A stretch of DNA of 64,000 nt, from positions 186,001 through 250,000 of the forward strand of contig JAOADA010000003.1 in NCBI GenBank assembly GCA_026417555.1, read 5' to 3'. Below are positions 1 through 64,000 of this stretch, in pieces. The stretch's first letter is position 1. Every line of letters starts with the position of its first letter. The notes below the pieces were generated by a model. The model did no database searches. It had not been told where the DNA came from and saw only the letters and a list, made by a program, of their open reading frames with translations. The translations under genes were made by a program, and so were the position numbers. Source of the DNA: Brevinematales bacterium. GTDB lineage: Bacteria; Spirochaetota; Brevinematia; Brevinematales; Thermospiraceae.

Positions 1-540
1 ACGTTTCTCTCTGGTCTTTTGAAGAATGGGCATCTCTCCGTGTTTGAGCACGCCTCTGCTACTTTTTTTATTGAAGGGATAAGTCGGGCATGTAGTCATC
101 AATTGGTACGTCATAGGCTCGCGAGTTTTTCCCAACAATCTCAACGTTACGTAGAGGAAAAGGGATTTGCCTATGTGACTCCTCCCGAGATAGCACAACA
201 TCCTGAGGCCTTAGCCTACTATCAGAGTCTTATGTCCACTCTTCAACAAGCATACGAAAAACTTGTTTCTTTAGGTATCAAACGAGAAGATGCCCGTTTC
301 CTTCTCCCTAACGCCACCCATACCGCTCTCAGTGTCACAGCCAATTTCCGTGAATGGCTCCATATCATCGATATGCGCGTCAGTCCCCATGCCCAGTGGG
401 AGATTCGAGATCTTCTCATCCTTATTTGGAAAGAGCTGTACACTATTGCTCCTGTGGTCTTTGGGCTCACCTACTTTGAATATTGGAGCAAGGATATCGA
501 GTACAAAAAAGAAATCTTCTCCCAACGTATAGAGATATGA
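1..540 (+). CDS. thyX: Flavin-dependent thymidylate synthase ThyX (5' end cut off by window)
   Basis: Makes dTMP from dUMP using FAD and methylene-tetrahydrofolate. The frame is open from the first base, so the gene starts upstream; the TTG at 19 is internal. The ThyX signature RHR-x2-S-x4-S-x-R is visible as RHRLASFSQQSQR. Flanking blocks also fit the family (HLSVFEHA before the signature, LLPNATHT and HAQWEIR after it). The visible 179 residues lack roughly the first 40-60 residues of a normal ThyX. The stop overlaps the next start as ATGA, so the two are probably translationally coupled. Presence of ThyX suggests, but does not prove, absence of ThyA. Confidence 0.95.
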   Translation, partial: TFLSGLLKNGHLSVFEHASATFFIEGISRACSHQLVRHRLASFSQQSQRYVEEKGFAYVTPPEIAQHPEALAYYQSLMSTLQQAYEKLVSLGIKREDARFLLPNATHTALSVTANFREWLHIIDMRVSPHAQWEIRDLLILIWKELYTIAPVVFGLTYFEYWSKDIEYKKEIFSQRIEI

Positions 541-1712
541 GACTTTCCAAACGACTTGTTTGGCAAGCTGAGAACAATAGTTGGACAGAAATGCTTGCCA
601 ATACTCAGATCACCCATGATCTTACCCTCTCCAACCCGACAGAGGCATTTGATCTCTCCGGATATCAGGAGGATATTCTTGCGGCTCTTTCCCACCCTGA
701 GGCTCTTCTCTACAATCCATCCCCTCTCGGATTGCTCAAAACCCGAGAATTTCTGGCGGAGGTCCTTGAGATTCCCGGGGGTATTTCTCCATGCCAAATC
801 CTCCTCACCACAAGTACGAGCGAGGCATATAGTCTTCTTTTCAAACTCTTGTGCGATCCCGGCGATGAGGTCCTCGTTCCGGTACCCAGTTATCCCCTCT
901 TCGAATATCTAGCAAAGCTCGAGAATGTGCGGATTGTTCCTTATAGGCTTGAATATACCCATGGAAAAGGATACGACATAGACTTTTCCTCCATTGAAAA
1001 ATCCATCTCCCCCAAAACAAAAGCGCTTGTCTACGTCCACCCCAATAACCCCACAGGAACAGGGGCTTCACTGCAAGAGATTGCCACACTCAATTCCCTG
1101 ACGACTTCCTCTTCCCTCGCTATCATTGTGGATGAGGTGTTCTCTGATTACTGGGTGAGAAGACCTTCTTCCATTCCCTCATCGTGGTGGGGACTTGTTG
1201 ATGGCCCCCTTTTTGTGCTTGGTGGACTCTCCAAATCTCTTCTTCTCCCTCAGATGAAACTTGCCTGGACACTTTTTCACGCTCCTTCCACAGACCTCCC
1301 CGCTCTCACCAAAGCTATAGAACTTCTTGGAGATACCTACCTTTCTCCTTCCCTTCCTATTCAGCTTGCTCTCCCCTCATGGTGGAAACTCAAACCCGGC
1401 CTCACCTCAATGGTTATCAAACGCCTCAATGAGAATCTCGCGCTTCTCCACTCTCTTCTTGAAAACTCTCCCTGTAGGGTTCAGACCTCTCACGGGGGAT
1501 GGTCTGCTGTGATTGAAATACCCCGAATCCTCTCAGAAGAGGACATCACCCACCATCTGGGGAAAAGGGGCGTCAAAATCTACCCCGGATATTTCTTTGA
1601 CTTTGAAAACGAAGGCCACCTGGTGGTAAGTCTTCTCACCCCCCCTGCCTCTCTGAAATCCGGTATCTCTATCCTTCTTGAGGTCCTCGAAGAAGAAATC
1701 TCCAAAACCTAA
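537..1712 (+). CDS. PLP-dependent aminotransferase, class I/II (fold type I)
   Basis: A 391-residue aminotransferase. Visible family marks are HPNNPTGTGAS (the NPTG substrate/PLP block), VDEVFSDY (Asp that binds the PLP ring nitrogen) and GGLSKSLLLPQMKLAW, in which SK is the likely Schiff-base lysine. The frame is open further upstream, but the ATG at 537 overlaps the thyX stop (ATGA) and the protein starts like relatives from there. The substrate cannot be told from sequence. It resembles the 'pyridoxal phosphate-dependent aminotransferase' group near aspartate/alanine aminotransferases. Link to ThyX is positional only. Confidence 0.85.
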   Translation: MRLSKRLVWQAENNSWTEMLANTQITHDLTLSNPTEAFDLSGYQEDILAALSHPEALLYNPSPLGLLKTREFLAEVLEIPGGISPCQILLTTSTSEAYSLLFKLLCDPGDEVLVPVPSYPLFEYLAKLENVRIVPYRLEYTHGKGYDIDFSSIEKSISPKTKALVYVHPNNPTGTGASLQEIATLNSLTTSSSLAIIVDEVFSDYWVRRPSSIPSSWWGLVDGPLFVLGGLSKSLLLPQMKLAWTLFHAPSTDLPALTKAIELLGDTYLSPSLPIQLALPSWWKLKPGLTSMVIKRLNENLALLHSLLENSPCRVQTSHGGWSAVIEIPRILSEEDITHHLGKRGVKIYPGYFFDFENEGHLVVSLLTPPASLKSGISILLEVLEEEISKT

Positions 1713-1749
1713 AGCCCCCTCACCATTATACCCAATCCCTCGCTTCTTC

Positions 1750-2613
1750 CTAAGATGATTTCTCCTCTCGAGAGAGAAAAAGCTTCTCAACAATAGCCAC
1801 ATTCTGACGAACATGATGGGGTTTTGTCATGCTTACCACACAGGCACTCACTCCTTTTTGGCCCAACACAAAACGAAACGCCTCCTCCACAGAGCTCTGA
1901 ACTTCTCGCCATTTCCCTGTTTTAAAGAGAGGATGGTGTTTTCGTACATCCTTTTGCTGAGACAAGGGGTCAAAGGGTCGTCCAGCCAAAAATCCTTGGG
2001 CAAGTGGGCTATAGGCTATAAACCCTATCTGATAACGCTGACAAAAAGGCAAAAGTTCTTTTTCTGGCTCAGGATGGAGAAGATTGTATTCTGCTTGCAG
2101 ACTTACCACCTCCATCCACTGTACCGCCTTGGCAAGCAAAGAAGCAGAAAAATTACACACTCCAATATACCGGATAACTCCCTGTCGCTGAAGTTCCCTC
2201 AAGGTCTCACATACCTCCCAAACAGACGTCTTCTGATCATACCAATGGACTTGATACAGATCTATGTAGTCGGTTCTTAAACGGCGAAGACTTGCCTCCA
2301 CCTCCCGAAGAATATCCTCACGCGAAAGAGAAAGCCAGACATGACGTTCATCCCACTGGATACCACACTTGGTAGCAAGCACAATCTCCCGTCGAACAGA
2401 AGCAAGTACCTCTCCAATATGTTTCTCTGAGATTCCCTTGCCATAAAAAGGCGCGGTATCATACAGCGTAACCCCACACTCAAACGCCACCTCAAGAGAG
2501 CGAAGCGCCTCCCCCCTCTCTACATCAGGCCATCCCTCCTCTCCCAAAGCCCACCCCCCATACCCCAACACAGAGACAACAGGCCCCCCTTTCCCTAACT
2601 GGCGATACACCAT
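1750..2613 (-). CDS. Aldo/keto reductase
   Basis: A 287-residue NAD(P)H-dependent oxidoreductase with a TIM-barrel fold. The catalytic tetrad is visible: Asp52 and Tyr57 in YDTAPFYG, Lys82 in ATKCG and His123 in LYQVHWYD. The C-terminal segment ACVVSMTKPHHVRQN fits the cofactor-binding end seen in the family. It lies 3 bases after the Na/Pi cotransporter gene on the same strand, so the two are cotranscribed. Physiological substrate unknown. Confidence 0.88.
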   Translation of the reverse strand: MVYRQLGKGGPVVSVLGYGGWALGEEGWPDVERGEALRSLEVAFECGVTLYDTAPFYGKGISEKHIGEVLASVRREIVLATKCGIQWDERHVWLSLSREDILREVEASLRRLRTDYIDLYQVHWYDQKTSVWEVCETLRELQRQGVIRYIGVCNFSASLLAKAVQWMEVVSLQAEYNLLHPEPEKELLPFCQRYQIGFIAYSPLAQGFLAGRPFDPLSQQKDVRKHHPLFKTGKWREVQSSVEEAFRFVLGQKGVSACVVSMTKPHHVRQNVAIVEKLFLSREEKSS

Positions 2614-2616
2614 GAT

Positions 2617-4284
2617 CTATGCCACATCCTCCAGATAGTTTGCTATCGTATAACAAAAATCCCCAATATGTTCAAGATGTTTCACCATCTCCATATAGAT
2701 AATCTCTCCCTCAATATCAGCTCCCTTGATGAGCTTGTTTTCTACAAGCTTGCGCAAACGATTGCGTTTAGAATTGATAGCCTTTTCCATTTTCTGGGCA
2801 AGTTCAATACTGTGATCTTGAAGCCTCTCTTGGAGATAGTCCACATTATATTTAAGAAAATCCAAAACCTCATACGTATATTGAATAATCTCCTCCATCC
2901 CATTTTTGTGGAATTTCAGTCTCTTTTTTTTCTTCTTTTTCAACAAAGAAAAAAGCATACTGATACTCGTACTGATGCTACGAATCTCTCCGATAAGAAT
3001 AAGATAGGCATTGATTTCATAGCTCTGCTTCTCTGTAACAAGAGTGGTACGACACTCCGCAAGAAAACGAGAAAGCGTTGCCCGCATTTGTTCAATATAA
3101 CCATCCTGTTCCTGAATATGAATCTCTACTTCTTCAATTGTTCTTAGATCCTCTTTCACCACCCGTAAAAACTGAAGGGCCATCTCATACGTCATCCCAA
3201 TCATCTGGCCAATCTCTCGCTTCGCCATACTAATATTGGCCTCCGCAAAATCTGGCATGCCTACGCGGATAGGTTTGATCTCATAGGTCTCATCGGTAAG
3301 TTTCTTAGGTTTCACCCACCAACTGACAATAGCCGCCAGTTGAGGAATAAACCAGATAAGAAGAAGAGTATTGCAGATATTAAAAAGAGAATGAAAAGCC
3401 GAAAGATGGAAAGGAAGGTGAACCGGATCATGAATATCTCCAGGAATAAGAAAATCCACTACCTTCAAAAACGGTGAAAACACCACAAGCATCCACGCCA
3501 CCCCTATCAGATTAAAAAGCATATGAGCCCTTGCCGCCCGTTTCGCACTAAGCGTGAGATTCAATGAAGCAAGATACGCGGTAATCGTAGTTCCAATATT
3601 CTCCCCCAAGACAAAACCAAACGCTATGTCTGGTGGAATCCAGCCCTTGTACGCCAATGCAATCGTGATAGTCATCGCAGCACTCGAAGATTGGATGAGA
3701 ATAGTAAGAAACGTACCTATAACCACAGCCAGAACTACTGATCCAAAACCAAAACCTGAGAGTTTCTGGATGAAACTCAACACTTCAACATGATTTTTGA
3801 GATCAGGGACGGCGTTTTTCAGAAGCCCCAAGCCAAAAAAAAGCAACCCAAAACCTACCAGAAACTCTCCCAGATTACGCAGTCTCTCTCGACTACTAAA
3901 GGCAAAGGGAAACCCTACAGCAATAGCTGGCATGGTAAGTAGCCCAATATCAAACTTGAACCCAAAAAAAGAAACAATCCACGCTGTAAGCGTGGTGCCA
4001 ATATTGGCCCCCATAATGACACTAATAGCCTGTGTCAGATTCATAAGCTGGGCATGAACCAGAGTGACAACCATCACCGTCGTCGCTGATGAAGACTGAA
4101 TAAGCCCCGTGATAACAAGCCCTACCAAAACACCTCCCACAGGACGGCGCGTAAAAAACCCAAGAATACTTTTGATCCTATCACTCCCCGCCCTTTGAAT
4201 AGCCTCACTCATAATCCGAATACCAAAAAGAAAAATTCCTAAACTTCCCAAGAAATTGAATACTCCTAACCACCCCTGCACCAC
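2617..4284 (-). CDS. Na+/phosphate cotransporter family protein with C-terminal PhoU-like domain
   Basis: A 555-residue inner-membrane protein. The first ~340 residues hold about eight hydrophobic segments and the inverted-repeat motifs of the NptA/YjbB family: QSSSATTV and QSSSAAMT, plus GANIGTTLTAW and GENIGTTITAY. Residues ~350-555 are charged and helical, like a PhoU domain. The likely role is sodium-coupled phosphate transport or phosphate homeostasis. The start is GTG: an in-frame TGA lies directly upstream, and AGGAG sits 6 bases before the GTG. A nearby ATG is in another frame. Confidence 0.88.
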   Translation of the reverse strand: MVQGWLGVFNFLGSLGIFLFGIRIMSEAIQRAGSDRIKSILGFFTRRPVGGVLVGLVITGLIQSSSATTVMVVTLVHAQLMNLTQAISVIMGANIGTTLTAWIVSFFGFKFDIGLLTMPAIAVGFPFAFSSRERLRNLGEFLVGFGLLFFGLGLLKNAVPDLKNHVEVLSFIQKLSGFGFGSVVLAVVIGTFLTILIQSSSAAMTITIALAYKGWIPPDIAFGFVLGENIGTTITAYLASLNLTLSAKRAARAHMLFNLIGVAWMLVVFSPFLKVVDFLIPGDIHDPVHLPFHLSAFHSLFNICNTLLLIWFIPQLAAIVSWWVKPKKLTDETYEIKPIRVGMPDFAEANISMAKREIGQMIGMTYEMALQFLRVVKEDLRTIEEVEIHIQEQDGYIEQMRATLSRFLAECRTTLVTEKQSYEINAYLILIGEIRSISTSISMLFSLLKKKKKKRLKFHKNGMEEIIQYTYEVLDFLKYNVDYLQERLQDHSIELAQKMEKAINSKRNRLRKLVENKLIKGADIEGEIIYMEMVKHLEHIGDFCYTIANYLEDVA

Positions 4285-4310
4285 TCATAGCTCCTTTTTT
4301 AGAATAGTTT

Positions 4311-4339
4311 ATGATAAAGCAAAGCCTCAGATCTCGCAA
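4311..4339 (-). promoter_or_regulatory. Probable sigma70 promoter of the Na/Pi cotransporter-AKR operon
   Basis: Read on the minus strand: -35 TTGCGA (4334-4339), 17-base spacer, -10 TATCAT (4311-4316). It lies about 30 bases ahead of the GTG start at 4284. Pattern match only. Confidence 0.5.
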
Positions 4340-4495
4340 GAGAGAGTTTCTCTCCGCCTCACATTCTCCCAATGAGGTTGCTGTGAAACAGAAAAGAAAA
4401 CCTCCCTCACATTCCAACCACCCAAACCAGCGCTTGAGAAGGTTTTCAAGAAGCAACACACGATTGATTGGATGAGCAAGAGAAAGACCTTTTTC

Positions 4496-4524
4496 TTGAA
4501 ATCTTCCCTCTCTCCATGTATAAT
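4496..4524 (+). promoter_or_regulatory. sigma70-type promoter of the YfhO-like gene
   Basis: TTGAAA (4496-4501), 17-base spacer, TATAAT (4519-4524). The gene starts at 4557 behind the SD AGAAGGAG, giving a leader of about 25 bases. It probably also drives the debranching enzyme gene. Confidence 0.7.
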
Positions 4525-4556
4525 CTATCAGCCTCGTAAAATAGAAGGAGTTTCCG

Positions 4557-7010
4557 ATGCAGAAGAAAACCCCTGTCCTTATCCTCTTTGGCATAAGTTT
4601 GTTTGCCATTGGTGTCTTATTCTGGCCAACGTTTTTCGGGTATCCTCTTCAAGGCATTGATGGGTCAATCGGTATCATCAAAGCTATTCAGGAGAGTATC
4701 CAAACCTCTGCCGGTCAGTGGCATCATTTTTATTGGATGGGAAGTGGAAGTACGGACCTCCCACCTTACCTGTATCATCTTGCCCTTCGAGTATTCCCTG
4801 CTATGTGGTTTCAGAACATCTATTATCCCATGATGCTTCTTTTGGCTATAACAGGAATGTGGGTATGGCTTCGTCGCCTGGGAAGAAATCCCTGGGCTTC
4901 GTTATTTGGGGCTCTCAGTTATGGGTTGATGCCTCACTGGGTTTCTCTGGTCTTTGGGGGACATATCCTTGTCTTTGAGGCCCTCGCATGGCTTCCCTGG
5001 CTTCTCTGGGCTCTCACCCAAACCTTTCGCTCTTCTACTTGGCACTGGATACCGTGGGCTGGGGTCAGTGGTATTCTCTGGGGCATCCTCATGAATGCCG
5101 ACATCCAGAGAGGGTTTTACCTCTCCCTTGTCGCTGCTACCATGGTTCTTCTCATCTGGTGGGAGAAAAAACAGGATCGTCCCATTCTCTCCTCGCTTGG
5201 TGGGTTTATCATGCGCTCCATTGTCGTTAGTGTCTTTCTTTTTGCGGTGGTGAGTGTAACTTTCGGGGGATGGCTCTCTCTTCTCGAAGGGCGAAAAAAC
5301 CTCTCCCAGACCTCCACAGGCATAGGTGGATGGGAATTTGCCACACAATTTTCTCAGGACCCACGAGAGCTTATTGATAGCCTTGCTTTTGGGTATCATG
5401 GAAAACTCTCCGGTGATCCCTCGGCTCCCTACTGGGGTAGCAAAGAATTCAATGGCAACAGCGACTCGTTAGGGTTTTTCCTTGTGGTACTAGGGATCGT
5501 TGGGGGTGTTTTTCTTTTTCGAAAGGACACCCCTAAAGAAGAGAAACGGTGGCTTCTTTTTTGGGGGATATGGACGCTCGTAGGGCTTCTTTTGGCTTTT
5601 GGCAAATTCTGGCCAGGAAAACCCCTCTATTGGCTCTTCTATCATCTCCCTCTCATGTCCTCCTTTCGTGTTCCTCTCAAGTGGCTCATTATCCCAGGAC
5701 TGGGACTTGTCCTTTTGTCCTCTTACGCCATCGAAAGACTTTTCAAGGCAGTCAACGACAAAGACCTCTCCCTCTGGAAAACGCTTGTCAAAGCCTCTCT
5801 TGCCCTCCTTTCCGTGAGTCTTCTGTGGATGTTTTACCATCTTCTCAGTGCTGACAATCTCACTCAAACCCTCTATCCTCTTCTCAAGGGATATGCCGCC
5901 ATGGCCACGGAAAATCGAGGATGGGCCCTTTTGCGTATGATGGGATTTTCTCTTGTGCTTGTCGCTTCAAGTGGCCTCGTTTTTCTCTCGCTCTCAAGCA
6001 AAACACTCGAAGAGAAACAAAAACGTCTTGCTCACAGGATTGCCTTTGGGGTGGTGCTGGGGGCTATGCTTTTTGATACCCTCACAGTCAATGGATACTA
6101 CTTTGATCGTGCTTTTGTCAAAGAAGGACCAAGCTTCTACCGCCAGGATGAACTGATTGCCAATCTGAAAAAACACCCCACACCTTTCCGGGTAGCCACT
6201 TCTTTGTTTCTTTCTCAACAAGAAAGAATCTCCCCCATCCCTGTGTGTAGTATGAGACAGGCTTATCTCACGTATGACTTTCTTTACCATGGAATAGAGG
6301 CTTTTGATATTCCTGCCGAATCTAGTGTCGACACTGGACTTCAGAAATTTATGCTCGCCAACTATGCCTCAACGGGAATCACTCAACCCAAGCATATCGA
6401 CGATGTCCTTGCGGCAAACTTGCCTATCTTCAGGATGGCTAACGTCGCTTACCTCATCCTGGATGCCATGGTTACCAACACCAATTATCCCCTCGCGGGA
6501 ATATGGAGAGACAAATCAGGCCAAGCCCATGCGGTCTATACTATCCAGGGAACACTTCCTCGTGTAGCCTGGTTTGGTAACGCTGTCTCCGTTACCAATG
6601 AAGACGAGGCTTTTGCTCTTTTCTCTCGCCCTACATGGCCAAGGACTGAGACCATCATTGTCGAGAAGGGACAAAATCTCACCACAAAAGAAACCCTCCC
6701 CGTCTCCCTCCATATTGAAACTTATCGTCCCTCTCTCCTTGTGACCACTGTAGAAACCCCCTCTGATGGGTATGTGCTCATAACAAGCCGTTATCATCCC
6801 CATTGGCAAGCCCGTCTCAATGGGAAAAACGTTCCCATCCTCAAGGCCAATATCGCACAAATGGCGGTTTTTATCCCCGCTGGAAAACATACTCTCACCC
6901 TCTTGTATCAAGCCCCCCTCCTCCCGCAGATCATAGCGTGGACAGGGATCATAATTGGTATAGGATGCGCCATCGTGCTTGTCTTTACCAGAACAACACA
7001 AACGAGGTAG
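4557..7010 (+). CDS. YfhO-family multi-pass membrane protein (GT-C-like)
   Basis: An 817-residue integral membrane protein with about 12 hydrophobic segments: a group in residues ~1-250, another in ~290-500, and one at the C-terminus (~790-810). Between them lies a large polar domain. Typical YfhO traits are GIDG just after the first membrane segment and the C-terminal block SRYHPHWQARLNGK followed by a beta-rich stretch. Bacillus YfhO is implicated in glycosylation of envelope polymers; the exact substrate here is unknown. The SD AGAAGGAG precedes the ATG. The debranching enzyme gene begins 3 bases after the stop. Confidence 0.75.
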   Translation: MQKKTPVLILFGISLFAIGVLFWPTFFGYPLQGIDGSIGIIKAIQESIQTSAGQWHHFYWMGSGSTDLPPYLYHLALRVFPAMWFQNIYYPMMLLLAITGMWVWLRRLGRNPWASLFGALSYGLMPHWVSLVFGGHILVFEALAWLPWLLWALTQTFRSSTWHWIPWAGVSGILWGILMNADIQRGFYLSLVAATMVLLIWWEKKQDRPILSSLGGFIMRSIVVSVFLFAVVSVTFGGWLSLLEGRKNLSQTSTGIGGWEFATQFSQDPRELIDSLAFGYHGKLSGDPSAPYWGSKEFNGNSDSLGFFLVVLGIVGGVFLFRKDTPKEEKRWLLFWGIWTLVGLLLAFGKFWPGKPLYWLFYHLPLMSSFRVPLKWLIIPGLGLVLLSSYAIERLFKAVNDKDLSLWKTLVKASLALLSVSLLWMFYHLLSADNLTQTLYPLLKGYAAMATENRGWALLRMMGFSLVLVASSGLVFLSLSSKTLEEKQKRLAHRIAFGVVLGAMLFDTLTVNGYYFDRAFVKEGPSFYRQDELIANLKKHPTPFRVATSLFLSQQERISPIPVCSMRQAYLTYDFLYHGIEAFDIPAESSVDTGLQKFMLANYASTGITQPKHIDDVLAANLPIFRMANVAYLILDAMVTNTNYPLAGIWRDKSGQAHAVYTIQGTLPRVAWFGNAVSVTNEDEAFALFSRPTWPRTETIIVEKGQNLTTKETLPVSLHIETYRPSLLVTTVETPSDGYVLITSRYHPHWQARLNGKNVPILKANIAQMAVFIPAGKHTLTLLYQAPLLPQIIAWTGIIIGIGCAIVLVFTRTTQTR

Positions 7011-7013
7011 CGT

Positions 7014-9176
7014 ATGCAGCTTGAGGAGAAACGAGGTTCTCTCCATATAGAACCAGGAAGCCCCTACCTTCTTGGGGCTACCCTCACCCATGCAGGATGC
7101 AATTTTGCTATCTTTTCTCGTCATGCCACGCGTGTTTTTCTTTTGCTTTTTGATGATTACAGAGACAAGGAACCCCATTATGTCATCCAGCTTCACCCAG
7201 AGAAGCACCGTACTGGAGATATCTGGCATATTTTTATCCATGGGATCACAGAAGGCCAGTGTTATGGATATGTGATGGACGGCCCCTACTGGCCGGAGAA
7301 AAAAGGTCACCGTTTCAATAGAAACAAGCTCTTGCTAGATCCCTATGCCAAAGCAATCACAGGCTACTATCAATGGGAAGATCCTGCCTCTTATGGGTAT
7401 GACATCTATTCCCCCTTTGGGGATCTCTCTTTCAGCCCCATCCCCAATTTTCATACCCTCTCCAAATCACAGGTAGTCAGTGATACAGAGTTTGATTGGG
7501 AAGGAGACAAACCCCTTCATATCCCCCTCAAGGACACTATCATCTATGAACTTCATGTGCGAGGATACACCAAACATCCCACGGCTGGAGTAAAATATCC
7601 GGGAACCTACGTGGGACTCATTGAAAAGATTCCCTACCTCAAGGAGCTTGGGATCACCACGGTAGAACTCCTCCCCATCCATGCCTTCAATCCCTATGAA
7701 AACATCCACACCAATCCCTTCACAGGAGAACGGCTCAAGAATTTCTGGGGATACTCAACCCTTGGCTTTTTTGCTCCAGCTAACTGGTATGCTACAGAAG
7801 AGGATGGGCTCAAAGCTGTACGAGAATTCAAAACCATGGTTAAAGCCTTTCACAGAGCCGGGATTGAGGTGATTCTCGATGTGGTGTACAACCATACCGC
7901 TGAAGGAAACGAACTAGGTCCTACGGTAAGTTTTCGTGGCATCGACAACAGCATCTATTACATGCTTGAGAATGGACGCTACTACAAAAATTATTCTGGT
8001 TGTGGCAATACGATGAACTGCAATCACCCCGTCGTCAAACGCCTCATCCTTGATAGTCTTCGGTACTGGGTGATTGATATGCATGTGGACGGATTTCGTT
8101 TTGATCTTGCCGCTATTCTTGGCCGGGACATGTCAGGAAACTGGATCCCCGACTATTCCATTCTCGGAGAAATCAGTCAGGACCCCATCCTCTCTCGTTC
8201 CAAGATCATTGCCGAGGGATGGGACGCCAGTGGTCTCTACGCCGTCGGAAACTTCCCCCCCGGATGGTCAGAATGGAACGGGCGTTTCAGGGATGATGTA
8301 CGCTCTTTTGTCCGAAGTGACGAGGGCAAGGTCCCAGAACTTGCCAAACGCATATGTGGAAGTTATGACATCTTTTTCCAGACCAACCGCAAACCCCAAC
8401 ACTCCATCAACTTCATCACTTCTCATGACGGCTTCACCCTCGCTGATCTCGTAAGTTATAACACCAAACATAACGAGGCAAATGGAGAGAATAACCAAGA
8501 TGGGGATAACCATAACCTCAGCTGGAATTGTGGCATAGAGGGAGAAACCCAGGACCCCTCTATCCTCCACCTCCGCCAAAAACAGATGAAAAACCTCATG
8601 ACCATCCTCATGCTCTCCCAGGGAACCCCAATGATACATGCCGGGGACGAGTTTGGTTTTTCCAAAAGGGGAAACAACAACACCTACTGTCAAGACAATG
8701 AGTACAACTGGCTTGATTGGAGTCTGCTAGAAAAAAACCGGGAATTTTACGAGTTTGTCCGCTTTCTCATCCATTTCAGGAAGTCTTATCTCCCCTTCAA
8801 ACGAGAGACCTTTTTTGTCCCTGGGGATGAAGAGAAGGATGGGGATATTTTCTGGCATGGAGTAGAACTTTTTGAGCCGGATTGGAGCCACTATTCTCGA
8901 AGTATTGCTTTTCTCCTTCGGGGAAATCGCTGGGATAACCCCTACACAGAAATTAGTGCCCCCAATCTCTACTGTATTCTCAATGCCTACTGGGAAAATC
9001 TCACCTTTCACATCCCAGAACCCTCACAGGGATGCCAATGGGAACTCATGATCAATACTGATATGTCTCCAGGCTTCTTTGAATCCCCCCACCGCCCCCA
9101 TGTAGAAGAACCACTCATCACAGCCGCCCCAAGAAGCATCATCGTCCTCATCGAAAAAAATCTGCATAATGCATAA
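7014..9176 (+). CDS. glgX: Glycogen debranching enzyme GlgX / isoamylase-type GH13
   Basis: A 720-residue cytoplasmic enzyme that cleaves alpha-1,6 branches of glycogen. An N-terminal early-set (CBM48-like) domain covers ~residues 15-110 and the GH13 barrel follows. Visible catalytic parts are DVVYNHT (~289-295), the nucleophile Asp364 in DGFRFDLA, the acid/base Glu401 in AEGWDA and the His-Asp pair 471-472 in TSHDGF. Length matches GlgX (~650-720). It lies 3 bases after the YfhO-like gene, probably in the same operon. Together with glgC in this window it implies glycogen metabolism. Confidence 0.92.
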   Translation: MQLEEKRGSLHIEPGSPYLLGATLTHAGCNFAIFSRHATRVFLLLFDDYRDKEPHYVIQLHPEKHRTGDIWHIFIHGITEGQCYGYVMDGPYWPEKKGHRFNRNKLLLDPYAKAITGYYQWEDPASYGYDIYSPFGDLSFSPIPNFHTLSKSQVVSDTEFDWEGDKPLHIPLKDTIIYELHVRGYTKHPTAGVKYPGTYVGLIEKIPYLKELGITTVELLPIHAFNPYENIHTNPFTGERLKNFWGYSTLGFFAPANWYATEEDGLKAVREFKTMVKAFHRAGIEVILDVVYNHTAEGNELGPTVSFRGIDNSIYYMLENGRYYKNYSGCGNTMNCNHPVVKRLILDSLRYWVIDMHVDGFRFDLAAILGRDMSGNWIPDYSILGEISQDPILSRSKIIAEGWDASGLYAVGNFPPGWSEWNGRFRDDVRSFVRSDEGKVPELAKRICGSYDIFFQTNRKPQHSINFITSHDGFTLADLVSYNTKHNEANGENNQDGDNHNLSWNCGIEGETQDPSILHLRQKQMKNLMTILMLSQGTPMIHAGDEFGFSKRGNNNTYCQDNEYNWLDWSLLEKNREFYEFVRFLIHFRKSYLPFKRETFFVPGDEEKDGDIFWHGVELFEPDWSHYSRSIAFLLRGNRWDNPYTEISAPNLYCILNAYWENLTFHIPEPSQGCQWELMINTDMSPGFFESPHRPHVEEPLITAAPRSIIVLIEKNLHNA

Positions 9177-9222
9177 TGCACATTTTTGCATATTATACGA
9201 GTGCAATATTGTGCATTTTTCC
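9175..9222 (+). terminator. Rho-independent terminator after glgX
   Basis: AATGCACA (9175-9182) pairs with TGTGCATT (9210-9217). An inner stem TTGCA/TGCAA is nested inside, and the run of T continues to 9220. The left arm overlaps the glgX stop codon. The arm lies within a short direct repeat (TGCATAA twice, then TGCA, 9163-9180). Confidence 0.55.
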
Positions 9223-9304
9223 TATTTTCGTGCTCAAATGAGAAAAAAGATTCTTTTTTCTATTTCTTTACATTCAAATCACTTATAAAAATAAAAAAAT
9301 ATAC

Positions 9305-9333
9305 TTGATTTTTGGCACAAAATTTGCTATAAT
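9305..9333 (+). promoter_or_regulatory. Consensus sigma70 promoter in glgX-def intergenic region
   Basis: TTGATT (9305-9310), 17-base spacer, TATAAT (9328-9333). The predicted transcript start near 9340 is only about 16 bases before the terminator stem, so the product would be a ~55-nt RNA unless polymerase reads through. Confidence 0.75.
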
Positions 9334-9355
9334 ATAGATGCCCCCTTAAATATAT

Positions 9356-9396
9356 AGAGGCTCCGTCTACCCCCGGCGGGGCCTCTCTCTTTTTTC
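9356..9396 (+). terminator. Strong intrinsic terminator ending a ~55-nt transcription unit
   Basis: Arms AGAGGCTCCGTC (9356-9367) and GGCGGGGCCTCT (9375-9386) form 12 pairs including two G-U wobbles. The loop is TACCCCC, and CTC plus six T follow. It could be the end of a short RNA from the promoter at 9305-9333, or an attenuator for def. Confidence 0.8.
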
Positions 9397-9688
9397 GTTC
9401 AGAGAAGCACGTATCCCCCACCACTCTCTTTTTCAAAGAAAAGATTCTCTGTGAGCCTCTTCTGTTTTCCTGTTTTGAAAAACCTCACACCTCTACCAAA
9501 CCCTTCTTTTAAGTGAAAAACTGCTTTTTTCTCCATGCTCTTCAAAAAAATATATATCTCATGAAAATAAAACAAGTTATAATTTTGGATTTAGATAAGA
9601 AGAGGGGAAAAGGGTTTTCTTTTTGAAGAAGCCTCTCTCCGAAGAGTCTGGTTTCTCTCAAGAGGTTTTTCTCAAAAGGGGGACAAAT

Positions 9689-9717
9689 TTTACTTTCTTC
9701 TGATTTTGCCTTACAAT
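9689..9717 (+). promoter_or_regulatory. Candidate promoter of the def operon
   Basis: TTTACT (9689-9694), 17-base spacer, TACAAT (9712-9717), 18 bases before the def start codon. The -35 is weak (4 of 6). Confidence 0.45.
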
Positions 9718-9735
9718 ATTCTAAAGAGGTTTTTT

Positions 9736-10269
9736 ATGGCAAAGCTTGAAGTTATCACGTATGGACATCCCATCCTGAGAGAAGTAGCCAAACCTGTTGG
9801 CAAAGTCGATGAAAGGATTCATTCGATCATTCGCGACATGATGGATGCCCTCCTCGAAGAAGAAGGGATTGGACTCGCTGCCCCTCAGGTGGGGATTTCT
9901 GAGAGGATTGTTCTCATCGATCTGTCGAAGTCTGGTCAAACCACCAAAATGGCTCTCCTCAATCCTGAGATTATTTTTTCTTCAAAAGACATGGTTCCCT
10001 ACGAAGAAGGGTGCCTTTCTGTACCAGATGTATGGGGGACGGTGTATCGTCCTTCTTCTGTTCGCGTCAAGGCCAAAACCCTCACCGGCAAAAGCATCCT
10101 CATTGAAGCTGAGGATATCCTTGCTCGAGTATTGCAACACGAAATCGATCATCTCAATGGAAAACTCTTTATCGACTATCTTTCTGAAGAAGACAAAACG
10201 AAAAATGCCGAGAAGATAACCGCTTTAATTGAAGAAAACAGAAAAAAACTAGGACATGTGGCCCTATGA
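9736..10269 (+). CDS. def: Peptide deformylase
   Basis: Removes the N-formyl group from nascent proteins with a metal ion in the active site. All three motifs are present: GIGLAAPQ with Gln51, EGCLS with metal ligand Cys93, and HEIDH with His135, Glu136 and His139. The frame is open to an upstream ATG at 9706, but the start at 9736 has an AGAGG SD and matches the family N-terminus (177 residues). The stop overlaps the fmt start (ATGA). This is the first gene of a six-gene housekeeping operon. Confidence 0.96.
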   Translation: MAKLEVITYGHPILREVAKPVGKVDERIHSIIRDMMDALLEEEGIGLAAPQVGISERIVLIDLSKSGQTTKMALLNPEIIFSSKDMVPYEEGCLSVPDVWGTVYRPSSVRVKAKTLTGKSILIEAEDILARVLQHEIDHLNGKLFIDYLSEEDKTKNAEKITALIEENRKKLGHVAL

Positions 10270-11201
10270 GGATTGTCTTTTGGGGGAGTTCTGATTTTTC
10301 TCTACCTGCACTGGAAACTCTTGCTCAGGAAGGATGGGTTTGTGGAGTGGTAACCAACCCTGACAAACCCTATGGCCGGGGTATGCACGAGCTCCACAAA
10401 ACGCCTGTCAAGATTTGGGCCGAAAGCCATCACATGTGTTGCCTTCAACCAACAAAACTCAAAGATGAAGTCTTTCTCCACACTCTTCGTAGTCTTGAGG
10501 CAGACCTTTTCGTGGTTGTCTCCTACGGAAGAATTCTCCCTCCAGAGGTGCTCATTATCCCACCTAAAGGATCCATCAATCTCCATGCCTCTCTTCTCCC
10601 CAAATATCGAGGAGCATCTCCTATCCAGGCAGCCCTTCTCAACGGTGACACAGAGACAGGTAACACCATCCAGTACCTGAGCGAATCTCTTGACTGTGGG
10701 GACATCATTCTCCAATCCCATGTTCCTATTGATCCTCATGACACCTATCCCTCCCTTGCCCATACACTGGCCATTGATGGAGCAAAACTTTTGAGAGAAG
10801 CCATCCTTGCTATTCAAGAAGGAAAAGCCTCTCGTATCCCTCAAGACCATAACCACGCCACCTATGCCCCTATTATTACACGTGAGGATGGGCATGTGGA
10901 TTTCACCACCCTTTCTGCTGAAGAGATAGAGAGACGGTATCGGGCGTACCAACCCTGGCCTGGAATCTTTGCCACCTACCATCAGGGGAAACATCCCCTC
11001 TCCGTGCATTTTACAGCAATTGAGAAAGACAGCCAACAAGGAAAACCTGGCACCATTCTCCAGGCTGATAAACATGCCCTCATTGTGGCCTGCAAACAAC
11101 ACTCGCTCCGTCTCTTGAAACTCAAACCCGCAGGAAAAAAAGAGATAGATCATAGAGGTTTTATAAACGGCTACCGACCTTGTGTCGGAAAACCATTTTA
11201 G
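10266..11201 (+). CDS. fmt: Methionyl-tRNA formyltransferase
   Basis: Formylates initiator Met-tRNA using 10-formyl-THF, the step before def acts on the product. It is 311 residues, the normal length. Visible marks are VVTNPDKPYGRG near the N-terminus, SYGRILP, and LHASLLPKYRGASPIQ, the conserved formyltransferase block with the catalytic Asn/His/Asp region. The C-terminal domain contains YQPWPG, typical of Fmt. A 4-base overlap with def supports coupled translation. Confidence 0.96.
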   Translation: MRIVFWGSSDFSLPALETLAQEGWVCGVVTNPDKPYGRGMHELHKTPVKIWAESHHMCCLQPTKLKDEVFLHTLRSLEADLFVVVSYGRILPPEVLIIPPKGSINLHASLLPKYRGASPIQAALLNGDTETGNTIQYLSESLDCGDIILQSHVPIDPHDTYPSLAHTLAIDGAKLLREAILAIQEGKASRIPQDHNHATYAPIITREDGHVDFTTLSAEEIERRYRAYQPWPGIFATYHQGKHPLSVHFTAIEKDSQQGKPGTILQADKHALIVACKQHSLRLLKLKPAGKKEIDHRGFINGYRPCVGKPF

Positions 11202-11215
11202 ACAAGGAGTAGGCA

Positions 11216-12271
11216 ATGCACGATTGGAAACACAAAATCCGACTCTGGTTCGAGAAACTCGAGGACAAATGGGTGAGGTATTTTTCCGCCCAAGATGTAG
11301 ACATCTACCGACGCATCTTTCGCAAGATGGTCTTTTTTACCCTTCTTAGTGGTATTGTGGCTCTCTTTGTCATAGGAATCATTCTCTCTATTCACCGTAT
11401 TTCGGCTCCCAAAACCAAGGTACCATTGGTCAAATCCCTCGAACTCTTTGAGGCTGTTCGTATCCTTCAAGAACGAGGTCTGGCCATTGATATTGAAACC
11501 AAGTTTGAGCCCTCTGTCCCAAGGTACATTGTGATTGACCAATTTCCTAAATCTGGGATAACCGTGAGACAAGGACGGACTGTCAAGATCTTGGTCAGTA
11601 TGGGAAAAGACACGTACACTGTCCCTTACCTTATTGGCAAAACAAGAGAAGAGGCAGAAAATATCCTTCGACAAATGAATATTCCCTACGACATTACCGT
11701 TATCCAATCAGATGAATACGCCCTCAATACCGTCGTAAGCCAGGACAAAAAGGAAAACCTTGTGGTCGATAGAAGTGAAAAACTGTTGCTTGTGGTAAAC
11801 TCTGACCTCAAATCTACAGAGGCTCGGGTACCATCTCTGCTCGGCAAAAGCATCGACACCGCAGCAAAGGATGCCATCAGTGCAGGACTGTCGGTAAAAC
11901 TTTTGCCTTTTCTCACGGATGATGAGACCAAAGAGGGGATAGTCATGGCTCAATCCCTTGAAGCCAACACCATTGTTCCAAAAAATACCGATATTGCTCT
12001 TGAGGTCGGGATATATGCCCGTATTCCCTCTGCTACTCAATACCGTTACTATCTCTTCACCCATACCATCCGCTCCATGAATGAGTCTGACACCGCAGAA
12101 GTCAATGTGCTCGTTGTCATGGTTGACGAAAACTCTCGACCTATACAACTCTTTAATAGTAGCGTCCCCCAAGGGCAACTCATTGTGATCCCCTTCAAGG
12201 CATTGGGAAGCGCTACTGTTCAGGTGTTTGTGAACAATTCGCTCGTGAGGGAAGAAACCTATGCCCCGTAA
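11216..12271 (+). CDS. Membrane-anchored PASTA-domain protein
   Basis: A 351-residue protein with a charged ~37-residue cytoplasmic N-terminus, one membrane segment (~38-60) and an outer part. The outer part has three PASTA-like repeats, seen as VPLVKSLELFEAVRILQERGL, VPYLIGKTREEAENILRQM and VPSLLGKSIDTAAKDAISAGL. Its last ~90 residues are a non-PASTA beta-rich tail. PASTA repeats bind peptidoglycan stem peptides and occur on PknB kinases and PBPs; here no kinase or penicillin-binding domain is attached. SD AAGGAG precedes the start. The 3' end overlaps rpe by 11 bases. Confidence 0.8.
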   Translation: MHDWKHKIRLWFEKLEDKWVRYFSAQDVDIYRRIFRKMVFFTLLSGIVALFVIGIILSIHRISAPKTKVPLVKSLELFEAVRILQERGLAIDIETKFEPSVPRYIVIDQFPKSGITVRQGRTVKILVSMGKDTYTVPYLIGKTREEAENILRQMNIPYDITVIQSDEYALNTVVSQDKKENLVVDRSEKLLLVVNSDLKSTEARVPSLLGKSIDTAAKDAISAGLSVKLLPFLTDDETKEGIVMAQSLEANTIVPKNTDIALEVGIYARIPSATQYRYYLFTHTIRSMNESDTAEVNVLVVMVDENSRPIQLFNSSVPQGQLIVIPFKALGSATVQVFVNNSLVREETYAP

Positions 12272-12908
12272 ATGGATTTCTCCCTCTATCTTCGCTGCTG
12301 ATTTTTTTCACCTTGCCGAGGCTCTCACTCTCTGCCAAGAGGCTGGCGTGGATGGTATCCATTACGACGTGATGGATAACCATTTTGTCCCAAACATCTC
12401 TTTTGGGCCAAAAGTTATCGCTGATCTTTGTGCAAAGACACAACTTCCTGCCGATGTGCATCTCATGATCGACCTCCACCGAGGAATTGAAGAATACCTT
12501 TCGCTACCGGTGGAGTACATCACCCTTCACGTGGAGAGCCTCGCTCCCCACCATGAAGAACTGTTAGACGCCATCAAGGCCCACGGAAAAAAGGCCGGGT
12601 TGTCTCTCAAGCCGAGTACCCCTCCAGAGATTCTTTCTCCCTATATGGAAAAAATTGACCTCATCCTTGTCATGACAGTAGAACCCGGCTTCTCTGGACA
12701 AAAGTTTCGACCAGAGATTTTGCCAAAAATTCAAGCCATACGAACCATGATTCAAAATCGACCCATTCGGCTTCAGGTGGATGGTGGTATCAATCGAGAA
12801 ACCTACCACAAAGTCCTTGAGGCCGGGGCTGATTTTTTAGTGATTGGAAGTGCCTTTTTTGCTGATCCACACCCAAAAGAATGGGTCAAAACTATCCATG
12901 AGGAGTAG
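12261..12908 (+). CDS. rpe: Ribulose-phosphate 3-epimerase
   Basis: Interconverts ribulose-5-phosphate and xylulose-5-phosphate in the pentose phosphate pathway. A 215-residue TIM barrel with the family motifs [24 protein letters not shown] (metal-binding His and Asp), [16 protein letters not shown] and VDGGIN. It starts inside the end of the PASTA gene and ends 5 bases before lepA. Relevant to the pentose uptake locus further along, since xylulose-5-phosphate is the entry point. Confidence 0.95.
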
Positions 12909-12913
12909 CCTCC

Positions 12914-14719
12914 ATGAGTTACCAACAATTTATCCGAAATTTTTCTATCATTGCCCATATTGATCACGGGAAATCCACTCTCTCGGATCGCCTCCTTGAA
13001 GCTATGGGACTCCTCAAAGATAAAAGTGGTGAACAAGTCCTTGACTCCATGGAAGTGGAAAAGGAACACGGTATCACCGTCAAAGCCCACACGGTAACAG
13101 GTTTCTATAAGGCAAAAGATGGGCAGACCTACCAGCTCAATTTTATTGATACCCCAGGCCACGTGGATTTTAATTATGAGGTTTCTCGAAGCCTGAGAGC
13201 CTGCGAAGGGGTATTGCTGGTGATCGATGCCTCCCAAGGTATCCAGGCCCAGACGCTCTCTAATTTCTATCTTGCGCTTGAAGAAAACCTCACTATCATT
13301 CCCGTGATCAACAAAATCGATCTTCCCAGTGCTCACATTGAAATGGTCAAAGAACAAATAGACAAAGACCTTGGCCTTGATCCTGAAGAGGCCCTCCTGA
13401 TCAGTGCCAAAACAGGGCTTGGCATTGAAAGTGTCCTTGAGGCTATTGTTACACGTATTCCCCCTCCCCAAGGCAATAGTGACGCCCCCCTCAAAGCCCT
13501 CGTGTTTGACTCCTACTATGATAGTTACCTTGGAGTGGTAGCCAAGGTAAGGGTTTTTGAAGGGCGTGTCAAAAAAACAGATGCTATCACGTTTATGCTT
13601 TCACAGAAAAACTATCAAGTGGAAGAGGTTGGTTACACCCAGATCAAACTTCTCCCTCAATCCGAACTACGGGCGGGAGAAGTGGGGTATCTCACAGCAG
13701 CTATCAAATCCATCTCAGACTTTGGGGTAGGAGATACCATTACCCACACTGATCGTCCTTGCCAAGAACCCCTCCCCGGCTACAAAGAGGTGAAGCCCTA
13801 CGTGTTTGCTGGACTTTTTCCCGCAGAAGGGGAGGATTTTGAGGATCTTCATGAGGCCCTCTTGAAACTGAAACTCAACGACGCTGCCCTGACCTTTGAA
13901 AAATGGAACTCTGCCGCCCTTGGCATGGGATTCAAATGTGGATTTCTTGGGCTTCTCCACCTCCAAATTGTCCAGGAACGCCTTGACAAAGAGTTTGACC
14001 TTGCCATTATTACAACAATCCCTTCTGTGGAATACCGTATCACCCTCTCTGATGGTTCTGTGATGATGATTGAATCCGCTACAGAACTCCCAGAACAAAG
14101 CAAAATTCGCCAGATTGAGGAACCCTTCGTCCTCTCCCACATCATCGTCCCTAATGAGTATCTTGGGGCCATCCTCCAACTCATCCAGGATAGACGAGGT
14201 ATCCAGCGAAACATGATTTACATTGACTCTGGAAGAGTAGAGATCATTGCTGAGCTTCCCCTTGCCGAGATTATTTATGATTTCTATGACAAACTGAAGT
14301 CCTTTTCACGCGGATATGCCTCGTTTGACTATGAGTTTTTGGAGTTTCGCCCAAGCGAGATTATCAAACTGGATATACTTGTCAACGGCAAGGTTGTAGA
14401 TGCCCTTGCCCAAATGGTCCACAAGGATAGTGCCTACGAACGCGGACGCTCTGTGGTTACACGACTCCGGGATCTGATCCCACAACATCTTTTTGTGATC
14501 CCCATCCAAGCAGCGATTGGAAGCAAAATCATCGCCCGCGAAACCATCAAGGCACTCAGAAAAGACGTGCTTGCCAAGTGTTATGGGGGAGACATCACAA
14601 GAAAACGCAAACTCCTTGAAAAACAAAAAGAAGGCAAAAAACGTATGCGAACTATCGGCAACGTTGACATCCCCCAAGAGGCCTTCATTGAAGTTCTAAA
14701 AAGAGGTGACAATGAGTAA
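12914..14719 (+). CDS. lepA: Elongation factor 4 (LepA), ribosome back-translocating GTPase
   Basis: A 601-residue translational GTPase, the normal LepA length. G1 is [10 protein letters not shown]3 DTPGH, and G4 NKIDLP. The C-terminal LepA domain ends with a basic tail carrying [18 protein letters not shown] and [14 protein letters not shown], both diagnostic of LepA rather than EF-G. It binds the ribosome at the membrane or cytosol and is thought to act on stalled or early-stage ribosomes. It overlaps the maf start by 8 bases. Confidence 0.97.
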
Positions 14720-15317
14720 CCGAGTGATCCTTGCCAGTGCTTCCTTGGGAAGAAAGATGCTCTTTGAACAGACACTGCGAGAGTTTCTCATAGAGGTATC
14801 TCATGTAGATGAAAAACAATTTTTTCACCCTGATCCCCGAGAACTTCCAAGAATCCTCGCCGAAGCCAAGGGAAGTGAAGTGTCCAGCCGTTTTCCCGAT
14901 GATTATGTCCTTGCCTTTGACACGATTGTTTTCTGTGAAGGAAGAGTCATTGGCAAACCCCACGATAAAGAAGAAGCCAAAGCCTTTCTTCGTTTTCTTT
15001 CAGGAAAACGCCAATCTGTGATTTCAGGATACGCCTTTTTTCACCGACAAAAAAACATTTTCGAGAGTGGATCCGAGGAAACCACCCTTCTTTTTGCCCC
15101 TCTCTCCCACACTTTTATTGAAACCTATGTCGCCACCCATCCTGTCACCAAATTTGCTGGGGGGTATGCCATCCAAAACGATGATCAGTTCATCCATATT
15201 GAAAAGGGAAGCTTTGATGTGATTGTTGGAGCGCCCATGCAAAAAGTGGTGGCTTTTCTCCTCAAAGAAGGGCTTCAAGATCTTCTTCTTCCGGGACCTT
15301 ATGTGTATCGTCTCTAA
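14712..15317 (+). CDS. maf: Maf-family nucleoside triphosphate pyrophosphatase
   Basis: A 201-residue house-cleaning pyrophosphatase that hydrolyses non-standard or modified NTPs. Visible marks are [11 protein letters not shown] at the N-terminus, AFDTIVF (the catalytic Asp), [22 protein letters not shown] and FAGGYAIQ. The usual SPRR block reads SLGRK here, keeping only the second arginine. The ATG at 14712 is preferred over a GTG at 14706 because the SD GAGGTG lies at a proper distance. It is the last gene of the operon; its stop is 2 bases from the oppositely directed hisS stop. Confidence 0.85.
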
Positions 15318-15319
15318 CT

Positions 15320-16585
15320 CTATTTCTTCGCACGAAGAAAAGCCACAATCTCAGCAGGGATCTCTTGAAACTGTTCTCCTGTCTGAAGATTGCGTAGCGT
15401 CCATTTCCCTTTCTGGATCTCATCCTCCCCCAAAAGAAGGGCATAAGGTGCCCCAAGCCTATCAGCAGCCTTGAGATGTTTCTTGAGCTGGGTATACCGA
15501 AACTCTGTCGTTGCCGAAAACCCCTCTTCTCGCAAGAGCCTCAGAGCTTGCCAAACAGCCAACGAAAGGTTTTCCCCCACACCGGCCACGTACACAAAAG
15601 GAGGATGATAGTACTGGGTGCGTTTTTTCCCTGTGGAGGCCTCAACCACCATAGCCAATCGTTCCATTCCCATTGCAAAACCACTCGCAGGCGTATCCAT
15701 TCCCCCAAGATCTCGCACCAAATAATCATACCTCCCCCCAGCAGAGAAGGTACTTTGGGCTCCCAGAGAAGCACTCTTGAACTCAAAGACCGTACGGTTA
15801 TAATAGTCAAGTCCACGAACAAGATAAGGATCAATGAGAAATGTGACTTCGAGCGAGGAGAGAGAATTTTTCACCGTTTCAAAATGCGTGGAGCACGGTT
15901 CACAGAGATGTTGGTACTGGAGAGGTGCCTGACGCACCACAGCTTGACACGAGGTTTTCTTGCAATCAAGGACACGCAAAGGATTCAAAGAAAGCCGTGT
16001 TTGACAGTCCTCACAGAGTTCTTGTTTGTGCTCTCCAAGATACGCTGTGAGTTTTTGTTGATAGGCTGGGCGACACTCTCGACACCCGATGGAATTGATG
16101 TACAACGTCACATCTGTGATACCCAAACGCTTCACAAGTTCATGATTGATAAGGATAAGCTCTACATCCGCTTCTGGAGAAGCATCTCCTATCAACTCAA
16201 ACCCAAACTGGGTAAATTGTCGATATCGACCTGCCTGAGGATTTTCAGCTCGAAACATAGGCCCCGCATAGAAGAGCCTCTGAGTATACCCATACATGTG
16301 AAGGGTGTTTTCGATATAAAGACGTACAGCCCCTGCTGTCCCCTCAGGACGAAGGGCTACCAAACGGTTGCCCCTGTCTTCAAAGACATACATTTCTTTT
16401 TTCACTACAATATCTGAACTCTCTCCAACACCTCGCTGAAAAAGGTTGGCATATTCAATGATGGGAAACTGGATCTCCTTGTATCCATAGAGACGAGCAA
16501 CATGGTCAATCTCATTTCCTATCCAACGAAAAAAATCACTCTCATGGGGGAGAACATCATATGTGCCTTTTAGCTTTTGGTACAT
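15320..16585 (-). CDS. hisS: Histidyl-tRNA synthetase
   Basis: Charges tRNA-His. At 421 residues it has the normal class II HisRS length. Start block is MYQKLKGTYDVLP. Motif 2 is MFRAENPQAGRYRQFTQFGFE. The histidine-specific loop is LVRGLDYYNRTVFEF, with motif 3 around GFAMGMERL. An anticodon-binding domain follows. A set of cysteines at ~190-235 (CRECRP, CEDC, CKKTSC, CEPC) looks like a zinc-binding insertion known from some HisRS. It lies 68 bases after asd. Confidence 0.96.
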   Translation of the reverse strand: MYQKLKGTYDVLPHESDFFRWIGNEIDHVARLYGYKEIQFPIIEYANLFQRGVGESSDIVVKKEMYVFEDRGNRLVALRPEGTAGAVRLYIENTLHMYGYTQRLFYAGPMFRAENPQAGRYRQFTQFGFELIGDASPEADVELILINHELVKRLGITDVTLYINSIGCRECRPAYQQKLTAYLGEHKQELCEDCQTRLSLNPLRVLDCKKTSCQAVVRQAPLQYQHLCEPCSTHFETVKNSLSSLEVTFLIDPYLVRGLDYYNRTVFEFKSASLGAQSTFSAGGRYDYLVRDLGGMDTPASGFAMGMERLAMVVEASTGKKRTQYYHPPFVYVAGVGENLSLAVWQALRLLREEGFSATTEFRYTQLKKHLKAADRLGAPYALLLGEDEIQKGKWTLRNLQTGEQFQEIPAEIVAFLRAKK

Positions 16586-16653
16586 AATCTTTCTGTGTCC
16601 CTCCTTCTGGACATCAAAAGAATCTCAAAATGCCACACGCCTAGCAACACAAA

Positions 16654-17739
16654 CTATTTTCGATAAATATAACCATCCGCACACAGAAGCTCGGCCGTAA
16701 GGATAGCCCCTCCGGCAGCTCCACGGATCGTGTTATGGGAAAGACACACAAATTTGTAATCAAAAAGATGATCTTCACGAAGCCTTCCAAGGGCTATTCC
16801 CATACCATTTCCTATATCCCGATCAAGTTTGGTCTGTGGCCTATTCTCCTCCTCAAAATACGTGAGGAAAGGTTTTGGGGCTGAAGGAAGATTGAGTTCT
16901 TGAGGACGAGGCATCCAGGTTTTCCACCGATGGAGGATCTCTTCCTTTGAAGGTTTCTTTTCAAAACGTACAGAAACCGCTGCCATGTGCCCATCACTTG
17001 CCGCCACACGAAGACACTGGGCACTGATCACAGGCCGTGACGCATTCTCAATATGGTCATGGTCGAGGCTCCCCCAGATTTTGAGGGGTTCTTTTTCACT
17101 TTTTTCTTCTTCCCCTTTGATAAAAGGGATAACATTGTCCACCATTTCTGGCCAACTTTCAAAGGTTTTGCCTGCCCCAGAGATGGCCTGATAAGTACAC
17201 ACCACCATCTCTGTGGGTCCAAAATCAAGGAGAGGATGAATCGCAGGCACATAACTTTGGAGAGAGCAGTTGGGCTTCACTGCAATAAACCCATGTCTCG
17301 TCCCCAGACGTTTTCTCTGTATGGGAATAATTTCGGCATGATGGCCATTGACTTCCGGCATAATCATAGGAACATCGGGGGTCATACGATTGGCGGAATT
17401 GTTAGAAACAACAGGAACCTCTCTTCTGGCATAAGCCTCCTCCAGGATAATGGTATCCTCTTTGGGCATATCCACTGCACAAAAAACAAAATCCACCTCC
17501 CCCGCAATGGCCTCTATCTTGTTAGCATCATAAACAAGAAGATTTTTCACCCGAGAAGGAAGAGGGGTGGGGAGAGCCCATCGATTAAGGACAGCCTCTT
17601 CATACGTCTTGCCAGCAGAATGGCTACTTGCTGCCACCAACACTACCTCAAACCAGGGATGATGCTCTAAAAGAGAGACAAAACGCTGCCCTACCATCCC
17701 TGTAGCCCCTATAACACCAACCCGAAGTTTCTCCTTCAT
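16654..17739 (-). CDS. asd: Aspartate-semialdehyde dehydrogenase (archaeal/fungal-type)
   Basis: Reduces aspartyl-4-phosphate to aspartate semialdehyde for lysine, threonine, methionine and cell-wall diaminopimelate. A 361-residue protein with the Rossmann motif GVIGATGMVGQRF and the catalytic Cys158 in KPNCSLQ. Downstream blocks are YQAISGAGK and the His in SDGHMAAVSVRF. The NCSLQ context and overall length resemble the archaeal/fungal branch rather than the E. coli form. First gene of the asd-hisS unit. Confidence 0.93.
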   Translation of the reverse strand: MKEKLRVGVIGATGMVGQRFVSLLEHHPWFEVVLVAASSHSAGKTYEEAVLNRWALPTPLPSRVKNLLVYDANKIEAIAGEVDFVFCAVDMPKEDTIILEEAYARREVPVVSNNSANRMTPDVPMIMPEVNGHHAEIIPIQRKRLGTRHGFIAVKPNCSLQSYVPAIHPLLDFGPTEMVVCTYQAISGAGKTFESWPEMVDNVIPFIKGEEEKSEKEPLKIWGSLDHDHIENASRPVISAQCLRVAASDGHMAAVSVRFEKKPSKEEILHRWKTWMPRPQELNLPSAPKPFLTYFEEENRPQTKLDRDIGNGMGIALGRLREDHLFDYKFVCLSHNTIRGAAGGAILTAELLCADGYIYRK

Positions 17740-17771
17740 ATTTCGCCTCTTTCACAGGTTTTTGAGAATTT

Positions 17772-17800
17772 ATTATAAGGAAAAAAAGAGAAAAGCGCAA
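17772..17800 (-). promoter_or_regulatory. sigma70-type promoter of asd-hisS
   Basis: Minus strand: -35 TTGCGC (17795-17800), 17-base spacer, -10 TATAAT (17772-17777), about 33 bases ahead of the asd start codon. Confidence 0.6.
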
Positions 17801-18052
17801 TTTTAGAAATGCTTTTCTTCTCAGGGGGCTTCCTTACTCATAGAGAGAGAAAAAACTTCTCACACAAAGCTTGTGATTTCAAAAAGGTTTTAAAAGATAC
17901 CCCCTTGCCCAGACAAAGCGCATCATTTTCCTTGCGTCTTCTTCCCAAGAAAAGTGAAAGAGGCTTTTCTCTGCGTTGGGCCATCTCCCCAAAAAGGTCT
18001 TTTCCCTGGCATGGAAAACACGCACTCTCCCCTGACCACAGGGACAATGTCA
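17801..18052. other. Gene-free stretch beside the pseudogene
   Basis: Short overlapping open frames exist on both strands, but none has an SD site, a recognisable domain or convincing protein-like composition. It may be the tail of the decayed gene at 18053-18489. Confidence 0.4.
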
Positions 18053-18489
18053 CTATGGTATCTCTCCAGCGTCAGGACCACTCCAGTTGAAATATGACGT
18101 CTCAATGTCGCTCCCAGCAAAGTAGATGATCCTTTCCTCCCCAAGACGATTCCGGACTATCGGTTCCACATCCGTCGCCTTCCAGTTCCCCCCCTTCACC
18201 CTCATCCAAAAAACACCCTCCTCATCAAACCTCCACTCCCCTCTTATATTTGTTATCAATGCCCCATTCATCTCCCTCAACTTCTCAAAGTCCGTCAAAA
18301 TCTTGCCATCAACATCAAGACACGCCCTATAAAAAGCTTCCCACCATCCTCCCCTGTCCTCTCGAATGTAATACATGAAGGCCCAATCATCCACTCAAAA
18401 AAATACCCCTTCCTCCTCTCCGGCCCACCAATCAGAATCCCAAGTACCCTCTCCTTCCTCCTATTATTGCGTAAGTAAAAAGTAATACC
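18053..18489 (-). pseudogene. Decayed gene remnant of unknown family
   Basis: Two minus-strand frames together read like one protein. Frame A (18489 to ~18397) gives a basic segment with RRKERVLGILIGGPERRKG and ends in GYFFEW. Frame B (from GTG 18394 down to 18053) continues with DDWAFMYYIREDRGGWW, WRFDEEGVFWMRVKGGNW and ERIIYFAGSDIETSYFNW. The switch occurs just after a run of seven T. A stop (TAG) closes frame A upstream. A further fragment with QTIYAEDYEKFMELFTYDTVR-like text lies at ~18529-18620. The family is not recognised. Alternatively frame B alone (113 residues) is a real small gene. Confidence 0.5.
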
Positions 18490-18754
18490 CTATAAGATTA
18501 TATCTCTATCCATAGATAATCTCCCCTGTTACCTCACCGTATCATACGTAAACAATTCCATAAACTTCTCGTAGTCCTCAGCGTAAATGGTCTGGCAGCC
18601 TTGGGAAAGACAGCGCGGTGGTAAGCACCATCCCCCAGAGGCTATTTCTCCGCCATTTATTCTACCATAGCCTACCAGGCTGAAAGGGGAAGAAGAAGTC
18701 AAAAGCCACTCACTCCACACCAAAACATTGCGTGGGCATCTCCCACACAAAACA

Positions 18755-18776
18755 CCCCCACCATCACAGGTGGGGG
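18755..18776 (-). terminator. Terminator of the regulator-leuC-leuD operon
   Basis: CCCCCACC (18755-18762) and GGTGGGGG (18769-18776) form an 8-bp GC-rich stem with loop ATCACA. On the minus strand it is followed by TGTTTTGTG. It lies 66 bases after the leuD stop. A small second hairpin GTGGG/CCCAC sits at 18732-18746. Confidence 0.65.
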
Positions 18777-18842
18777 CTAATATCAACAAAAAATAACCCA
18801 CCACAAGACAAAAATCATAAACAGGTGAGTACTCACATATTT

Positions 18843-19367
18843 TTAATAGTGCTTTTCCGCGTATCCTACCCACCCACCGGCCTCAATAAGGGCTTTTTCA
18901 AACCCACCAATCGTATAGGGATAGATTTTCCTCTTGCCCTCTGTTTCGAAAACAATCTCAGCCGGGTCCACCGAAATCCTGGCATACGTTTTTTTGCCAG
19001 CAAACTCACGAAAGATCTCGTCAATTGTCTCCCGAGAAAGTTCAATAGCAAGCATTCCACCGTTAAACATATTCTGACGAAAGATACGAGCAAAGTTTTC
19101 TGCAATCACCGTATAAATCCCATTCACCTCCAACGCCCATGGGGCATGTTCACGAGAAGAACCACACCCAAAATTTGCCCGGGTAACAATCACGGACTTT
19201 CCCGGCAGGTCTCGTCTTGCCTCAAAACCCTCCAACTTCAAATCCTCAAGACAATAAGGCTTCAACGCCTCTTTCGTTATCTCCGTGAGATATTTTGCAG
19301 GAATAATTTCATCCGTATTTATATCACTTCTATCAAGAAAAAGTACTTCTCCTTCAAACCTTCGCAT
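18843..19367 (-). CDS. leuD: 3-isopropylmalate dehydratase small subunit
   Basis: Small (swivel-domain) subunit of the aconitase-family enzyme that isomerises 2- to 3-isopropylmalate in leucine synthesis. 174 residues, with DRSDINTDEIIPAKYL at the N-terminus and NFGCGSSREHAPWAL as the substrate-binding loop. The frame is open for 50 more codons upstream, but the ATG at 19367 has an AAGGAGG SD and the family N-terminus. It follows leuC by 11 bases. The short form matches the archaeal-type LeuD. A homoaconitase-like or methylmalate (citramalate) substrate is also possible. Confidence 0.9.
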   Translation of the reverse strand: MRRFEGEVLFLDRSDINTDEIIPAKYLTEITKEALKPYCLEDLKLEGFEARRDLPGKSVIVTRANFGCGSSREHAPWALEVNGIYTVIAENFARIFRQNMFNGGMLAIELSRETIDEIFREFAGKKTYARISVDPAEIVFETEGKRKIYPYTIGGFEKALIEAGGWVGYAEKHY

Positions 19368-19378
19368 AGTCTTCCTCC

Positions 19379-20668
19379 TTATTTTCCACAATAGAGGGGT
19401 GAATTGACAATCTTCCCTGCGATAGCTGATGCCGCCGCAGTTGCCGGACTCATCAGGTGAACCATACCGCCCTTCCCCATACGCCCATAAAAGTTTCGGT
19501 TCGTCGTGGCAGCACACACTTCTCCCTCAGCCAATACCCCATTGGACATACCCAAACACGCTCCACAGGTAGGATTGGTGATCGAAAATCCAGCCTCATA
19601 AAAAATCTTCAATATACCCTCTTCCATCGCCTTGAAGTAAATATCTGGAGTCGCTGGAGAGAGAATTCCTCTCACATGAGGGGCAATCTTTTTCCCTTTC
19701 AAGACCTCAGCCGCAATACGCAAGTCTTCAAGCCTCCCATTGGTACAACTCCCAATATACACCTGGTCAATAGGTGTCCCCTCCATTTCCCTCACAGGTT
19801 TTACCTGATCCGGCTTGTATCCGTAGGTGACCATAGGTTCAAGAGATGAGAGATCATATTCAAGCACCTTTTCATAATGAGCATCAGGATCAGAAACCCA
19901 CTTTTGAAAATCTTCAAGGGCCGCCTCTTTGGATGGGTACTCATCCTTGATAAACTTCCAGAGATACTCCACCGTCGTCATATCAGGATAACAGATCCCA
20001 CTGGTTCCCCCGGCTTCAATTGCCATATTAGAGAGCGTCATACGACTTTCCATCGACATGGCATCCACAATAGGGCCAGTAAACTCCATCACATGATCCG
20101 TGGCTCCATTCACAGAGATTTGGGAGATAATATACAAAATCACATCTTTCGCATATACCCCTTGGGGAAGACTTCCCTTGAGAACAAACTTGATAGTTTT
20201 GGGATACTTGAAGGCACACACCCCTTTCAAGATACCCACCTCAAGATCGGTTGTCCCTACACCAGCAGCAAAGGCCCCAAACGCCCCATGGGTACAGGTG
20301 TGTGAATCTCCCATAATGATCGTATACCCTGGACGTACAAACCCTTGCTCCGGAAAAAGCGCATGACACACCCCATTTCTCCCCACATCAAAAAAATCCT
20401 TGATATTGTGCCGACGTGCCCAATCCCGAAGAATCTTATGCTGGGTAGCCGTTTTTGAATCCTTTGCTGGTGTCACATGATCAATGACCGCTTTGATACG
20501 GGTAGGATCAAACACCCTATCAAGCCCCCGACTCACCAAATCCATAATGGCCACAGGAGTAGTAATCTCGTGACAAAACACCATATCCAACCGAAGAACA
20601 TACACCCCTTCATACGGTTTGTCCACCAAATGGGCATCAAAGATTTTTTCTGCAATAGTTTTTCCCAT
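19379..20668 (-). CDS. leuC: 3-isopropylmalate dehydratase large subunit
   Basis: A 429-residue aconitase-family subunit that carries the [4Fe-4S] cluster. Cluster cysteines are seen in IGSCTNGR and in PTCGACLGM. Other marks are MGDSHTCTHGAFGAF and SNMAIEAGGTSGI. The start at 20668 (MGKTIAEKIF) has GGAGG 5 bases upstream; the ATG at 20680 would start inside that SD. It pairs with leuD just downstream. The short large subunit again fits the LeuC2/HacA-like branch. leuA and leuB are not in the window, so pathway assignment rests on family only. Confidence 0.9.
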   Translation of the reverse strand: MGKTIAEKIFDAHLVDKPYEGVYVLRLDMVFCHEITTPVAIMDLVSRGLDRVFDPTRIKAVIDHVTPAKDSKTATQHKILRDWARRHNIKDFFDVGRNGVCHALFPEQGFVRPGYTIIMGDSHTCTHGAFGAFAAGVGTTDLEVGILKGVCAFKYPKTIKFVLKGSLPQGVYAKDVILYIISQISVNGATDHVMEFTGPIVDAMSMESRMTLSNMAIEAGGTSGICYPDMTTVEYLWKFIKDEYPSKEAALEDFQKWVSDPDAHYEKVLEYDLSSLEPMVTYGYKPDQVKPVREMEGTPIDQVYIGSCTNGRLEDLRIAAEVLKGKKIAPHVRGILSPATPDIYFKAMEEGILKIFYEAGFSITNPTCGACLGMSNGVLAEGEVCAATTNRNFYGRMGKGGMVHLMSPATAAASAIAGKIVNSPLYCGK

Positions 20669-20680
20669 ACCATCCTCCAT

Positions 20681-21241
20681 CTATACTTTTCGCCTTGGGG
20701 GCGTCAAAATCCAATATGCCTCGAGGGGAATATCACTAACATTACGGAGCGTATGAGAAACGCCAGACTCAAACGCAATACTATCCCCTTCTTTCAAGGG
20801 ATATACTGCCTCCCCCAAGATAAATTCTCCTTCTCCCCGTAGGATAATCCCCAGTTCTTTGCCTTTGTGGCCAGTAGGGGCACTCTTTTTTTCGCCGTGA
20901 GGGGGAATCCATACCACATATCCCTCTATCCCCTCTCCTTCTTGCCCAGGAATAGAGGCAAGTCTCTCATACCACGTTCCCTCTACCTCAAACCTTTCTC
21001 TTTTTTCTCGCGGCACATAAGCAAGGGGGCGCGCCCTCTTCCAATCACGAAAGAGATACTCAATATCCATATCCAACACCTCAACAAGGGCCAAGAGGGT
21101 ATCCATAGCCGGTGAAACACGATTCCGCTCAATCTGAGACACAAGACTCTCACTCACACCCGCTCGCTCGGCAACCTCTTTGAGCGTAAGCCCACGCCTT
21201 TCCCGAACTTCCCGAAGTTTTTCTCCGAAACAGTACCTCAT
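20681..21241 (-). CDS. XRE-type HTH regulator with C-terminal cupin domain
   Basis: A 186-residue one-component regulator. Residues ~5-60 are an HTH_3 domain (LREVRERRGLTLKEVAERAG, then SESLVSQIERNRVSPAMDTL). Residues ~110-180 form a cupin_2 barrel (GHKGKELGIILRGEGEF, then LKEGDSIAFESGVSHTLRN). Such proteins bind a small ligand in the cupin and repress or activate neighbouring genes. As first gene of the leuC-leuD operon it probably controls that operon. The ligand is unknown. Its stop is adjacent to the leuC SD. Confidence 0.85.
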   Translation of the reverse strand: MRYCFGEKLREVRERRGLTLKEVAERAGVSESLVSQIERNRVSPAMDTLLALVEVLDMDIEYLFRDWKRARPLAYVPREKRERFEVEGTWYERLASIPGQEGEGIEGYVVWIPPHGEKKSAPTGHKGKELGIILRGEGEFILGEAVYPLKEGDSIAFESGVSHTLRNVSDIPLEAYWILTPPRRKV

Positions 21242-21269
21242 TTTAGTTTTACTTCAAATAGTTTAGTAT

Positions 21270-21298
21270 ATTTTAAGAAAAAAAACTCTCTTCGTCAA
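21270..21298 (-). promoter_or_regulatory. Promoter of the regulator-leuCD operon
   Basis: Minus strand: -35 TTGACG (21293-21298), 17-base spacer, -10 TAAAAT (21270-21275), with the start codon at 21241. A direct repeat of AGTTT around 21244-21265 is a possible operator. The rest of 21299-21543 shows nothing I can name. Confidence 0.6.
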
Positions 21299-21543
21299 GA
21301 AAGACAAAAGTTTTCTCTCACCCTTCAACACTACGCACACCTCTTCAGAAAAGGATGTGATTCCAGGACGTTAACCTCTTTCGCATGCTTTCTCCCACAA
21401 TGCATCCCATCGCAATCTTTCTCTCATAGAAGCCTTCGTAAAAAAGAGCATTCCTTCTCACGTCCTCTCCCCTTCTCCCAGAAAATCTCACACCCCACTC
21501 CATCCAAAAGAACGTCTCACATGGTGAACAAGAGAACACTTGC

Positions 21544-24171
21544 TTAGCTGGAGATTCCCTTCTCTTGGAGAAGCTCATACATCTTTTCAAGGAGCTCCTG
21601 CACGGTAAAGGGCTTTGTCAAAAAGAGGATGCCCTCATGAGAAGGAAAAGAGAGATCCTTTTTAGCATACCCACTGATGAGGATCATACGTACCTCAGGG
21701 GCTACCGCATACACTCTTTTCAACCTCTCTTCTACCGAAATATCCCCTGGCATAGTAATATCCATAATGACCACATCCTGAGAGGATATCTCACCAATCT
21801 GTTTCAAAAACTCAGCGGACTCTTGAAAACTCTCTACCCTGTAGCCACGCTGTCTGAGGCTCTTTTCCAGCACCCTCACTATCCCTATCTCATCATCAAG
21901 TATCCAGACTCGTTTTCCATCCCCTGAAAGCTTCTTCTCCTCAGAAGAGAGTGCCATCTCTTTCCTTTCTTCTTCCACCGCATACACGGGAAGGAAAAGA
22001 GAGAAGGTTGTCCCCTCCCCCGGACGAGAATCCACCTCAATACAGCCATGGTGCTTCCGTATGATTGTATACACAATCGCAAGCCCCAGTCCACTTCCTC
22101 GGGCCTTGGTAGAAACATACGGTTCAAAAATACGGGGAAGTACCGCCGGATCAATCCCTGGCCCATTATCCTTTACCTCAATAGAGAGGTAGGTTTTTAC
22201 CCCTGGCAAAGGCTCGGGAACACGCCCTTGCAACTCTTCAGCGGAGATATTGTTTAGCACAATGGTTAACTCCCCACCATCCTTCATTGCCTCCCGAGCA
22301 TTCAAAACAAGGTTTTGAATAACCTGTGCCAACTGCCCAATATCCACAGGGATAGAAACGTTCTCTGTCTTTTTCTCAATATGCCATCGAATAGAAGACC
22401 CCTGCAAAAGAAAACGGACGGTATCCTCTATCATCTGCAAAATGTTTTCTTGTTTGATCACAGGAGCCCCTCCCCTCGCGAAAGAGAGCATCTGCGTTGT
22501 CAGTTTTTTCGCCCTTTCACACGCCGATTCGGCCTCTTGAAGATACTCCTTTGTTTCAGGGGACGAATCCCCAAGTCGCATCTTGAGAAGAGAAATATTT
22601 CCAAGAATCACCGTCAAAATGTTGTTGAAATCATGAGCTATGCCCCCCGCAAGCACTTCCATGGCTTCAAGCCTCTGGGCTCGATAAAACTCCTGTTGGA
22701 GTTGATTAAAAAGCGTCATATCCGTCATCAGCAACACATACTCCCGTTGAGACCGTTCTGTGCCCCCCAAAAGAGAAAGATCTATCATCAGTTCGTAACG
22801 TTTCTGACGACGATTGGTAATCGTCCAAACACCAACCGGCCAATTTTGGATATTTTGAAGGAGCAAACCAAAATCCTCAACTTTTCCTGTTCCCTGAAGC
22901 TCAAAAACCACTTTTTCCATCAATTGGCCCTTCTCTTCCCCCCCAAGAGAGAGAATCTCCTTCCCCCGTGGATTGGCAAATTCAATCTCTCCTTTCTCAT
23001 CCACAATCACCACCCCCTCATCAATACTCATGAGAATACGCTTCAAAAACTCATCCTCCTCTCGAAGCGCCTCCTCTGTTTCCCTGAGAAGAGTGATATC
23101 ACGCCCTACCCCTTGGAATTCCCGACAGGTATGGGGCTGGTTACTCATATGAACACAGCGAAAACGCCACTCTATCACATATCTCACTCCATACCGCTCA
23201 TAATCTAACTCAAGAGAAGCCACTTCCTCTGAAGATTCAAGAGAAGACAACACCTCTTGCCATTTTTTTCTATCGGTCAGAGGAACAATATCAAAAAAGT
23301 TCTGCCCATGGATCTGTTGGGCCTCCCATCCCAGAGATAAGGCCATAGCTCTATTCGCATAGAGAATGGTCCCATCCTCTGCCATCCGCACCAACCAGTC
23401 CGTTTGATCCTCAACAAGTCGTCGGTAACGTTCCTCACTCTGGGAAAGGGCCCTTTCATACTCCATAACCTCTGACATATCATGAAACATATGAACGGCT
23501 CCAAGATGTTCCCCATACTGGTTCACCATCAACGAAGAATCCCAATACACCGGAATCCGAAAGCCCGTTTTCTTCACCTCAAGTACCACCAAGCGTTCTC
23601 CCTTCCCAACTTGAGGAGAAAACAAAAAGAGATCATCTAAACTTTTATGCTTCATTTCTTGCAGAGAAAGCCCTACCAAGGACTCCATCGTCGGATTCAC
23701 AGAGATCACCAATCCCCTCTGATCAGCCACTACCAATCCCTCACGAATATTTTGAAACATCGCCTCCCATCGAGCCTCTCGATAGGCCAGTTCCTTCAAC
23801 GATGAAGCCTTGTAGAGGGCCATTTCCACGGTAGCTTTAAGCTCCCGATCATTGAAAGGTTTGATAAGATAGCCGTACGGCTCCGTTTTTGCCGCCTTCT
23901 CCAGCGTTGTATCATCAGAAAAAGCCGTGAGATACACCAAAGGAATATGATAGCGTTTGAGAATCTCTTCTGCTGCTTCTATCCCACTCATCCCATTCTG
24001 AAGCTGGATGTCCATGAGAATGAGATCTACCTTTGAATTTCCCAAAAAAGAGAGAAGCTCTTCCGCCTTATAAAAAACCCCTCCCACCTCATATCCCAAT
24101 TTGACAAGCTTCTGCTCAATACTATGGGCAACAATTGCCTCATCCTCAACAACTGCTAACCGATACGGCAT
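21544..24171 (-). CDS. Hybrid sensor histidine kinase: REC-PAS-PAS-PAS-HisKA-HATPase-REC
   Basis: An 875-residue soluble signalling protein without membrane segments. The N-terminal receiver has Asp54 and Lys104. Three PAS-like domains follow (~125-240, ~245-365, ~370-490). HisKA carries His513 in GGIAHDFNNIL. The ATPase domain has the N box near 620 and the G boxes DNGPGI (668-673) and GSGLGLAI (692-699). The C-terminal receiver has Asp804 and Lys853. The start at 24171 fits the receiver N-terminus and AAGGGG SD. No output regulator is adjacent, so phosphotransfer partners lie elsewhere. It senses a cytoplasmic cue or is driven through its first receiver. Confidence 0.9.
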   Translation of the reverse strand: MPYRLAVVEDEAIVAHSIEQKLVKLGYEVGGVFYKAEELLSFLGNSKVDLILMDIQLQNGMSGIEAAEEILKRYHIPLVYLTAFSDDTTLEKAAKTEPYGYLIKPFNDRELKATVEMALYKASSLKELAYREARWEAMFQNIREGLVVADQRGLVISVNPTMESLVGLSLQEMKHKSLDDLFLFSPQVGKGERLVVLEVKKTGFRIPVYWDSSLMVNQYGEHLGAVHMFHDMSEVMEYERALSQSEERYRRLVEDQTDWLVRMAEDGTILYANRAMALSLGWEAQQIHGQNFFDIVPLTDRKKWQEVLSSLESSEEVASLELDYERYGVRYVIEWRFRCVHMSNQPHTCREFQGVGRDITLLRETEEALREEDEFLKRILMSIDEGVVIVDEKGEIEFANPRGKEILSLGGEEKGQLMEKVVFELQGTGKVEDFGLLLQNIQNWPVGVWTITNRRQKRYELMIDLSLLGGTERSQREYVLLMTDMTLFNQLQQEFYRAQRLEAMEVLAGGIAHDFNNILTVILGNISLLKMRLGDSSPETKEYLQEAESACERAKKLTTQMLSFARGGAPVIKQENILQMIEDTVRFLLQGSSIRWHIEKKTENVSIPVDIGQLAQVIQNLVLNAREAMKDGGELTIVLNNISAEELQGRVPEPLPGVKTYLSIEVKDNGPGIDPAVLPRIFEPYVSTKARGSGLGLAIVYTIIRKHHGCIEVDSRPGEGTTFSLFLPVYAVEEERKEMALSSEEKKLSGDGKRVWILDDEIGIVRVLEKSLRQRGYRVESFQESAEFLKQIGEISSQDVVIMDITMPGDISVEERLKRVYAVAPEVRMILISGYAKKDLSFPSHEGILFLTKPFTVQELLEKMYELLQEKGISS

Positions 24172-24240
24172 ACGTTTTCCCCTTTCATCATAACACAAGA
24201 CAAAAGAAAAAGCAAATCATTCCAACTCCACACACGAAAG

Positions 24241-24262
24241 ACTCTCCCATCTTGCGGAGAGT
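24241..24262 (-). terminator. Weak hairpin after ruvX
   Basis: ACTCTCC (24241-24247) pairs with GGAGAGT (24256-24262), loop of 8. Minus-strand sequence after it is CTTTCG, so the T-run is poor. Confidence 0.35.
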
Positions 24263-24342
24263 TCAGACAATCCAGGTAACCCTCAACACATCCAATCTTT
24301 TTTGAAGGATGGTTTCTAAGAAAAAAGAAAAGGCATCCCCTT

Positions 24343-24747
24343 TTATGTCCCCTTTTGCCTCTCTAAATACTCCCAAAGAATACATGTTGCCGCGAGACTA
24401 TCCCTGTCCTCACGAGAAGACTTTTTTCTCCCACGACTACGCAAATACCTTTCTGCTTCCTGTGAAGAGTGGGACTCATCCTGGAATTCTATAGGAATAT
24501 CCACAACCTTTTTTAATTCCGCGACAAAATTCTTTACCATCGCCGTTGCTTCTCCATAATAATCCAAAGCCACATAACCAACGACAATCAGATCAACCGA
24601 CTCTCTCTCACAGAGACTTTTCAAAGACGACCAGAGAGACGTATCCCGATGAAGGGAGCCCCACGGTGAGGCAATAAGACGAAGAGGATCTGTTAACGCC
24701 AACCCTATCTTCTTCGTTCCAACATCTATGGCAAGGATTCTTCCCAT
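24343..24747 (-). CDS. ruvX: RuvX/YqgF-family RNase H-fold nuclease (pre-16S rRNA processing)
   Basis: A 134-residue protein of the YqgF family with the first catalytic Asp in LAIDVGTKKIGLAL and a second acidic site in QDESHSSQEA. The terminal Asp is in SREDRDSLAA. E. coli YqgF completes the 16S 5' end; the family is also called putative Holliday junction resolvase. The ATG at 24747 fits the family start, though a GTG at 24756 is possible. It overlaps the 3' end of lpxB by 22 bases, so they are cotranscribed. Confidence 0.88.
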   Translation of the reverse strand: MGRILAIDVGTKKIGLALTDPLRLIASPWGSLHRDTSLWSSLKSLCERESVDLIVVGYVALDYYGEATAMVKNFVAELKKVVDIPIEFQDESHSSQEAERYLRSRGRKKSSREDRDSLAATCILWEYLERQKGT

Positions 24748-25868
24748 AGACCACACACCATTCCTATACGAAAAGCCACTTCCTCATGTCCACCTTCTCT
24801 CAAGAGAAGGTGCCATATCCTTTCATAAGCCTCATCATAGTGTTTCTTTTGGTTTGCATCCAAAGAAAGAAAAAAATCAATCCATCGAAGGATATTGGTA
24901 TGGTGCCAATCCCCCTGCAAAAGCTCAGGAAAAATCCTCTCGTGAAGCAAAATATTGGGCATCCCTATGAGTTTTTCTTTGAGAAGAAAGCGCCCTATCC
25001 AATAGGAAAGCCTTGAGATCCTATACCCAAGGATCACAGGCTTCCGAAACAAGGCTGCCTCAAGGGTAATGGTCCCTGAAGAGGCCACCACCACACTCGA
25101 TTGAAAAAGAACATCCCAGGCATCAAAGGTGAGTTCTATCCTGTTAACCAACCCATGCAACACCATCTGTTCCCGGATCATTTGCTCATACTCAGGGTGA
25201 GAAACAGCAAGATATACTTTCCACTCTCGTGGCATACCACGAACTGTCAAAAGCATCTCCGGCAAAAGATTCTCAATCTCCTGATACCGACTTCCCGGAA
25301 AAAGCCCAATAACGACATCAGTTTTTTCTCCATGTCCCCGTTGGGCAAGATATTCTTTGATTTCTTCGGCGAGGGGATGCCCCCAAAAGCCCACATGCTC
25401 TCCATAGTGTTTGTAAACGTCATAATCCTCAGGGAAACTCACAAAAAGATACTCACACCACTGCATAAGTTTTGGGGCATTCCACCTCCCCCAAATCGAA
25501 ACATGAGGAGGCATATAATACACACACGAAATACCCCGCTCATAACAAAAACGAGCCAGTGGAATATTAAAACCCTGATTATCCACGAGAACTACCCCAT
25601 CCACCTCATGGGATCCAAGATATGCCACAGCCCTTTCATAAGACTCTTTCTTCCGCTTATAAAAACGGAGAGAATCTGTGAGTCCCACCGTGCTCAACAA
25701 AGAAACATCCCCATCCAAAAGCCTCATCCCCTCTCGAGCCATGTAACGACCACCAAGCCCCACCACCTCAAGATGCGGACAACGATTCTTCAAAGAATGG
25801 ATAAGCCGAGCAGCATGGATGTCTCCCGACACTTCCCCCGCTGAGAAAAAGAGCCTATTCACTGGCAC
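24726..25868 (-). CDS. lpxB: Lipid-A-disaccharide synthase
   Basis: Joins UDP-diacylglucosamine and lipid X to make the lipid A disaccharide at the inner membrane. Family marks are SAGEVSGDIHAARLI, LVDNQGFNIPLA, YYMPPHVSIWGRW, LPGSRYQEIENLLP and a C-terminal SSGTITLEAAL. The longest frame begins at 25910. The GTG at 25868 is preferred (GGGG SD 8 bases upstream, overlap with lpxA), giving 381 residues. A GTG at 25862 is also possible. The pairing with lpxA implies lipid A production. Confidence 0.92.
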   Translation of the reverse strand: MPVNRLFFSAGEVSGDIHAARLIHSLKNRCPHLEVVGLGGRYMAREGMRLLDGDVSLLSTVGLTDSLRFYKRKKESYERAVAYLGSHEVDGVVLVDNQGFNIPLARFCYERGISCVYYMPPHVSIWGRWNAPKLMQWCEYLFVSFPEDYDVYKHYGEHVGFWGHPLAEEIKEYLAQRGHGEKTDVVIGLFPGSRYQEIENLLPEMLLTVRGMPREWKVYLAVSHPEYEQMIREQMVLHGLVNRIELTFDAWDVLFQSSVVVASSGTITLEAALFRKPVILGYRISRLSYWIGRFLLKEKLIGMPNILLHERIFPELLQGDWHHTNILRWIDFFLSLDANQKKHYDEAYERIWHLLLREGGHEEVAFRIGMVCGLWEESLP

Positions 25869-26637
25869 TGATGATACCCCTTTTTTCAGCCTTTTCAACA
25901 AAATGAACAAAATGGGCTACCAGGGGATCCGTAGCCATTGGCTTCATTTGGGAGAGAGCCTCTTTCAAAGAAAGACCGCTATACAGGATCCGATAAAGCT
26001 CTTTGAGCATCGTTCTCTGTTCCTGGGTGAATCCCCGACGTCGAAGCCCCACCACATTTAAACCATGGGCTACAGCTGGACTCCCATCACAAAGAACATA
26101 CGGTGGCACATCCTGCACCACCTTGGTAAGCCCTCCCACCATCGCATAAGCCCCTACTCGACAGTGCTGATGGACTGCAGAATTCCCCGACAAAAAGGCA
26201 AAATCCTCCACCTCTACATACCCTGCCAAAAGACAACCATTCGCCAAAACCACATTTCTCCCCAATTTTGCATTGTGAGCAACATGGGAATTGGCCATAA
26301 GAAAACAACCATCACCCACAATGGTTTTCTCCCCCTCACCGCCCCGAACTGGAGTATGGACTGTCACATACTCTCTCAACACACAGTTTTCTCCAATCTC
26401 TACAAGTCCAGGGGTCCCATCAAAAGAGTAATCCTGGGGTGGTGTCCCAAGAGCTGCCCCAGCATAGATTTTGGTGTTTTTGCCAATAGTCACCCATCCT
26501 GTGAGATGAACAAAAGGCCCAATCTCACACCCATCCCCCACGGTAATCTTCCCGTCCAACACGGCATAGGGATGGATTGTCACCCCTTCTCCCAAAACCA
26601 CCTCTGGTCCAATAACTGCTGTCGGATGGATGCTCAT
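25855..26637 (-). CDS. lpxA: Acyl-ACP--UDP-N-acetylglucosamine O-acyltransferase
   Basis: First enzyme of lipid A synthesis. 260 residues with left-handed beta-helix hexapeptide repeats from the start (IHPTAVIGPEVVLGEGVTI and on). The catalytic His lies in NSHVAHNAKLG (around His121). GTPPQDYSFDG is the UDP-GlcNAc block. A helical C-terminus follows. It overlaps lpxB by 14 bases and the STAS gene by 4. Organisms of several spirochaete genera lack this pathway, so its presence narrows the host. Confidence 0.95.
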   Translation of the reverse strand: MSIHPTAVIGPEVVLGEGVTIHPYAVLDGKITVGDGCEIGPFVHLTGWVTIGKNTKIYAGAALGTPPQDYSFDGTPGLVEIGENCVLREYVTVHTPVRGGEGEKTIVGDGCFLMANSHVAHNAKLGRNVVLANGCLLAGYVEVEDFAFLSGNSAVHQHCRVGAYAMVGGLTKVVQDVPPYVLCDGSPAVAHGLNVVGLRRRGFTQEQRTMLKELYRILYSGLSLKEALSQMKPMATDPLVAHFVHFVEKAEKRGIISASE

Positions 26638-27140
26638 TTTTGAAACCTTTCAAGTTCTTTTTTTAGCATTTCTTCGACGAGACGAAAACGACGTCGATTT
26701 TGGGGATTCACCTCCATCAGATCCTGATGGGACTGGAGAAGAATACGAATCGACTCCTCTGTTTTTTCAAGACGCTGAGCCAACTCCTCCGTATATTCGA
26801 CGTTTTTGAGTTGGGTTTCTAGCTTCATGGGGAGAAGATCCTCAAGCCCCATGGTGACAAAAATTTCTATCACCTTTTGAGAAGGATTGAGAATAAACAA
26901 TTCCCCCTTTTTCTCTTTTTTCATTTTCTTCTGCAGAGAAACAATCACCCCAATAAACGAACTGTCCAGATACTGGGTTTCAGAAAGATCAAAGTACAAG
27001 GCCTCAAGCTCATTCTTGTCAAGTTTCTGAGAAAAGGTCTCAAAAAGCTCCGTGGAATACTCAAGCGTCCCTCTTCCAATGACCTTGACCACATACACAT
27101 GCCGCTCTACAACACCTACATACACCTTTGAATTTTCCAT
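26634..27140 (-). CDS. STAS-domain protein (anti-sigma antagonist-like) with C-terminal coiled coil
   Basis: A 168-residue protein. Residues ~10-110 fit a STAS domain; the switch-site region reads TQYLDSSFIGVIVSLQK, with a Ser in the position phosphorylated in SpoIIAA-type proteins. The C-terminal ~50 residues are charged and helical (RLEKTEESIRILLQSHQDL), probably a coiled coil. Overlap with lpxA (ATGA) suggests coupling. STAS proteins work with anti-sigma kinases and SpoIIE phosphatases, and two of the latter are in this window. Its own partner is not adjacent. Confidence 0.75.
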   Translation of the reverse strand: MENSKVYVGVVERHVYVVKVIGRGTLEYSTELFETFSQKLDKNELEALYFDLSETQYLDSSFIGVIVSLQKKMKKEKKGELFILNPSQKVIEIFVTMGLEDLLPMKLETQLKNVEYTEELAQRLEKTEESIRILLQSHQDLMEVNPQNRRRFRLVEEMLKKELERFQK

Positions 27141-27168
27141 ACCATCTCTACCCCTTTATCCTCAAAAC

Positions 27169-27591
27169 TTAAAAATCTTCCATAGAAATTTTGGGGGCAT
27201 TTTTCACTTCACGGTTAAAGATCTCTTCAAGTTGTTGATCAGGAAGGATATTCCCCTTTCCGGTAAAGGTCATGCCCTCTTCGAGCTGACACCGTTTGGT
27301 ATACATGTCACCAATGAGCTTGCCTGTTGAGAGAATATCCACCCTCTCCAAGGCATAGACTGTTCCTTTGACCTTTCCCCCAATACGTACCTTCTTGGCA
27401 TAGATATCCCCTTTAATTCTCCCCCTTTGTCCCACAAGAACCGTCCCATACCCTTTGATCACCCCACAGTAATCCCCATCAATACGCAAAAGACCATCAG
27501 AACGCAATTCTCCAGAAAAACAATTGTCGTGCCCTATGACAGAATTACTGAGTTCGCCGTTTTCATTCAAGAGTATCTGTTCTTCAGCCAT
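27169..27591 (-). CDS. Bactofilin family cytoskeletal protein
   Basis: A 140-residue protein whose core (~15-115) is a repetitive beta-helix: SVIGHDNCFSGELRSDG, LRIDGDYCGVIKG, VLVGQRGRIKGDIYAKKV. Bactofilins polymerise without nucleotide and recruit cell-wall enzymes that set cell curvature or helix. The start at 27591 has SD GAGGTAGG; the longer frame upstream overlaps the M23 gene. It follows the M23 peptidase gene by 34 bases, a pairing known from Helicobacter, Caulobacter and Leptospira-type cell-shape modules. Confidence 0.88.
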   Translation of the reverse strand: MAEEQILLNENGELSNSVIGHDNCFSGELRSDGLLRIDGDYCGVIKGYGTVLVGQRGRIKGDIYAKKVRIGGKVKGTVYALERVDILSTGKLIGDMYTKRCQLEEGMTFTGKGNILPDQQLEEIFNREVKNAPKISMEDF

Positions 27592-27625
27592 ACCTACCTC
27601 TTTTTTTTGATCATAACTTTTGCAC

Positions 27626-28666
27626 TTATTCCAACATTGTGGCATACGGAAGAGGATTCACCGTCTCTCCTCCTATACGCACTTCATAGTGGAGATGATA
27701 CCCTGTGGATTTTCCTGTCGTCCCAACATACCCAATCACCTGTCCTTGCTTCACCTGAGCCCCGGGATAAATACCAGGACCAAAACGCATGAGATGGGCA
27801 TATCTGGTGGCAATTCCATACTTATGCTGAACCTCCACTACCAGCCCATATCCACCATTGTACTCCGCCATACGAACAGTACCATCAGCTGCCGCCAGCA
27901 CAGGGGTACCGGGAATCACCGCCAAATCAATCCCCGGGTGATTCTCAATACGCCACTTGTATACAGGATCAATACGTGGACCATACTTTGATGTCAAACG
28001 TCCACGCATCTGAAGGGGATACCGTGAGGGCATTTCACGAAGAAGTCTCTTGTGATCCATCACATATTTCCCGAGGCGTTTCACATTCTCACGAATCACA
28101 TCCAACTCAAACTGCATCTGCTCAAGTGTCTTCACTCCCCGTGCCACTGTCGTGTTTGAGTTTTCTTTGATCTCAATAGGATTGAGTTCTTGGAGATTCT
28201 TTTCACTTGAAACACCACTGATGATACTCCCAATATCACTCTTGAAATTATAAAAACGCTCTGAAACAGACTCAATACTGGATTTGTACTCCGCAATCTG
28301 TCGACGGTTATAATCATCCAATTGCCTCAAGATCACCACCTGTTTGTTGGCTTGGGCATTCTCAGAAATAGTATACATTGAGGTGACTACCATCGCCACT
28401 AACAGCACAGTGGTAAAAAAAAGCACATAATTAGAAATATGGATATTGATGGTCTTTTTTTCACTATGAGGAACCACCATAATCGTAAGCCTTTGAGACC
28501 CCTTCTCATGAATCTTGATCATGAGGCGTTGTAAGTGACGCTTCATCTCCGACCAAAACAAACGCCATTTTTCCTGAAACTTCTGCCAGTTTGTCTTTCG
28601 ATACATCTCATCACGTTGACGAATAAACTCCGCATTTCGGCTCACTCTCTTTCGGTAAGTAGCCAT
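27626..28666 (-). CDS. M23-family murein endopeptidase, membrane-anchored with coiled coil
   Basis: A 346-residue protein: a basic cytoplasmic N-terminus of ~75 residues, one membrane segment (~80-100), a coiled-coil stalk (~105-210) and a C-terminal LytM domain. Zinc ligands appear in HPGIDLAV (His and Asp) and HLHYEV (His), with ATRYAHL between. It cuts peptidoglycan cross-links in the periplasm. It likely works with the bactofilin just downstream. SD GAGGAGG precedes the start. Confidence 0.9.
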   Translation of the reverse strand: MATYRKRVSRNAEFIRQRDEMYRKTNWQKFQEKWRLFWSEMKRHLQRLMIKIHEKGSQRLTIMVVPHSEKKTINIHISNYVLFFTTVLLVAMVVTSMYTISENAQANKQVVILRQLDDYNRRQIAEYKSSIESVSERFYNFKSDIGSIISGVSSEKNLQELNPIEIKENSNTTVARGVKTLEQMQFELDVIRENVKRLGKYVMDHKRLLREMPSRYPLQMRGRLTSKYGPRIDPVYKWRIENHPGIDLAVIPGTPVLAAADGTVRMAEYNGGYGLVVEVQHKYGIATRYAHLMRFGPGIYPGAQVKQGQVIGYVGTTGKSTGYHLHYEVRIGGETVNPLPYATMLE

Positions 28667-28704
28667 AACTCCTCCTCATATTCTCACCTTTTTGAATAGG
28701 AACA

Positions 28705-28733
28705 TGGCAAAATATATTTTCACCCTGTATAAT
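28705..28733 (+). promoter_or_regulatory. Probable promoter of tatD
   Basis: TATAAT at 28728-28733 with a weak -35 TGGCAA at 28705-28710 (17-base spacer); start codon at 28767. It abuts the divergent promoter of the M23 gene, so the two compete for the same DNA. Confidence 0.45.
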
Positions 28734-28762
28734 ATTGTACCCTAAAAAAAGAGATAAGTCAA
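28734..28762 (-). promoter_or_regulatory. Promoter of the M23-bactofilin unit
   Basis: Minus strand: -35 TTGACT (28757-28762), 17-base spacer, -10 TACAAT (28734-28739); leader of about 60 bases. Confidence 0.7.
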
Positions 28763-28766
28763 GTTT

Positions 28767-29528
28767 ATGTACATTGATACGCATTGCCATCTCACCCATT
28801 GTTTTGGTTCTCCTTCTTGGCCCCAGGATCTCACTTTTGATAGCATACACTATCTTATCGATATATCGATATCCCCCCAAGAAATCTTAAGCCTTTCGCA
28901 ATACTCTCCTCATCCCCGCATCTTCCGGGCATTTGGATTCTACCCTGAACTTTGCACCATGTGGACTCCCGAGGAAAAAAGGCGCCTCTGTCATTGGATA
29001 GAAACCCTCAATCCTCTCGCTATCGGTGAGATAGGGCTAGACTATCATCACCACTATGGCACCCCCAAGCTCCAACAAAACCTCTTTGTCGATCAACTAG
29101 CTTTGGCCCATGAATACCGAAAACCTGTTCTCATCCATTCAAGAAACGCCTTTCATGACACCTTTTCTCTTCTTAAGACCTTTCATCCGGGAACAGCTGT
29201 CATTCTCCACTGTTTTGGCTACGGTCCCCATGAACTCGAACAGTTTCTTCTCTTGGACAACATTTTTATCTCTTTTGCCGGCAACGTCACTTACCCCTCG
29301 GCGCATTCTCTGCGTGAGGCCCTCCTCCGCACCCCACAAGAAAGGCTTTTTTTGGAAACCGATGCACCCTATCTTTCTCCTCTCCCTATGCGTGGCAAGA
29401 GAAATACTCCCCTCTACATTGAGCACACCTACCGGTATGTTGCCGACTTTCTCCAACTTCCCCTTCCCACTCTTTGTGAGATGATTGCCACTACGTTTTC
29501 TCGTGTGTTTCTTTCCCCCAAGCTTTAA
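28767..29528 (+). CDS. TatD-family metal-dependent hydrolase (DNase)
   Basis: A 253-residue TIM-barrel hydrolase. Metal-binding residues are seen in IDTHCHL at the N-terminus, GEIGLDYHHHYG (Glu), VLIHSRNA (His), VILHCFGYG (His) and LFLETDAPYLSP (Asp). TatD proteins are 3'-5' exonucleases linked to DNA repair, and the wider family has other substrates. It stands alone on the plus strand among minus-strand genes. Confidence 0.9.
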   Translation: MYIDTHCHLTHCFGSPSWPQDLTFDSIHYLIDISISPQEILSLSQYSPHPRIFRAFGFYPELCTMWTPEEKRRLCHWIETLNPLAIGEIGLDYHHHYGTPKLQQNLFVDQLALAHEYRKPVLIHSRNAFHDTFSLLKTFHPGTAVILHCFGYGPHELEQFLLLDNIFISFAGNVTYPSAHSLREALLRTPQERLFLETDAPYLSPLPMRGKRNTPLYIEHTYRYVADFLQLPLPTLCEMIATTFSRVFLSPKL

Positions 29529-29658
29529 AACACCCCCCTCTTTTGCGGATGGGAACATCAAGCACTTTCCCACGCTGCAGCAAAAGACAAAAAATTCAAA
29601 AAACATCTCCTTGAGATTCCCCTTTCCGGTAAAGAAAGAACAAAAGACACCCTCCCGC

Positions 29659-30279
29659 TTAGGGGAAATCTACCCAACGCTCAAAACAAACATAATTGAT
29701 AGGACGAAGAGGGCTCATCTTTTGATAAAAGAGCGTGGGAAAACGTGTATAGAGATTTTGGACAACAATATCGGGATACACACTTCGAAGCCAGGGAAAC
29801 TGTAACAGTACCTCTGAGGCATACCGAGCATACTCCTCAACGTCTGTCACAAAAAACACCCTTCCCCCTTTTTTCAACACACGAATGACCTGAAGAACAA
29901 AAGACGGCCTGAGAAGTCGGTTTTTCCAATGCCGTTTTCGCAGCCATGGATCAGGAAAATTGATATGAATCTCAGAGACACTCTCTGTAGGAAAAAACGT
30001 CTTGAGTGCCCATTCCCCATCACCATGAATAACCGCATAATTCTCCCGACCTCGTTTAGAGAGCCGATGCGAAGTTTTGGCCACTCGTTTACGCGATATT
30101 TCTATGCCCACAAAAAAAGACTCTGGATACTGGGCTGTTTTCTCGATCAGGAAATCCCCATGCCCACACCCCATATCCACTACCACTTCACGGCCCATGA
30201 TGTGCGTGATCCAGGCCTCGTACGTGGGAGAGAAGGGCTTCACCTCACGCTCAATATGGAGGAATCGGTTTTTTTCCAT
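29659..30279 (-). CDS. trmB: tRNA (guanine-N7-)-methyltransferase
   Basis: Methylates G46 of tRNA with SAM. 206 residues with the SAM-binding block VVDMGCGHGDFLIEKA-like (VVDMGCGHGDFLIEK), FVGIEISRKRV, and the family signature INFPDPWLRKRHWKNRL. The stop lies in a 130-base convergent gap with tatD. It is immediately downstream of gatC (2 bases). Confidence 0.95.
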   Translation of the reverse strand: MEKNRFLHIEREVKPFSPTYEAWITHIMGREVVVDMGCGHGDFLIEKTAQYPESFFVGIEISRKRVAKTSHRLSKRGRENYAVIHGDGEWALKTFFPTESVSEIHINFPDPWLRKRHWKNRLLRPSFVLQVIRVLKKGGRVFFVTDVEEYARYASEVLLQFPWLRSVYPDIVVQNLYTRFPTLFYQKMSPLRPINYVCFERWVDFP

Positions 30280-30281
30280 GG

Positions 30282-30575
30282 TTAGGCGTTTTTCACCTTG
30301 GGAACAATGATATGACCCTCATCAAAACGTGGGGCAAGCTGTCGAATCTCTTCATTGGAGAGTGAACTCTCTTCTTTGTCCTGCCGTACAACATTCCACT
30401 TTTCGACCGCATGCGTGGTAGGAGACACCTCATCGGTTTTGAGTTCTCCTATCTTCTCGACGAAATGGACAATCTTCGAAAATTGACTGAGGAAAACCTC
30501 TTTCTCCTCGTCTGAAAAAGAAAGCTTGGCAAGCCTCGCTACCTTTTCTACCTCAGAGAGTGTGATCTCCGCCAT
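30282..30575 (-). CDS. gatC: Asp-tRNA(Asn)/Glu-tRNA(Gln) amidotransferase subunit C
   Basis: A 97-residue subunit that stabilises GatA in the GatCAB complex. It converts Glu-tRNA-Gln and/or Asp-tRNA-Asn. The N-terminal block VEKVARLAKLSFSDEEKE and the central FSKIVHFVEKI, plus the C-terminal FDEGHIIVPKV, match the family. gatA and gatB are not beside it. It lies in a unit with a TPR protein upstream and trmB downstream. Confidence 0.92.
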   Translation of the reverse strand: MAEITLSEVEKVARLAKLSFSDEEKEVFLSQFSKIVHFVEKIGELKTDEVSPTTHAVEKWNVVRQDKEESSLSNEEIRQLAPRFDEGHIIVPKVKNA

Positions 30576-30584
30576 GTGTCCCTC

Positions 30585-31343
30585 CTATGGATTGGGCAAG
30601 GAAAGTGTATTGCTCAAGACAGGAGCAGGGGCGTTTGTACTCGTAGAAACCCCATACTGGCGAACAATGGTAAGCCTTGCAAGAGCAAACCCATACCAGC
30701 TGGAGTTTGTATATTTTTGTACTACTGTTTCATAAGCGCTTAGAGCGGTATTCTTGTCTCCCATAATCTCCCCTACACGCCCAAGACTCACCCAGGCATA
30801 GGGGGTATAGAACTCATTGTACTTCCTTGCCACGATTCTATACGTTTCCAAGGCCCCCTGCCAATCAGCGTGATGCTCAAGAAGTTGGGCTTTGTTGATC
30901 AGAGCAAGCCCACGGTAAAAAGATGACGATGCCATCCTTGCCACTTCATCATAAAGCTGAAGAGCCTGATTATAAGCATCCTCAGCCCCTTGAGAAAGAT
31001 AACTATTCGCATACAATCTCCCCAGAAGGATCCTCGCCCTCATCGCTGCAAGCGTGCGGGGAAACTGCTTTTGCACACTATCCAGCTTTGCCAACACATA
31101 CTGACTGATCTCGTTGACCAGTTGTTGGTTCGTCCCAGCCTGAGGAAGTTGATAAGCAAGCACAAGTACTGCCTCATCATAGGCAGAGGAGGCTTTTGCC
31201 TCTTGCTCTGCTTCTCGAGAAAACCAGAACAAAAGCCCAATCACCACGATCACTCCACCCACCACACTCAGGGCTATCCCAAACCAATGCTTTTGGATAT
31301 ACTCTCCCCATGAGAAAAATATCTTCTCTTGATTCTTTTGCAT
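30585..31343 (-). CDS. Membrane-anchored TPR protein (YfgM/Tol-Pal-like)
   Basis: A 252-residue protein with one membrane segment (~22-42, VVGGVIVVIGLLFWF) and about four TPR-like helical pairs outside (e.g. AEDAYNQALQLYDEVARM and WQGALETYRIVARKY). The architecture resembles YfgM, which acts with SecYEG and periplasmic chaperones, but this is a fold-level match. It lies 8 bases after the S1 gene and 9 bases before gatC. Confidence 0.7.
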   Translation of the reverse strand: MQKNQEKIFFSWGEYIQKHWFGIALSVVGGVIVVIGLLFWFSREAEQEAKASSAYDEAVLVLAYQLPQAGTNQQLVNEISQYVLAKLDSVQKQFPRTLAAMRARILLGRLYANSYLSQGAEDAYNQALQLYDEVARMASSSFYRGLALINKAQLLEHHADWQGALETYRIVARKYNEFYTPYAWVSLGRVGEIMGDKNTALSAYETVVQKYTNSSWYGFALARLTIVRQYGVSTSTNAPAPVLSNTLSLPNP

Positions 31344-31351
31344 AGGTGATC

Positions 31352-33070
31352 CTACTCCGCTTTTTTCTTCGAGGATTTTTTGGTGGTTGTTTCAGCCTGA
31401 AAAGCTGCGAGCTTTTCTCCCAAAAGTGAACCAATAGTTGGAGATTCTCCTGCTTCGGTAGAGGCTATATGTTTGCTCACCTCTTGCTTTTCTTTCTTTT
31501 CAAGGAGATCCCGCACACTAAGTTCAATTTTGTTTTTCGAAGGATCGACAAGACGCACAGCAGCCTCAATTTCATCCCCTTGCTTAAAATGATCGGCAAT
31601 AGTGTCAATCCTCTCTGTGGAAAGCTGAGAAATATGGATAAACCCAACCAATCCATCGACCTCAACCTCTACACCATTCTCTTGAATGGCAAGAATCTTT
31701 GCCCTAACGGCACTTCCCTTGGGATAATTCATTTGAAACGCCTTGTAGGGATGATCAGAGAGCTGCTTCATTCCAAGACGAAGTTTCTGCTTCTCGGTAT
31801 CCAATTGAAGTACCACAACAGTCACTTTATCTCCCTTTTTGAACTGGGTCTTGGGATCAACATTGGCGATCCAATCAATATCCTCTCGACGAAGAAGCCC
31901 CTCAATCCCATCATCAAAACGCACAAACACCCCGAAATCCACCACAGAAGACACCGTACCTTCGAGTTTTCGGCCCACGGTGTAGTTTTCTTCCGCACTA
32001 TCCCACGGATTTGCCTGAATCTCCCGTAGAGAAACATCCATACGACGTTTCTCCATATCGAGATTGATAATCTTAACCTCTAAAGATGCTCCAAGCCGTA
32101 TGGCCTTCTTGGGATCACGTACCTTTTCTGTCCAGGAGATCTCGTCCGCGGAGAGAAAAGCCTCGACACCCTCTTCCACCTCAAGAAGCACCCCATTGGC
32201 CTTGTAAGAAACAGCCGTTGCCTTCAGAATATCCCCAACTTTATAACGCTTCTCCAATCCCTGCCAGGGATCAGGGAGGAGTTGTTTACGACCAACCTTG
32301 ATAGACTTTTTGGCCTGATTCATCTCAAGGATCTTCACCTCAAGCATATCCCCTACCTTGACAACCTGGGTAAGATCTTTGATATACTTCCACGAGAAAT
32401 CAGAGATATGCATAAACGCGGTAACGTTCTCAATAACAATAAAGAGATAACTTGGCTCAACTTTTTCAACCACACCCTTGACTACATCACCCACATGGTG
32501 TTTTTCAAAGAAAAGGGCAAGATTTCTTCCCTGGGAACGTTTCAAAAGCTCCCGTCGAGACACCACAAGTTGTCCCTTGGACTGTTCTATCACAAGAAAA
32601 TCAAAGGTCTTGCCTTTCAGGTCTTTCACATCAGCGGGCACATCAATCTGAGAAAGAGGAAGAAAAGCCTTCATCACTTTTCCCAGCATCACAATAAACC
32701 CCTTTGGCTGCCCATCCTTCATGACGACATCTTCAATCACCCCAGAAATTGGCTCTCCTTTTTGCACAGATCGCTTGATCTTTTGCTGGAGATCCTGCTT
32801 CTCTGCCTCTTTTCGGGAAGCCCGAAGCACCCCATCCTTCATCTCGACAATCACAACCGAGACTTTTTCTCCTACCTGGGGAACCACATCAAACTCTGTT
32901 TTAGGCACAATACACTCGGATTTTCCTCCCATACTAAGAAAAACATCCTCTGCTGTCACTGCCACCACTGTCCCTTCCTGGACATTCTTCGCCTGTCTTG
33001 TGGATGGCTTACTTTTCTCTCCCTCGGCCATAGCAGAGAGGAAAATGTCGTCTTTGGATTCGATACCCAT
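31352..33070 (-). CDS. rpsA: 30S ribosomal protein S1-like protein, six S1 repeats
   Basis: A 572-residue RNA-binding protein with six S1 (OB-fold) repeats. Each begins with a G-x-x-x-x-A/G block (EGTVVAVTAEDVF, GEPISGVIEDVV, GDVVKGVVEKVE, GDILKATAVSYK, GRKLEGTVSSVVDFGVFV, GSAVRAKILAIQ). Ends in a basic/Ser-rich tail. It helps the ribosome bind structured mRNA. The longest frame starts at 33154, but the ATG at 33070 has SD AGAGGTAGG. Length matches bacterial S1 (~550-600). Confidence 0.9.
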   Translation of the reverse strand: MGIESKDDIFLSAMAEGEKSKPSTRQAKNVQEGTVVAVTAEDVFLSMGGKSECIVPKTEFDVVPQVGEKVSVVIVEMKDGVLRASRKEAEKQDLQQKIKRSVQKGEPISGVIEDVVMKDGQPKGFIVMLGKVMKAFLPLSQIDVPADVKDLKGKTFDFLVIEQSKGQLVVSRRELLKRSQGRNLALFFEKHHVGDVVKGVVEKVEPSYLFIVIENVTAFMHISDFSWKYIKDLTQVVKVGDMLEVKILEMNQAKKSIKVGRKQLLPDPWQGLEKRYKVGDILKATAVSYKANGVLLEVEEGVEAFLSADEISWTEKVRDPKKAIRLGASLEVKIINLDMEKRRMDVSLREIQANPWDSAEENYTVGRKLEGTVSSVVDFGVFVRFDDGIEGLLRREDIDWIANVDPKTQFKKGDKVTVVVLQLDTEKQKLRLGMKQLSDHPYKAFQMNYPKGSAVRAKILAIQENGVEVEVDGLVGFIHISQLSTERIDTIADHFKQGDEIEAAVRLVDPSKNKIELSVRDLLEKKEKQEVSKHIASTEAGESPTIGSLLGEKLAAFQAETTTKKSSKKKAE

Positions 33071-33105
33071 ACACCTACCTCTTTTCACCAAAAAATACTT
33101 CCTAT

Positions 33106-33133
33106 ATTTTAAGCCAAAGTTTTTTTTTGTCAA
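33106..33133 (-). promoter_or_regulatory. Promoter of the S1-TPR-gatC-trmB operon
   Basis: Minus strand: -35 TTGACA (33128-33133), 16-base spacer, -10 TAAAAT (33106-33111); start codon at 33070. Confidence 0.65.
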
Positions 33134-33170
33134 ATTTCCAGAGATTTTTCCCAACTGAAATAAACCAAAA

Positions 33171-33205
33171 TGATGGGAGGGAGTGAAGAAAACCCTCCTT
33201 CATCA
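33171..33205. repeat. Inverted repeat between divergent S1 and ABC-LuxR genes
   Basis: TGATG-GGAGGG (33171-33181) faces CCCTCC-TT-CATCA (33193-33205), 11 pairs with a two-base bulge and an 11-base loop. It lacks a T-run on the plus strand. It lies between the two divergent promoters, so an operator is as likely as an RNA hairpin. Confidence 0.5.
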
Positions 33206-33272
33206 TGAGAGAAACCAAATACTCTTCCCTTTTTCAATAGTTTCTTTTTCCTTAATATTCAACTCGAGGCCC

Positions 33273-33300
33273 TTGACAACAGGAAAAAAAACCTTATAAT
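33273..33300 (+). promoter_or_regulatory. Consensus promoter of the ABC-LuxR regulator gene
   Basis: TTGACA (33273-33278), 16-base spacer, TATAAT (33295-33300). Start codon at 33331; no good SD is near it, so translation may be weak. Confidence 0.8.
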
Positions 33301-33330
33301 GTAAAAGGAAAAGTTTCTCAAAAAACCACG

Positions 33331-34287
33331 ATGAGGAAAACCATTTTAACACTTGAGCATATCTCTCTCACTTTAGAACACGCTCTTGTTATTGATGACC
33401 TCTCCCTTTCTCTCAGAGAGGGAGAACTCTATTATCTTATCGGTGATAGAAACAGTGGCAAAAGTGCTCTGGCATGTATCCTGAGAGGAAATATTCCTCG
33501 GAATGCCTATGAGGGAAAACTTTTCTTGGGCTCCAAAGATATCTCCTCTCTCTCTTCCCGGCAACGAGAAACCCTAGGATTAAGGGTTCTTTCACAGAAA
33601 TGGGCATTTGTGCCAGGAATGACTATCGCTGAAAATCTTTTCCTAGGAAATGAAATCCACAATGTAGGTATTGTCCGGTGGAATAAGATTTTCAATGAGA
33701 CCCAGAAAATCCTTGAGGAAATTCAGTGGAATATCTCTCCGTCTCTTCTGTTAAAGAACATCCCCAAGGACAAACTCTACCTCGTTTTTCTGGCCAAAGG
33801 CTTTCTCAATCCTACCCACGTTTTGGTAATTGATGAGGCTTTTGCTTTGCTCGATATGTATGGTGAAAATCAAAAACGTCTCCTCTCTATCCTCTCGACT
33901 CTGAAAGCAAGAGGGGTGGCCATTCTCTATTTCCACCATAAAATAGACGCAGTTATGGAAATAGCGGATAGGGTTGCCATCCTCAAAGAGGGGAAAATTA
34001 TCCACGAATCTGATGCCAGTCAAACCGTACCAGAAAACCTTGTGTATAAACTCTTAGGAGAAGTGGCAGAAAATCCAGAGATTCCTCCCTCAGTGATAAA
34101 AAAGTATAATCTCACCCGTCGAGAAGTAGAGATCATGAAACTGATCTTAGAAGGCATGAATGCACGACAGATCAGTGAAACCCTCTACATCTCTCTGCCT
34201 ACTGTGAAAACCCATATCTACAACATCTACCAAAAAACCGGTGTCAAAAACCGACTTGCTCTTGCCCGTCTTTGTTCATTGAAATAA
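33331..34287 (+). CDS. Fusion of a XylG-like ABC ATPase domain with a LuxR-type DNA-binding domain
   Basis: A 318-residue protein. Residues 1-235 align by eye with the N-terminal ATPase of XylG in this same window, including MTIAEN-x-LGNE followed by a conserved W-N block. Walker A is GDRNSGKS (38-45), the Q-loop Gln is near 89, and Walker B is VLVIDE (164-169) with the Glu kept. The D-loop is LLD and the H-loop His is 203. The ABC signature (GSQQ in XylG) is replaced by KDKLYLV around 146-152, so classical ATP-sandwich hydrolysis is doubtful. Residues 259-318 form a GerE/LuxR helix-turn-helix (LTRREVEIMKLILEGMNARQ ... TVKTHIYNIY). It is probably a transcription factor that may sense nucleotide or contact the sugar permease. 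It converges with the lyxose isomerase gene, 9 bases apart. Confidence 0.8.
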   Translation: MRKTILTLEHISLTLEHALVIDDLSLSLREGELYYLIGDRNSGKSALACILRGNIPRNAYEGKLFLGSKDISSLSSRQRETLGLRVLSQKWAFVPGMTIAENLFLGNEIHNVGIVRWNKIFNETQKILEEIQWNISPSLLLKNIPKDKLYLVFLAKGFLNPTHVLVIDEAFALLDMYGENQKRLLSILSTLKARGVAILYFHHKIDAVMEIADRVAILKEGKIIHESDASQTVPENLVYKLLGEVAENPEIPPSVIKKYNLTRREVEIMKLILEGMNARQISETLYISLPTVKTHIYNIYQKTGVKNRLALARLCSLK

Positions 34288-34296
34288 AGAACCCTC

Positions 34297-34851
<555 letters not shown>

Positions 34852-34884
34852 TTATCCTTTATAAAAATCCTTCCTGCCATACAA

Positions 34885-37206
34885 TCATTTCTGACCCTTT
34901 TTCCGACGCTTCGCAAGTTCAAGATTTTTTTGTATGGTGGCATTCTTTGGATCCAACTCCAATGCTTTTTCAAACATAGCAGCCGCCTCACTCCACTGTG
35001 CCAATTTGAAAAGCATCACACCAAACTGATTGTAGATACGGGCATCTGAAACTCGTTTGAGTGAAAGCCCTTGAATTTTTTTCATAGCTTCTTCAACACT
35101 CCCTTTATTGAGGAGACCCACTACCTCCTCATAAAGGTTCTCTTGTTTTCCCTGAAGAGGTTCAGAGGCTTCACTACAGGTCGCAGCTGCCCACTGAACA
35201 GGTTTGGCATAGCCACGAAACTCAACAATAAAAAGTGTCATATCATCACTTTGTGGTTCTCCTTCACAAAAATTCTGGATATCCTCCCATACCTTGCCCA
35301 CAAGTTCCTTGGGAGAAAGGCTCATAAACTGCAAGAGACATTCCTGAAACCTCTCATATCCATACTGTTCTTTGGCTCGATTATGCGCTTCTACAATACC
35401 ATCCGTAAAAAAGACAAGTTTATCCCCTACCTCAAGTTTTTCCCGTTCTGTTTCAAATACCACATCCTCCATCATGCCCAATAAAAACCCCTTGGCATCG
35501 AGCTTCTCTATTCTCTTTTGAGAGGATAAAAGGCAAAGAACCGGATGATGCCCCCCATTTGCAAAAACAAACTCTCCAGTTTCTACATTTAAAATGCCAT
35601 AGTAAGCTGTCAAATAATGATCCAAATCTCCTACTAAACGAAGAAGCTCCCTATTCAGTTCTGCCAACATCTCTCCAGGCCGTTTCTCTTCATGAGCACG
35701 ACTCTGAAAAAGCGCCTTGGCCATAGAAGAAATAAGCGCTGCTGGTACCCCATGTCCCGAAACATCCGCAATCAAAAGACCATAGAGATTGTCACTGAGA
35801 GGAAGACAATCATAAAGATCTCCGCCAACACTCTCCATCGCCATATAAGAAACACCAAAATCAATTTCCTCTCGCTTGGGAAGAGTCTCCACAGAAGGAA
35901 TAAGTTGTTCTTGCACCCTTTGCGCCATCTCCAACTCGAACATCATCTGTCGGTTTTTGTGAGAGAGTTCTTCATTGGCTATTTGAAGTTCAAGGGTACG
36001 TTGTTGAACCATCAACTCCAGATTTTCTGTAAAGGTTTTGATGGTCTCTGCCATTTCATTGAAACTCACGGCCAAATCTTCAAGTTCATCACCTGTCTTC
36101 ACCCTCACCCTGTGAGAAAAATCTCGACTTCCAAAGGCTTTGACCCCTTCTTCAAGTTCCATGATGGGATTTACAATCATACGATTGGTGATCCAAGAAA
36201 GAAGAAAAATGGTGACTATCACCACGATAAAGGTAAAAAAGACACTAATAAGCCCTAAGGTTGTTGCTGGACGAAAAGCCTCTCGGTATCCTACACTTGC
36301 CACAACAAACCAATCTAACTCAGGAAGATACTGAAAGGCATAAATTGTTTTCACCCTTTTTACATTTTCCGTGTCGTTCCCCTCAACGAATAATTGTTCT
36401 TCTGTAGCTACCATAATCCCATTGGTTTTTTCTTTTATCAAACGATGAATCTCTGTATCCCGGATACGACTCTCGAGCATCTTGGTAGAGTGAATGACTT
36501 GAGTAAAAAGAGAGGTAAAAATCTCCACCGCTCCTGTAGTTCCAATCTTGAGTTTCACAATATCGTTTCGAAAATCCATGGGATTAATAAGACCTCGAAA
36601 ATCCGATTTATAGGTTGAGACAACGACAATCCAGTCCAAAGCCTTGCAATAGATATAATGATCTATCTTTTCTACCTGCTTCCCCTCTTCTTCCAAAGTA
36701 TATTCCAAGAAATCTACTTGTCCAGGGGGAAGCGTCGTTGCCCCAGCAAGAATATTCATATGATAAAGAATCCCATTCACATCTTTGAAACCCAGTCGAA
36801 CCACATTTTTCCCTATCAAAGAAGGATCTGGATGAAACACTATATCCCCTTTAAGAGTCATAATGTAACTAAAACCACCTTGGCCTACCTGAACTTCACG
36901 AAGATAGGAAAGTACTTCCTCTTTGATTCTCTCTGGTCTCTCCCCTTTCTTCTTCTCAAGAAGGCGGGCTGTTTCCTCTAAGGGATATTTCACATAGTTT
37001 TTTATGGCTGTATTAAGGGCTGTCTGGGCTACGATAGTAGCTCCTTGCAGGTTATTCTTCAATTGTTCTTCAATAGAGCGCCTCAATTGTTGTGAGGCAT
37101 TCCAGTAAAGAATGAGGCTTAACATAGTCATAAAGCCCAAAATAAACAGAACAAAAATAGCAAGGAGTTTTCTCCTCACCGACATTTTCTGGATAAAAGG
37201 CGGCAT
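34885..37206 (-). CDS. Cache-HAMP-SpoIIE phosphatase with C-terminal TPR
   Basis: A 773-residue membrane receptor-phosphatase. A first membrane segment (~11-33) and a second (~320-340) enclose a periplasmic Cache domain with RLGFKDVNGILYHMNI- and GAVEIFTSLF-type blocks. HAMP follows (~340-395), then a coiled coil, then the PP2C-like SpoIIE domain with SVGGDLYDCL and IADVSGHGVPAAL (metal-binding Asp), and MTLFIVEF near its end. The last ~70 residues are TPR (AAAMFEKALELDPKN). The likely role is dephosphorylating a STAS-type antagonist in response to an external ligand. SD AGGAGGG. It lies 10 bases after glgC. Confidence 0.87.
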   Translation of the reverse strand: MPPFIQKMSVRRKLLAIFVLFILGFMTMLSLILYWNASQQLRRSIEEQLKNNLQGATIVAQTALNTAIKNYVKYPLEETARLLEKKKGERPERIKEEVLSYLREVQVGQGGFSYIMTLKGDIVFHPDPSLIGKNVVRLGFKDVNGILYHMNILAGATTLPPGQVDFLEYTLEEEGKQVEKIDHYIYCKALDWIVVVSTYKSDFRGLINPMDFRNDIVKLKIGTTGAVEIFTSLFTQVIHSTKMLESRIRDTEIHRLIKEKTNGIMVATEEQLFVEGNDTENVKRVKTIYAFQYLPELDWFVVASVGYREAFRPATTLGLISVFFTFIVVIVTIFLLSWITNRMIVNPIMELEEGVKAFGSRDFSHRVRVKTGDELEDLAVSFNEMAETIKTFTENLELMVQQRTLELQIANEELSHKNRQMMFELEMAQRVQEQLIPSVETLPKREEIDFGVSYMAMESVGGDLYDCLPLSDNLYGLLIADVSGHGVPAALISSMAKALFQSRAHEEKRPGEMLAELNRELLRLVGDLDHYLTAYYGILNVETGEFVFANGGHHPVLCLLSSQKRIEKLDAKGFLLGMMEDVVFETEREKLEVGDKLVFFTDGIVEAHNRAKEQYGYERFQECLLQFMSLSPKELVGKVWEDIQNFCEGEPQSDDMTLFIVEFRGYAKPVQWAAATCSEASEPLQGKQENLYEEVVGLLNKGSVEEAMKKIQGLSLKRVSDARIYNQFGVMLFKLAQWSEAAAMFEKALELDPKNATIQKNLELAKRRKKGQK

Positions 37207-37216
37207 ATCAACCCTC

Positions 37217-38491
37217 CTACGGTATCACCGTACCATCAGGCACGATGGTGTTTTTTGGTATCACCACAATCCCATCAATGATACTATAAAAGTCTCCCTC
37301 TTCGTAAAGCACCCCTCGTTCATTGAGAATTTTCACTCCTCGACCGATACGACAATTTTTATCAACAATAACTCGTCGAAGAATAGTCCCCTCCCCTATA
37401 ACACATTGAAAATCGACCCCACCTCCTGGTTGGCGAACAAAATAATCCGCCCCCATAATGACACTCTGATCCACTTGACACCCCTTTTCGATACGTGTTC
37501 GTATCCCTATCACAGAGCTAGAGATCTCTGCCTGGTCTATCACCACTCCATCACTAACGAGGGAATGTTCCACTGTGGCATTATGAAAACGGCTAGGGGG
37601 AAGAAACCTCGGCTTGAAAAAAAACGGCCAATCAGTCTGATAGAGATCAAACACAGGACAAGGTTGGACCATACCCATATGCGCCTGATGAAAAGAAAGA
37701 ATGGTACCTATATCTTCCCAATAACCCTGATATTCATACGCAGCCACTCTTTCCCCTTCTCTCATGAGAGCTGGCAAGACCTCTTTGCCAAAATCTTGCC
37801 ACTCCTGATGGCTATACAACACCTCTTTCAAAAAATCAAGATCAAACACATATATCCCCATGGATCCATAAAGAAACTCCCCCTGATTCCCCTTATACCA
37901 CTCCAAAGGAACCTCGGAAATCTCTGGTTTCTCTAAGAAAGCCTGAACCCTCCCCTGATCCAGCTTCACCACCCCAAAACGAGAACATTCCTCTTTTTTT
38001 ATAGGCAAAACCGCAATGGTTACCCTCGCTTTGTGCTCAAGATGACACGTTATTATCTCCCGATAATCCATCCGATAGAGTTGGTCTCCAGCCAGAATAA
38101 GCACATAGGCTTTCTGGAGCCCTTGGTTCTCTATATGCTTGATACCCTTCCTCACCGCATCAGCTGTTCCCTCCGAGAAACCGCTCTCCGCCGGATTAAA
38201 ACTCAATTCTGATGCCAAAATATCTACAAACCCCTCCCGAAAAAAATCCAGCTTATACGTCTGCATAATATGACGGTTAAGAGACGTAGATTGAAATTGT
38301 GTCATAATATAAATCTTGTGAATGCCTGAATGAATGCAATTGCTCACAGGAATATCAATAAGTCGATAATTCCCGCCAAAGGGAACGGCCGGTTTAGCCC
38401 GAAACTTGGTGAGAGGATAGAGTCTTTTTCCTCTCCCTCCCCCTAAGATAAACGCTATTGTCTGCTTCACACCCATTGAAAGATTTTCCAT
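37217..38491 (-). CDS. glgC: Glucose-1-phosphate adenylyltransferase
   Basis: Makes ADP-glucose, the committed step of bacterial glycogen synthesis. 424 residues with the nucleotide-binding block AFILGGGRGKRLYPLT, KPAVPFGGNYRLIDI, LAGDQLYRMDY, FLEKP and a C-terminal left-handed beta-helix. The open frame extends to 38605, but the ATG at 38491 has an AAAGGGG SD 7 bases upstream and the correct N-terminus. Upstream lie a structured element and the xylH terminator. Enzymes of this family are usually regulated by glycolytic intermediates. Confidence 0.94.
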   Translation of the reverse strand: MENLSMGVKQTIAFILGGGRGKRLYPLTKFRAKPAVPFGGNYRLIDIPVSNCIHSGIHKIYIMTQFQSTSLNRHIMQTYKLDFFREGFVDILASELSFNPAESGFSEGTADAVRKGIKHIENQGLQKAYVLILAGDQLYRMDYREIITCHLEHKARVTIAVLPIKKEECSRFGVVKLDQGRVQAFLEKPEISEVPLEWYKGNQGEFLYGSMGIYVFDLDFLKEVLYSHQEWQDFGKEVLPALMREGERVAAYEYQGYWEDIGTILSFHQAHMGMVQPCPVFDLYQTDWPFFFKPRFLPPSRFHNATVEHSLVSDGVVIDQAEISSSVIGIRTRIEKGCQVDQSVIMGADYFVRQPGGGVDFQCVIGEGTILRRVIVDKNCRIGRGVKILNERGVLYEEGDFYSIIDGIVVIPKNTIVPDGTVIP

Positions 38492-38520
38492 AAACTTGCC
38501 CCTTTTTCCCATTCTTCTCA

Positions 38521-38579
38521 AGACCCTTGCCGGGGGTGGCAAAAACCACACCCCGTTCCCATTTGAGGAATAAGGGTCT
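38521..38579 (-). promoter_or_regulatory. Compact three-way-junction RNA element in the glgC leader
   Basis: Read on the minus strand. P1: AGACCCTT (38579-38572) pairs with AAGGGTCT (38528-38521), 8 bp. P2: TTCC/GGAA (38570-38567 with 38559-38556), loop of 7. P3: GGGG-T-GTGG (38554-38546) with CCAC-CCCC (38539-38532), one bulged T and a 6-base loop. Junction strands are 1, 1 and 3 bases. The CCCTT of P1 could instead pair with the glgC SD (AAGGG at 38504-38500). No known riboswitch class was recognised. Confidence 0.5.
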
Positions 38580-38597
38580 GTATGGAGGTTGGTCACG

Positions 38598-38638
38598 AAA
38601 AACATCGGGAACTTTCTCCATAAGGGGAGAAAGTTCCC
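38598..38638 (-). terminator. Terminator after xylH
   Basis: GGGAACTTTCTCC (38607-38619) and GGAGAAAGTTCCC (38626-38638) form a perfect 13-bp stem with a 6-base loop. On the minus strand GATG and five T follow. It separates the xylFGH unit from glgC. Confidence 0.75.
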
Positions 38639-38653
38639 TTCCGGTGGAGGAAA

Positions 38654-39850
38654 CTACGATTTCTTTCTTGTTCTCACGTCCACCCAAACAGCCAGAAGCA
38701 GGATAAGCCCCTTGACAATATATTGAAATGTAATATCAAGGTTCATCAGACTCATCCCATTGTCAAGACTGGCCATCACAAGTGCCCCTATCACCCCTCC
38801 GACAATGGTACCTTCTCCCCCCATAAGACTCGTACCACCAATCACCGCTGAGGCAATTGCATCGAGTTCGGCATTTTGACCTGCTGACGTTGTAGCTGCA
38901 TTCAAGCGAGCTGTGTACACAATACCCGCCACCGCTGTCAGTAATCCCATCAACATATAGAGAAGCATCACATTCCTGGCAATATTGATACCAGAGAGAC
39001 GGGAAGCCTCCGCATTACCCCCAATCGCATAGAGATGCCGACCAAAAACCGTGTTGTTTGCTACAAAGGTAAAAAGCAGCGCAAGCACCATGACCAAAAT
39101 AATCGAATAAGGCACACCAAGATAAATAATCATAATCCCATAAAAAGCAGCAATCACCACGGAAATAAGAAACATCTTAAGAATTTGATATTTCATGGGA
39201 AGAACATGAAAACCATATTTTTGTCTGTCCCGACGGACCTTCATCTCAAAAAACCAGTACATCACCACACTAAAAACCATAAGATACAAACTAGTATCAT
39301 GAAAAGGAAGTGATCCGTTGATCTTAGGAAGATACGCCTGCCCAATTGCTTTAAAAGTATTTGCTGCCTCGGCAGGAGCCATCTCTAACCCTTGGGTTTG
39401 TCCACCAGTAATTCCAATAATAGCCCCACGAAAGGCTAGCATACTTGCAAGGGTCACAATAAACGCTGGCACCTTCTGATAAGCAATCCAGAAACCATGC
39501 CATGCCCCAATAGCTAGTCCCACAAGAAGCGTCACCACAACCGTTGGTAAAGGTGACCACCCCGCACGAATCATAAGAATAGCTGCCACGGCACCACAAA
39601 ATCCCATCACAGAACCCACAGAAAGATCAATATTCCCCGTAACGATAATAAGCACCATACCAATAGCCAAAATTGCTGTTGTCGCCGTTTGAACAAAGAG
39701 ATTGGAGAGATTCCTCGGTGTCAAAAAAATAAACCCGGTCAAAAAAGAAAAAATAATCCATATCCCCAAAAGCGCAATAATCATCGTATACTGACGGATA
39801 TTCTTACGAATAGAGTGGGTGATAAGCTCCCACAAAGAGGTGTGTTCCAT
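38654..39850 (-). CDS. xylH: Pentose ABC transporter permease, XylH-type
   Basis: A 398-residue inner-membrane permease of the BPD_transp_2 family with about 10 hydrophobic segments. Marks are [22 protein letters not shown] near residue 65 and the EAA-like loop [10 protein letters not shown] plus [18 protein letters not shown] toward the end. These are typical of xylose/ribose permeases, and the length (~390) fits XylH rather than RbsC (~320). SD AGGAGG precedes the ATG at 39850; the longer frame is not needed. It follows xylG by 32 bases. Confidence 0.88.
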
Positions 39851-39882
39851 AAGTGATCCTCCTTTTCCTGTTTTCGATTCCT

Positions 39883-41415
39883 TCAACATGCCACCGGAGA
39901 TTCTCCTATCCCACCGGTCGCATAATACATCACCGTTTCCTGGGTTGCCCGTGAAGCATCCAGTTCTCCTGTAATTTTTCCCTGATGGATGACCAATATA
40001 CGGTCACTCATTCCAAGAAGCTCCGGGAGTTCTGAACTGATCATCACCACACAAACTCCCTCATCTATGAGGGCATTCATGAGATTATAGATTTCATATT
40101 TTGCACCCACATCAATACCCCGGGTTGGTTCATCCAGGAACAGAACTTTTGGCTTAGTGAGAAGCCATTTTCCAATAATCACTTTTTGTTGGTTTCCTCC
40201 ACTCAAATTTCTCACCTCTTGTTCAATGGTTGGGGTTTTTACTCGAAGTTTCTGAACATAGTATTGTGTTTGCTTGATCTCTTCATTTTTGTTAATCACT
40301 CCCCACCTTGCCAATGAGGCAAGACTTGCCAACGTCATGTTGCGCTTCACATCCATTCCGAGAACAAGCCCATAGCGTTTTCTGTCCTCAGAGAGCAAAC
40401 TTATACCATGGCGAATCGCATCATCAGCAGAACGAATCACAATCTTTTGTCCATCAAGTCGTATTTCTCCTGACACCACTTTTCCCCACACTCCAAAAAG
40501 ACTCATCACCAATTCCGTACGACCGGCTCCCATGAGCCCTCCGAGCCCCAAAATCTCACCTCGACGAACCTCAAAACTCACATTATCACAGACTTTCCTT
40601 TCCCCATCAGGATCATACACTGTCCAATTGCGTACTTCAAGCACAACTTCCTTTGGCTTATGAGAGACACGCGGATAAACATTCGTAATTTCCCTCCCAA
40701 CCATATGACAGATGAGACGATTCTCATCAAAATTCTCTTTTCTATCTGTGATAATCGTCCTTCCATCTCGAAGAACTGTAATAGTATCGGCAATCTCCAA
40801 CACCTCCGGTAACCTGTGAGAAATAAAAATACAGGTCACCCCTTGGGCTTTTAGCTGACGAAGGATTCCAAGAAGTTTTTCTGATTCTGTCTCAGTAAGG
40901 GCTGCCGTTGGTTCATCAAGGATAAGAATAGAGGCATTTTTCGAAAGAGCTTTGGCAATTTCTACCAATTGCTGAGAGCCGACCCCCAAATCCCCTACCA
41001 TCGTTGCAGGACTCAAAGGCAATCCCACCATCTTGAGCAAATCCTCAGTTTTTTTGTAGGTTTCGTTCCAATTGATGATACCGTTTTGAACATTCTCATT
41101 ACCAAGATAAATATTTTCGGCAATCGTCATCTGTTTGATAAGGGTGAGTTCCTGATAAATAATCGCAATCCCCGCCTTTTCACTATCCCTAATATGAAAA
41201 AAACGCCTCTCCTCCCCATACACAACGATGGTCCCCTCATACGTTCCATAAGGATACACCCCACTCAGGACCTTCATCAACGTGGATTTTCCTGCCCCAT
41301 TTTCTCCCACAAGAGCATGAATCTCTCCCCTTTTCACTTGAAAAGTAACCCCATCAAGAGCTCTTACACCAGGAAACTCTTTGACGATGTGTTGCATCTC
41401 CAATGCATATTCCAT
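39883..41415 (-). CDS. xylG: Pentose ABC transporter ATPase, XylG-type (two ABC domains)
   Basis: A 510-residue protein with duplicated ATPase domains. The N domain has GENGAGKST, signature LGVGSQQ and ILILDEPTAAL. The C domain has a degenerate Walker A (GLMGAGRTE), the signature LSGGNQQ and VLFLDEPTRGID. This asymmetry is normal for sugar importers of the Mgl/Xyl/Rbs group. The start at 41415 has SD AAGGAG. The N domain is the visible relative of the ABC-LuxR regulator 6 kb away. Confidence 0.92.
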   Translation of the reverse strand: MEYALEMQHIVKEFPGVRALDGVTFQVKRGEIHALVGENGAGKSTLMKVLSGVYPYGTYEGTIVVYGEERRFFHIRDSEKAGIAIIYQELTLIKQMTIAENIYLGNENVQNGIINWNETYKKTEDLLKMVGLPLSPATMVGDLGVGSQQLVEIAKALSKNASILILDEPTAALTETESEKLLGILRQLKAQGVTCIFISHRLPEVLEIADTITVLRDGRTIITDRKENFDENRLICHMVGREITNVYPRVSHKPKEVVLEVRNWTVYDPDGERKVCDNVSFEVRRGEILGLGGLMGAGRTELVMSLFGVWGKVVSGEIRLDGQKIVIRSADDAIRHGISLLSEDRKRYGLVLGMDVKRNMTLASLASLARWGVINKNEEIKQTQYYVQKLRVKTPTIEQEVRNLSGGNQQKVIIGKWLLTKPKVLFLDEPTRGIDVGAKYEIYNLMNALIDEGVCVVMISSELPELLGMSDRILVIHQGKITGELDASRATQETVMYYATGGIGESPVAC

Positions 41416-41453
41416 ACACTCTTCTCCTTTTCCCTTTCTCCCAAACCCCCGTG

Positions 41454-41482
41454 ATATCCGGGGCAAATATTGCCCCGGATAT
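41454..41482 (-). promoter_or_regulatory. Long stem-loop between xylF and xylG
   Basis: ATATCCGGGGCA (41454-41465) and TGCCCCGGATAT (41471-41482) form a perfect 12-bp stem with a 5-base loop. On the minus strand it is followed by CACGGGGG, without a T-run. Such hairpins after binding-protein genes often protect the upstream message and lower expression of the downstream ATPase. Confidence 0.75.
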
Positions 41483-41502
41483 GGTACAGGGGTATCATGG
41501 GG

Positions 41503-42507
41503 TTATTTTGTCTTGTACACTTGCTCCCTTTTCAGATAGCCACTTTCAATCAACACCTTATCTATATTGGATTTGTCCACCACATACGGTGTGAGAAGTA
41601 CAGAAGGAACATCAATCTTGTTGTTATTAACCTTGCCATTGATTTGATCAGCAATACTCTCCTTCTTGGCAAGTTTAATAGCCAGTTCAATGGCCTTGGC
41701 ACCAAGCAATCGAGTATCTTTAAAGATAGTCATGGTCTGCGTCCCTTCCACGATACGAATAGCAGCAGCAAGCTCGGCATCCTGACCGGTAATAGGCACC
41801 TTCCCAGCAAGCCCTTGGGCAGCAAGAGCCTGAATACATCCACCAGCTGTCCCATCGTTAGGAGCAAGAACAGCATCAATCTTGTTTTTGTTGGCCGTGA
41901 GCGCCTGTTCCATGAGTTTCTGGGCTTCAGCAGGCTGCCAATCTTTTACCCATTGATCCATAACAATCTTGATCTGGCCCTTATCTACCAGGGGTTGGAT
42001 ATATTTCATAGCACCCTGACGGAAAAGTTTGGCATTGTTATCCGTAGGAGAACCAGCGAGCACCACATAGTTTCCTTTGGGTACAAGCCGGGTAATATAC
42101 TCACCCTGCAATTCTCCTACTTTTACATTATCAAAAGAGAGATACACATCCACCTCACAGTCGAGAACAAGACGATCATACGAAATAACGGGAATCCCAG
42201 CTTTATGAGCCTTTTCCACAATAGTAGCTGCACTGCTTGCATCATGGGGAGCCAGAATCAACACCTGAATTCCCTGAGCAATCAGGTTTTCACATTGGGC
42301 CACTTGTTTGGCAGCATCATTATCGGAAATCTGAACACGAAGATCTACCCCAAGCCTTTTGGCCTCTTCTTGCATCTTAATTTTATCTCTCACCCATCTC
42401 TCTTCTCTTTGAGTGGGAAGAGAAAGTCCCACACGAATTTTCTGTGCAAATGTTATTGTCGTGACTACAAAAGAAATTACCACTACCAAACCCAATATTC
42501 TTTTCAT
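41503..42507 (-). CDS. xylF: D-xylose-type periplasmic binding protein
   Basis: A 334-residue sugar-binding protein with a signal peptide (MKRILGLVVVISFVVTTITFA, cut near 21). The mature part fits peripla_BP_4: RVGLSLPTQREERWVRDK, ISDNDAAKQVAQCENLIAQG, ILAPHD, ISYDRLV, VLAGSPTDNNA and VLAPNDGTAGGCIQAL, all XylF-like, with ITGQDAE near the ligand site. The ATG at 42507 has SD AGGAGG. It binds xylose or a related pentose (lyxose possible given the neighbouring isomerase). It opens the xylFGH operon. Confidence 0.92.
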   Translation of the reverse strand: MKRILGLVVVISFVVTTITFAQKIRVGLSLPTQREERWVRDKIKMQEEAKRLGVDLRVQISDNDAAKQVAQCENLIAQGIQVLILAPHDASSAATIVEKAHKAGIPVISYDRLVLDCEVDVYLSFDNVKVGELQGEYITRLVPKGNYVVLAGSPTDNNAKLFRQGAMKYIQPLVDKGQIKIVMDQWVKDWQPAEAQKLMEQALTANKNKIDAVLAPNDGTAGGCIQALAAQGLAGKVPITGQDAELAAAIRIVEGTQTMTIFKDTRLLGAKAIELAIKLAKKESIADQINGKVNNNKIDVPSVLLTPYVVDKSNIDKVLIESGYLKREQVYKTK

Positions 42508-42547
42508 ACCTTTTCCTCCTTCTGGAAAAATACCCAAACAACACCTT

Positions 42548-42559
42548 GCCCTCACGGGC
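42548..42559 (-). promoter_or_regulatory. GNRA-loop hairpin in the xylF leader
   Basis: Minus strand GCCC-GTGA-GGGC, a four-pair stem closed by a GNRA tetraloop, about 40 bases before the xylF start and just after the mini-frame. Confidence 0.4.
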
Positions 42560-42597
42560 CCCTCTTTTCCTTTTTCCTCCACCATCTTCTCTTTCTC

Positions 42598-42615
42598 TTA
42601 TATTTCCTCTGCCAT
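42598..42615 (-). CDS. Five-codon leader reading frame ahead of xylF
   Basis: ATG GCA GAG GAA ATA TAA encodes M-A-E-E-I. It is preceded by AAAAGGAGGTGAG, a near-perfect complement of the 16S rRNA end and stronger than the xylF SD itself. It lies about 50 bases after the predicted transcript start. It may be a translated leader peptide or a ribosome standby/stabilising site. Chance occurrence is possible because it is so short. Confidence 0.4.
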   Translation of the reverse strand: MAEEI

Positions 42616-42643
42616 CTCACCTCCTTTTCTCTATTTTCACATA

Positions 42644-42661
42644 AAACGCTTTTTTGCGTTT
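42644..42661 (-). promoter_or_regulatory. 5'-end hairpin or operator at the xylF promoter
   Basis: AAACGC and GCGTTT flank six T (plus-strand reading), a perfect 6-bp inverted repeat a few bases after the predicted transcript start. CAC/GTG outside it could extend the stem. It is either an RNA stabiliser or a repressor site. Confidence 0.45.
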
Positions 42662-42672
42662 GTGTCGGCTTT

Positions 42673-42700
42673 ATTGTACACCCTCCGTAAAAAGAGTCAA
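42673..42700 (-). promoter_or_regulatory. sigma70 promoter of xylFGH
   Basis: Minus strand: -35 TTGACT (42695-42700), 16-base spacer, -10 TACAAT (42673-42678). The leader to xylF is about 160 bases. Confidence 0.7.
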
Positions 42701-42891
42701 TACGGAAAACGTATGATTTTGTGTAGAATATTCTCTCATACTAAAGAATGATGCCTCTATGATTGTTCATACTTTTGGATGAGAATCCTTTCGCCCCTCC
42801 GTAAGAAATACACCGTCTTTCCTTCCTGCCTTAAGAAATTTCCATCACTATACTATACTCTTCAAGAGATCTCCAAAACAAACGTGTTTTT

Positions 42892-42920
42892 TTGCAAAAA
42901 AAGCCTTCTTTCTCTATACT
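42892..42920 (+). promoter_or_regulatory. Promoter placed for a leaderless transcript
   Basis: TTGCAA (42892-42897), 17-base spacer, TATACT (42915-42920). The next start codon is at 42927, where transcription itself should begin, and no SD precedes it. Confidence 0.5.
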
Positions 42921-42926
42921 CATCCT

Positions 42927-43913
42927 ATGAGAAAACGTATTGGTCTCATTGGGGCCTCAACGCATCTCGTAAAACGCATCTTGCCAGCTCTAGAGCACGT
43001 ACCAGACGTTGTTCTCTTTGCTATAGCATCTCGCGACACCACCAAAGCAAAAGATATTGCCAAACAATGGAATATTCCTCTCCGGTATGATCGGTATGAA
43101 GATCTCTTGGAAAATCCGGAGATAGAGGCCGTCTATATTTCTACCCCTCCAGCCCTCCATTTCCCATGGATTAAAAAAGCCCTCTCCCATAACAAACACG
43201 TCCTTTGCGAAAAACCACTTGTCCTTAAGAGTCGCGAACTTCGATCTCTTTTCTCTTATGCGACACACAAACAAAAAATCCTCATGCCCGCTTGGATGTA
43301 TCGTTTTCACCCCCAGTGGCATAAACTCAAAGAGATTCTTTCCCAGAATCTTATTGGGGAAATCCGTCTTGTAGATATTCGAATAAGCTATGAAACCAAA
43401 GAAAAACACAACATCCGTTACAATCCCTCTTTAGGTGGTGGCGTACTTAATGATATAGGGTGTTATGCTCTTTCTTCCTTCTGTTTTCTTTTTAACATAT
43501 CGCCTCATCACGTGTTCTGCAAAGGTATTTTGGATCCCCTCACAAAAGTTGATGTTCTCACTACTGGAATCCTGTCCTACCATACCTTTCAGGCTACGTT
43601 CACGGTGGGTATGGAGATGCAACGCTACCAAAGGTTACTCCTTTTTGGTTCTCAAGGCATGATAGATATGGAATACCCCTTTCATCCCCCACCGGATCAA
43701 GAAACCCATCTTATTCTCTCTTCTTCCCAGGGCAGACAGGTATTCTCTTTTCCTCCTCTCAACCTCTATAGCCAAGAATGGAAGATTTTCGTCCAGAGCA
43801 TGGAAAGCCTCATTCCACCATTGCCTCAGGAAGAAATTATAAGGGAAACCATCCTTCTTGAGAAATGCCACTTGTCCCTGCGCAAGGGCCAGGAGATCGT
43901 CATCAAGGGATGA
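42927..43913 (+). CDS. Gfo/Idh/MocA-family NAD(P)-dependent oxidoreductase
   Basis: A 328-residue dehydrogenase. The Rossmann start is RIGLIGASTHLVKRILPAL. YISTPPALHFPW and HVLCEKPLVL give the family EKP motif with the catalytic Lys. The C-terminal domain has GGGVLNDIGCYALS, with the Asp-x-x-x-Tyr type site. It acts on sugars or inositol-like compounds. The substrate cannot be named, but the setting is carbohydrate use. There is no SD. The GH13 start lies 87 bases after its stop. Confidence 0.85.
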   Translation: MRKRIGLIGASTHLVKRILPALEHVPDVVLFAIASRDTTKAKDIAKQWNIPLRYDRYEDLLENPEIEAVYISTPPALHFPWIKKALSHNKHVLCEKPLVLKSRELRSLFSYATHKQKILMPAWMYRFHPQWHKLKEILSQNLIGEIRLVDIRISYETKEKHNIRYNPSLGGGVLNDIGCYALSSFCFLFNISPHHVFCKGILDPLTKVDVLTTGILSYHTFQATFTVGMEMQRYQRLLLFGSQGMIDMEYPFHPPPDQETHLILSSSQGRQVFSFPPLNLYSQEWKIFVQSMESLIPPLPQEEIIRETILLEKCHLSLRKGQEIVIKG

Positions 43914-43999
43914 GGAGATTTTCCCTCCCTCAAAAAATTGCATTCCCCCTCTTTTCTCCGTTACAATATCCCTACAAGAAAAATCACAAGGATAATGGT

Positions 44000-45286
44000 A
44001 TGGTTTTGCCTTTTCCAAGTATCTACCAAATCTTTGTTCGTAACCTTACGGAAAAAGGGACGTTTTCTGCGGCTATTCCTTACCTGGAGCATGTAAAAAA
44101 CCTGGGTTTTTCATGGGTATATCTCACCCCCATTCATCCCATCGGGGAAATAGCCAGGAAGGGAACTCTGGGGAGCCCCTACGCCATCAAAAATTATCGA
44201 GAAATCAATCCAGAATTGGGCTCTCTTGCTGATTTTCGTCGATTGGTTCAGGAAGCGCATGACTTAGGACTCAAGGTGATGATTGATGTGGTGTACAACC
44301 ACACCTCCCCCGATTCTGTGCTTGCTCACACCCACCCAGAATGGTTCCTTCGAGATAAAGAGGGAAACTTTACCCGAAAATTCGATGACTGGAGTGATGT
44401 GATTGACCTAGATTTCTTCTCTTCACCTGCCCTGTGGGATGAGCTTATTGATACCCTTCTCCAATGGAGAGAGGAAGGAATCGACGGTTTCCGCTGTGAT
44501 GTGGCCTCTCTCGTTCCTATTGAGTTCTGGAAAGAGGCAAGAAAACGCCTCAACCAACCCAACAACCAAGGAAACGATACCTATCCTCTTCTCTGGCTCG
44601 CCGAACAGGTTCACCCCCAGTTTCTTCTCCAGGTACGACGAAAAGGATTTCTCTGCCATAGCGGGCCGGAACTCCACCAAGCATTTGATCTCACCTACGA
44701 CTATGATGGGTTTGAACGGCTTGAAACCTATTGGGGCGGGGAACGTCCTTTGGACGACTTCATCCAGTATCTGTATACTCAGCAAACTGTTTACCCGGCT
44801 GGTATCACAAAGGTACGTTTTCTTGAGAACCATGATCAGAAACGGGCGGCATGGCGATTTGGACAACGAGAGCGCCTCAAACAGTGGACAGCGTTGTATC
44901 AAATGCTTCCAGGGGTTACCTTTGCCTACATGGGACAGGAGTACGCTCTCGAAACCTCTCCCTCCCTTTTTGAACGCTCTCCCATCACCACCCAACCGAG
45001 AGATACTAGCTTCTTTGATTTCTTCCGTCACTGTTTTGCCCTCACCCAACGTATCAAACAGCAATCTCCAGAGTTTTCCATAACACTTTTGGGACAAGGG
45101 ATTGTGTGGATAGAACGACAGGGAAAGAAACGGTACGGTGCCCTTCTCAATCTTGAAACGAAACGAGGAGAGTTTTCTCTCCCTTTTCCCATCCAAGGAG
45201 AAAATCTTTTGTCAGAGGAAACCCTCTCTCTCGAAGGAAAAATCACCCTTCCCCTTGAACCGTGGATCATAGAACTCAGAGAATAA
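44000..45286 (+). CDS. GH13 alpha-amylase-family glycosidase
   Basis: A 428-residue glycosidase without signal peptide, hence cytoplasmic. Catalytic parts are DVVYNHT (~96-102), nucleophile Asp167 in DGFRCDVA, acid/base Glu202 in WLAEQVHP and Asp279 in LENHDQKRAAW. The C-terminal beta domain is short. The open frame starts at 43865 inside the previous gene. The ATG at 44000 has SD AAGGA and the normal N-terminus. It probably works on malto-oligosaccharides or glycogen fragments; specificity is unknown. Confidence 0.88.
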   Translation: MVLPFPSIYQIFVRNLTEKGTFSAAIPYLEHVKNLGFSWVYLTPIHPIGEIARKGTLGSPYAIKNYREINPELGSLADFRRLVQEAHDLGLKVMIDVVYNHTSPDSVLAHTHPEWFLRDKEGNFTRKFDDWSDVIDLDFFSSPALWDELIDTLLQWREEGIDGFRCDVASLVPIEFWKEARKRLNQPNNQGNDTYPLLWLAEQVHPQFLLQVRRKGFLCHSGPELHQAFDLTYDYDGFERLETYWGGERPLDDFIQYLYTQQTVYPAGITKVRFLENHDQKRAAWRFGQRERLKQWTALYQMLPGVTFAYMGQEYALETSPSLFERSPITTQPRDTSFFDFFRHCFALTQRIKQQSPEFSITLLGQGIVWIERQGKKRYGALLNLETKRGEFSLPFPIQGENLLSEETLSLEGKITLPLEPWIIELRE

Positions 45287-45306
45287 AAAACACAAGGAGA
45301 AAAACC

Positions 45307-45876
45307 ATGGGAACTCTTCTCGAAGGAACAAAAGTGGTGCTTGGCCCCCTCACCCCTGACGATGCCCCCATCTTCACCTTTTGGATGAATGACCTTGCTA
45401 CCACCATCTCCCTCGGGGCTACCCAACAGGTGTGGACAGAAACTGCAGAAAGGGAGTTTCTCCAGAACATGGCAAAAAATGGTTATCACTTTGGCATACG
45501 AAGAAAAGATACCATGAAACTGATTGGAAGTTGCTCCTTCAAAAACATCCATTGGCAGCGCCAATGTGCAGAGATAGGTATCCTCATTGGGGACAAAAGC
45601 GAACGGTATCAAGGATACGGAACCGAAGCCGTCCAACTTCTTGTGGAATATGGCTTTCGCGTTCTGGGACTGAGAAATATCATGCTCAGTGTGTATGATT
45701 TCAACAAAAGCGCTCTCCGTTGCTACGAAAAGGCCGGCTTCAAAAAAATCGGCAGAAGAAGAAATGTGATTTTTCTCGATGGGAAGTATTACGATGAAAT
45801 CCTCATGGATATTCTCCCCGAAGAAATGACGAGTTATTTCCTTGAGGATACCATCCATCACCTTCTAAAGCCGTAA
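45307..45876 (+). CDS. GNAT-family N-acetyltransferase (RimJ/RimL-like)
   Basis: A 189-residue acetyl-CoA-dependent transferase. The acetyl-CoA loop is seen in SERYQGYGTEAVQLL (Q/R-x-x-G-x-G/A), followed by LGLRNIMLSVYDFNKSALRCYEKAGF, the usual helix and strand of acetyltransf_3. It may acetylate a protein N-terminus, a sugar amine or a polyamine. SD AAGGAG lies before 45307. Probably cotranscribed with the GH13 gene (20-base gap). Confidence 0.85.
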   Translation: MGTLLEGTKVVLGPLTPDDAPIFTFWMNDLATTISLGATQQVWTETAEREFLQNMAKNGYHFGIRRKDTMKLIGSCSFKNIHWQRQCAEIGILIGDKSERYQGYGTEAVQLLVEYGFRVLGLRNIMLSVYDFNKSALRCYEKAGFKKIGRRRNVIFLDGKYYDEILMDILPEEMTSYFLEDTIHHLLKP

Positions 45877-46072
45877 TCATCTTCGAGAAACTCTTGATAC
45901 AAAAGATATGACCCTCGCAAGAGCATAATGTCTCTCTGTCAGCAGAAGTATGTTGAATATACGCCACATCATGTGGAGACAAAAAGTACAAAAAACACGT
46001 GCTTTCTCTTCAAAAACATCGACGAGGTTTATAAAAAAGCACCCTGTTTGAGAAGGCCCAAGCCCCTTTCAC

Positions 46073-46106
46073 AAAAAAGTCCCTGGCACACAAGGTACCA
46101 GGGACT
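46073..46106 (-). terminator. Terminator of the rpl-rpoBC operon
   Basis: AGTCCCTGG (46078-46086) and CCAGGGACT (46098-46106), 9 bp. On the minus strand a run of six T overlaps the base of the stem (46078-46073). It lies 6 bases after the rpoC stop. Confidence 0.8.
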
Positions 46107-46111
46107 CTGGT

Positions 46112-49100
46112 TTAAATCTTCTCTTTGATCTTGATCTTGATATTCTGATATGCCCGAATACCTGTTCCCGCGGGAACCAACTGTCCAACTACAAGGTTTT
46201 CTTTGAGGCCTTCAAGCCTGTCCACAGCCTTTCTGAGGGCCGCACTTGAGAGTACCTTCGGTGTCTCCTGGAACGATGCGGCTGACAAGAAACTTGTCGT
46301 CAAAAGTGATGCCTTGGTGAGACCAAGAAGCACAGGTCGTGACTTTGCCGGTTGTCCACCCTGTTCAAAGACACGAGCATTCTCCGCATAGAATTGGTTC
46401 TTCTCCACCAATTGTCCCATAATAAAGTTGGTATCTCCGGGCTCAATAACCTCTACCTTTCGCAGCATCTGACGAATCACCACACTGATATGTTTCTCAC
46501 TGATATCAACACCCTGGAGACGATACACTTCCTGGATCTCATCAAGCAAGAATTCATTGACGGCTGTGTATCCAAGCACCCTCAAAATATCATGGGAACT
46601 CACCACACCATCACAGAGTGGCTCTCCCGCATTGACCTTGTCTCCCACACGGACATAAATGTTTCTCCCCAGGGGAATCACATGGTTGAACACTTCTCCA
46701 TTTTTCGCACGAATACCGACCACATATTTGCCTTTCCGCTGTTCGACACTCTCCACCACTCCTCGAACCTTGGCAATCACCGTGGCCACTTTCGGTTTGC
46801 GTGATTCGAAAAGTTCTGTCACCCGAGGCAATCCACCAATAATATCCCGTGTTCGTCGTTTTGCCACAGGCCGACGGGCTATCACATCTCCAGGTTTTAC
46901 CAGGGAGCCTTCTTCTACTGCAAGCTGAGTACCCGCCATCACCGTAAAATGCTCCACAGCCTCTCCATTCTCATTAAGGATGAGGATAAGATTCCTATTG
47001 GGGGTCTCTACTCCATCTACCACCTCAACGGCATATGTCACACGACCACCTTTTTCGGCAATATAAAGATCGTTATAAGGGTCAAAACGGGCTATCTCTG
47101 TCCCTCGTGTCACCACATCCCCTACCTTGTAAAAGATAAACGAACCGATCTTAAGGTTATATTCATAGGTATTTGCCTCAGTGACATACACTGTGTCCTG
47201 CTTCACATACACCACAACCTTTCGCCCAAATTTGGCTTCTGTGCCATCTCGAAGGGTAAAGAGAGGTGTCTCACTGAAGAACTCCTTTCCATCCATGGCT
47301 GCGACATCAGTACCCACAGCAATATCCTTGAGGGCATAACTCTTGATAATTTTCCGTACATTGATATACCCTTTTCGGGCACAGATACGCGCCGGTCTAT
47401 TTTCAAACTCTCTCTCTATAAGGTTATCCGGCATGTTCACAATCACGGCATCATAATTGAGCTTGAGTTGATTTTCCTCAAGCTGGGCTGCAGCCACACC
47501 ACCAATATGGAACGTTCTCATGGTAAGCTGGGTTCCCGGCTGTCCAATCGATTCAGCAGCAATAATACCGACGGCCTCACCGATATTGACGAGACGCTTC
47601 ACTGAGAGATCCCATCCATAACAGAGGGCACACACCCCTCGTTGAGCCTCACAGGTCAGCACACTCCGGATACGAACTGTCTCAATACCTGCCTCTTCAA
47701 TACGGTTAACCTTGTCTTCATCAAGTACCTCGTTCGCTTTGGCAATAAGCTCTCCTGTCCTGGGATCATACACGTTTGTCAAAGCCACCTTGCCAAGGAT
47801 GCGATCCTTGAGTGGTTGAATAATCTCATCCCCTTCACGGATAGCCCCAATATCAAGGCCTCGAACGGTTCCACAATCCTGTTCCGTCACCACCACATCC
47901 TGAGCAATATCCACAAGTTTGCGGGTAAGATACCCTGCATCGGCAGTCTTGAGAGCGGTATCAGCAAGACCCTTTCGAGCACCATGGCTCGAAATAAAGT
48001 ACTCAAGCACCGAAAGCCCTTCTTTAAAGTTGGATTTAATAGCCAGTTCGATAATGTCTCCACTCGGTTTTGCCATCAAACCACGCATACCTGCCAACTG
48101 ACGGATCTGCTCACGGCTTCCACGTGCCCCAGAATCCATCATCACATAGAGAGGATTGAATCCGCCTTGACTCTTTTTGAGGGCTTCTTCCACCATCTTT
48201 TTGATCTTTTCATTGGCTGTGGCCCAGTAGTCAATCACCTGGTTATACCGCTCATCAGGGGTAATAAGCCCTCGTTTGGCATTCTGTTCAATTTTTTCTA
48301 TCTCTTTTTCTGTTTTGGCAACAATCTCGTATTTGGCTTCTGGAATCTCCACATCAGCAAGAGAAATCGTCATGCCTCCAAGGGTTGCATACTTGTACCC
48401 AATAGCCTTGAGATCATCAAGGAAAAAGGCTGTCTCCTTGATCCCATACAATCGATAACACTGAGCAATCAGAGCCTCAATCTTTTTGCCTGTGAGGGTA
48501 TCATTGACAAACCGAAGTTTTTCCGGAACAATTTCATTAAAAATCACTCTCCCCACCGTCGTCTCAACCCACTCATCCCGAAATTTATACCGTATAGTAT
48601 CATTGAGACGAATGGTTTTTCTATCCAGATTCAAAAGAATCTCTTCATAGCGATCAAAAGCTTTGATGGGGGTCTTCTCATCCCGAATCGCTGGCTTGGT
48701 GAGGTAGTAGATACCCAGCACCATATCCTGTGTTGGATAAACAATTGGCTTCCCATTCGCTGGGTTTAAAAGATTACGAGAAGAGAGCATCAACATCCAG
48801 GCCTCAATCTGAGCCTCTGGTGTGAGTGGCACATGAACCGCCATCTGGTCACCATCAAAGTCTGCATTATAGGCATGACAGACCAACGGATGAAGCTGGA
48901 TGGCCTTTTCCTCAATGAGAACAGGCTCAAACGCCTGAATACCAAGCCTGTGAAGGGTCGGAGCACGGTTGAGAAGCACAGGATGGTCCTTGACCACCTC
49001 TTCAAGGATAGCCCATACCACCTCATGCTCACTCTCAATCATACGTTTGGCCGCTTTGATGTTGTGAGCATATCCCTGCTCTGTTAATCCCCGCATTACA

Positions 49101-50209
49101 AAGGGCTTGAAGAGTTCAAGTGCCATGAGTTTAGGAAGTCCACACTGGTGAAGTTTGAGATTTGGTCCCACCACAATCACAGAACGACCAGAGTAATCCA
49201 CACGTTTTCCAAGAAGGTTCTGTCGAAAACGCCCTTGTTTTCCTTTGAGAATATCAGAGAGCGACTTGAGGGGACGATCACCGGATCCTGTCTTGGGATG
49301 AGAGCGTCGCGAGTTATCAAAAAGAGAATCCACGGCATCCTGTACCATCCGCATCTCATTTTTAACAATGAGATCAGGAGAATGGAGTGAGAGAAGTCTT
49401 TTCAAACGGTTGTTTCGGTTAATAAGTTGGCGATAGAGTTCATTGATATCTGAGCTGGCAAACCTTCCTCCATCCAAAGCCACCATCGGACGAAGATCTG
49501 GTGGAATCACAGGTATCACATCCAGAATCATCCATTCCAGTTTGTTTCCTGATGCACGGATCTCCTCCAAAAGCTCGAGACGCTTGAGGACTTTTTTGTC
49601 CACCTTAGAACTTGCCTTGCCCGTAATCTCTGCGCGAAGGATGCTTATCTCACTATCAAGATCCATATTTTGGAGAATCTTCTTGATGGCTATTGCCCCA
49701 GTATCTGCGACAAAGGTTTCCTGGTATTTCTCTCGATATTCTTCATATTCATCATCTGTCAAGACCTGCTTGGGCAAGAGATCGGTTTCACCAGGATCAA
49801 TCACAATATATTTCTCAAAATAGAGAATACTCTGCACATCAGCGGAAGAAATATCCAGAATCAGTGCCAATTTACTTGGTACAATACGGTAGTACCAGAT
49901 ATGTGCCACTGGCGTAGCCAAAGCAATATATCCCGTTCTCTGTCGACGTACCTTGGATTCCGTAATCTCTACACCACAACGATCACACACCACTCCTTTG
50001 TAACGGATCGATTTGAACTTTCCACAATTACACTCATAATCCTTGATAGGACCAAAAATCCTCTCACAAAAAAGCCCATCTCGATCCGGTTTTTGGGTTC
50101 TATACCCAATGGTATCGGCTTTTTTTACCTCACCATAGGCCGTCTTTTTGATAAGCTCAGGTGAGGCTAACTGTATCGAAATCGACCCAAACGCTGATGA
50201 TATCTTCAT
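46112..50209 (-). CDS. rpoC: DNA-directed RNA polymerase subunit beta'
   Basis: A 1365-residue catalytic subunit. The N-terminal zinc ribbon has CNCGKFK and CDRCGVEI. The active-site triad is in [15 protein letters not shown]. The bridge helix and trigger loop regions are recognisable ([35 protein letters not shown]). No large lineage-specific insertion is obvious from the length. It follows rpoB by 21 bases and is the last gene of the operon. Confidence 0.98.
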
Positions 50210-50230
50210 ATCCCCGTCTCCTTCCCCACA

Positions 50231-53200
50231 TTATACCAGATGGAATTTTGTCGCATCATTGATCTCTCGTTCACGATCGCTTAAGTAAATACGCTGGCCT
50301 TTCTGATCATACACCCGCACATCAAGCGCTAATCCTTTGAGTTCCTGAACCAGGACATTAAACGATTCGGGCACACCCATATAGTTGAGATATTTGGCTT
50401 TGATGATACCTTCGTACACCTTCACACGTCCGTCTGTATCATCAGACTTAATAGTCAACATCTCCTGAAGAAGATTTGCCGCTCCATATGCCTCGAGAGC
50501 CCAAACCTCCATTTCTCCCAATCGCTGTCCTCCAAAGTTTGCCTTTCCACGGAGAGGCTGCTGGGTCACAAGGGCATAGGGACCAACAGAACGGGCATGG
50601 ATCTTGTCATCCACCATGTGATGGAGCTTGAGCATATACATCACCCCTACAAACACAGGGTTTTCGAAATATTCCCCGGTGAGTCCATCTCGAAGGCGGA
50701 ATTTACCTGATTTGGGAAGTTTCACCATCTCAAAATAGCGCTCAATCTCTTGATCGGTTTCCCCATATTGCTTGCGTTCTTGATAGAGATCCTCCCGAAT
50801 CTTTTTGTTGGCCTCTTCTATCTCACGTTCGATCTGCTCAAGAGTTGCTCCCTCAAAAACTCCACATTCATAGTGCTTGTGAAGTTTTAATCCAGCGAGA
50901 CCAAGGATGGTTTCAAAAAGCTGGCCAATATTCATACGGCTCGGTACACCAAGCGGATTCAAGACAATATCCACCGGTGTCCCATCAGGTAAGAAGGGCA
51001 TGTCCTCTTCAGGAAGTACACGAGAAATCACCCCTTTGTTTCCGTGTCGACCAGCCACCTTGTCTCCTGGTTTGATCTTTCTCTTTTTGGCAATATAGAC
51101 CTTGACCATCTTGAGAACACCAGGAGGAAGATCGTCTTTATTATTAGCAGAGAAAACCTTCACATCCACCACGACTCCACCCTCACCGTTGGGCACTCGC
51201 AAAGAAGTATCCTTGACTTCTTTTGCTTTTTCTCCAAAGATAGCATGCAGCAGGCGAAATTCGGGAGTTTCACTCGGCTCATTTTTGGGAGTTACCTTCC
51301 CTACAAGAATATCTCCTGGTTTCACATAGGCACCCACTCGAATAATCCCTTCAGAATCAAGATTACGAAGGGCATCCTCTCCAACGTTGGGAATATCTAT
51401 CGTGATATATTCACTCCCAAGCTTGGTTTCTACAGCCTTACATTCAAAAACAGTCATATAAATAGAGGTGAAATCATCATCCTTGAGAAGCCGTTGACTG
51501 ATAAGCACCGCATCTTCATAGTTATAACCATTCCACGGCATAAAAGCCACCACAACGTTCTTTCCTAACGCCAGTTCACCCCGTGCCGTTGCAAAGCCGT
51601 CAGCCAAGAGATCTCCTACCTTGACCTTATCCCCGACATTGACCACAGGTTTTTGGTTGTAGGCTGTATCCTGGTTGGTTCGACGAAATTTCATGAGGGG
51701 GTATTCATGAAGCTTGCCCTGCTTGTCTTCAACCACCACAAGAGTAGAGTCCACTTTTTTAACCACCCCATCCACACCAGAGAGCACAATAGCCCTGGAA
51801 TCTCTTGCGGCATAATACTCCATCCCTGTCCCCACAATGGGAGGTTCAAGCCTGAGAAGGGGCACAGCCTGACGCTGCATGTTTGATCCCATAAGAGCAC
51901 GGTTGGCATCATCGTGCTCAATGAAAGGTATCAATGCCGCCGAAACAGAGAGGATTTGCTTGGGAGAGATATCCATATATTGGATTTTGTCACGCTCTAC
52001 AAGCATGAATTCACCTTTGTAGCGAGCCTCAACAAGTTCCTCTTTGATCGCATAATCCTCTGTGAGGGCTGTATTTGCCTGCGCAATATAGAACACCTCT
52101 TCCTCTGTCGCCGAGAGGTAATGAACCTCTTTGGTTACCTTGCCATCTTTCACCACAACATACGGTGTTTCTATGAACCCATACTGGTTTACACGGGCAT
52201 AGGTAGAAAGAGAGACAATAAGACCAATATTGGGACCTTCTGGGGTCTCAATAGGACACACACGACCATAGTGGGTATTGTGCACGTCGCGGACCTCAAA
52301 CCCCGCTCTATCACGAGAAAGCCCCCCGGGCCCTAACGCTGAGAGACGCCGTTTATGGGTCAGTTCTGAAAGGGGATTGGTTTGATCCATAAACTGAGAG
52401 AGCTGACTCATACCAAAAAAGTCATTGATAGCCGAAACAATTGGCTTGATCGCAATAAGACTCTGAGGGGATATATCCTCATTATCTCGACTGAGAAATT
52501 TCTCATGGATAGCCCTCTCAACCTTGGCAAACGCCTGAATGAGTTGGTTCACAAGAAGCTCATTCACATTACGAACCCGACGATTTCCAAGATGGTCTAC
52601 ATCATCAAGAGGTTCCTTCCCTGTAGCTACCTTGAGAAGATGAACCAAGGTACGGGTGATATCTTCAAACGAGAGGGTGCGCTGTTCCACCAAGGCTTGC
52701 TTCTCCTCAGGAGAAAGTTCAGGATAGAGTTTGAGCACCATCTTGTAACGACCCACTTCCCCAAGATCATAAAACTTGGGATGAAAAAACATATTTTGGA
52801 GCTCTTTGACAATCGCATCCACTGCCGCGGCCTCTCCCGGATGAAGCACTGAGTACACCTTTTTAATCGACTTCTGAAAGTTGTCCTTGGCGTCATCCTT
52901 TTCCAGTGTCAGGAGAAAAGGCTTGTTTTCCACAGCGGAGCGAGGATCAATAATATGAATAAACTGGATACCCTTCTGGTAAAGAAGGTTCACATAGTTG
53001 GGGGTCAATTTTTCCACTGCCCCAATGAGAATATTCCCTTCGTTATCCACAACATCTTGAGCAAGATATTTTCCGACAAGTTTGGTGATCGCCTCGTTTT
53101 TCTCTACTTTGCTGAGATCAAGTTTTCGTGTTTTGAAAAAAGCACTCACCATCTCATTGGTGGACATTCCAAGGGATCGAAGAAAAACAGAAACCAAGAT

Positions 53201-53785
53201 CTTACGTCGTGCATCAACCCGAACATACATCAGATCCTTGCGTTTATCCAGGATAAACTCAAGCCACGCCCCCTTCTCGGGAACAATTTTTGATGAATAC
53301 TCCTTGTTCTTGTAGGCAAAAAGCACCCCAGGAGATTTATAAATCTGATTTATAACCACCCGTTCTGCACCATTGATGATAAAAGTTCCCCTCGGTGTCA
53401 TAAGGGGAAAATCCCCAATGTAGATATCTTTTTCCTTGATCTCGCCTGTTTTTCGGTTGATCACACGAAAAACTGCCTTGAGGGGAAGGGCATACGTCAG
53501 GTTTTTATCGAAACACTCGCTTTCAGTATAGCGGGGTTTGTCAAGATCATAACGCACATAATCAATAACAACATCCGGTTCCCCCCCTTTTCTCCCCTGC
53601 GATGACAATTCAATAGGAAAAAATGTCCGAAACACCAACTCAAGTCCCTTTTTTTCCCTCTTGGCAGGATCGATATTGGCCTGCAAAAAGTCCTCATAGG
53701 CCCTGAGTTGAATCTCCAAAAGATCAGGAAGTTCTGTCCATTCCCGTCTCTGAGAGAAACTCACCCTCTGTGGCTTTATCGACAT
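50231..53785 (-). CDS. rpoB: DNA-directed RNA polymerase subunit beta
   Basis: An 1184-residue subunit. Rifampicin region: FGMSQLSQFMDQTNPLSE followed by THKRRLSALGPGGLSRDRAG, with Ser at the position of E. coli Ser531. C-terminal marks include GDKVAGRHGNKGV and the FGGQRLGEMEVWALEAYGA block. The ATG at 53785 is preferred because GGAGAG lies 6 bases before it, whereas the ATG at 53797 has no SD. Preceded by a strong hairpin in the rplL-rpoB gap. Confidence 0.98.
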   Translation of the reverse strand: MSIKPQRVSFSQRREWTELPDLLEIQLRAYEDFLQANIDPAKREKKGLELVFRTFFPIELSSQGRKGGEPDVVIDYVRYDLDKPRYTESECFDKNLTYALPLKAVFRVINRKTGEIKEKDIYIGDFPLMTPRGTFIINGAERVVINQIYKSPGVLFAYKNKEYSSKIVPEKGAWLEFILDKRKDLMYVRVDARRKILVSVFLRSLGMSTNEMVSAFFKTRKLDLSKVEKNEAITKLVGKYLAQDVVDNEGNILIGAVEKLTPNYVNLLYQKGIQFIHIIDPRSAVENKPFLLTLEKDDAKDNFQKSIKKVYSVLHPGEAAAVDAIVKELQNMFFHPKFYDLGEVGRYKMVLKLYPELSPEEKQALVEQRTLSFEDITRTLVHLLKVATGKEPLDDVDHLGNRRVRNVNELLVNQLIQAFAKVERAIHEKFLSRDNEDISPQSLIAIKPIVSAINDFFGMSQLSQFMDQTNPLSELTHKRRLSALGPGGLSRDRAGFEVRDVHNTHYGRVCPIETPEGPNIGLIVSLSTYARVNQYGFIETPYVVVKDGKVTKEVHYLSATEEEVFYIAQANTALTEDYAIKEELVEARYKGEFMLVERDKIQYMDISPKQILSVSAALIPFIEHDDANRALMGSNMQRQAVPLLRLEPPIVGTGMEYYAARDSRAIVLSGVDGVVKKVDSTLVVVEDKQGKLHEYPLMKFRRTNQDTAYNQKPVVNVGDKVKVGDLLADGFATARGELALGKNVVVAFMPWNGYNYEDAVLISQRLLKDDDFTSIYMTVFECKAVETKLGSEYITIDIPNVGEDALRNLDSEGIIRVGAYVKPGDILVGKVTPKNEPSETPEFRLLHAIFGEKAKEVKDTSLRVPNGEGGVVVDVKVFSANNKDDLPPGVLKMVKVYIAKKRKIKPGDKVAGRHGNKGVISRVLPEEDMPFLPDGTPVDIVLNPLGVPSRMNIGQLFETILGLAGLKLHKHYECGVFEGATLEQIEREIEEANKKIREDLYQERKQYGETDQEIERYFEMVKLPKSGKFRLRDGLTGEYFENPVFVGVMYMLKLHHMVDDKIHARSVGPYALVTQQPLRGKANFGGQRLGEMEVWALEAYGAANLLQEMLTIKSDDTDGRVKVYEGIIKAKYLNYMGVPESFNVLVQELKGLALDVRVYDQKGQRIYLSDREREINDATKFHLV

Positions 53786-53826
53786 AGATCTCTCCATTTC
53801 TGTATTTTATGGTATAAATACAACAT

Positions 53827-53856
53827 CCCCTTCTTTTCTTTTGGGAAAAGAAGGGG
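53827..53856 (-). promoter_or_regulatory. rplL-rpoB intergenic hairpin (attenuator or RNase III site)
   Basis: CCCCTTCTTTTC (53827-53838) and GAAAAGAAGGGG (53845-53856) form a perfect 12-bp stem with a 6-base loop. On the minus strand ATGTTG follows, so it is not a strong terminator. E. coli has an attenuator and an RNase III site at the same place. Confidence 0.65.
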
Positions 53857-53901
53857 GAAATTTACAAATCAAATGAGCAAGACCTAGCGCAAGACAAAAA
53901 A

Positions 53902-54294
53902 CTACTTAACCTCAACCACAGCACCGGCAGCTTCCAGAGCGGCTTTGATCTTGTCACCCTCAGCCTTCTCCACATTCTCCTTCACAGGAGTCTTGCCACC
54001 GCTCTCCACGAGATCCTTGGCTTCCTTAAGCCCAAGACCTGTCAGTTCACGCACCACTTTAATAACCTCAATCTTCTTCGCGCCGGGATCCTTGATAAAG
54101 ATAGAAACAGTCGAAGGCTCTTCAGCCGCAGCTGCCGCAGCTGCACCACCAGCCGCAGGCATAGGACCAGCAAACGCCACAGGAGCCGCAGCTTTCACAT
54201 CAAATTTCTCTTCAATGGCCTTGCGAAGCTCATTGAGTTCAAGAACCGTCATATTCGAAATCAAATCAATCACCTGCGTAATCTTGTCCGACAT
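53902..54294 (-). CDS. rplL: 50S ribosomal protein L7/L12
   Basis: A 130-residue stalk protein. It has the N-terminal dimerisation part ([22 protein letters not shown]), an Ala-rich hinge and the C-terminal domain with [24 protein letters not shown]. It recruits translation factors to the ribosome. It follows rplJ by 18 bases. Confidence 0.97.
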
Positions 54295-54312
54295 ATATTC
54301 TCTCCTTATAGA

Positions 54313-54834
54313 TTATTTTCCTTCTTGTTTCTTTTCGAGAGCCTCGATGGTTCCAACAAACGTCGTGAGAATAGAATTCAACGCACCAGCGAAGCTTCCA
54401 ATGACACCATTGAGACCACCAGCAATCATTGCCAGTAGTTCCTTTCTCGAAGGCACCTTGGACATCTCCGTTACACCGTGAGCATCCATCACCTGCCCAT
54501 CGAGATACCCTGCCTTGAGGGCAAACTTCTCATTGCCCTTCACAGCATCCACTACCACCTTCAAAACAGAAAGGATATCCTGATCTGCATACACCACAAG
54601 AGACATTCCCTTGAGATGATCCTTCATCCCTGTCACATTTCTAGCCTCAAGCACCTTCTGTAGAAGACGGTTTTTCATCACCTTTGCCCTACCACCACTC
54701 TTCTCAATCTGACGACGAAGTTCCTCCATCTCCTGAACAGTGACACCGGAAAAGTTGAGCACCACAAGCCCATCCATCTGAGAGAGTTTGGCTACCATAT
54801 CCTGAACAAGATCGACTTTCCACTGTTTTGGCAT
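54313..54834 (-). CDS. rplJ: 50S ribosomal protein L10
   Basis: A 173-residue stalk base protein that binds 23S rRNA and L12 dimers. Typical features are LRRQIEKSGGRAKVMKNRLLQ and a C-terminal helix (ALNSILTTFVGTIEALEKK). The ATG at 54834 is chosen over a GTG at 54840 because the SD AAGGAAGG lies at a suitable distance. Confidence 0.96.
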   Translation of the reverse strand: MPKQWKVDLVQDMVAKLSQMDGLVVLNFSGVTVQEMEELRRQIEKSGGRAKVMKNRLLQKVLEARNVTGMKDHLKGMSLVVYADQDILSVLKVVVDAVKGNEKFALKAGYLDGQVMDAHGVTEMSKVPSRKELLAMIAGGLNGVIGSFAGALNSILTTFVGTIEALEKKQEGK

Positions 54835-54852
54835 ACTCACCTTCCTTTCACT

Positions 54853-55563
54853 TTAGGAGATTTTCTTATAATCAACCTTGACAGCCGGTCCCATGGTTGG
54901 GGAAAGCACCATTGTCGCAATATAATCCCCCTTGAGATCGTTTGGCTTGTTCTTCATAATCACATGATGCACAGCCAACACATTTTCTACAAGTTTTTGC
55001 GTATCAAGGGATTTTCGACCTACCACAACATGGACATTTCCTGTCTTGTCAGCACGAACCTCAACCTTCCCTGCCTTGAACTCTTTGACGCCCTTTTCAA
55101 TATCCATCGTGACTGTTCCAGTCTTGGGGTTGGGCATCATTTTGGCCCGTCCAAGAATAGGCGCAATCTTTCCAAGGATTTTCATCATATCAGGGGTGGC
55201 CAAGACGGCATCAAACTCCATCCATCCACCAGCAATCTTCTCAACCAAATCCTCTGCTCCAACATAATCTGCCCCAGCCTTTTGGGCTTCTACAGCCTTC
55301 TCGCCTGTCGCAAAGACAAGGACACGAACCTGCTTCCCAATAGAATGAGGCATCACAAGAACATCACGAATAGTGTGCTTCTGTTTGATGTTGAGGTGAT
55401 AACTCAAGCGAATAGGCTCATCAAACTTGGCCGTGGCCAATTCCTTCACAAGAGAACAAGCCTCTTCCACAGTATATACCTTGGTGAGGTCATGCTTCTC
55501 AACCAAAGAAAGGTAACGTTTGAAGCCTTTATACACAATACCATTTTTCTTCAAAACCTTCAT
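54853..55563 (-). CDS. rplA: 50S ribosomal protein L1
   Basis: A 236-residue L1-stalk protein. Blocks include [37 protein letters not shown], and the rRNA-binding [15 protein letters not shown]. The start is one base after the rplK stop, so translation is coupled. L1 usually represses its own operon by binding the mRNA. Confidence 0.97.
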
Positions 55564-55564
55564 A

Positions 55565-56002
55565 CTATTCCTCCACCTCAACACCCATATTGCGTGCCGT
55601 TCCAGCAATAATCCTCATTGCCGCTTCAAGGCTCTTGGCATTCAGATCAGGCATCTTGATCTCAGCAATCTTCTGAAGCTGTGCCTTGGTGAGTTTCCCC
55701 ACTTTTTGCTTGTTGGGAGCACCGGAACCACTTTCAATACCAAGCTCCTTTTTGATCAGGTTAGATGCCGGAGGTGTCTTGGTCACAAATGAGAATGTGC
55801 GATCCTCATAGACCTCCACAATCACCGGAATCACAAACCCTGCTTTATCCTTTGTGGCCTCATTAAACTGCTTACAAAAATCCATGAGAGGCACACCGTG
55901 AGGACCGAGAGCGGTACCCACCGGAGGTGCAGGATTCGCCTGACCCGCAGGAAGCTGCAACTTCACTACTGCTTTGATCTTCTTTTTCTTTGGTGCAGCC
56001 AT
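55565..56002 (-). CDS. rplK: 50S ribosomal protein L11
   Basis: A 145-residue protein of the GTPase-associated centre. It opens with a basic stretch ([20 protein letters not shown]) and then [13 protein letters not shown]. The C-terminal RNA-binding domain has [14 protein letters not shown] and [26 protein letters not shown]-like sequence precedes the start. It follows nusG by 21 bases. Confidence 0.98.
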
Positions 56003-56023
56003 GCGATTCTCCTTCCCTTAATC

Positions 56024-56587
56024 TCAACCAATTTTTTGGACCTGGGTATACTCCAGTTCCAGGCGAACAAGTCGCCCAAATATTTCTACCGAGACAGCCA
56101 GCATATTTTTGTCTGCGATGACTTCAAGCACTTCTCCCTCAAAACCGGCAAAAGCACCCTCCATCACCTTCACCCGATCACCCACCGAGTACACACTCTC
56201 CAACTTGCCGCCAAAAGACTTGATCTCCCCCGTCTGTTCAAAAATCTGTTTCACTTCGTCATAGGAGAGGGGCTTCGGGCGCTTGTTTCCACCACCCGAG
56301 GAGAGGAACATATTCACCCCATTGATGCTTCGAATAGCCGTATAGACCTCTTTCCATTCTACCTCATCCTCAGGAATATCCAGCTCCACCAGCACATACC
56401 CCGGATACAAGAGCCGTTTTTTTTCTATTTTCTTTCCCCTTCTTTCGACAACGTAGTCCTCCTCTGGAAGACGAACGTTGAGAAGAACATTTCGCAAAAC
56501 GTCCTGGTTCTTTTTCGCTTCGAGATCTCTATAGACCTTTTTCTCGAAGCCCGTATTCACCTGAATCACATACCATCCACGTGCCAT
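56024..56587 (-). CDS. nusG: Transcription antitermination factor NusG
   Basis: A 187-residue elongation factor that bridges RNA polymerase to Rho or the ribosome. The NGN domain starts ARGWYVIQVNTGFEKKVY and has LYPGYVLVEL. The KOW domain near the C-terminus has GDRVKVMEGAFAGFEGEV. The start at 56587 is adjacent to the secE stop; the longer frame would overlap secE. Confidence 0.97.
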   Translation of the reverse strand: MARGWYVIQVNTGFEKKVYRDLEAKKNQDVLRNVLLNVRLPEEDYVVERRGKKIEKKRLLYPGYVLVELDIPEDEVEWKEVYTAIRSINGVNMFLSSGGGNKRPKPLSYDEVKQIFEQTGEIKSFGGKLESVYSVGDRVKVMEGAFAGFEGEVLEVIADKNMLAVSVEIFGRLVRLELEYTQVQKIG

Positions 56588-56589
56588 GG

Positions 56590-56835
56590 CTATTTCACCA
56601 ACCAAATCATGAGACTATTGACGCCCCAATCAATGAGGGCAAGAAACGTCGCCAAAACAAGAATAAACACCACCGTCACCCAGGCACCCTGAATAGCAAA
56701 TTCTTTTGTCGGCCAGGTAACATTCCGAAGTTCCTTCAACGACTCAACCACAAAAACACGATTCACCACCACTACAATAGCCACCACAACTCCTGCTACA
56801 GCCAAAATAATCCAACCCATCAAAGCCGCTGTCAT
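56590..56835 (-). CDS. secE: Preprotein translocase subunit SecE
   Basis: An 81-residue membrane protein. The conserved cytoplasmic helix is SLKELRNVTWPTKEF, followed by the essential membrane segment (~50-70). An additional hydrophobic N-terminal segment (~5-28) gives two membrane spans, more than the single-span minimum. It forms the SecYEG channel. Lies between tRNA-Trp and nusG as in most bacteria. Confidence 0.95.
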   Translation of the reverse strand: MTAALMGWIILAVAGVVVAIVVVVNRVFVVESLKELRNVTWPTKEFAIQGAWVTVVFILVLATFLALIDWGVNSLMIWLVK

Positions 56836-56856
56836 GACAACCCCTTTTTATACATT

Positions 56857-56929
56857 CAGGCCAGGAGGGACTCGAACCCCCAACCAACGGTTTTGGAGAC
56901 CGCTACTCTACCACTTGAGCTACTGACCT
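56857..56929 (-). tRNA. tRNA-Trp (CCA anticodon)
   Basis: 73 bases. The acceptor stem AGGTCAG/CTGGCCT pairs with one wobble. The anticodon loop is CTCCAAA with CCA, and the T arm has GGTTCGAGTCC. Discriminator G, CCA not encoded. It sits between rpmG and secE. Confidence 0.97.
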
Positions 56930-56936
56930 GTAAAAC

Positions 56937-57092
56937 CTACTTCACCTCTTTGTGCGCCACATGCTTCCGGCAGCGAGGGCAATACTTCTTGAGATGCAAC
57001 TTCACCCGCTGCTGCACCATGGTCTTGGTTTTGGTTGTGGAATAATTTCTCTCTCCACACCCCTCACATTCAAGGGTAACAATCTCAGCCAT
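56937..57092 (-). CDS. rpmG: 50S ribosomal protein L33
   Basis: A 51-residue protein: starts [20 protein letters not shown] and ends [17 protein letters not shown]. It has the two CxxC pairs (CEGC, CPRC) of the zinc-binding L33 form. SD AAGGAG lies 9 bases before the ATG. It is placed between tRNA-Thr and tRNA-Trp, which is the common gene order. Confidence 0.96.
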
Positions 57093-57114
57093 ATACTTTG
57101 CTCCTTTTTGTATA

Positions 57115-57187
<73 letters not shown>

Positions 57188-57207
57188 AAAAAAATTTCAG
57201 GAACAAT

Positions 57208-57237
57208 ATTATATATCAAAACTCTCCTTTCTGTCAA
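57208..57237 (-). promoter_or_regulatory. Consensus promoter of the tRNA-ribosomal protein-rpoBC operon
   Basis: Minus strand: TTGACA (57232-57237), 18-base spacer, TATAAT (57208-57213), both boxes perfect. It lies about 20 bases ahead of tRNA-Thr. Confidence 0.88.
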
Positions 57238-57424
57238 GTAAAATAGAATAAAGAAAAGAAAAAATATTGTATCTTCTTCGCTTCCTCTTCTTTCTCTGTG
57301 GGAAAAGCCACCACATCACCACACACTCAGCAAGAGAAAAAGACCCCCTCCAGGTGTTGCTTTTCTGGGACGCCTCTTTCCCCCTTCATCCATGATGCCA
57401 TGTTTCAAGAAATATCTCTCTTTT

Positions 57425-58426
57425 TTATTCCGCAGATTGCACCATATTTCTTCCGTTGTGTTTTGCCTTATAGAGAGCCCTATCTACCCGATCCAAAAGA
57501 GCCTCAAGCGTATCTCCTTCCCGAAATACTGTCACCCCAATACTCACTGTTTTTGAACCTACCATATCAAAACGAAAATCCTCCACCTCCTGACGAATCC
57601 TTTCAGCCAATCTCATTCCTGTCTTGAGGGATGTTTCCGGGCAAATGAGAAGAAACTCCTCTCCTCCCCATCGACCACACACATCAGGTTTGCGAACAAG
57701 AGAAGTCAAAATACCCCCCAATTGCTGAAGCACCCTATCCCCCACTGAATGTCCAAAGACATCATTCACCTCCTTGAAATGATCCACATCAATGAGAAGA
57801 AGACAAAAAGAATGCCCATACCTCTCTGAGCGATCCCTCTCAGACTCAAGAACCTTTTCAAGGTATCTACGATTGTAGAGCTGGGTAAGCTTGTCCGTCA
57901 CGGCAAGCTGAGTCAATTCCTTGTTGGCCTCCACAAGCTCTGCGGTCCTCTCCTTGAGGAGACGTTCCAATACCACATTCCGTTCCTCTATCTCCTTGAC
58001 AGGATAGGCTTCGGACTCCCCGTGGGCTGTGGTAGGAAGAGAGATATGCATATGCACTACATACCACTTCCCCTCCCTTTTTTGCCATACCATAGTGAGA
58101 CGAAACCCTCGTAAATGAACCTCTTCTCGCAAAATAAAAAAGGAAAAATTCAAAAGGCACCCAATAATCCCTACTGTCTCAGAAATCATCTGAACATGAA
58201 GATCATGAATCTCATAGGCAATAGGAGTAGGGACATTCTCAATATCTCTTTGGTACAATTCCATCGCCTTGGAAAAATCAAAACTCACTTCATCAACCCC
58301 TGTCCCAAAACCAAAAAAAGAAGGGGAACACATGCTTTTCACCCCTTCAAGATTTCGTTTTTGCAAATACTCTTCCAAATAGTTCAAAAAAGCCTTGCGC
58401 AACTCTTGTTCACCACTGTATTCCAT
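57425..58426 (-). CDS. Diguanylate cyclase (GGDEF) with N-terminal NTF2/SnoaL-like domain
   Basis: A 333-residue protein. Residues ~1-145 look like an NTF2-fold (SnoaL_3) sensing domain, with FSKAMELYQRDIENVPTPI and GKWYVVHMHISLPT. A short coiled coil follows (~150-170). The GGDEF domain (~175-330) has TDKLTQLYNRRYL, the active-site loop RWGGEEFLLI and the metal-binding IDVDHFKEVND. No RxxD inhibitory site is seen just before GGEEF (it reads RKPDVCGRW). The product is c-di-GMP. The start at 58426 has SD AAGGGG. Confidence 0.88.
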   Translation of the reverse strand: MEYSGEQELRKAFLNYLEEYLQKRNLEGVKSMCSPSFFGFGTGVDEVSFDFSKAMELYQRDIENVPTPIAYEIHDLHVQMISETVGIIGCLLNFSFFILREEVHLRGFRLTMVWQKREGKWYVVHMHISLPTTAHGESEAYPVKEIEERNVVLERLLKERTAELVEANKELTQLAVTDKLTQLYNRRYLEKVLESERDRSERYGHSFCLLLIDVDHFKEVNDVFGHSVGDRVLQQLGGILTSLVRKPDVCGRWGGEEFLLICPETSLKTGMRLAERIRQEVEDFRFDMVGSKTVSIGVTVFREGDTLEALLDRVDRALYKAKHNGRNMVQSAE

Positions 58427-58610
58427 ACGCTTCCCCTTGACATGGGATACTCTGGGTGCTTTAGTATAGGCAGTCCTTGTATAGAAAGCAAGAAAAACAG
58501 AGAAGCATTTTCTTCCCTTCTTGTGTAGAGGACCCCAAAACATACCCTCATGCTCTTTCTTGCATCCTGAAGTTGTACCTCTTTTTCACAACATTTTCAT
58601 GCCACGTTAG

Positions 58611-58639
58611 TTGCATTTTTCCAAGAAAAAACGTATAAT
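58611..58639 (+). promoter_or_regulatory. Promoter of the TM1266-like/sigma/anti-sigma genes
   Basis: TTGCAT (58611-58616), 17-base spacer, TATAAT (58634-58639). Start codon at 58686 behind SD AAGGAGG. Confidence 0.7.
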
Positions 58640-58685
58640 ACTTTTATCACTCCTCTATCCTATGATAAATAAATAAGGAGGCCCT

Positions 58686-58919
58686 ATGCGCCAGTTTCTT
58701 CTCATCAAGATCGAAAGACGAGAAAACACCGCTTTTGAGGTCCAACGCATTCTCACCACCTATGGAGAAAGCATCCGCGTTCGGCTTGGACTTCATGAAC
58801 AAGAAACCTCCTCAGAGGGCATCATCTTTCTTGAGGTAGATCCGAAAGGTGCCATCATCGAAATGCTCCAAAAACTTGAAAACCTCTCCGGTGTCACCGT
58901 CAAACTCATTGAAATATAA
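58686..58919 (+). CDS. Small ACT-like protein of the TM1266 (iron-only hydrogenase system regulator) type
   Basis: A 77-residue protein. The pattern VQRILTTYGESIRVRLGLHE followed by EGIIFLEVDPKGAI and a final L-x-x-L-x-G-V-x-V-K strand matches the TM1266 family, named from [FeFe]-hydrogenase loci in Thermotoga. Its function is not established. No hydrogenase gene is in this window. It is 3 bases ahead of the sigma-like gene, so the two are probably co-translated. SD AAGGAGG. Confidence 0.75.
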   Translation: MRQFLLIKIERRENTAFEVQRILTTYGESIRVRLGLHEQETSSEGIIFLEVDPKGAIIEMLQKLENLSGVTVKLIEI

Positions 58920-58922
58920 CCC

Positions 58923-59762
58923 ATGCACCTCAATGAAAAAAACATTCTCCCCCTCATAAAAAAATATCATGATGGAGACAACGCTGCTCTTGAGGCACTC
59001 TGGAAGGAGGTCGAACTCTTCATCTATCATTTCCCCCGCTTTGCCTACCGTGCCCCTGAAGATATGTGTGGGGATTTCTATCTTTTCATGAGAGAAAAAC
59101 TTCCAGCCCTCTGGAAACACTGGAATCCCAATCTCTCCTCTTCTTTCACCTTGTGGTTTCTCACTCTTCTTCGGTATCGCTATCTGGACTTTTGCCGGGA
59201 GAGGAAATCCTCTGTATCTTATCTTCCTCTCGAAGAGGACATCCCTCAACCCCTATTTGATGACGAACATGCCCAATGGGAAACCTTAAGAAAAGCCCTC
59301 GCCTCTCTCAAACCCCATGATAAGCTCTGGATCACATGGTTTTATTTGCCAGAAGAGCTTTCAGTGGAAGATATTGCTCTCACTCGAACCCTCACAGGCA
59401 AATCCTATCTTGAACTTCTTGACATCCAGAGAGAGCTGATAGCTGCCAAACTCCACGATATCGAAAACCTCCGAAAGACCACAGAGCATCTCTCTCGCCT
59501 CTTTGAAAAAATATCTCATCTCAAATTCCTTCTCCGCCAACCAGAGCACCAAACTCCCGACAACCTCCAGCGACTTCTCAAGCTGGAAACCACACGAGAT
59601 CGCCTTCGCGCCCAACTCACCTCTACCAATCGAACTCTCATACGAACCTTTGGAAAACTCTTTTCCTCCCCTCGGGAAGGGAAATATCGCCTTCTTCTGG
59701 CGGAAACAAGGCTCAAACATGCCCTCCATCACTCACAAGGAGAATCCTATGTTTTGTCATGA
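58923..59762 (+). CDS. Divergent ECF-like sigma factor with C-terminal helical extension
   Basis: A 279-residue protein. Residues ~10-95 resemble sigma region 2: YHDGDNAALEALWKEVE, EDMCGDFYLFMREKL, then WFLTLLRYRYLDFCRERK. Residues ~118-172 resemble region 4 (LRKALASLKPHDKLWITWFY, ELSVEDIALTRTLTG). A further ~105 residues are mostly helical and have no family I recognise. Typical ECF factors are ~160-200 residues. The stop overlaps a putative anti-sigma gene by 14 bases, the usual arrangement. The call is by pattern; a non-sigma helical protein cannot be excluded. Confidence 0.6.
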   Translation: MHLNEKNILPLIKKYHDGDNAALEALWKEVELFIYHFPRFAYRAPEDMCGDFYLFMREKLPALWKHWNPNLSSSFTLWFLTLLRYRYLDFCRERKSSVSYLPLEEDIPQPLFDDEHAQWETLRKALASLKPHDKLWITWFYLPEELSVEDIALTRTLTGKSYLELLDIQRELIAAKLHDIENLRKTTEHLSRLFEKISHLKFLLRQPEHQTPDNLQRLLKLETTRDRLRAQLTSTNRTLIRTFGKLFSSPREGKYRLLLAETRLKHALHHSQGESYVLS

Positions 59763-60276
59763 ATATGACCTCTCTCTCTGGCTTGCCTACCTTGAAAAAA
59801 GGCTCGATACCACGACCATACATACTCTCGAAAATCACCTCCAAAATTGCCCCCTCTGTCTCTCTGAACTCCTTGAGCTCAACCGTATCTCCACTCGGAT
59901 GAGTGTCTTATCCCCAACACACAACCCTTCTCCCCCTCTTGTTGACCACTTTAGCCTCGTACTGCAAAAGGCACAAGAAGCCATAGATACCCTTTTTGGC
60001 CATCTCACTCCCCTCCCCCTTCCGGCTACACGAAGCACCCCATCCACACCCTGGCAATATACCTCCCAGAGCCTTCAGTTGACCCTTCTCATTACCCCAC
60101 AGGAGACCTCGTTTTCTCTGACTCTCTCTGGACCACACGCCAACTTTTCTCTCTGGGGAGAAAAACCTATTTTCCATGGATCCATCCAAGACTCCCTCAC
60201 CCTCACCAATCTTCCGCCGGGAACCTACACCCTCATAACCGACAAAGGCAAACTCTCCTTTTCTATTGTATTATAA
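59749..60276 (+). CDS. Soluble zinc-finger anti-sigma-like protein
   Basis: A 175-residue protein. Its N-terminal ~45 residues hold the anti-sigma zinc motif His-x3-Cys-x2-Cys (ENHLQNCPLCL). A Pro-rich linker follows, and the C-terminal ~75 residues are beta-rich (LQLTLLITPQETSFSLTLSG ... LPPGTYTLITDKGKL). No membrane segment is seen, unlike most ZAS anti-sigmas, so it should act in the cytoplasm. The start at 59749 has SD AAGGAG at 6 bases and overlaps the sigma-like gene. The longer upstream frame is a shadow of that gene. Confidence 0.65.
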   Translation: MFCHEYDLSLWLAYLEKRLDTTTIHTLENHLQNCPLCLSELLELNRISTRMSVLSPTHNPSPPLVDHFSLVLQKAQEAIDTLFGHLTPLPLPATRSTPSTPWQYTSQSLQLTLLITPQETSFSLTLSGPHANFSLWGEKPIFHGSIQDSLTLTNLPPGTYTLITDKGKLSFSIVL

Positions 60277-60450
60277 AACTCTGTTCTCCAAACCCCTTGG
60301 CATTTTCTTCATACCCTCTTTTCTCTCTATCTCATACCTTTCTTTTAACAAGATAGAGGCAACTCCTGAGACCCCCACAGGCACGATACGATTTTTCACC
60401 AAAAATTCACCATCTCTTCATTTTCTTTTCACAAAGATAGGATATATTGA

Positions 60451-60478
60451 TAGTAAACTTTTCCAAGGAGGTTTACTA
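60451..60478 (+). promoter_or_regulatory. Hairpin holding the SD of the CBS-SpoIIE gene in its loop
   Basis: TAGTAAAC (60451-60458) pairs with GTTTACTA (60471-60478). The 12-base loop TTTTCCAAGGAG contains most of the SD, and the right arm ends on the A of the ATG. It could limit translation as RNA, or act as an operator as DNA. A possible TATATT lies just upstream (60443-60448). Confidence 0.6.
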
Positions 60479-61758
60479 TGAAGGAGCAGAAGACAATCCT
60501 CGTCCGATCAAGTGCAGAACTTCCCAAACAATCAGAAACGGAAGAAAACATACATGAAGAAAGCCGACCTCTTATCCTGAAAGAATATTCCTCTCCCAAG
60601 GTATCGGGGGAGATAGCCCTACGACTTATCTCCTCTCGTTTCTACGTCCATGAAAAAACCAAAGTCACCGATCTTCTTCAAGATCTCCAACACCATCCCT
60701 ACATCCCGGCGTGTGGAGTCGTCGATGATGAAAGAACTGTCAAGGGAATCATTATCCGTGAGCGATTCCTCTCGGCTATGACCCAACCTTATATGCTTGA
60801 CGTGTATCGCCATCGACAGGTAGAAAGCCTTGTCCAATCAGCGAAAACCTACTTTTATCAAAGTCATATCTACTCCCTCGCTGAAGAATTGGCAGATCAT
60901 ATTGAAAGCCGTGAGGAGGAGTTTTTTATCCTCAAGGATGAGAAAGAAAAATTCATCGGTATCTTCTCCACACGAGATCTTCTTATTTATCTTTCACGCA
61001 TCATGCAAAAGGATATACGAGCAGCCAGAGATGTTCAGAAAAACCTCGTGCCCGAAGAACTCGTCTATAACCGTCCCCTCTTCAGTCTCTTTGGGGCAAG
61101 CCATGCCGCCAAAGAGGTAGGAGGAGACTTCTATGCCTGGAAGACACTTCCCGATGGCATTGTTTTCCTCCTTTGCGACGTCGCAGGCAAGGGCCCAAGT
61201 GCCTCTCTCATTACCACAAGCCTCAGCGGGATGTTTCAGGCCTTTGACTTTGACAACAAGAAGATGGGAGAATTTCTCCATCTCTTGAATAACTACCTCT
61301 TTGCTGCCTTCCACGGTGAAAAGTACCTCACTGGTGTGTTTGGGGTGCTCCATGAAAAAAGTGGCGTTTGCCATGTCTGGGATATGGGACACGGACACAT
61401 AGCCATACGCCGAAAACATAGCATCTACAAGCTGGAAATGGAAGAAAACAACGTCCCCCTCGGTCTCTTTGACTATATTCACCCCAAACCCTCCCGAATC
61501 CAACTCCACAGAGATGATATGCTTCTTTTCTTCTCCGATGGTGTGGTAGAACAAAAAAATGCCTCTGGTGAGTTTTACGGGGAGAAAAGGCTCTATCGTA
61601 TCCTCAAGGGGAGCTCCAATCCTCAACTCATTCGTGAAGCTATTTGGAAAGATCTCAAAAACTTCCGGGGACGCTACCCACAAGGAGACGATGTCTCCTT
61701 CTTGCTTGTCCATTATCATCCAGGCGAAGGAGAATATGTGTATCAAAATGATGCATAG
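60478..61758 (+). CDS. CBS-domain SpoIIE/RsbU-type serine phosphatase
   Basis: A 426-residue cytoplasmic protein. After a charged N-terminus, residues ~50-180 contain a CBS pair (RFYVHEKTKVTDLLQDLQ, CGVVDDERTVKGII, FILKDEKEKFIGIFSTRDLL). The SpoIIE PP2C-like domain fills the rest, with KEVGGDFYAWKTL, LLCDVAGKGPSASL, LLFFSDGVVEQ and PQGDDVSFLLVHY carrying the metal-binding Asp residues. CBS pairs bind adenine nucleotides, so phosphatase activity may follow energy state. Its target is likely a phosphorylated STAS protein. It lies 200 bases after the anti-sigma-like gene. Confidence 0.9.
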   Translation: MKEQKTILVRSSAELPKQSETEENIHEESRPLILKEYSSPKVSGEIALRLISSRFYVHEKTKVTDLLQDLQHHPYIPACGVVDDERTVKGIIIRERFLSAMTQPYMLDVYRHRQVESLVQSAKTYFYQSHIYSLAEELADHIESREEEFFILKDEKEKFIGIFSTRDLLIYLSRIMQKDIRAARDVQKNLVPEELVYNRPLFSLFGASHAAKEVGGDFYAWKTLPDGIVFLLCDVAGKGPSASLITTSLSGMFQAFDFDNKKMGEFLHLLNNYLFAAFHGEKYLTGVFGVLHEKSGVCHVWDMGHGHIAIRRKHSIYKLEMEENNVPLGLFDYIHPKPSRIQLHRDDMLLFFSDGVVEQKNASGEFYGEKRLYRILKGSSNPQLIREAIWKDLKNFRGRYPQGDDVSFLLVHYHPGEGEYVYQNDA

Positions 61759-61781
61759 AGAATCATAATGATACAAAAATC

Positions 61782-61810
61782 TTGACGGCATCATCTTTTC
61801 TCAGTATATT
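61782..61810 (+). promoter_or_regulatory. sigma70-type promoter of clpB
   Basis: TTGACG (61782-61787), 17-base spacer, TATATT (61805-61810). No CIRCE inverted repeat is present between it and the gene. Confidence 0.6.
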
Positions 61811-61836
61811 ATACACAAAAGAGAAAGGAGATGCCT

Positions 61837-64000
<2,164 letters not shown>

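Follow-up and report, generated by a model that had tools for sequence, protein, structure and literature searches.

Results

Fusion gene and importer locus

The window, that is, the whole stretch of 64,000 nucleotides analysed here, encodes a 318-residue protein in which a nucleotide-binding domain (NBD) of the ABC type is joined to a LuxR/GerE helix-turn-helix (HTH), next to the genes of a CUT2-type sugar importer. The features are as follows.

33273..33300, plus strand: TTGACA-N16-TATAAT promoter of the ABC-LuxR fusion, conserved across three genomes of the genus
33331..34287, plus strand: ABC-LuxR fusion gene, 318 aa, identified by domain matches and by purifying selection relative to the G026 copy
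33343..34065, plus strand: CUT2-type NBD (NBD1-like), residues ~5-245, signature lost; Walker A 38-46, Q89, Walker B 163-169, H-loop 203
34102..34278, plus strand: LuxR/GerE HTH, residues ~258-316, identified by Pfam match and model helices
34885-37206, minus strand: dCache-HAMP-SpoIIE phosphatase with a C-terminal TPR, within the importer cluster
38654..39889, minus strand: XylH/GguB-like permease
39883..41415, minus strand: XylG/GguA-like tandem-NBD ATPase
41503..42507, minus strand: xylF-like sugar-binding protein
42673..42700, minus strand: core promoter of the importer operon, TTGACT-N16-TACAAT
42697..42716, minus strand: putative operator 3, TCATACGTTTTCCGTATTGA, with an exact left arm and an imperfect right arm, overlapping the -35 box
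42736..42751, minus strand: putative operator 2, TCATTCTTTAGTATGA, conserved in the genus promoter alignment
42767..42782, minus strand: putative operator 1, TCATCCAAAAGTATGA, conserved in the genus promoter alignment

The open reading frame and its two domains were found as the initial annotation had described them. The Pfam scan returned ABC_tran (PF00005; residues 22-172, 44.1 bits, cut-off 25) and GerE (PF00196; residues 260-314, 58.8 bits, cut-off 23.5) and no further domain above cut-off, hence neither a STAND NTPase nor a TPR sensor of the MalT type; the strand opposite the reading frame is closed by many stops. The top NCBIfam models for residues 1-243 are of the XylG, GguA, AraG, and RbsA type, and the likeness to the XylG of the window, first seen by eye, amounts to 30% identity over 239 residues with NBD1 of that ATPase, the MTIAEN..LGNE block included. 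The protein is nonetheless without the hallmark of a CUT2 subunit, having one NBD in 318 residues as against two tandem NBDs in about 500, and its PRK13549 score of 154 bits is below the equivalog cut-off of 699. Structure prediction with AlphaFold2 (pLDDT 84.4, pTM 0.71) gave an ABC fold that extends to residue ~242, followed by a helical HTH beginning at residue 253 (helices spanning 263-316), the PDB neighbours of the model being ordinary ABC ATPases, for example LptB and MJ1267 (TM 0.77-0.87 by target length). The window genome has a single gene of this fusion type, and other LuxR-type HTH genes are also present.

The importer genes form a minus-strand cluster, tightly packed head to tail in the order xylF-xylG-xylH-glgC-spoIIE-small cupin, toward which the fusion gene is convergent. 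The distance of 6 kb given earlier is correct for xylG but understates the proximity to the importer, as 10 bp separate the end of the fusion from the cupin gene, the last of the cluster. An apparent STAS-like protein is encoded at 26634-27140. The xylose-type label of the importer stood only in part: its ATPase passed the PRK13549 model, but the TIGR02633, xylF, and GguB models remained below cut-off, and xylose isomerase was not found in any of the six genomes carrying a LuxR fusion, in searches whose controls were positive. With one xylose model passed and no isomerase in six genomes, the system should not be named a xylose importer, and xylose as its substrate appears doubtful.

Distribution and selection

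A profile built from the fusions was searched against 393 Spirochaetota genomes, yielding six full-length copies, namely those of the window genome, G026 (75% identity), G018, and G027, and two in G099 (G099a and G099b; the latter, in the second fusion-importer operon of that genome, is at L106:9324-10298). A seventh copy, in Ch60/G014, is split by a 4-base frameshift (L009/L109:4048-5011). The fusions scored <=1e-136, whereas the best ordinary ATPases, which were XylG NBD1s, scored 1.7e-85 or weaker and ended near residue 247. No fusion was found among 395 genomes of a single class, a second sample that overlaps the first in part, and no further ones in the families of G018 and G027; over the total of ~790 Spirochaetota genome look-ups in these two overlapping samples, the ABC-LuxR design is rare and patchy among the genomes sampled. 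A genome-contig scan with short exact peptides of the window was able to yield no more than close relatives and unrelated LuxR proteins, a viral-contig scan gave two matches to the HTH only, and the top matches listed by a plasmid tblastn search were apparently ordinary sugar ATPases. The tree of the ATPase domains has long branches and fits one origin or several.

Between the window and G026 copies, pN is 0.16 and pS is 0.76, the HTH being more constrained (pN 0.05) than the ATPase domain (pN 0.19). Across the fusions the recognition-helix region TVKTHI..IYQK is near-invariant, whereas the ATPase domain drifts. Both halves of the frameshifted Ch60 copy show low pN, so that its frameshift is either recent or an assembly error.

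The link to sugar importers, on which the initial annotation had staked its reading, holds across genomes, as all fusion copies adjoin importer genes. The convergent arrangement of the window recurs in G026 and Ch60. In G018, G027, and both loci of G099, the genes for the fusion, a sugar-binding protein, a tandem-NBD ATPase, and a permease follow one another on one strand, the fusion thus lying directly upstream of the importer operon in 4/4 distant copies.

Putative operators in the importer promoters

The importer promoters of three genomes of the window's genus, when aligned, contain three conserved dyads, two of them TCATnCnnnnGTATGA-like and the third, TCATACnnnnnnCGTATTGA, over the -35 box; the second copy in G026 has one further change. 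The third is also the weakest of the window sites, with 5 mismatches in strict register. The consensus of the putative operator is TCAYMC-N4-GKRTGA. In the gap between the fusion and the binding-protein gene of the distant genomes, a dyad stands against the -35 box in each case (TCATCCGAAAGTATGA-TTGACA in G027, TCACCCATAAGTGTTA-TTGACA in G099a, TCATTCTCTAAGGTGA-TTGACA in G099b, and TCACCCATCAAGGTGA-TTGATT in G018), with a second copy upstream. Altogether, 7/7 fusion-linked importer promoters have 2-3 dyads each, usually abutting the -35 box, and in the same scan dyads were absent from 21 importer loci in genomes without a LuxR fusion. The fusion's own promoter has a conserved core of the TTGAC(A/G)-N16-TATAAT type and no dyads.

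The motif was derived from the fusion-linked promoters themselves, and shuffle tests on them are therefore not independent; the stronger, semi-independent evidence is the genome-wide rarity of the dyads, their transfer from the genus to G027, and the fusion-less controls. Over the 2.04 Mb of the window genome, exact TCATNCNNNNGTATGA has 2 matches, which both fall in the promoter of xylF (42736-42751 and 42767-42782), and this sequence, read from the window's genus, matches once exactly in the 209-bp gap of G027, next to TTGACA. Likewise, the sole exact match to TCAYMCNNNNGKRTGA in the whole of G099 is at a fusion-linked importer promoter. The broader pattern with one mismatch allowed occurs at 71 places in the window genome and, being so common, cannot define a regulon. 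A separate palindrome, AACGCAAAAAAGCGTT (AACGC-N6-GCGTT; window 42645-42660, minus strand), lies just downstream of the importer -10 box, is identical in the three genomes of the genus, and could serve as a further operator or form a hairpin in the leader.

ATP-site residues

The window fusion keeps Walker A (GDRNSGKS), the Q-loop (Q89), Walker B (VLVIDEA), and the H-loop (HH), as had been read from the translation. Its signature region is LKNIPKDKLY, not LSGGQ; the loss is real, but the weight placed on it was too great, since the 46 XylG NBD1s compared (leaving out the SpoIIE fusion of G027 described below) have mostly LGVGxQQ or close variants and no true LSGGQ themselves. The homologues, to which the initial annotation had looked for an answer, are divided: the signature is lost in the window, G026, G099a, and G099b copies, but signature-like motifs are kept in G018 (LSFGEKQ) and G027 (LSLGEQQ), the two that are without the H-loop histidine present in the other 4/6. 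The P-loop is missing in G099b. Judged from these residues, catalysis is clearly not a conserved property of the family, although ATP binding may still matter because Walker A and Walker B are retained in 5/6 fusions and the Q-loop in 6/6.

In the window XylG, NBD2 has GAGRT as its Walker A yet carries an LSGGNQQ signature, with which the NBD of the fusion could in principle complete an ATP site. For comparison, RbsA has one of its two ATP sites degenerate, and its stoichiometry is given as RbsA-C2-B (PMC11466899).

Across the fusions, 17 residues of the ATPase domain are invariant, of which 7 cluster at the Q-loop/lever positions 86-113 (P=0.001). In ABC importers, this region is turned toward the permease. 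The residues conserved in XylG are retained fairly evenly over the regions of the NBD, so that docking is not proven by retention alone, nor need retention of the EN..(F/L)G block mean docking, as this block is shared by ABC ATPases at large. The uneven erosion of the ATP-site residues, together with the persistence of the fold and the Q-loop region, speaks for docking on the importer rather than for ATP hydrolysis.

ABC domains fused to a SpoIIE phosphatase

In G027, a 634-aa protein composed of an ABC domain and a SpoIIE phosphatase is encoded directly after xylH (L108:13797-15701). A full-length relative in G381 (L150:9297-11249) and another in G285 that is cut by the contig end (L151:10075-10966) are both encoded directly after a permease gene, and all three lie in CUT2 importer operons. 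In this family, other residues stand at the P-loop, Walker B, and H-loop positions, from which normal ATP binding by its ATPase domains is not to be expected. The occurrence of such domains, without a usable ATP site, in importer operons supports a docking role for copies of the importer ATPase.

Discussion

The proposal of the initial annotation, that an ABC-ATPase domain tied to a XylFGH-type importer has been turned into a transcription factor, is strengthened by the genomic link and by the conserved putative operator. We regard the fusion, with a probability of about 60%, as a one-component transcription factor that uses a single CUT2 NBD as its sensor and controls the adjacent CUT2 sugar-importer operon; from gene order and promoter sequences, it is very probably a local regulator of the importer genes. 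In the first step of the predicted mechanism, the LuxR domain would bind the TCAYMC-N4-GKRTGA dyads in the importer promoter, a step that we consider highly likely. The bound fusion would then, with good probability, activate the importer operon, because each of the four distant promoters has a dyad bordering its -35 box on the upstream side, which is the class II position, and more copies further upstream; repression would also be suited by the -35 and -10 boxes of the importer promoters, which are near consensus. In the third step, to which we give slightly less than an even chance, the ATPase domain might sense the importer through contact with XylH, on which it would dock, or through pairing with XylG, such that the idle or assembled importer would hold the factor, and a change in the state or amount of the importer would free or re-orient it.

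The last step would be a one-protein version of the holding of MalT by MalK, and the MalK-MalT system of E. coli, in which MalK of the idle importer holds MalT (PMC10427625), is the nearest functional precedent. There, an importer ATPase subunit controls a LuxR-type regulator of the importer's own genes, as its derivative would in the fusion; however, MalK and MalT are two proteins, and MalT, which belongs to the STAND ATPases, has an inducer site of its own, whereas the fusion is one chain without STAND or TPR.

A free-standing ATP switch, in which two fusion NBDs would dimerise with ATP and pair their HTHs on the dyad, reading ATP/ADP without ever touching the importer, is in our view unlikely. 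It would make use of the Walker motifs and the Q-loop, and of the H-loop where it is kept, and it would account for the need of LuxR HTHs for dimers and for the dyad form of the putative sites. The scattered losses of signature, P-loop, and H-loop described above nevertheless speak against it, and the switch offers no general reason why a derivative of the importer's own ATPase should be found at the genes of that importer. The NBD could instead be a relic that provides solubility or dimerisation, the fusion then regulating constitutively, to a degree given by its own amount. This would agree with the fast drift of the ATPase domain relative to the HTH and with the want of a catalytic set conserved across the family, but we think it quite improbable, as the fold, the Q-loop, and the lever positions stay invariant at ~30% identity, the NBD is under purifying selection, and a second output domain has been joined to the same kind of NBD in the same kind of operon. 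There is little likelihood, too, that the dyads are the target of a different regulator and that the fusion has its role elsewhere: candidates exist among the other LuxR-type HTH genes of the window genome, and the AACGC-N6-GCGTT palindrome lies near the start site, but the dyads follow the fusion at every linked promoter and are missing at the fusion-less importer loci. Finally, the notion of a sequencing artefact joining two genes, or of a pseudogene, to which the 4 extra bases of the Ch60 copy might lend colour, can be dismissed, because the gene is full-length in independent assemblies (G018, G027, G099 twice, and the single-contig G026) and pN is far below pS, the homologues refuting it in practice; these sequence comparisons indicate that the fusion is a real gene under selection.

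Returning to the fusion as a one-component regulator with an NBD sensor, the parallel with the ATPase-SpoIIE proteins suggests that the ATPase domain is a plug able to bear different outputs. We tentatively raise the possibility, which we think somewhat less than probable, of a general device in spirochaetes, whereby decoy importer-ATPase domains that have mostly been released from hydrolysing ATP would plug into the importer and bring signalling outputs with them, either a LuxR HTH or a SpoIIE phosphatase. If so, the transporter itself would become the receptor.

Bacterial regulators are known that derive from sugar-binding proteins (LacI) and from sugar kinases (ROK), and a regulator made from an importer ATPase would add a further route beside these. 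The LacI family, whose effector domain is homologous to periplasmic binding proteins (PMC4052901), resembles the fusion in being made from a part of a sugar importer, but the part re-used in the fusion is the ATPase, which does not bind sugar. Compared with the CUT2 ATPases (XylG, RbsA, and GguA), to whose NBD1 its N-terminal domain is homologous, the fusion has one NBD instead of two, an eroded ATP site, and a C-terminal HTH. The ABC NBD-LuxR architecture was not described in the literature searched, the scope of which left out many subscription journals. A single small protein of this kind, with its predicted operator, would allow tests of transporter-to-gene signalling, for which the two-protein MalK-MalT system is the best-known case.

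One-component regulators of the LuxR/GerE type, including membrane-anchored ones, share the HTH family of the fusion, but their sensors are membrane domains and not an ABC ATPase. Among the LuxR HTHs found that most resemble the one in the fusion, several belong to proteins with 5-8 predicted membrane helices (L012, L017, L018, L026, L054, and L057), and others (L011 and L013) to proteins of ~900 aa resembling periplasmic-propeller sensors.
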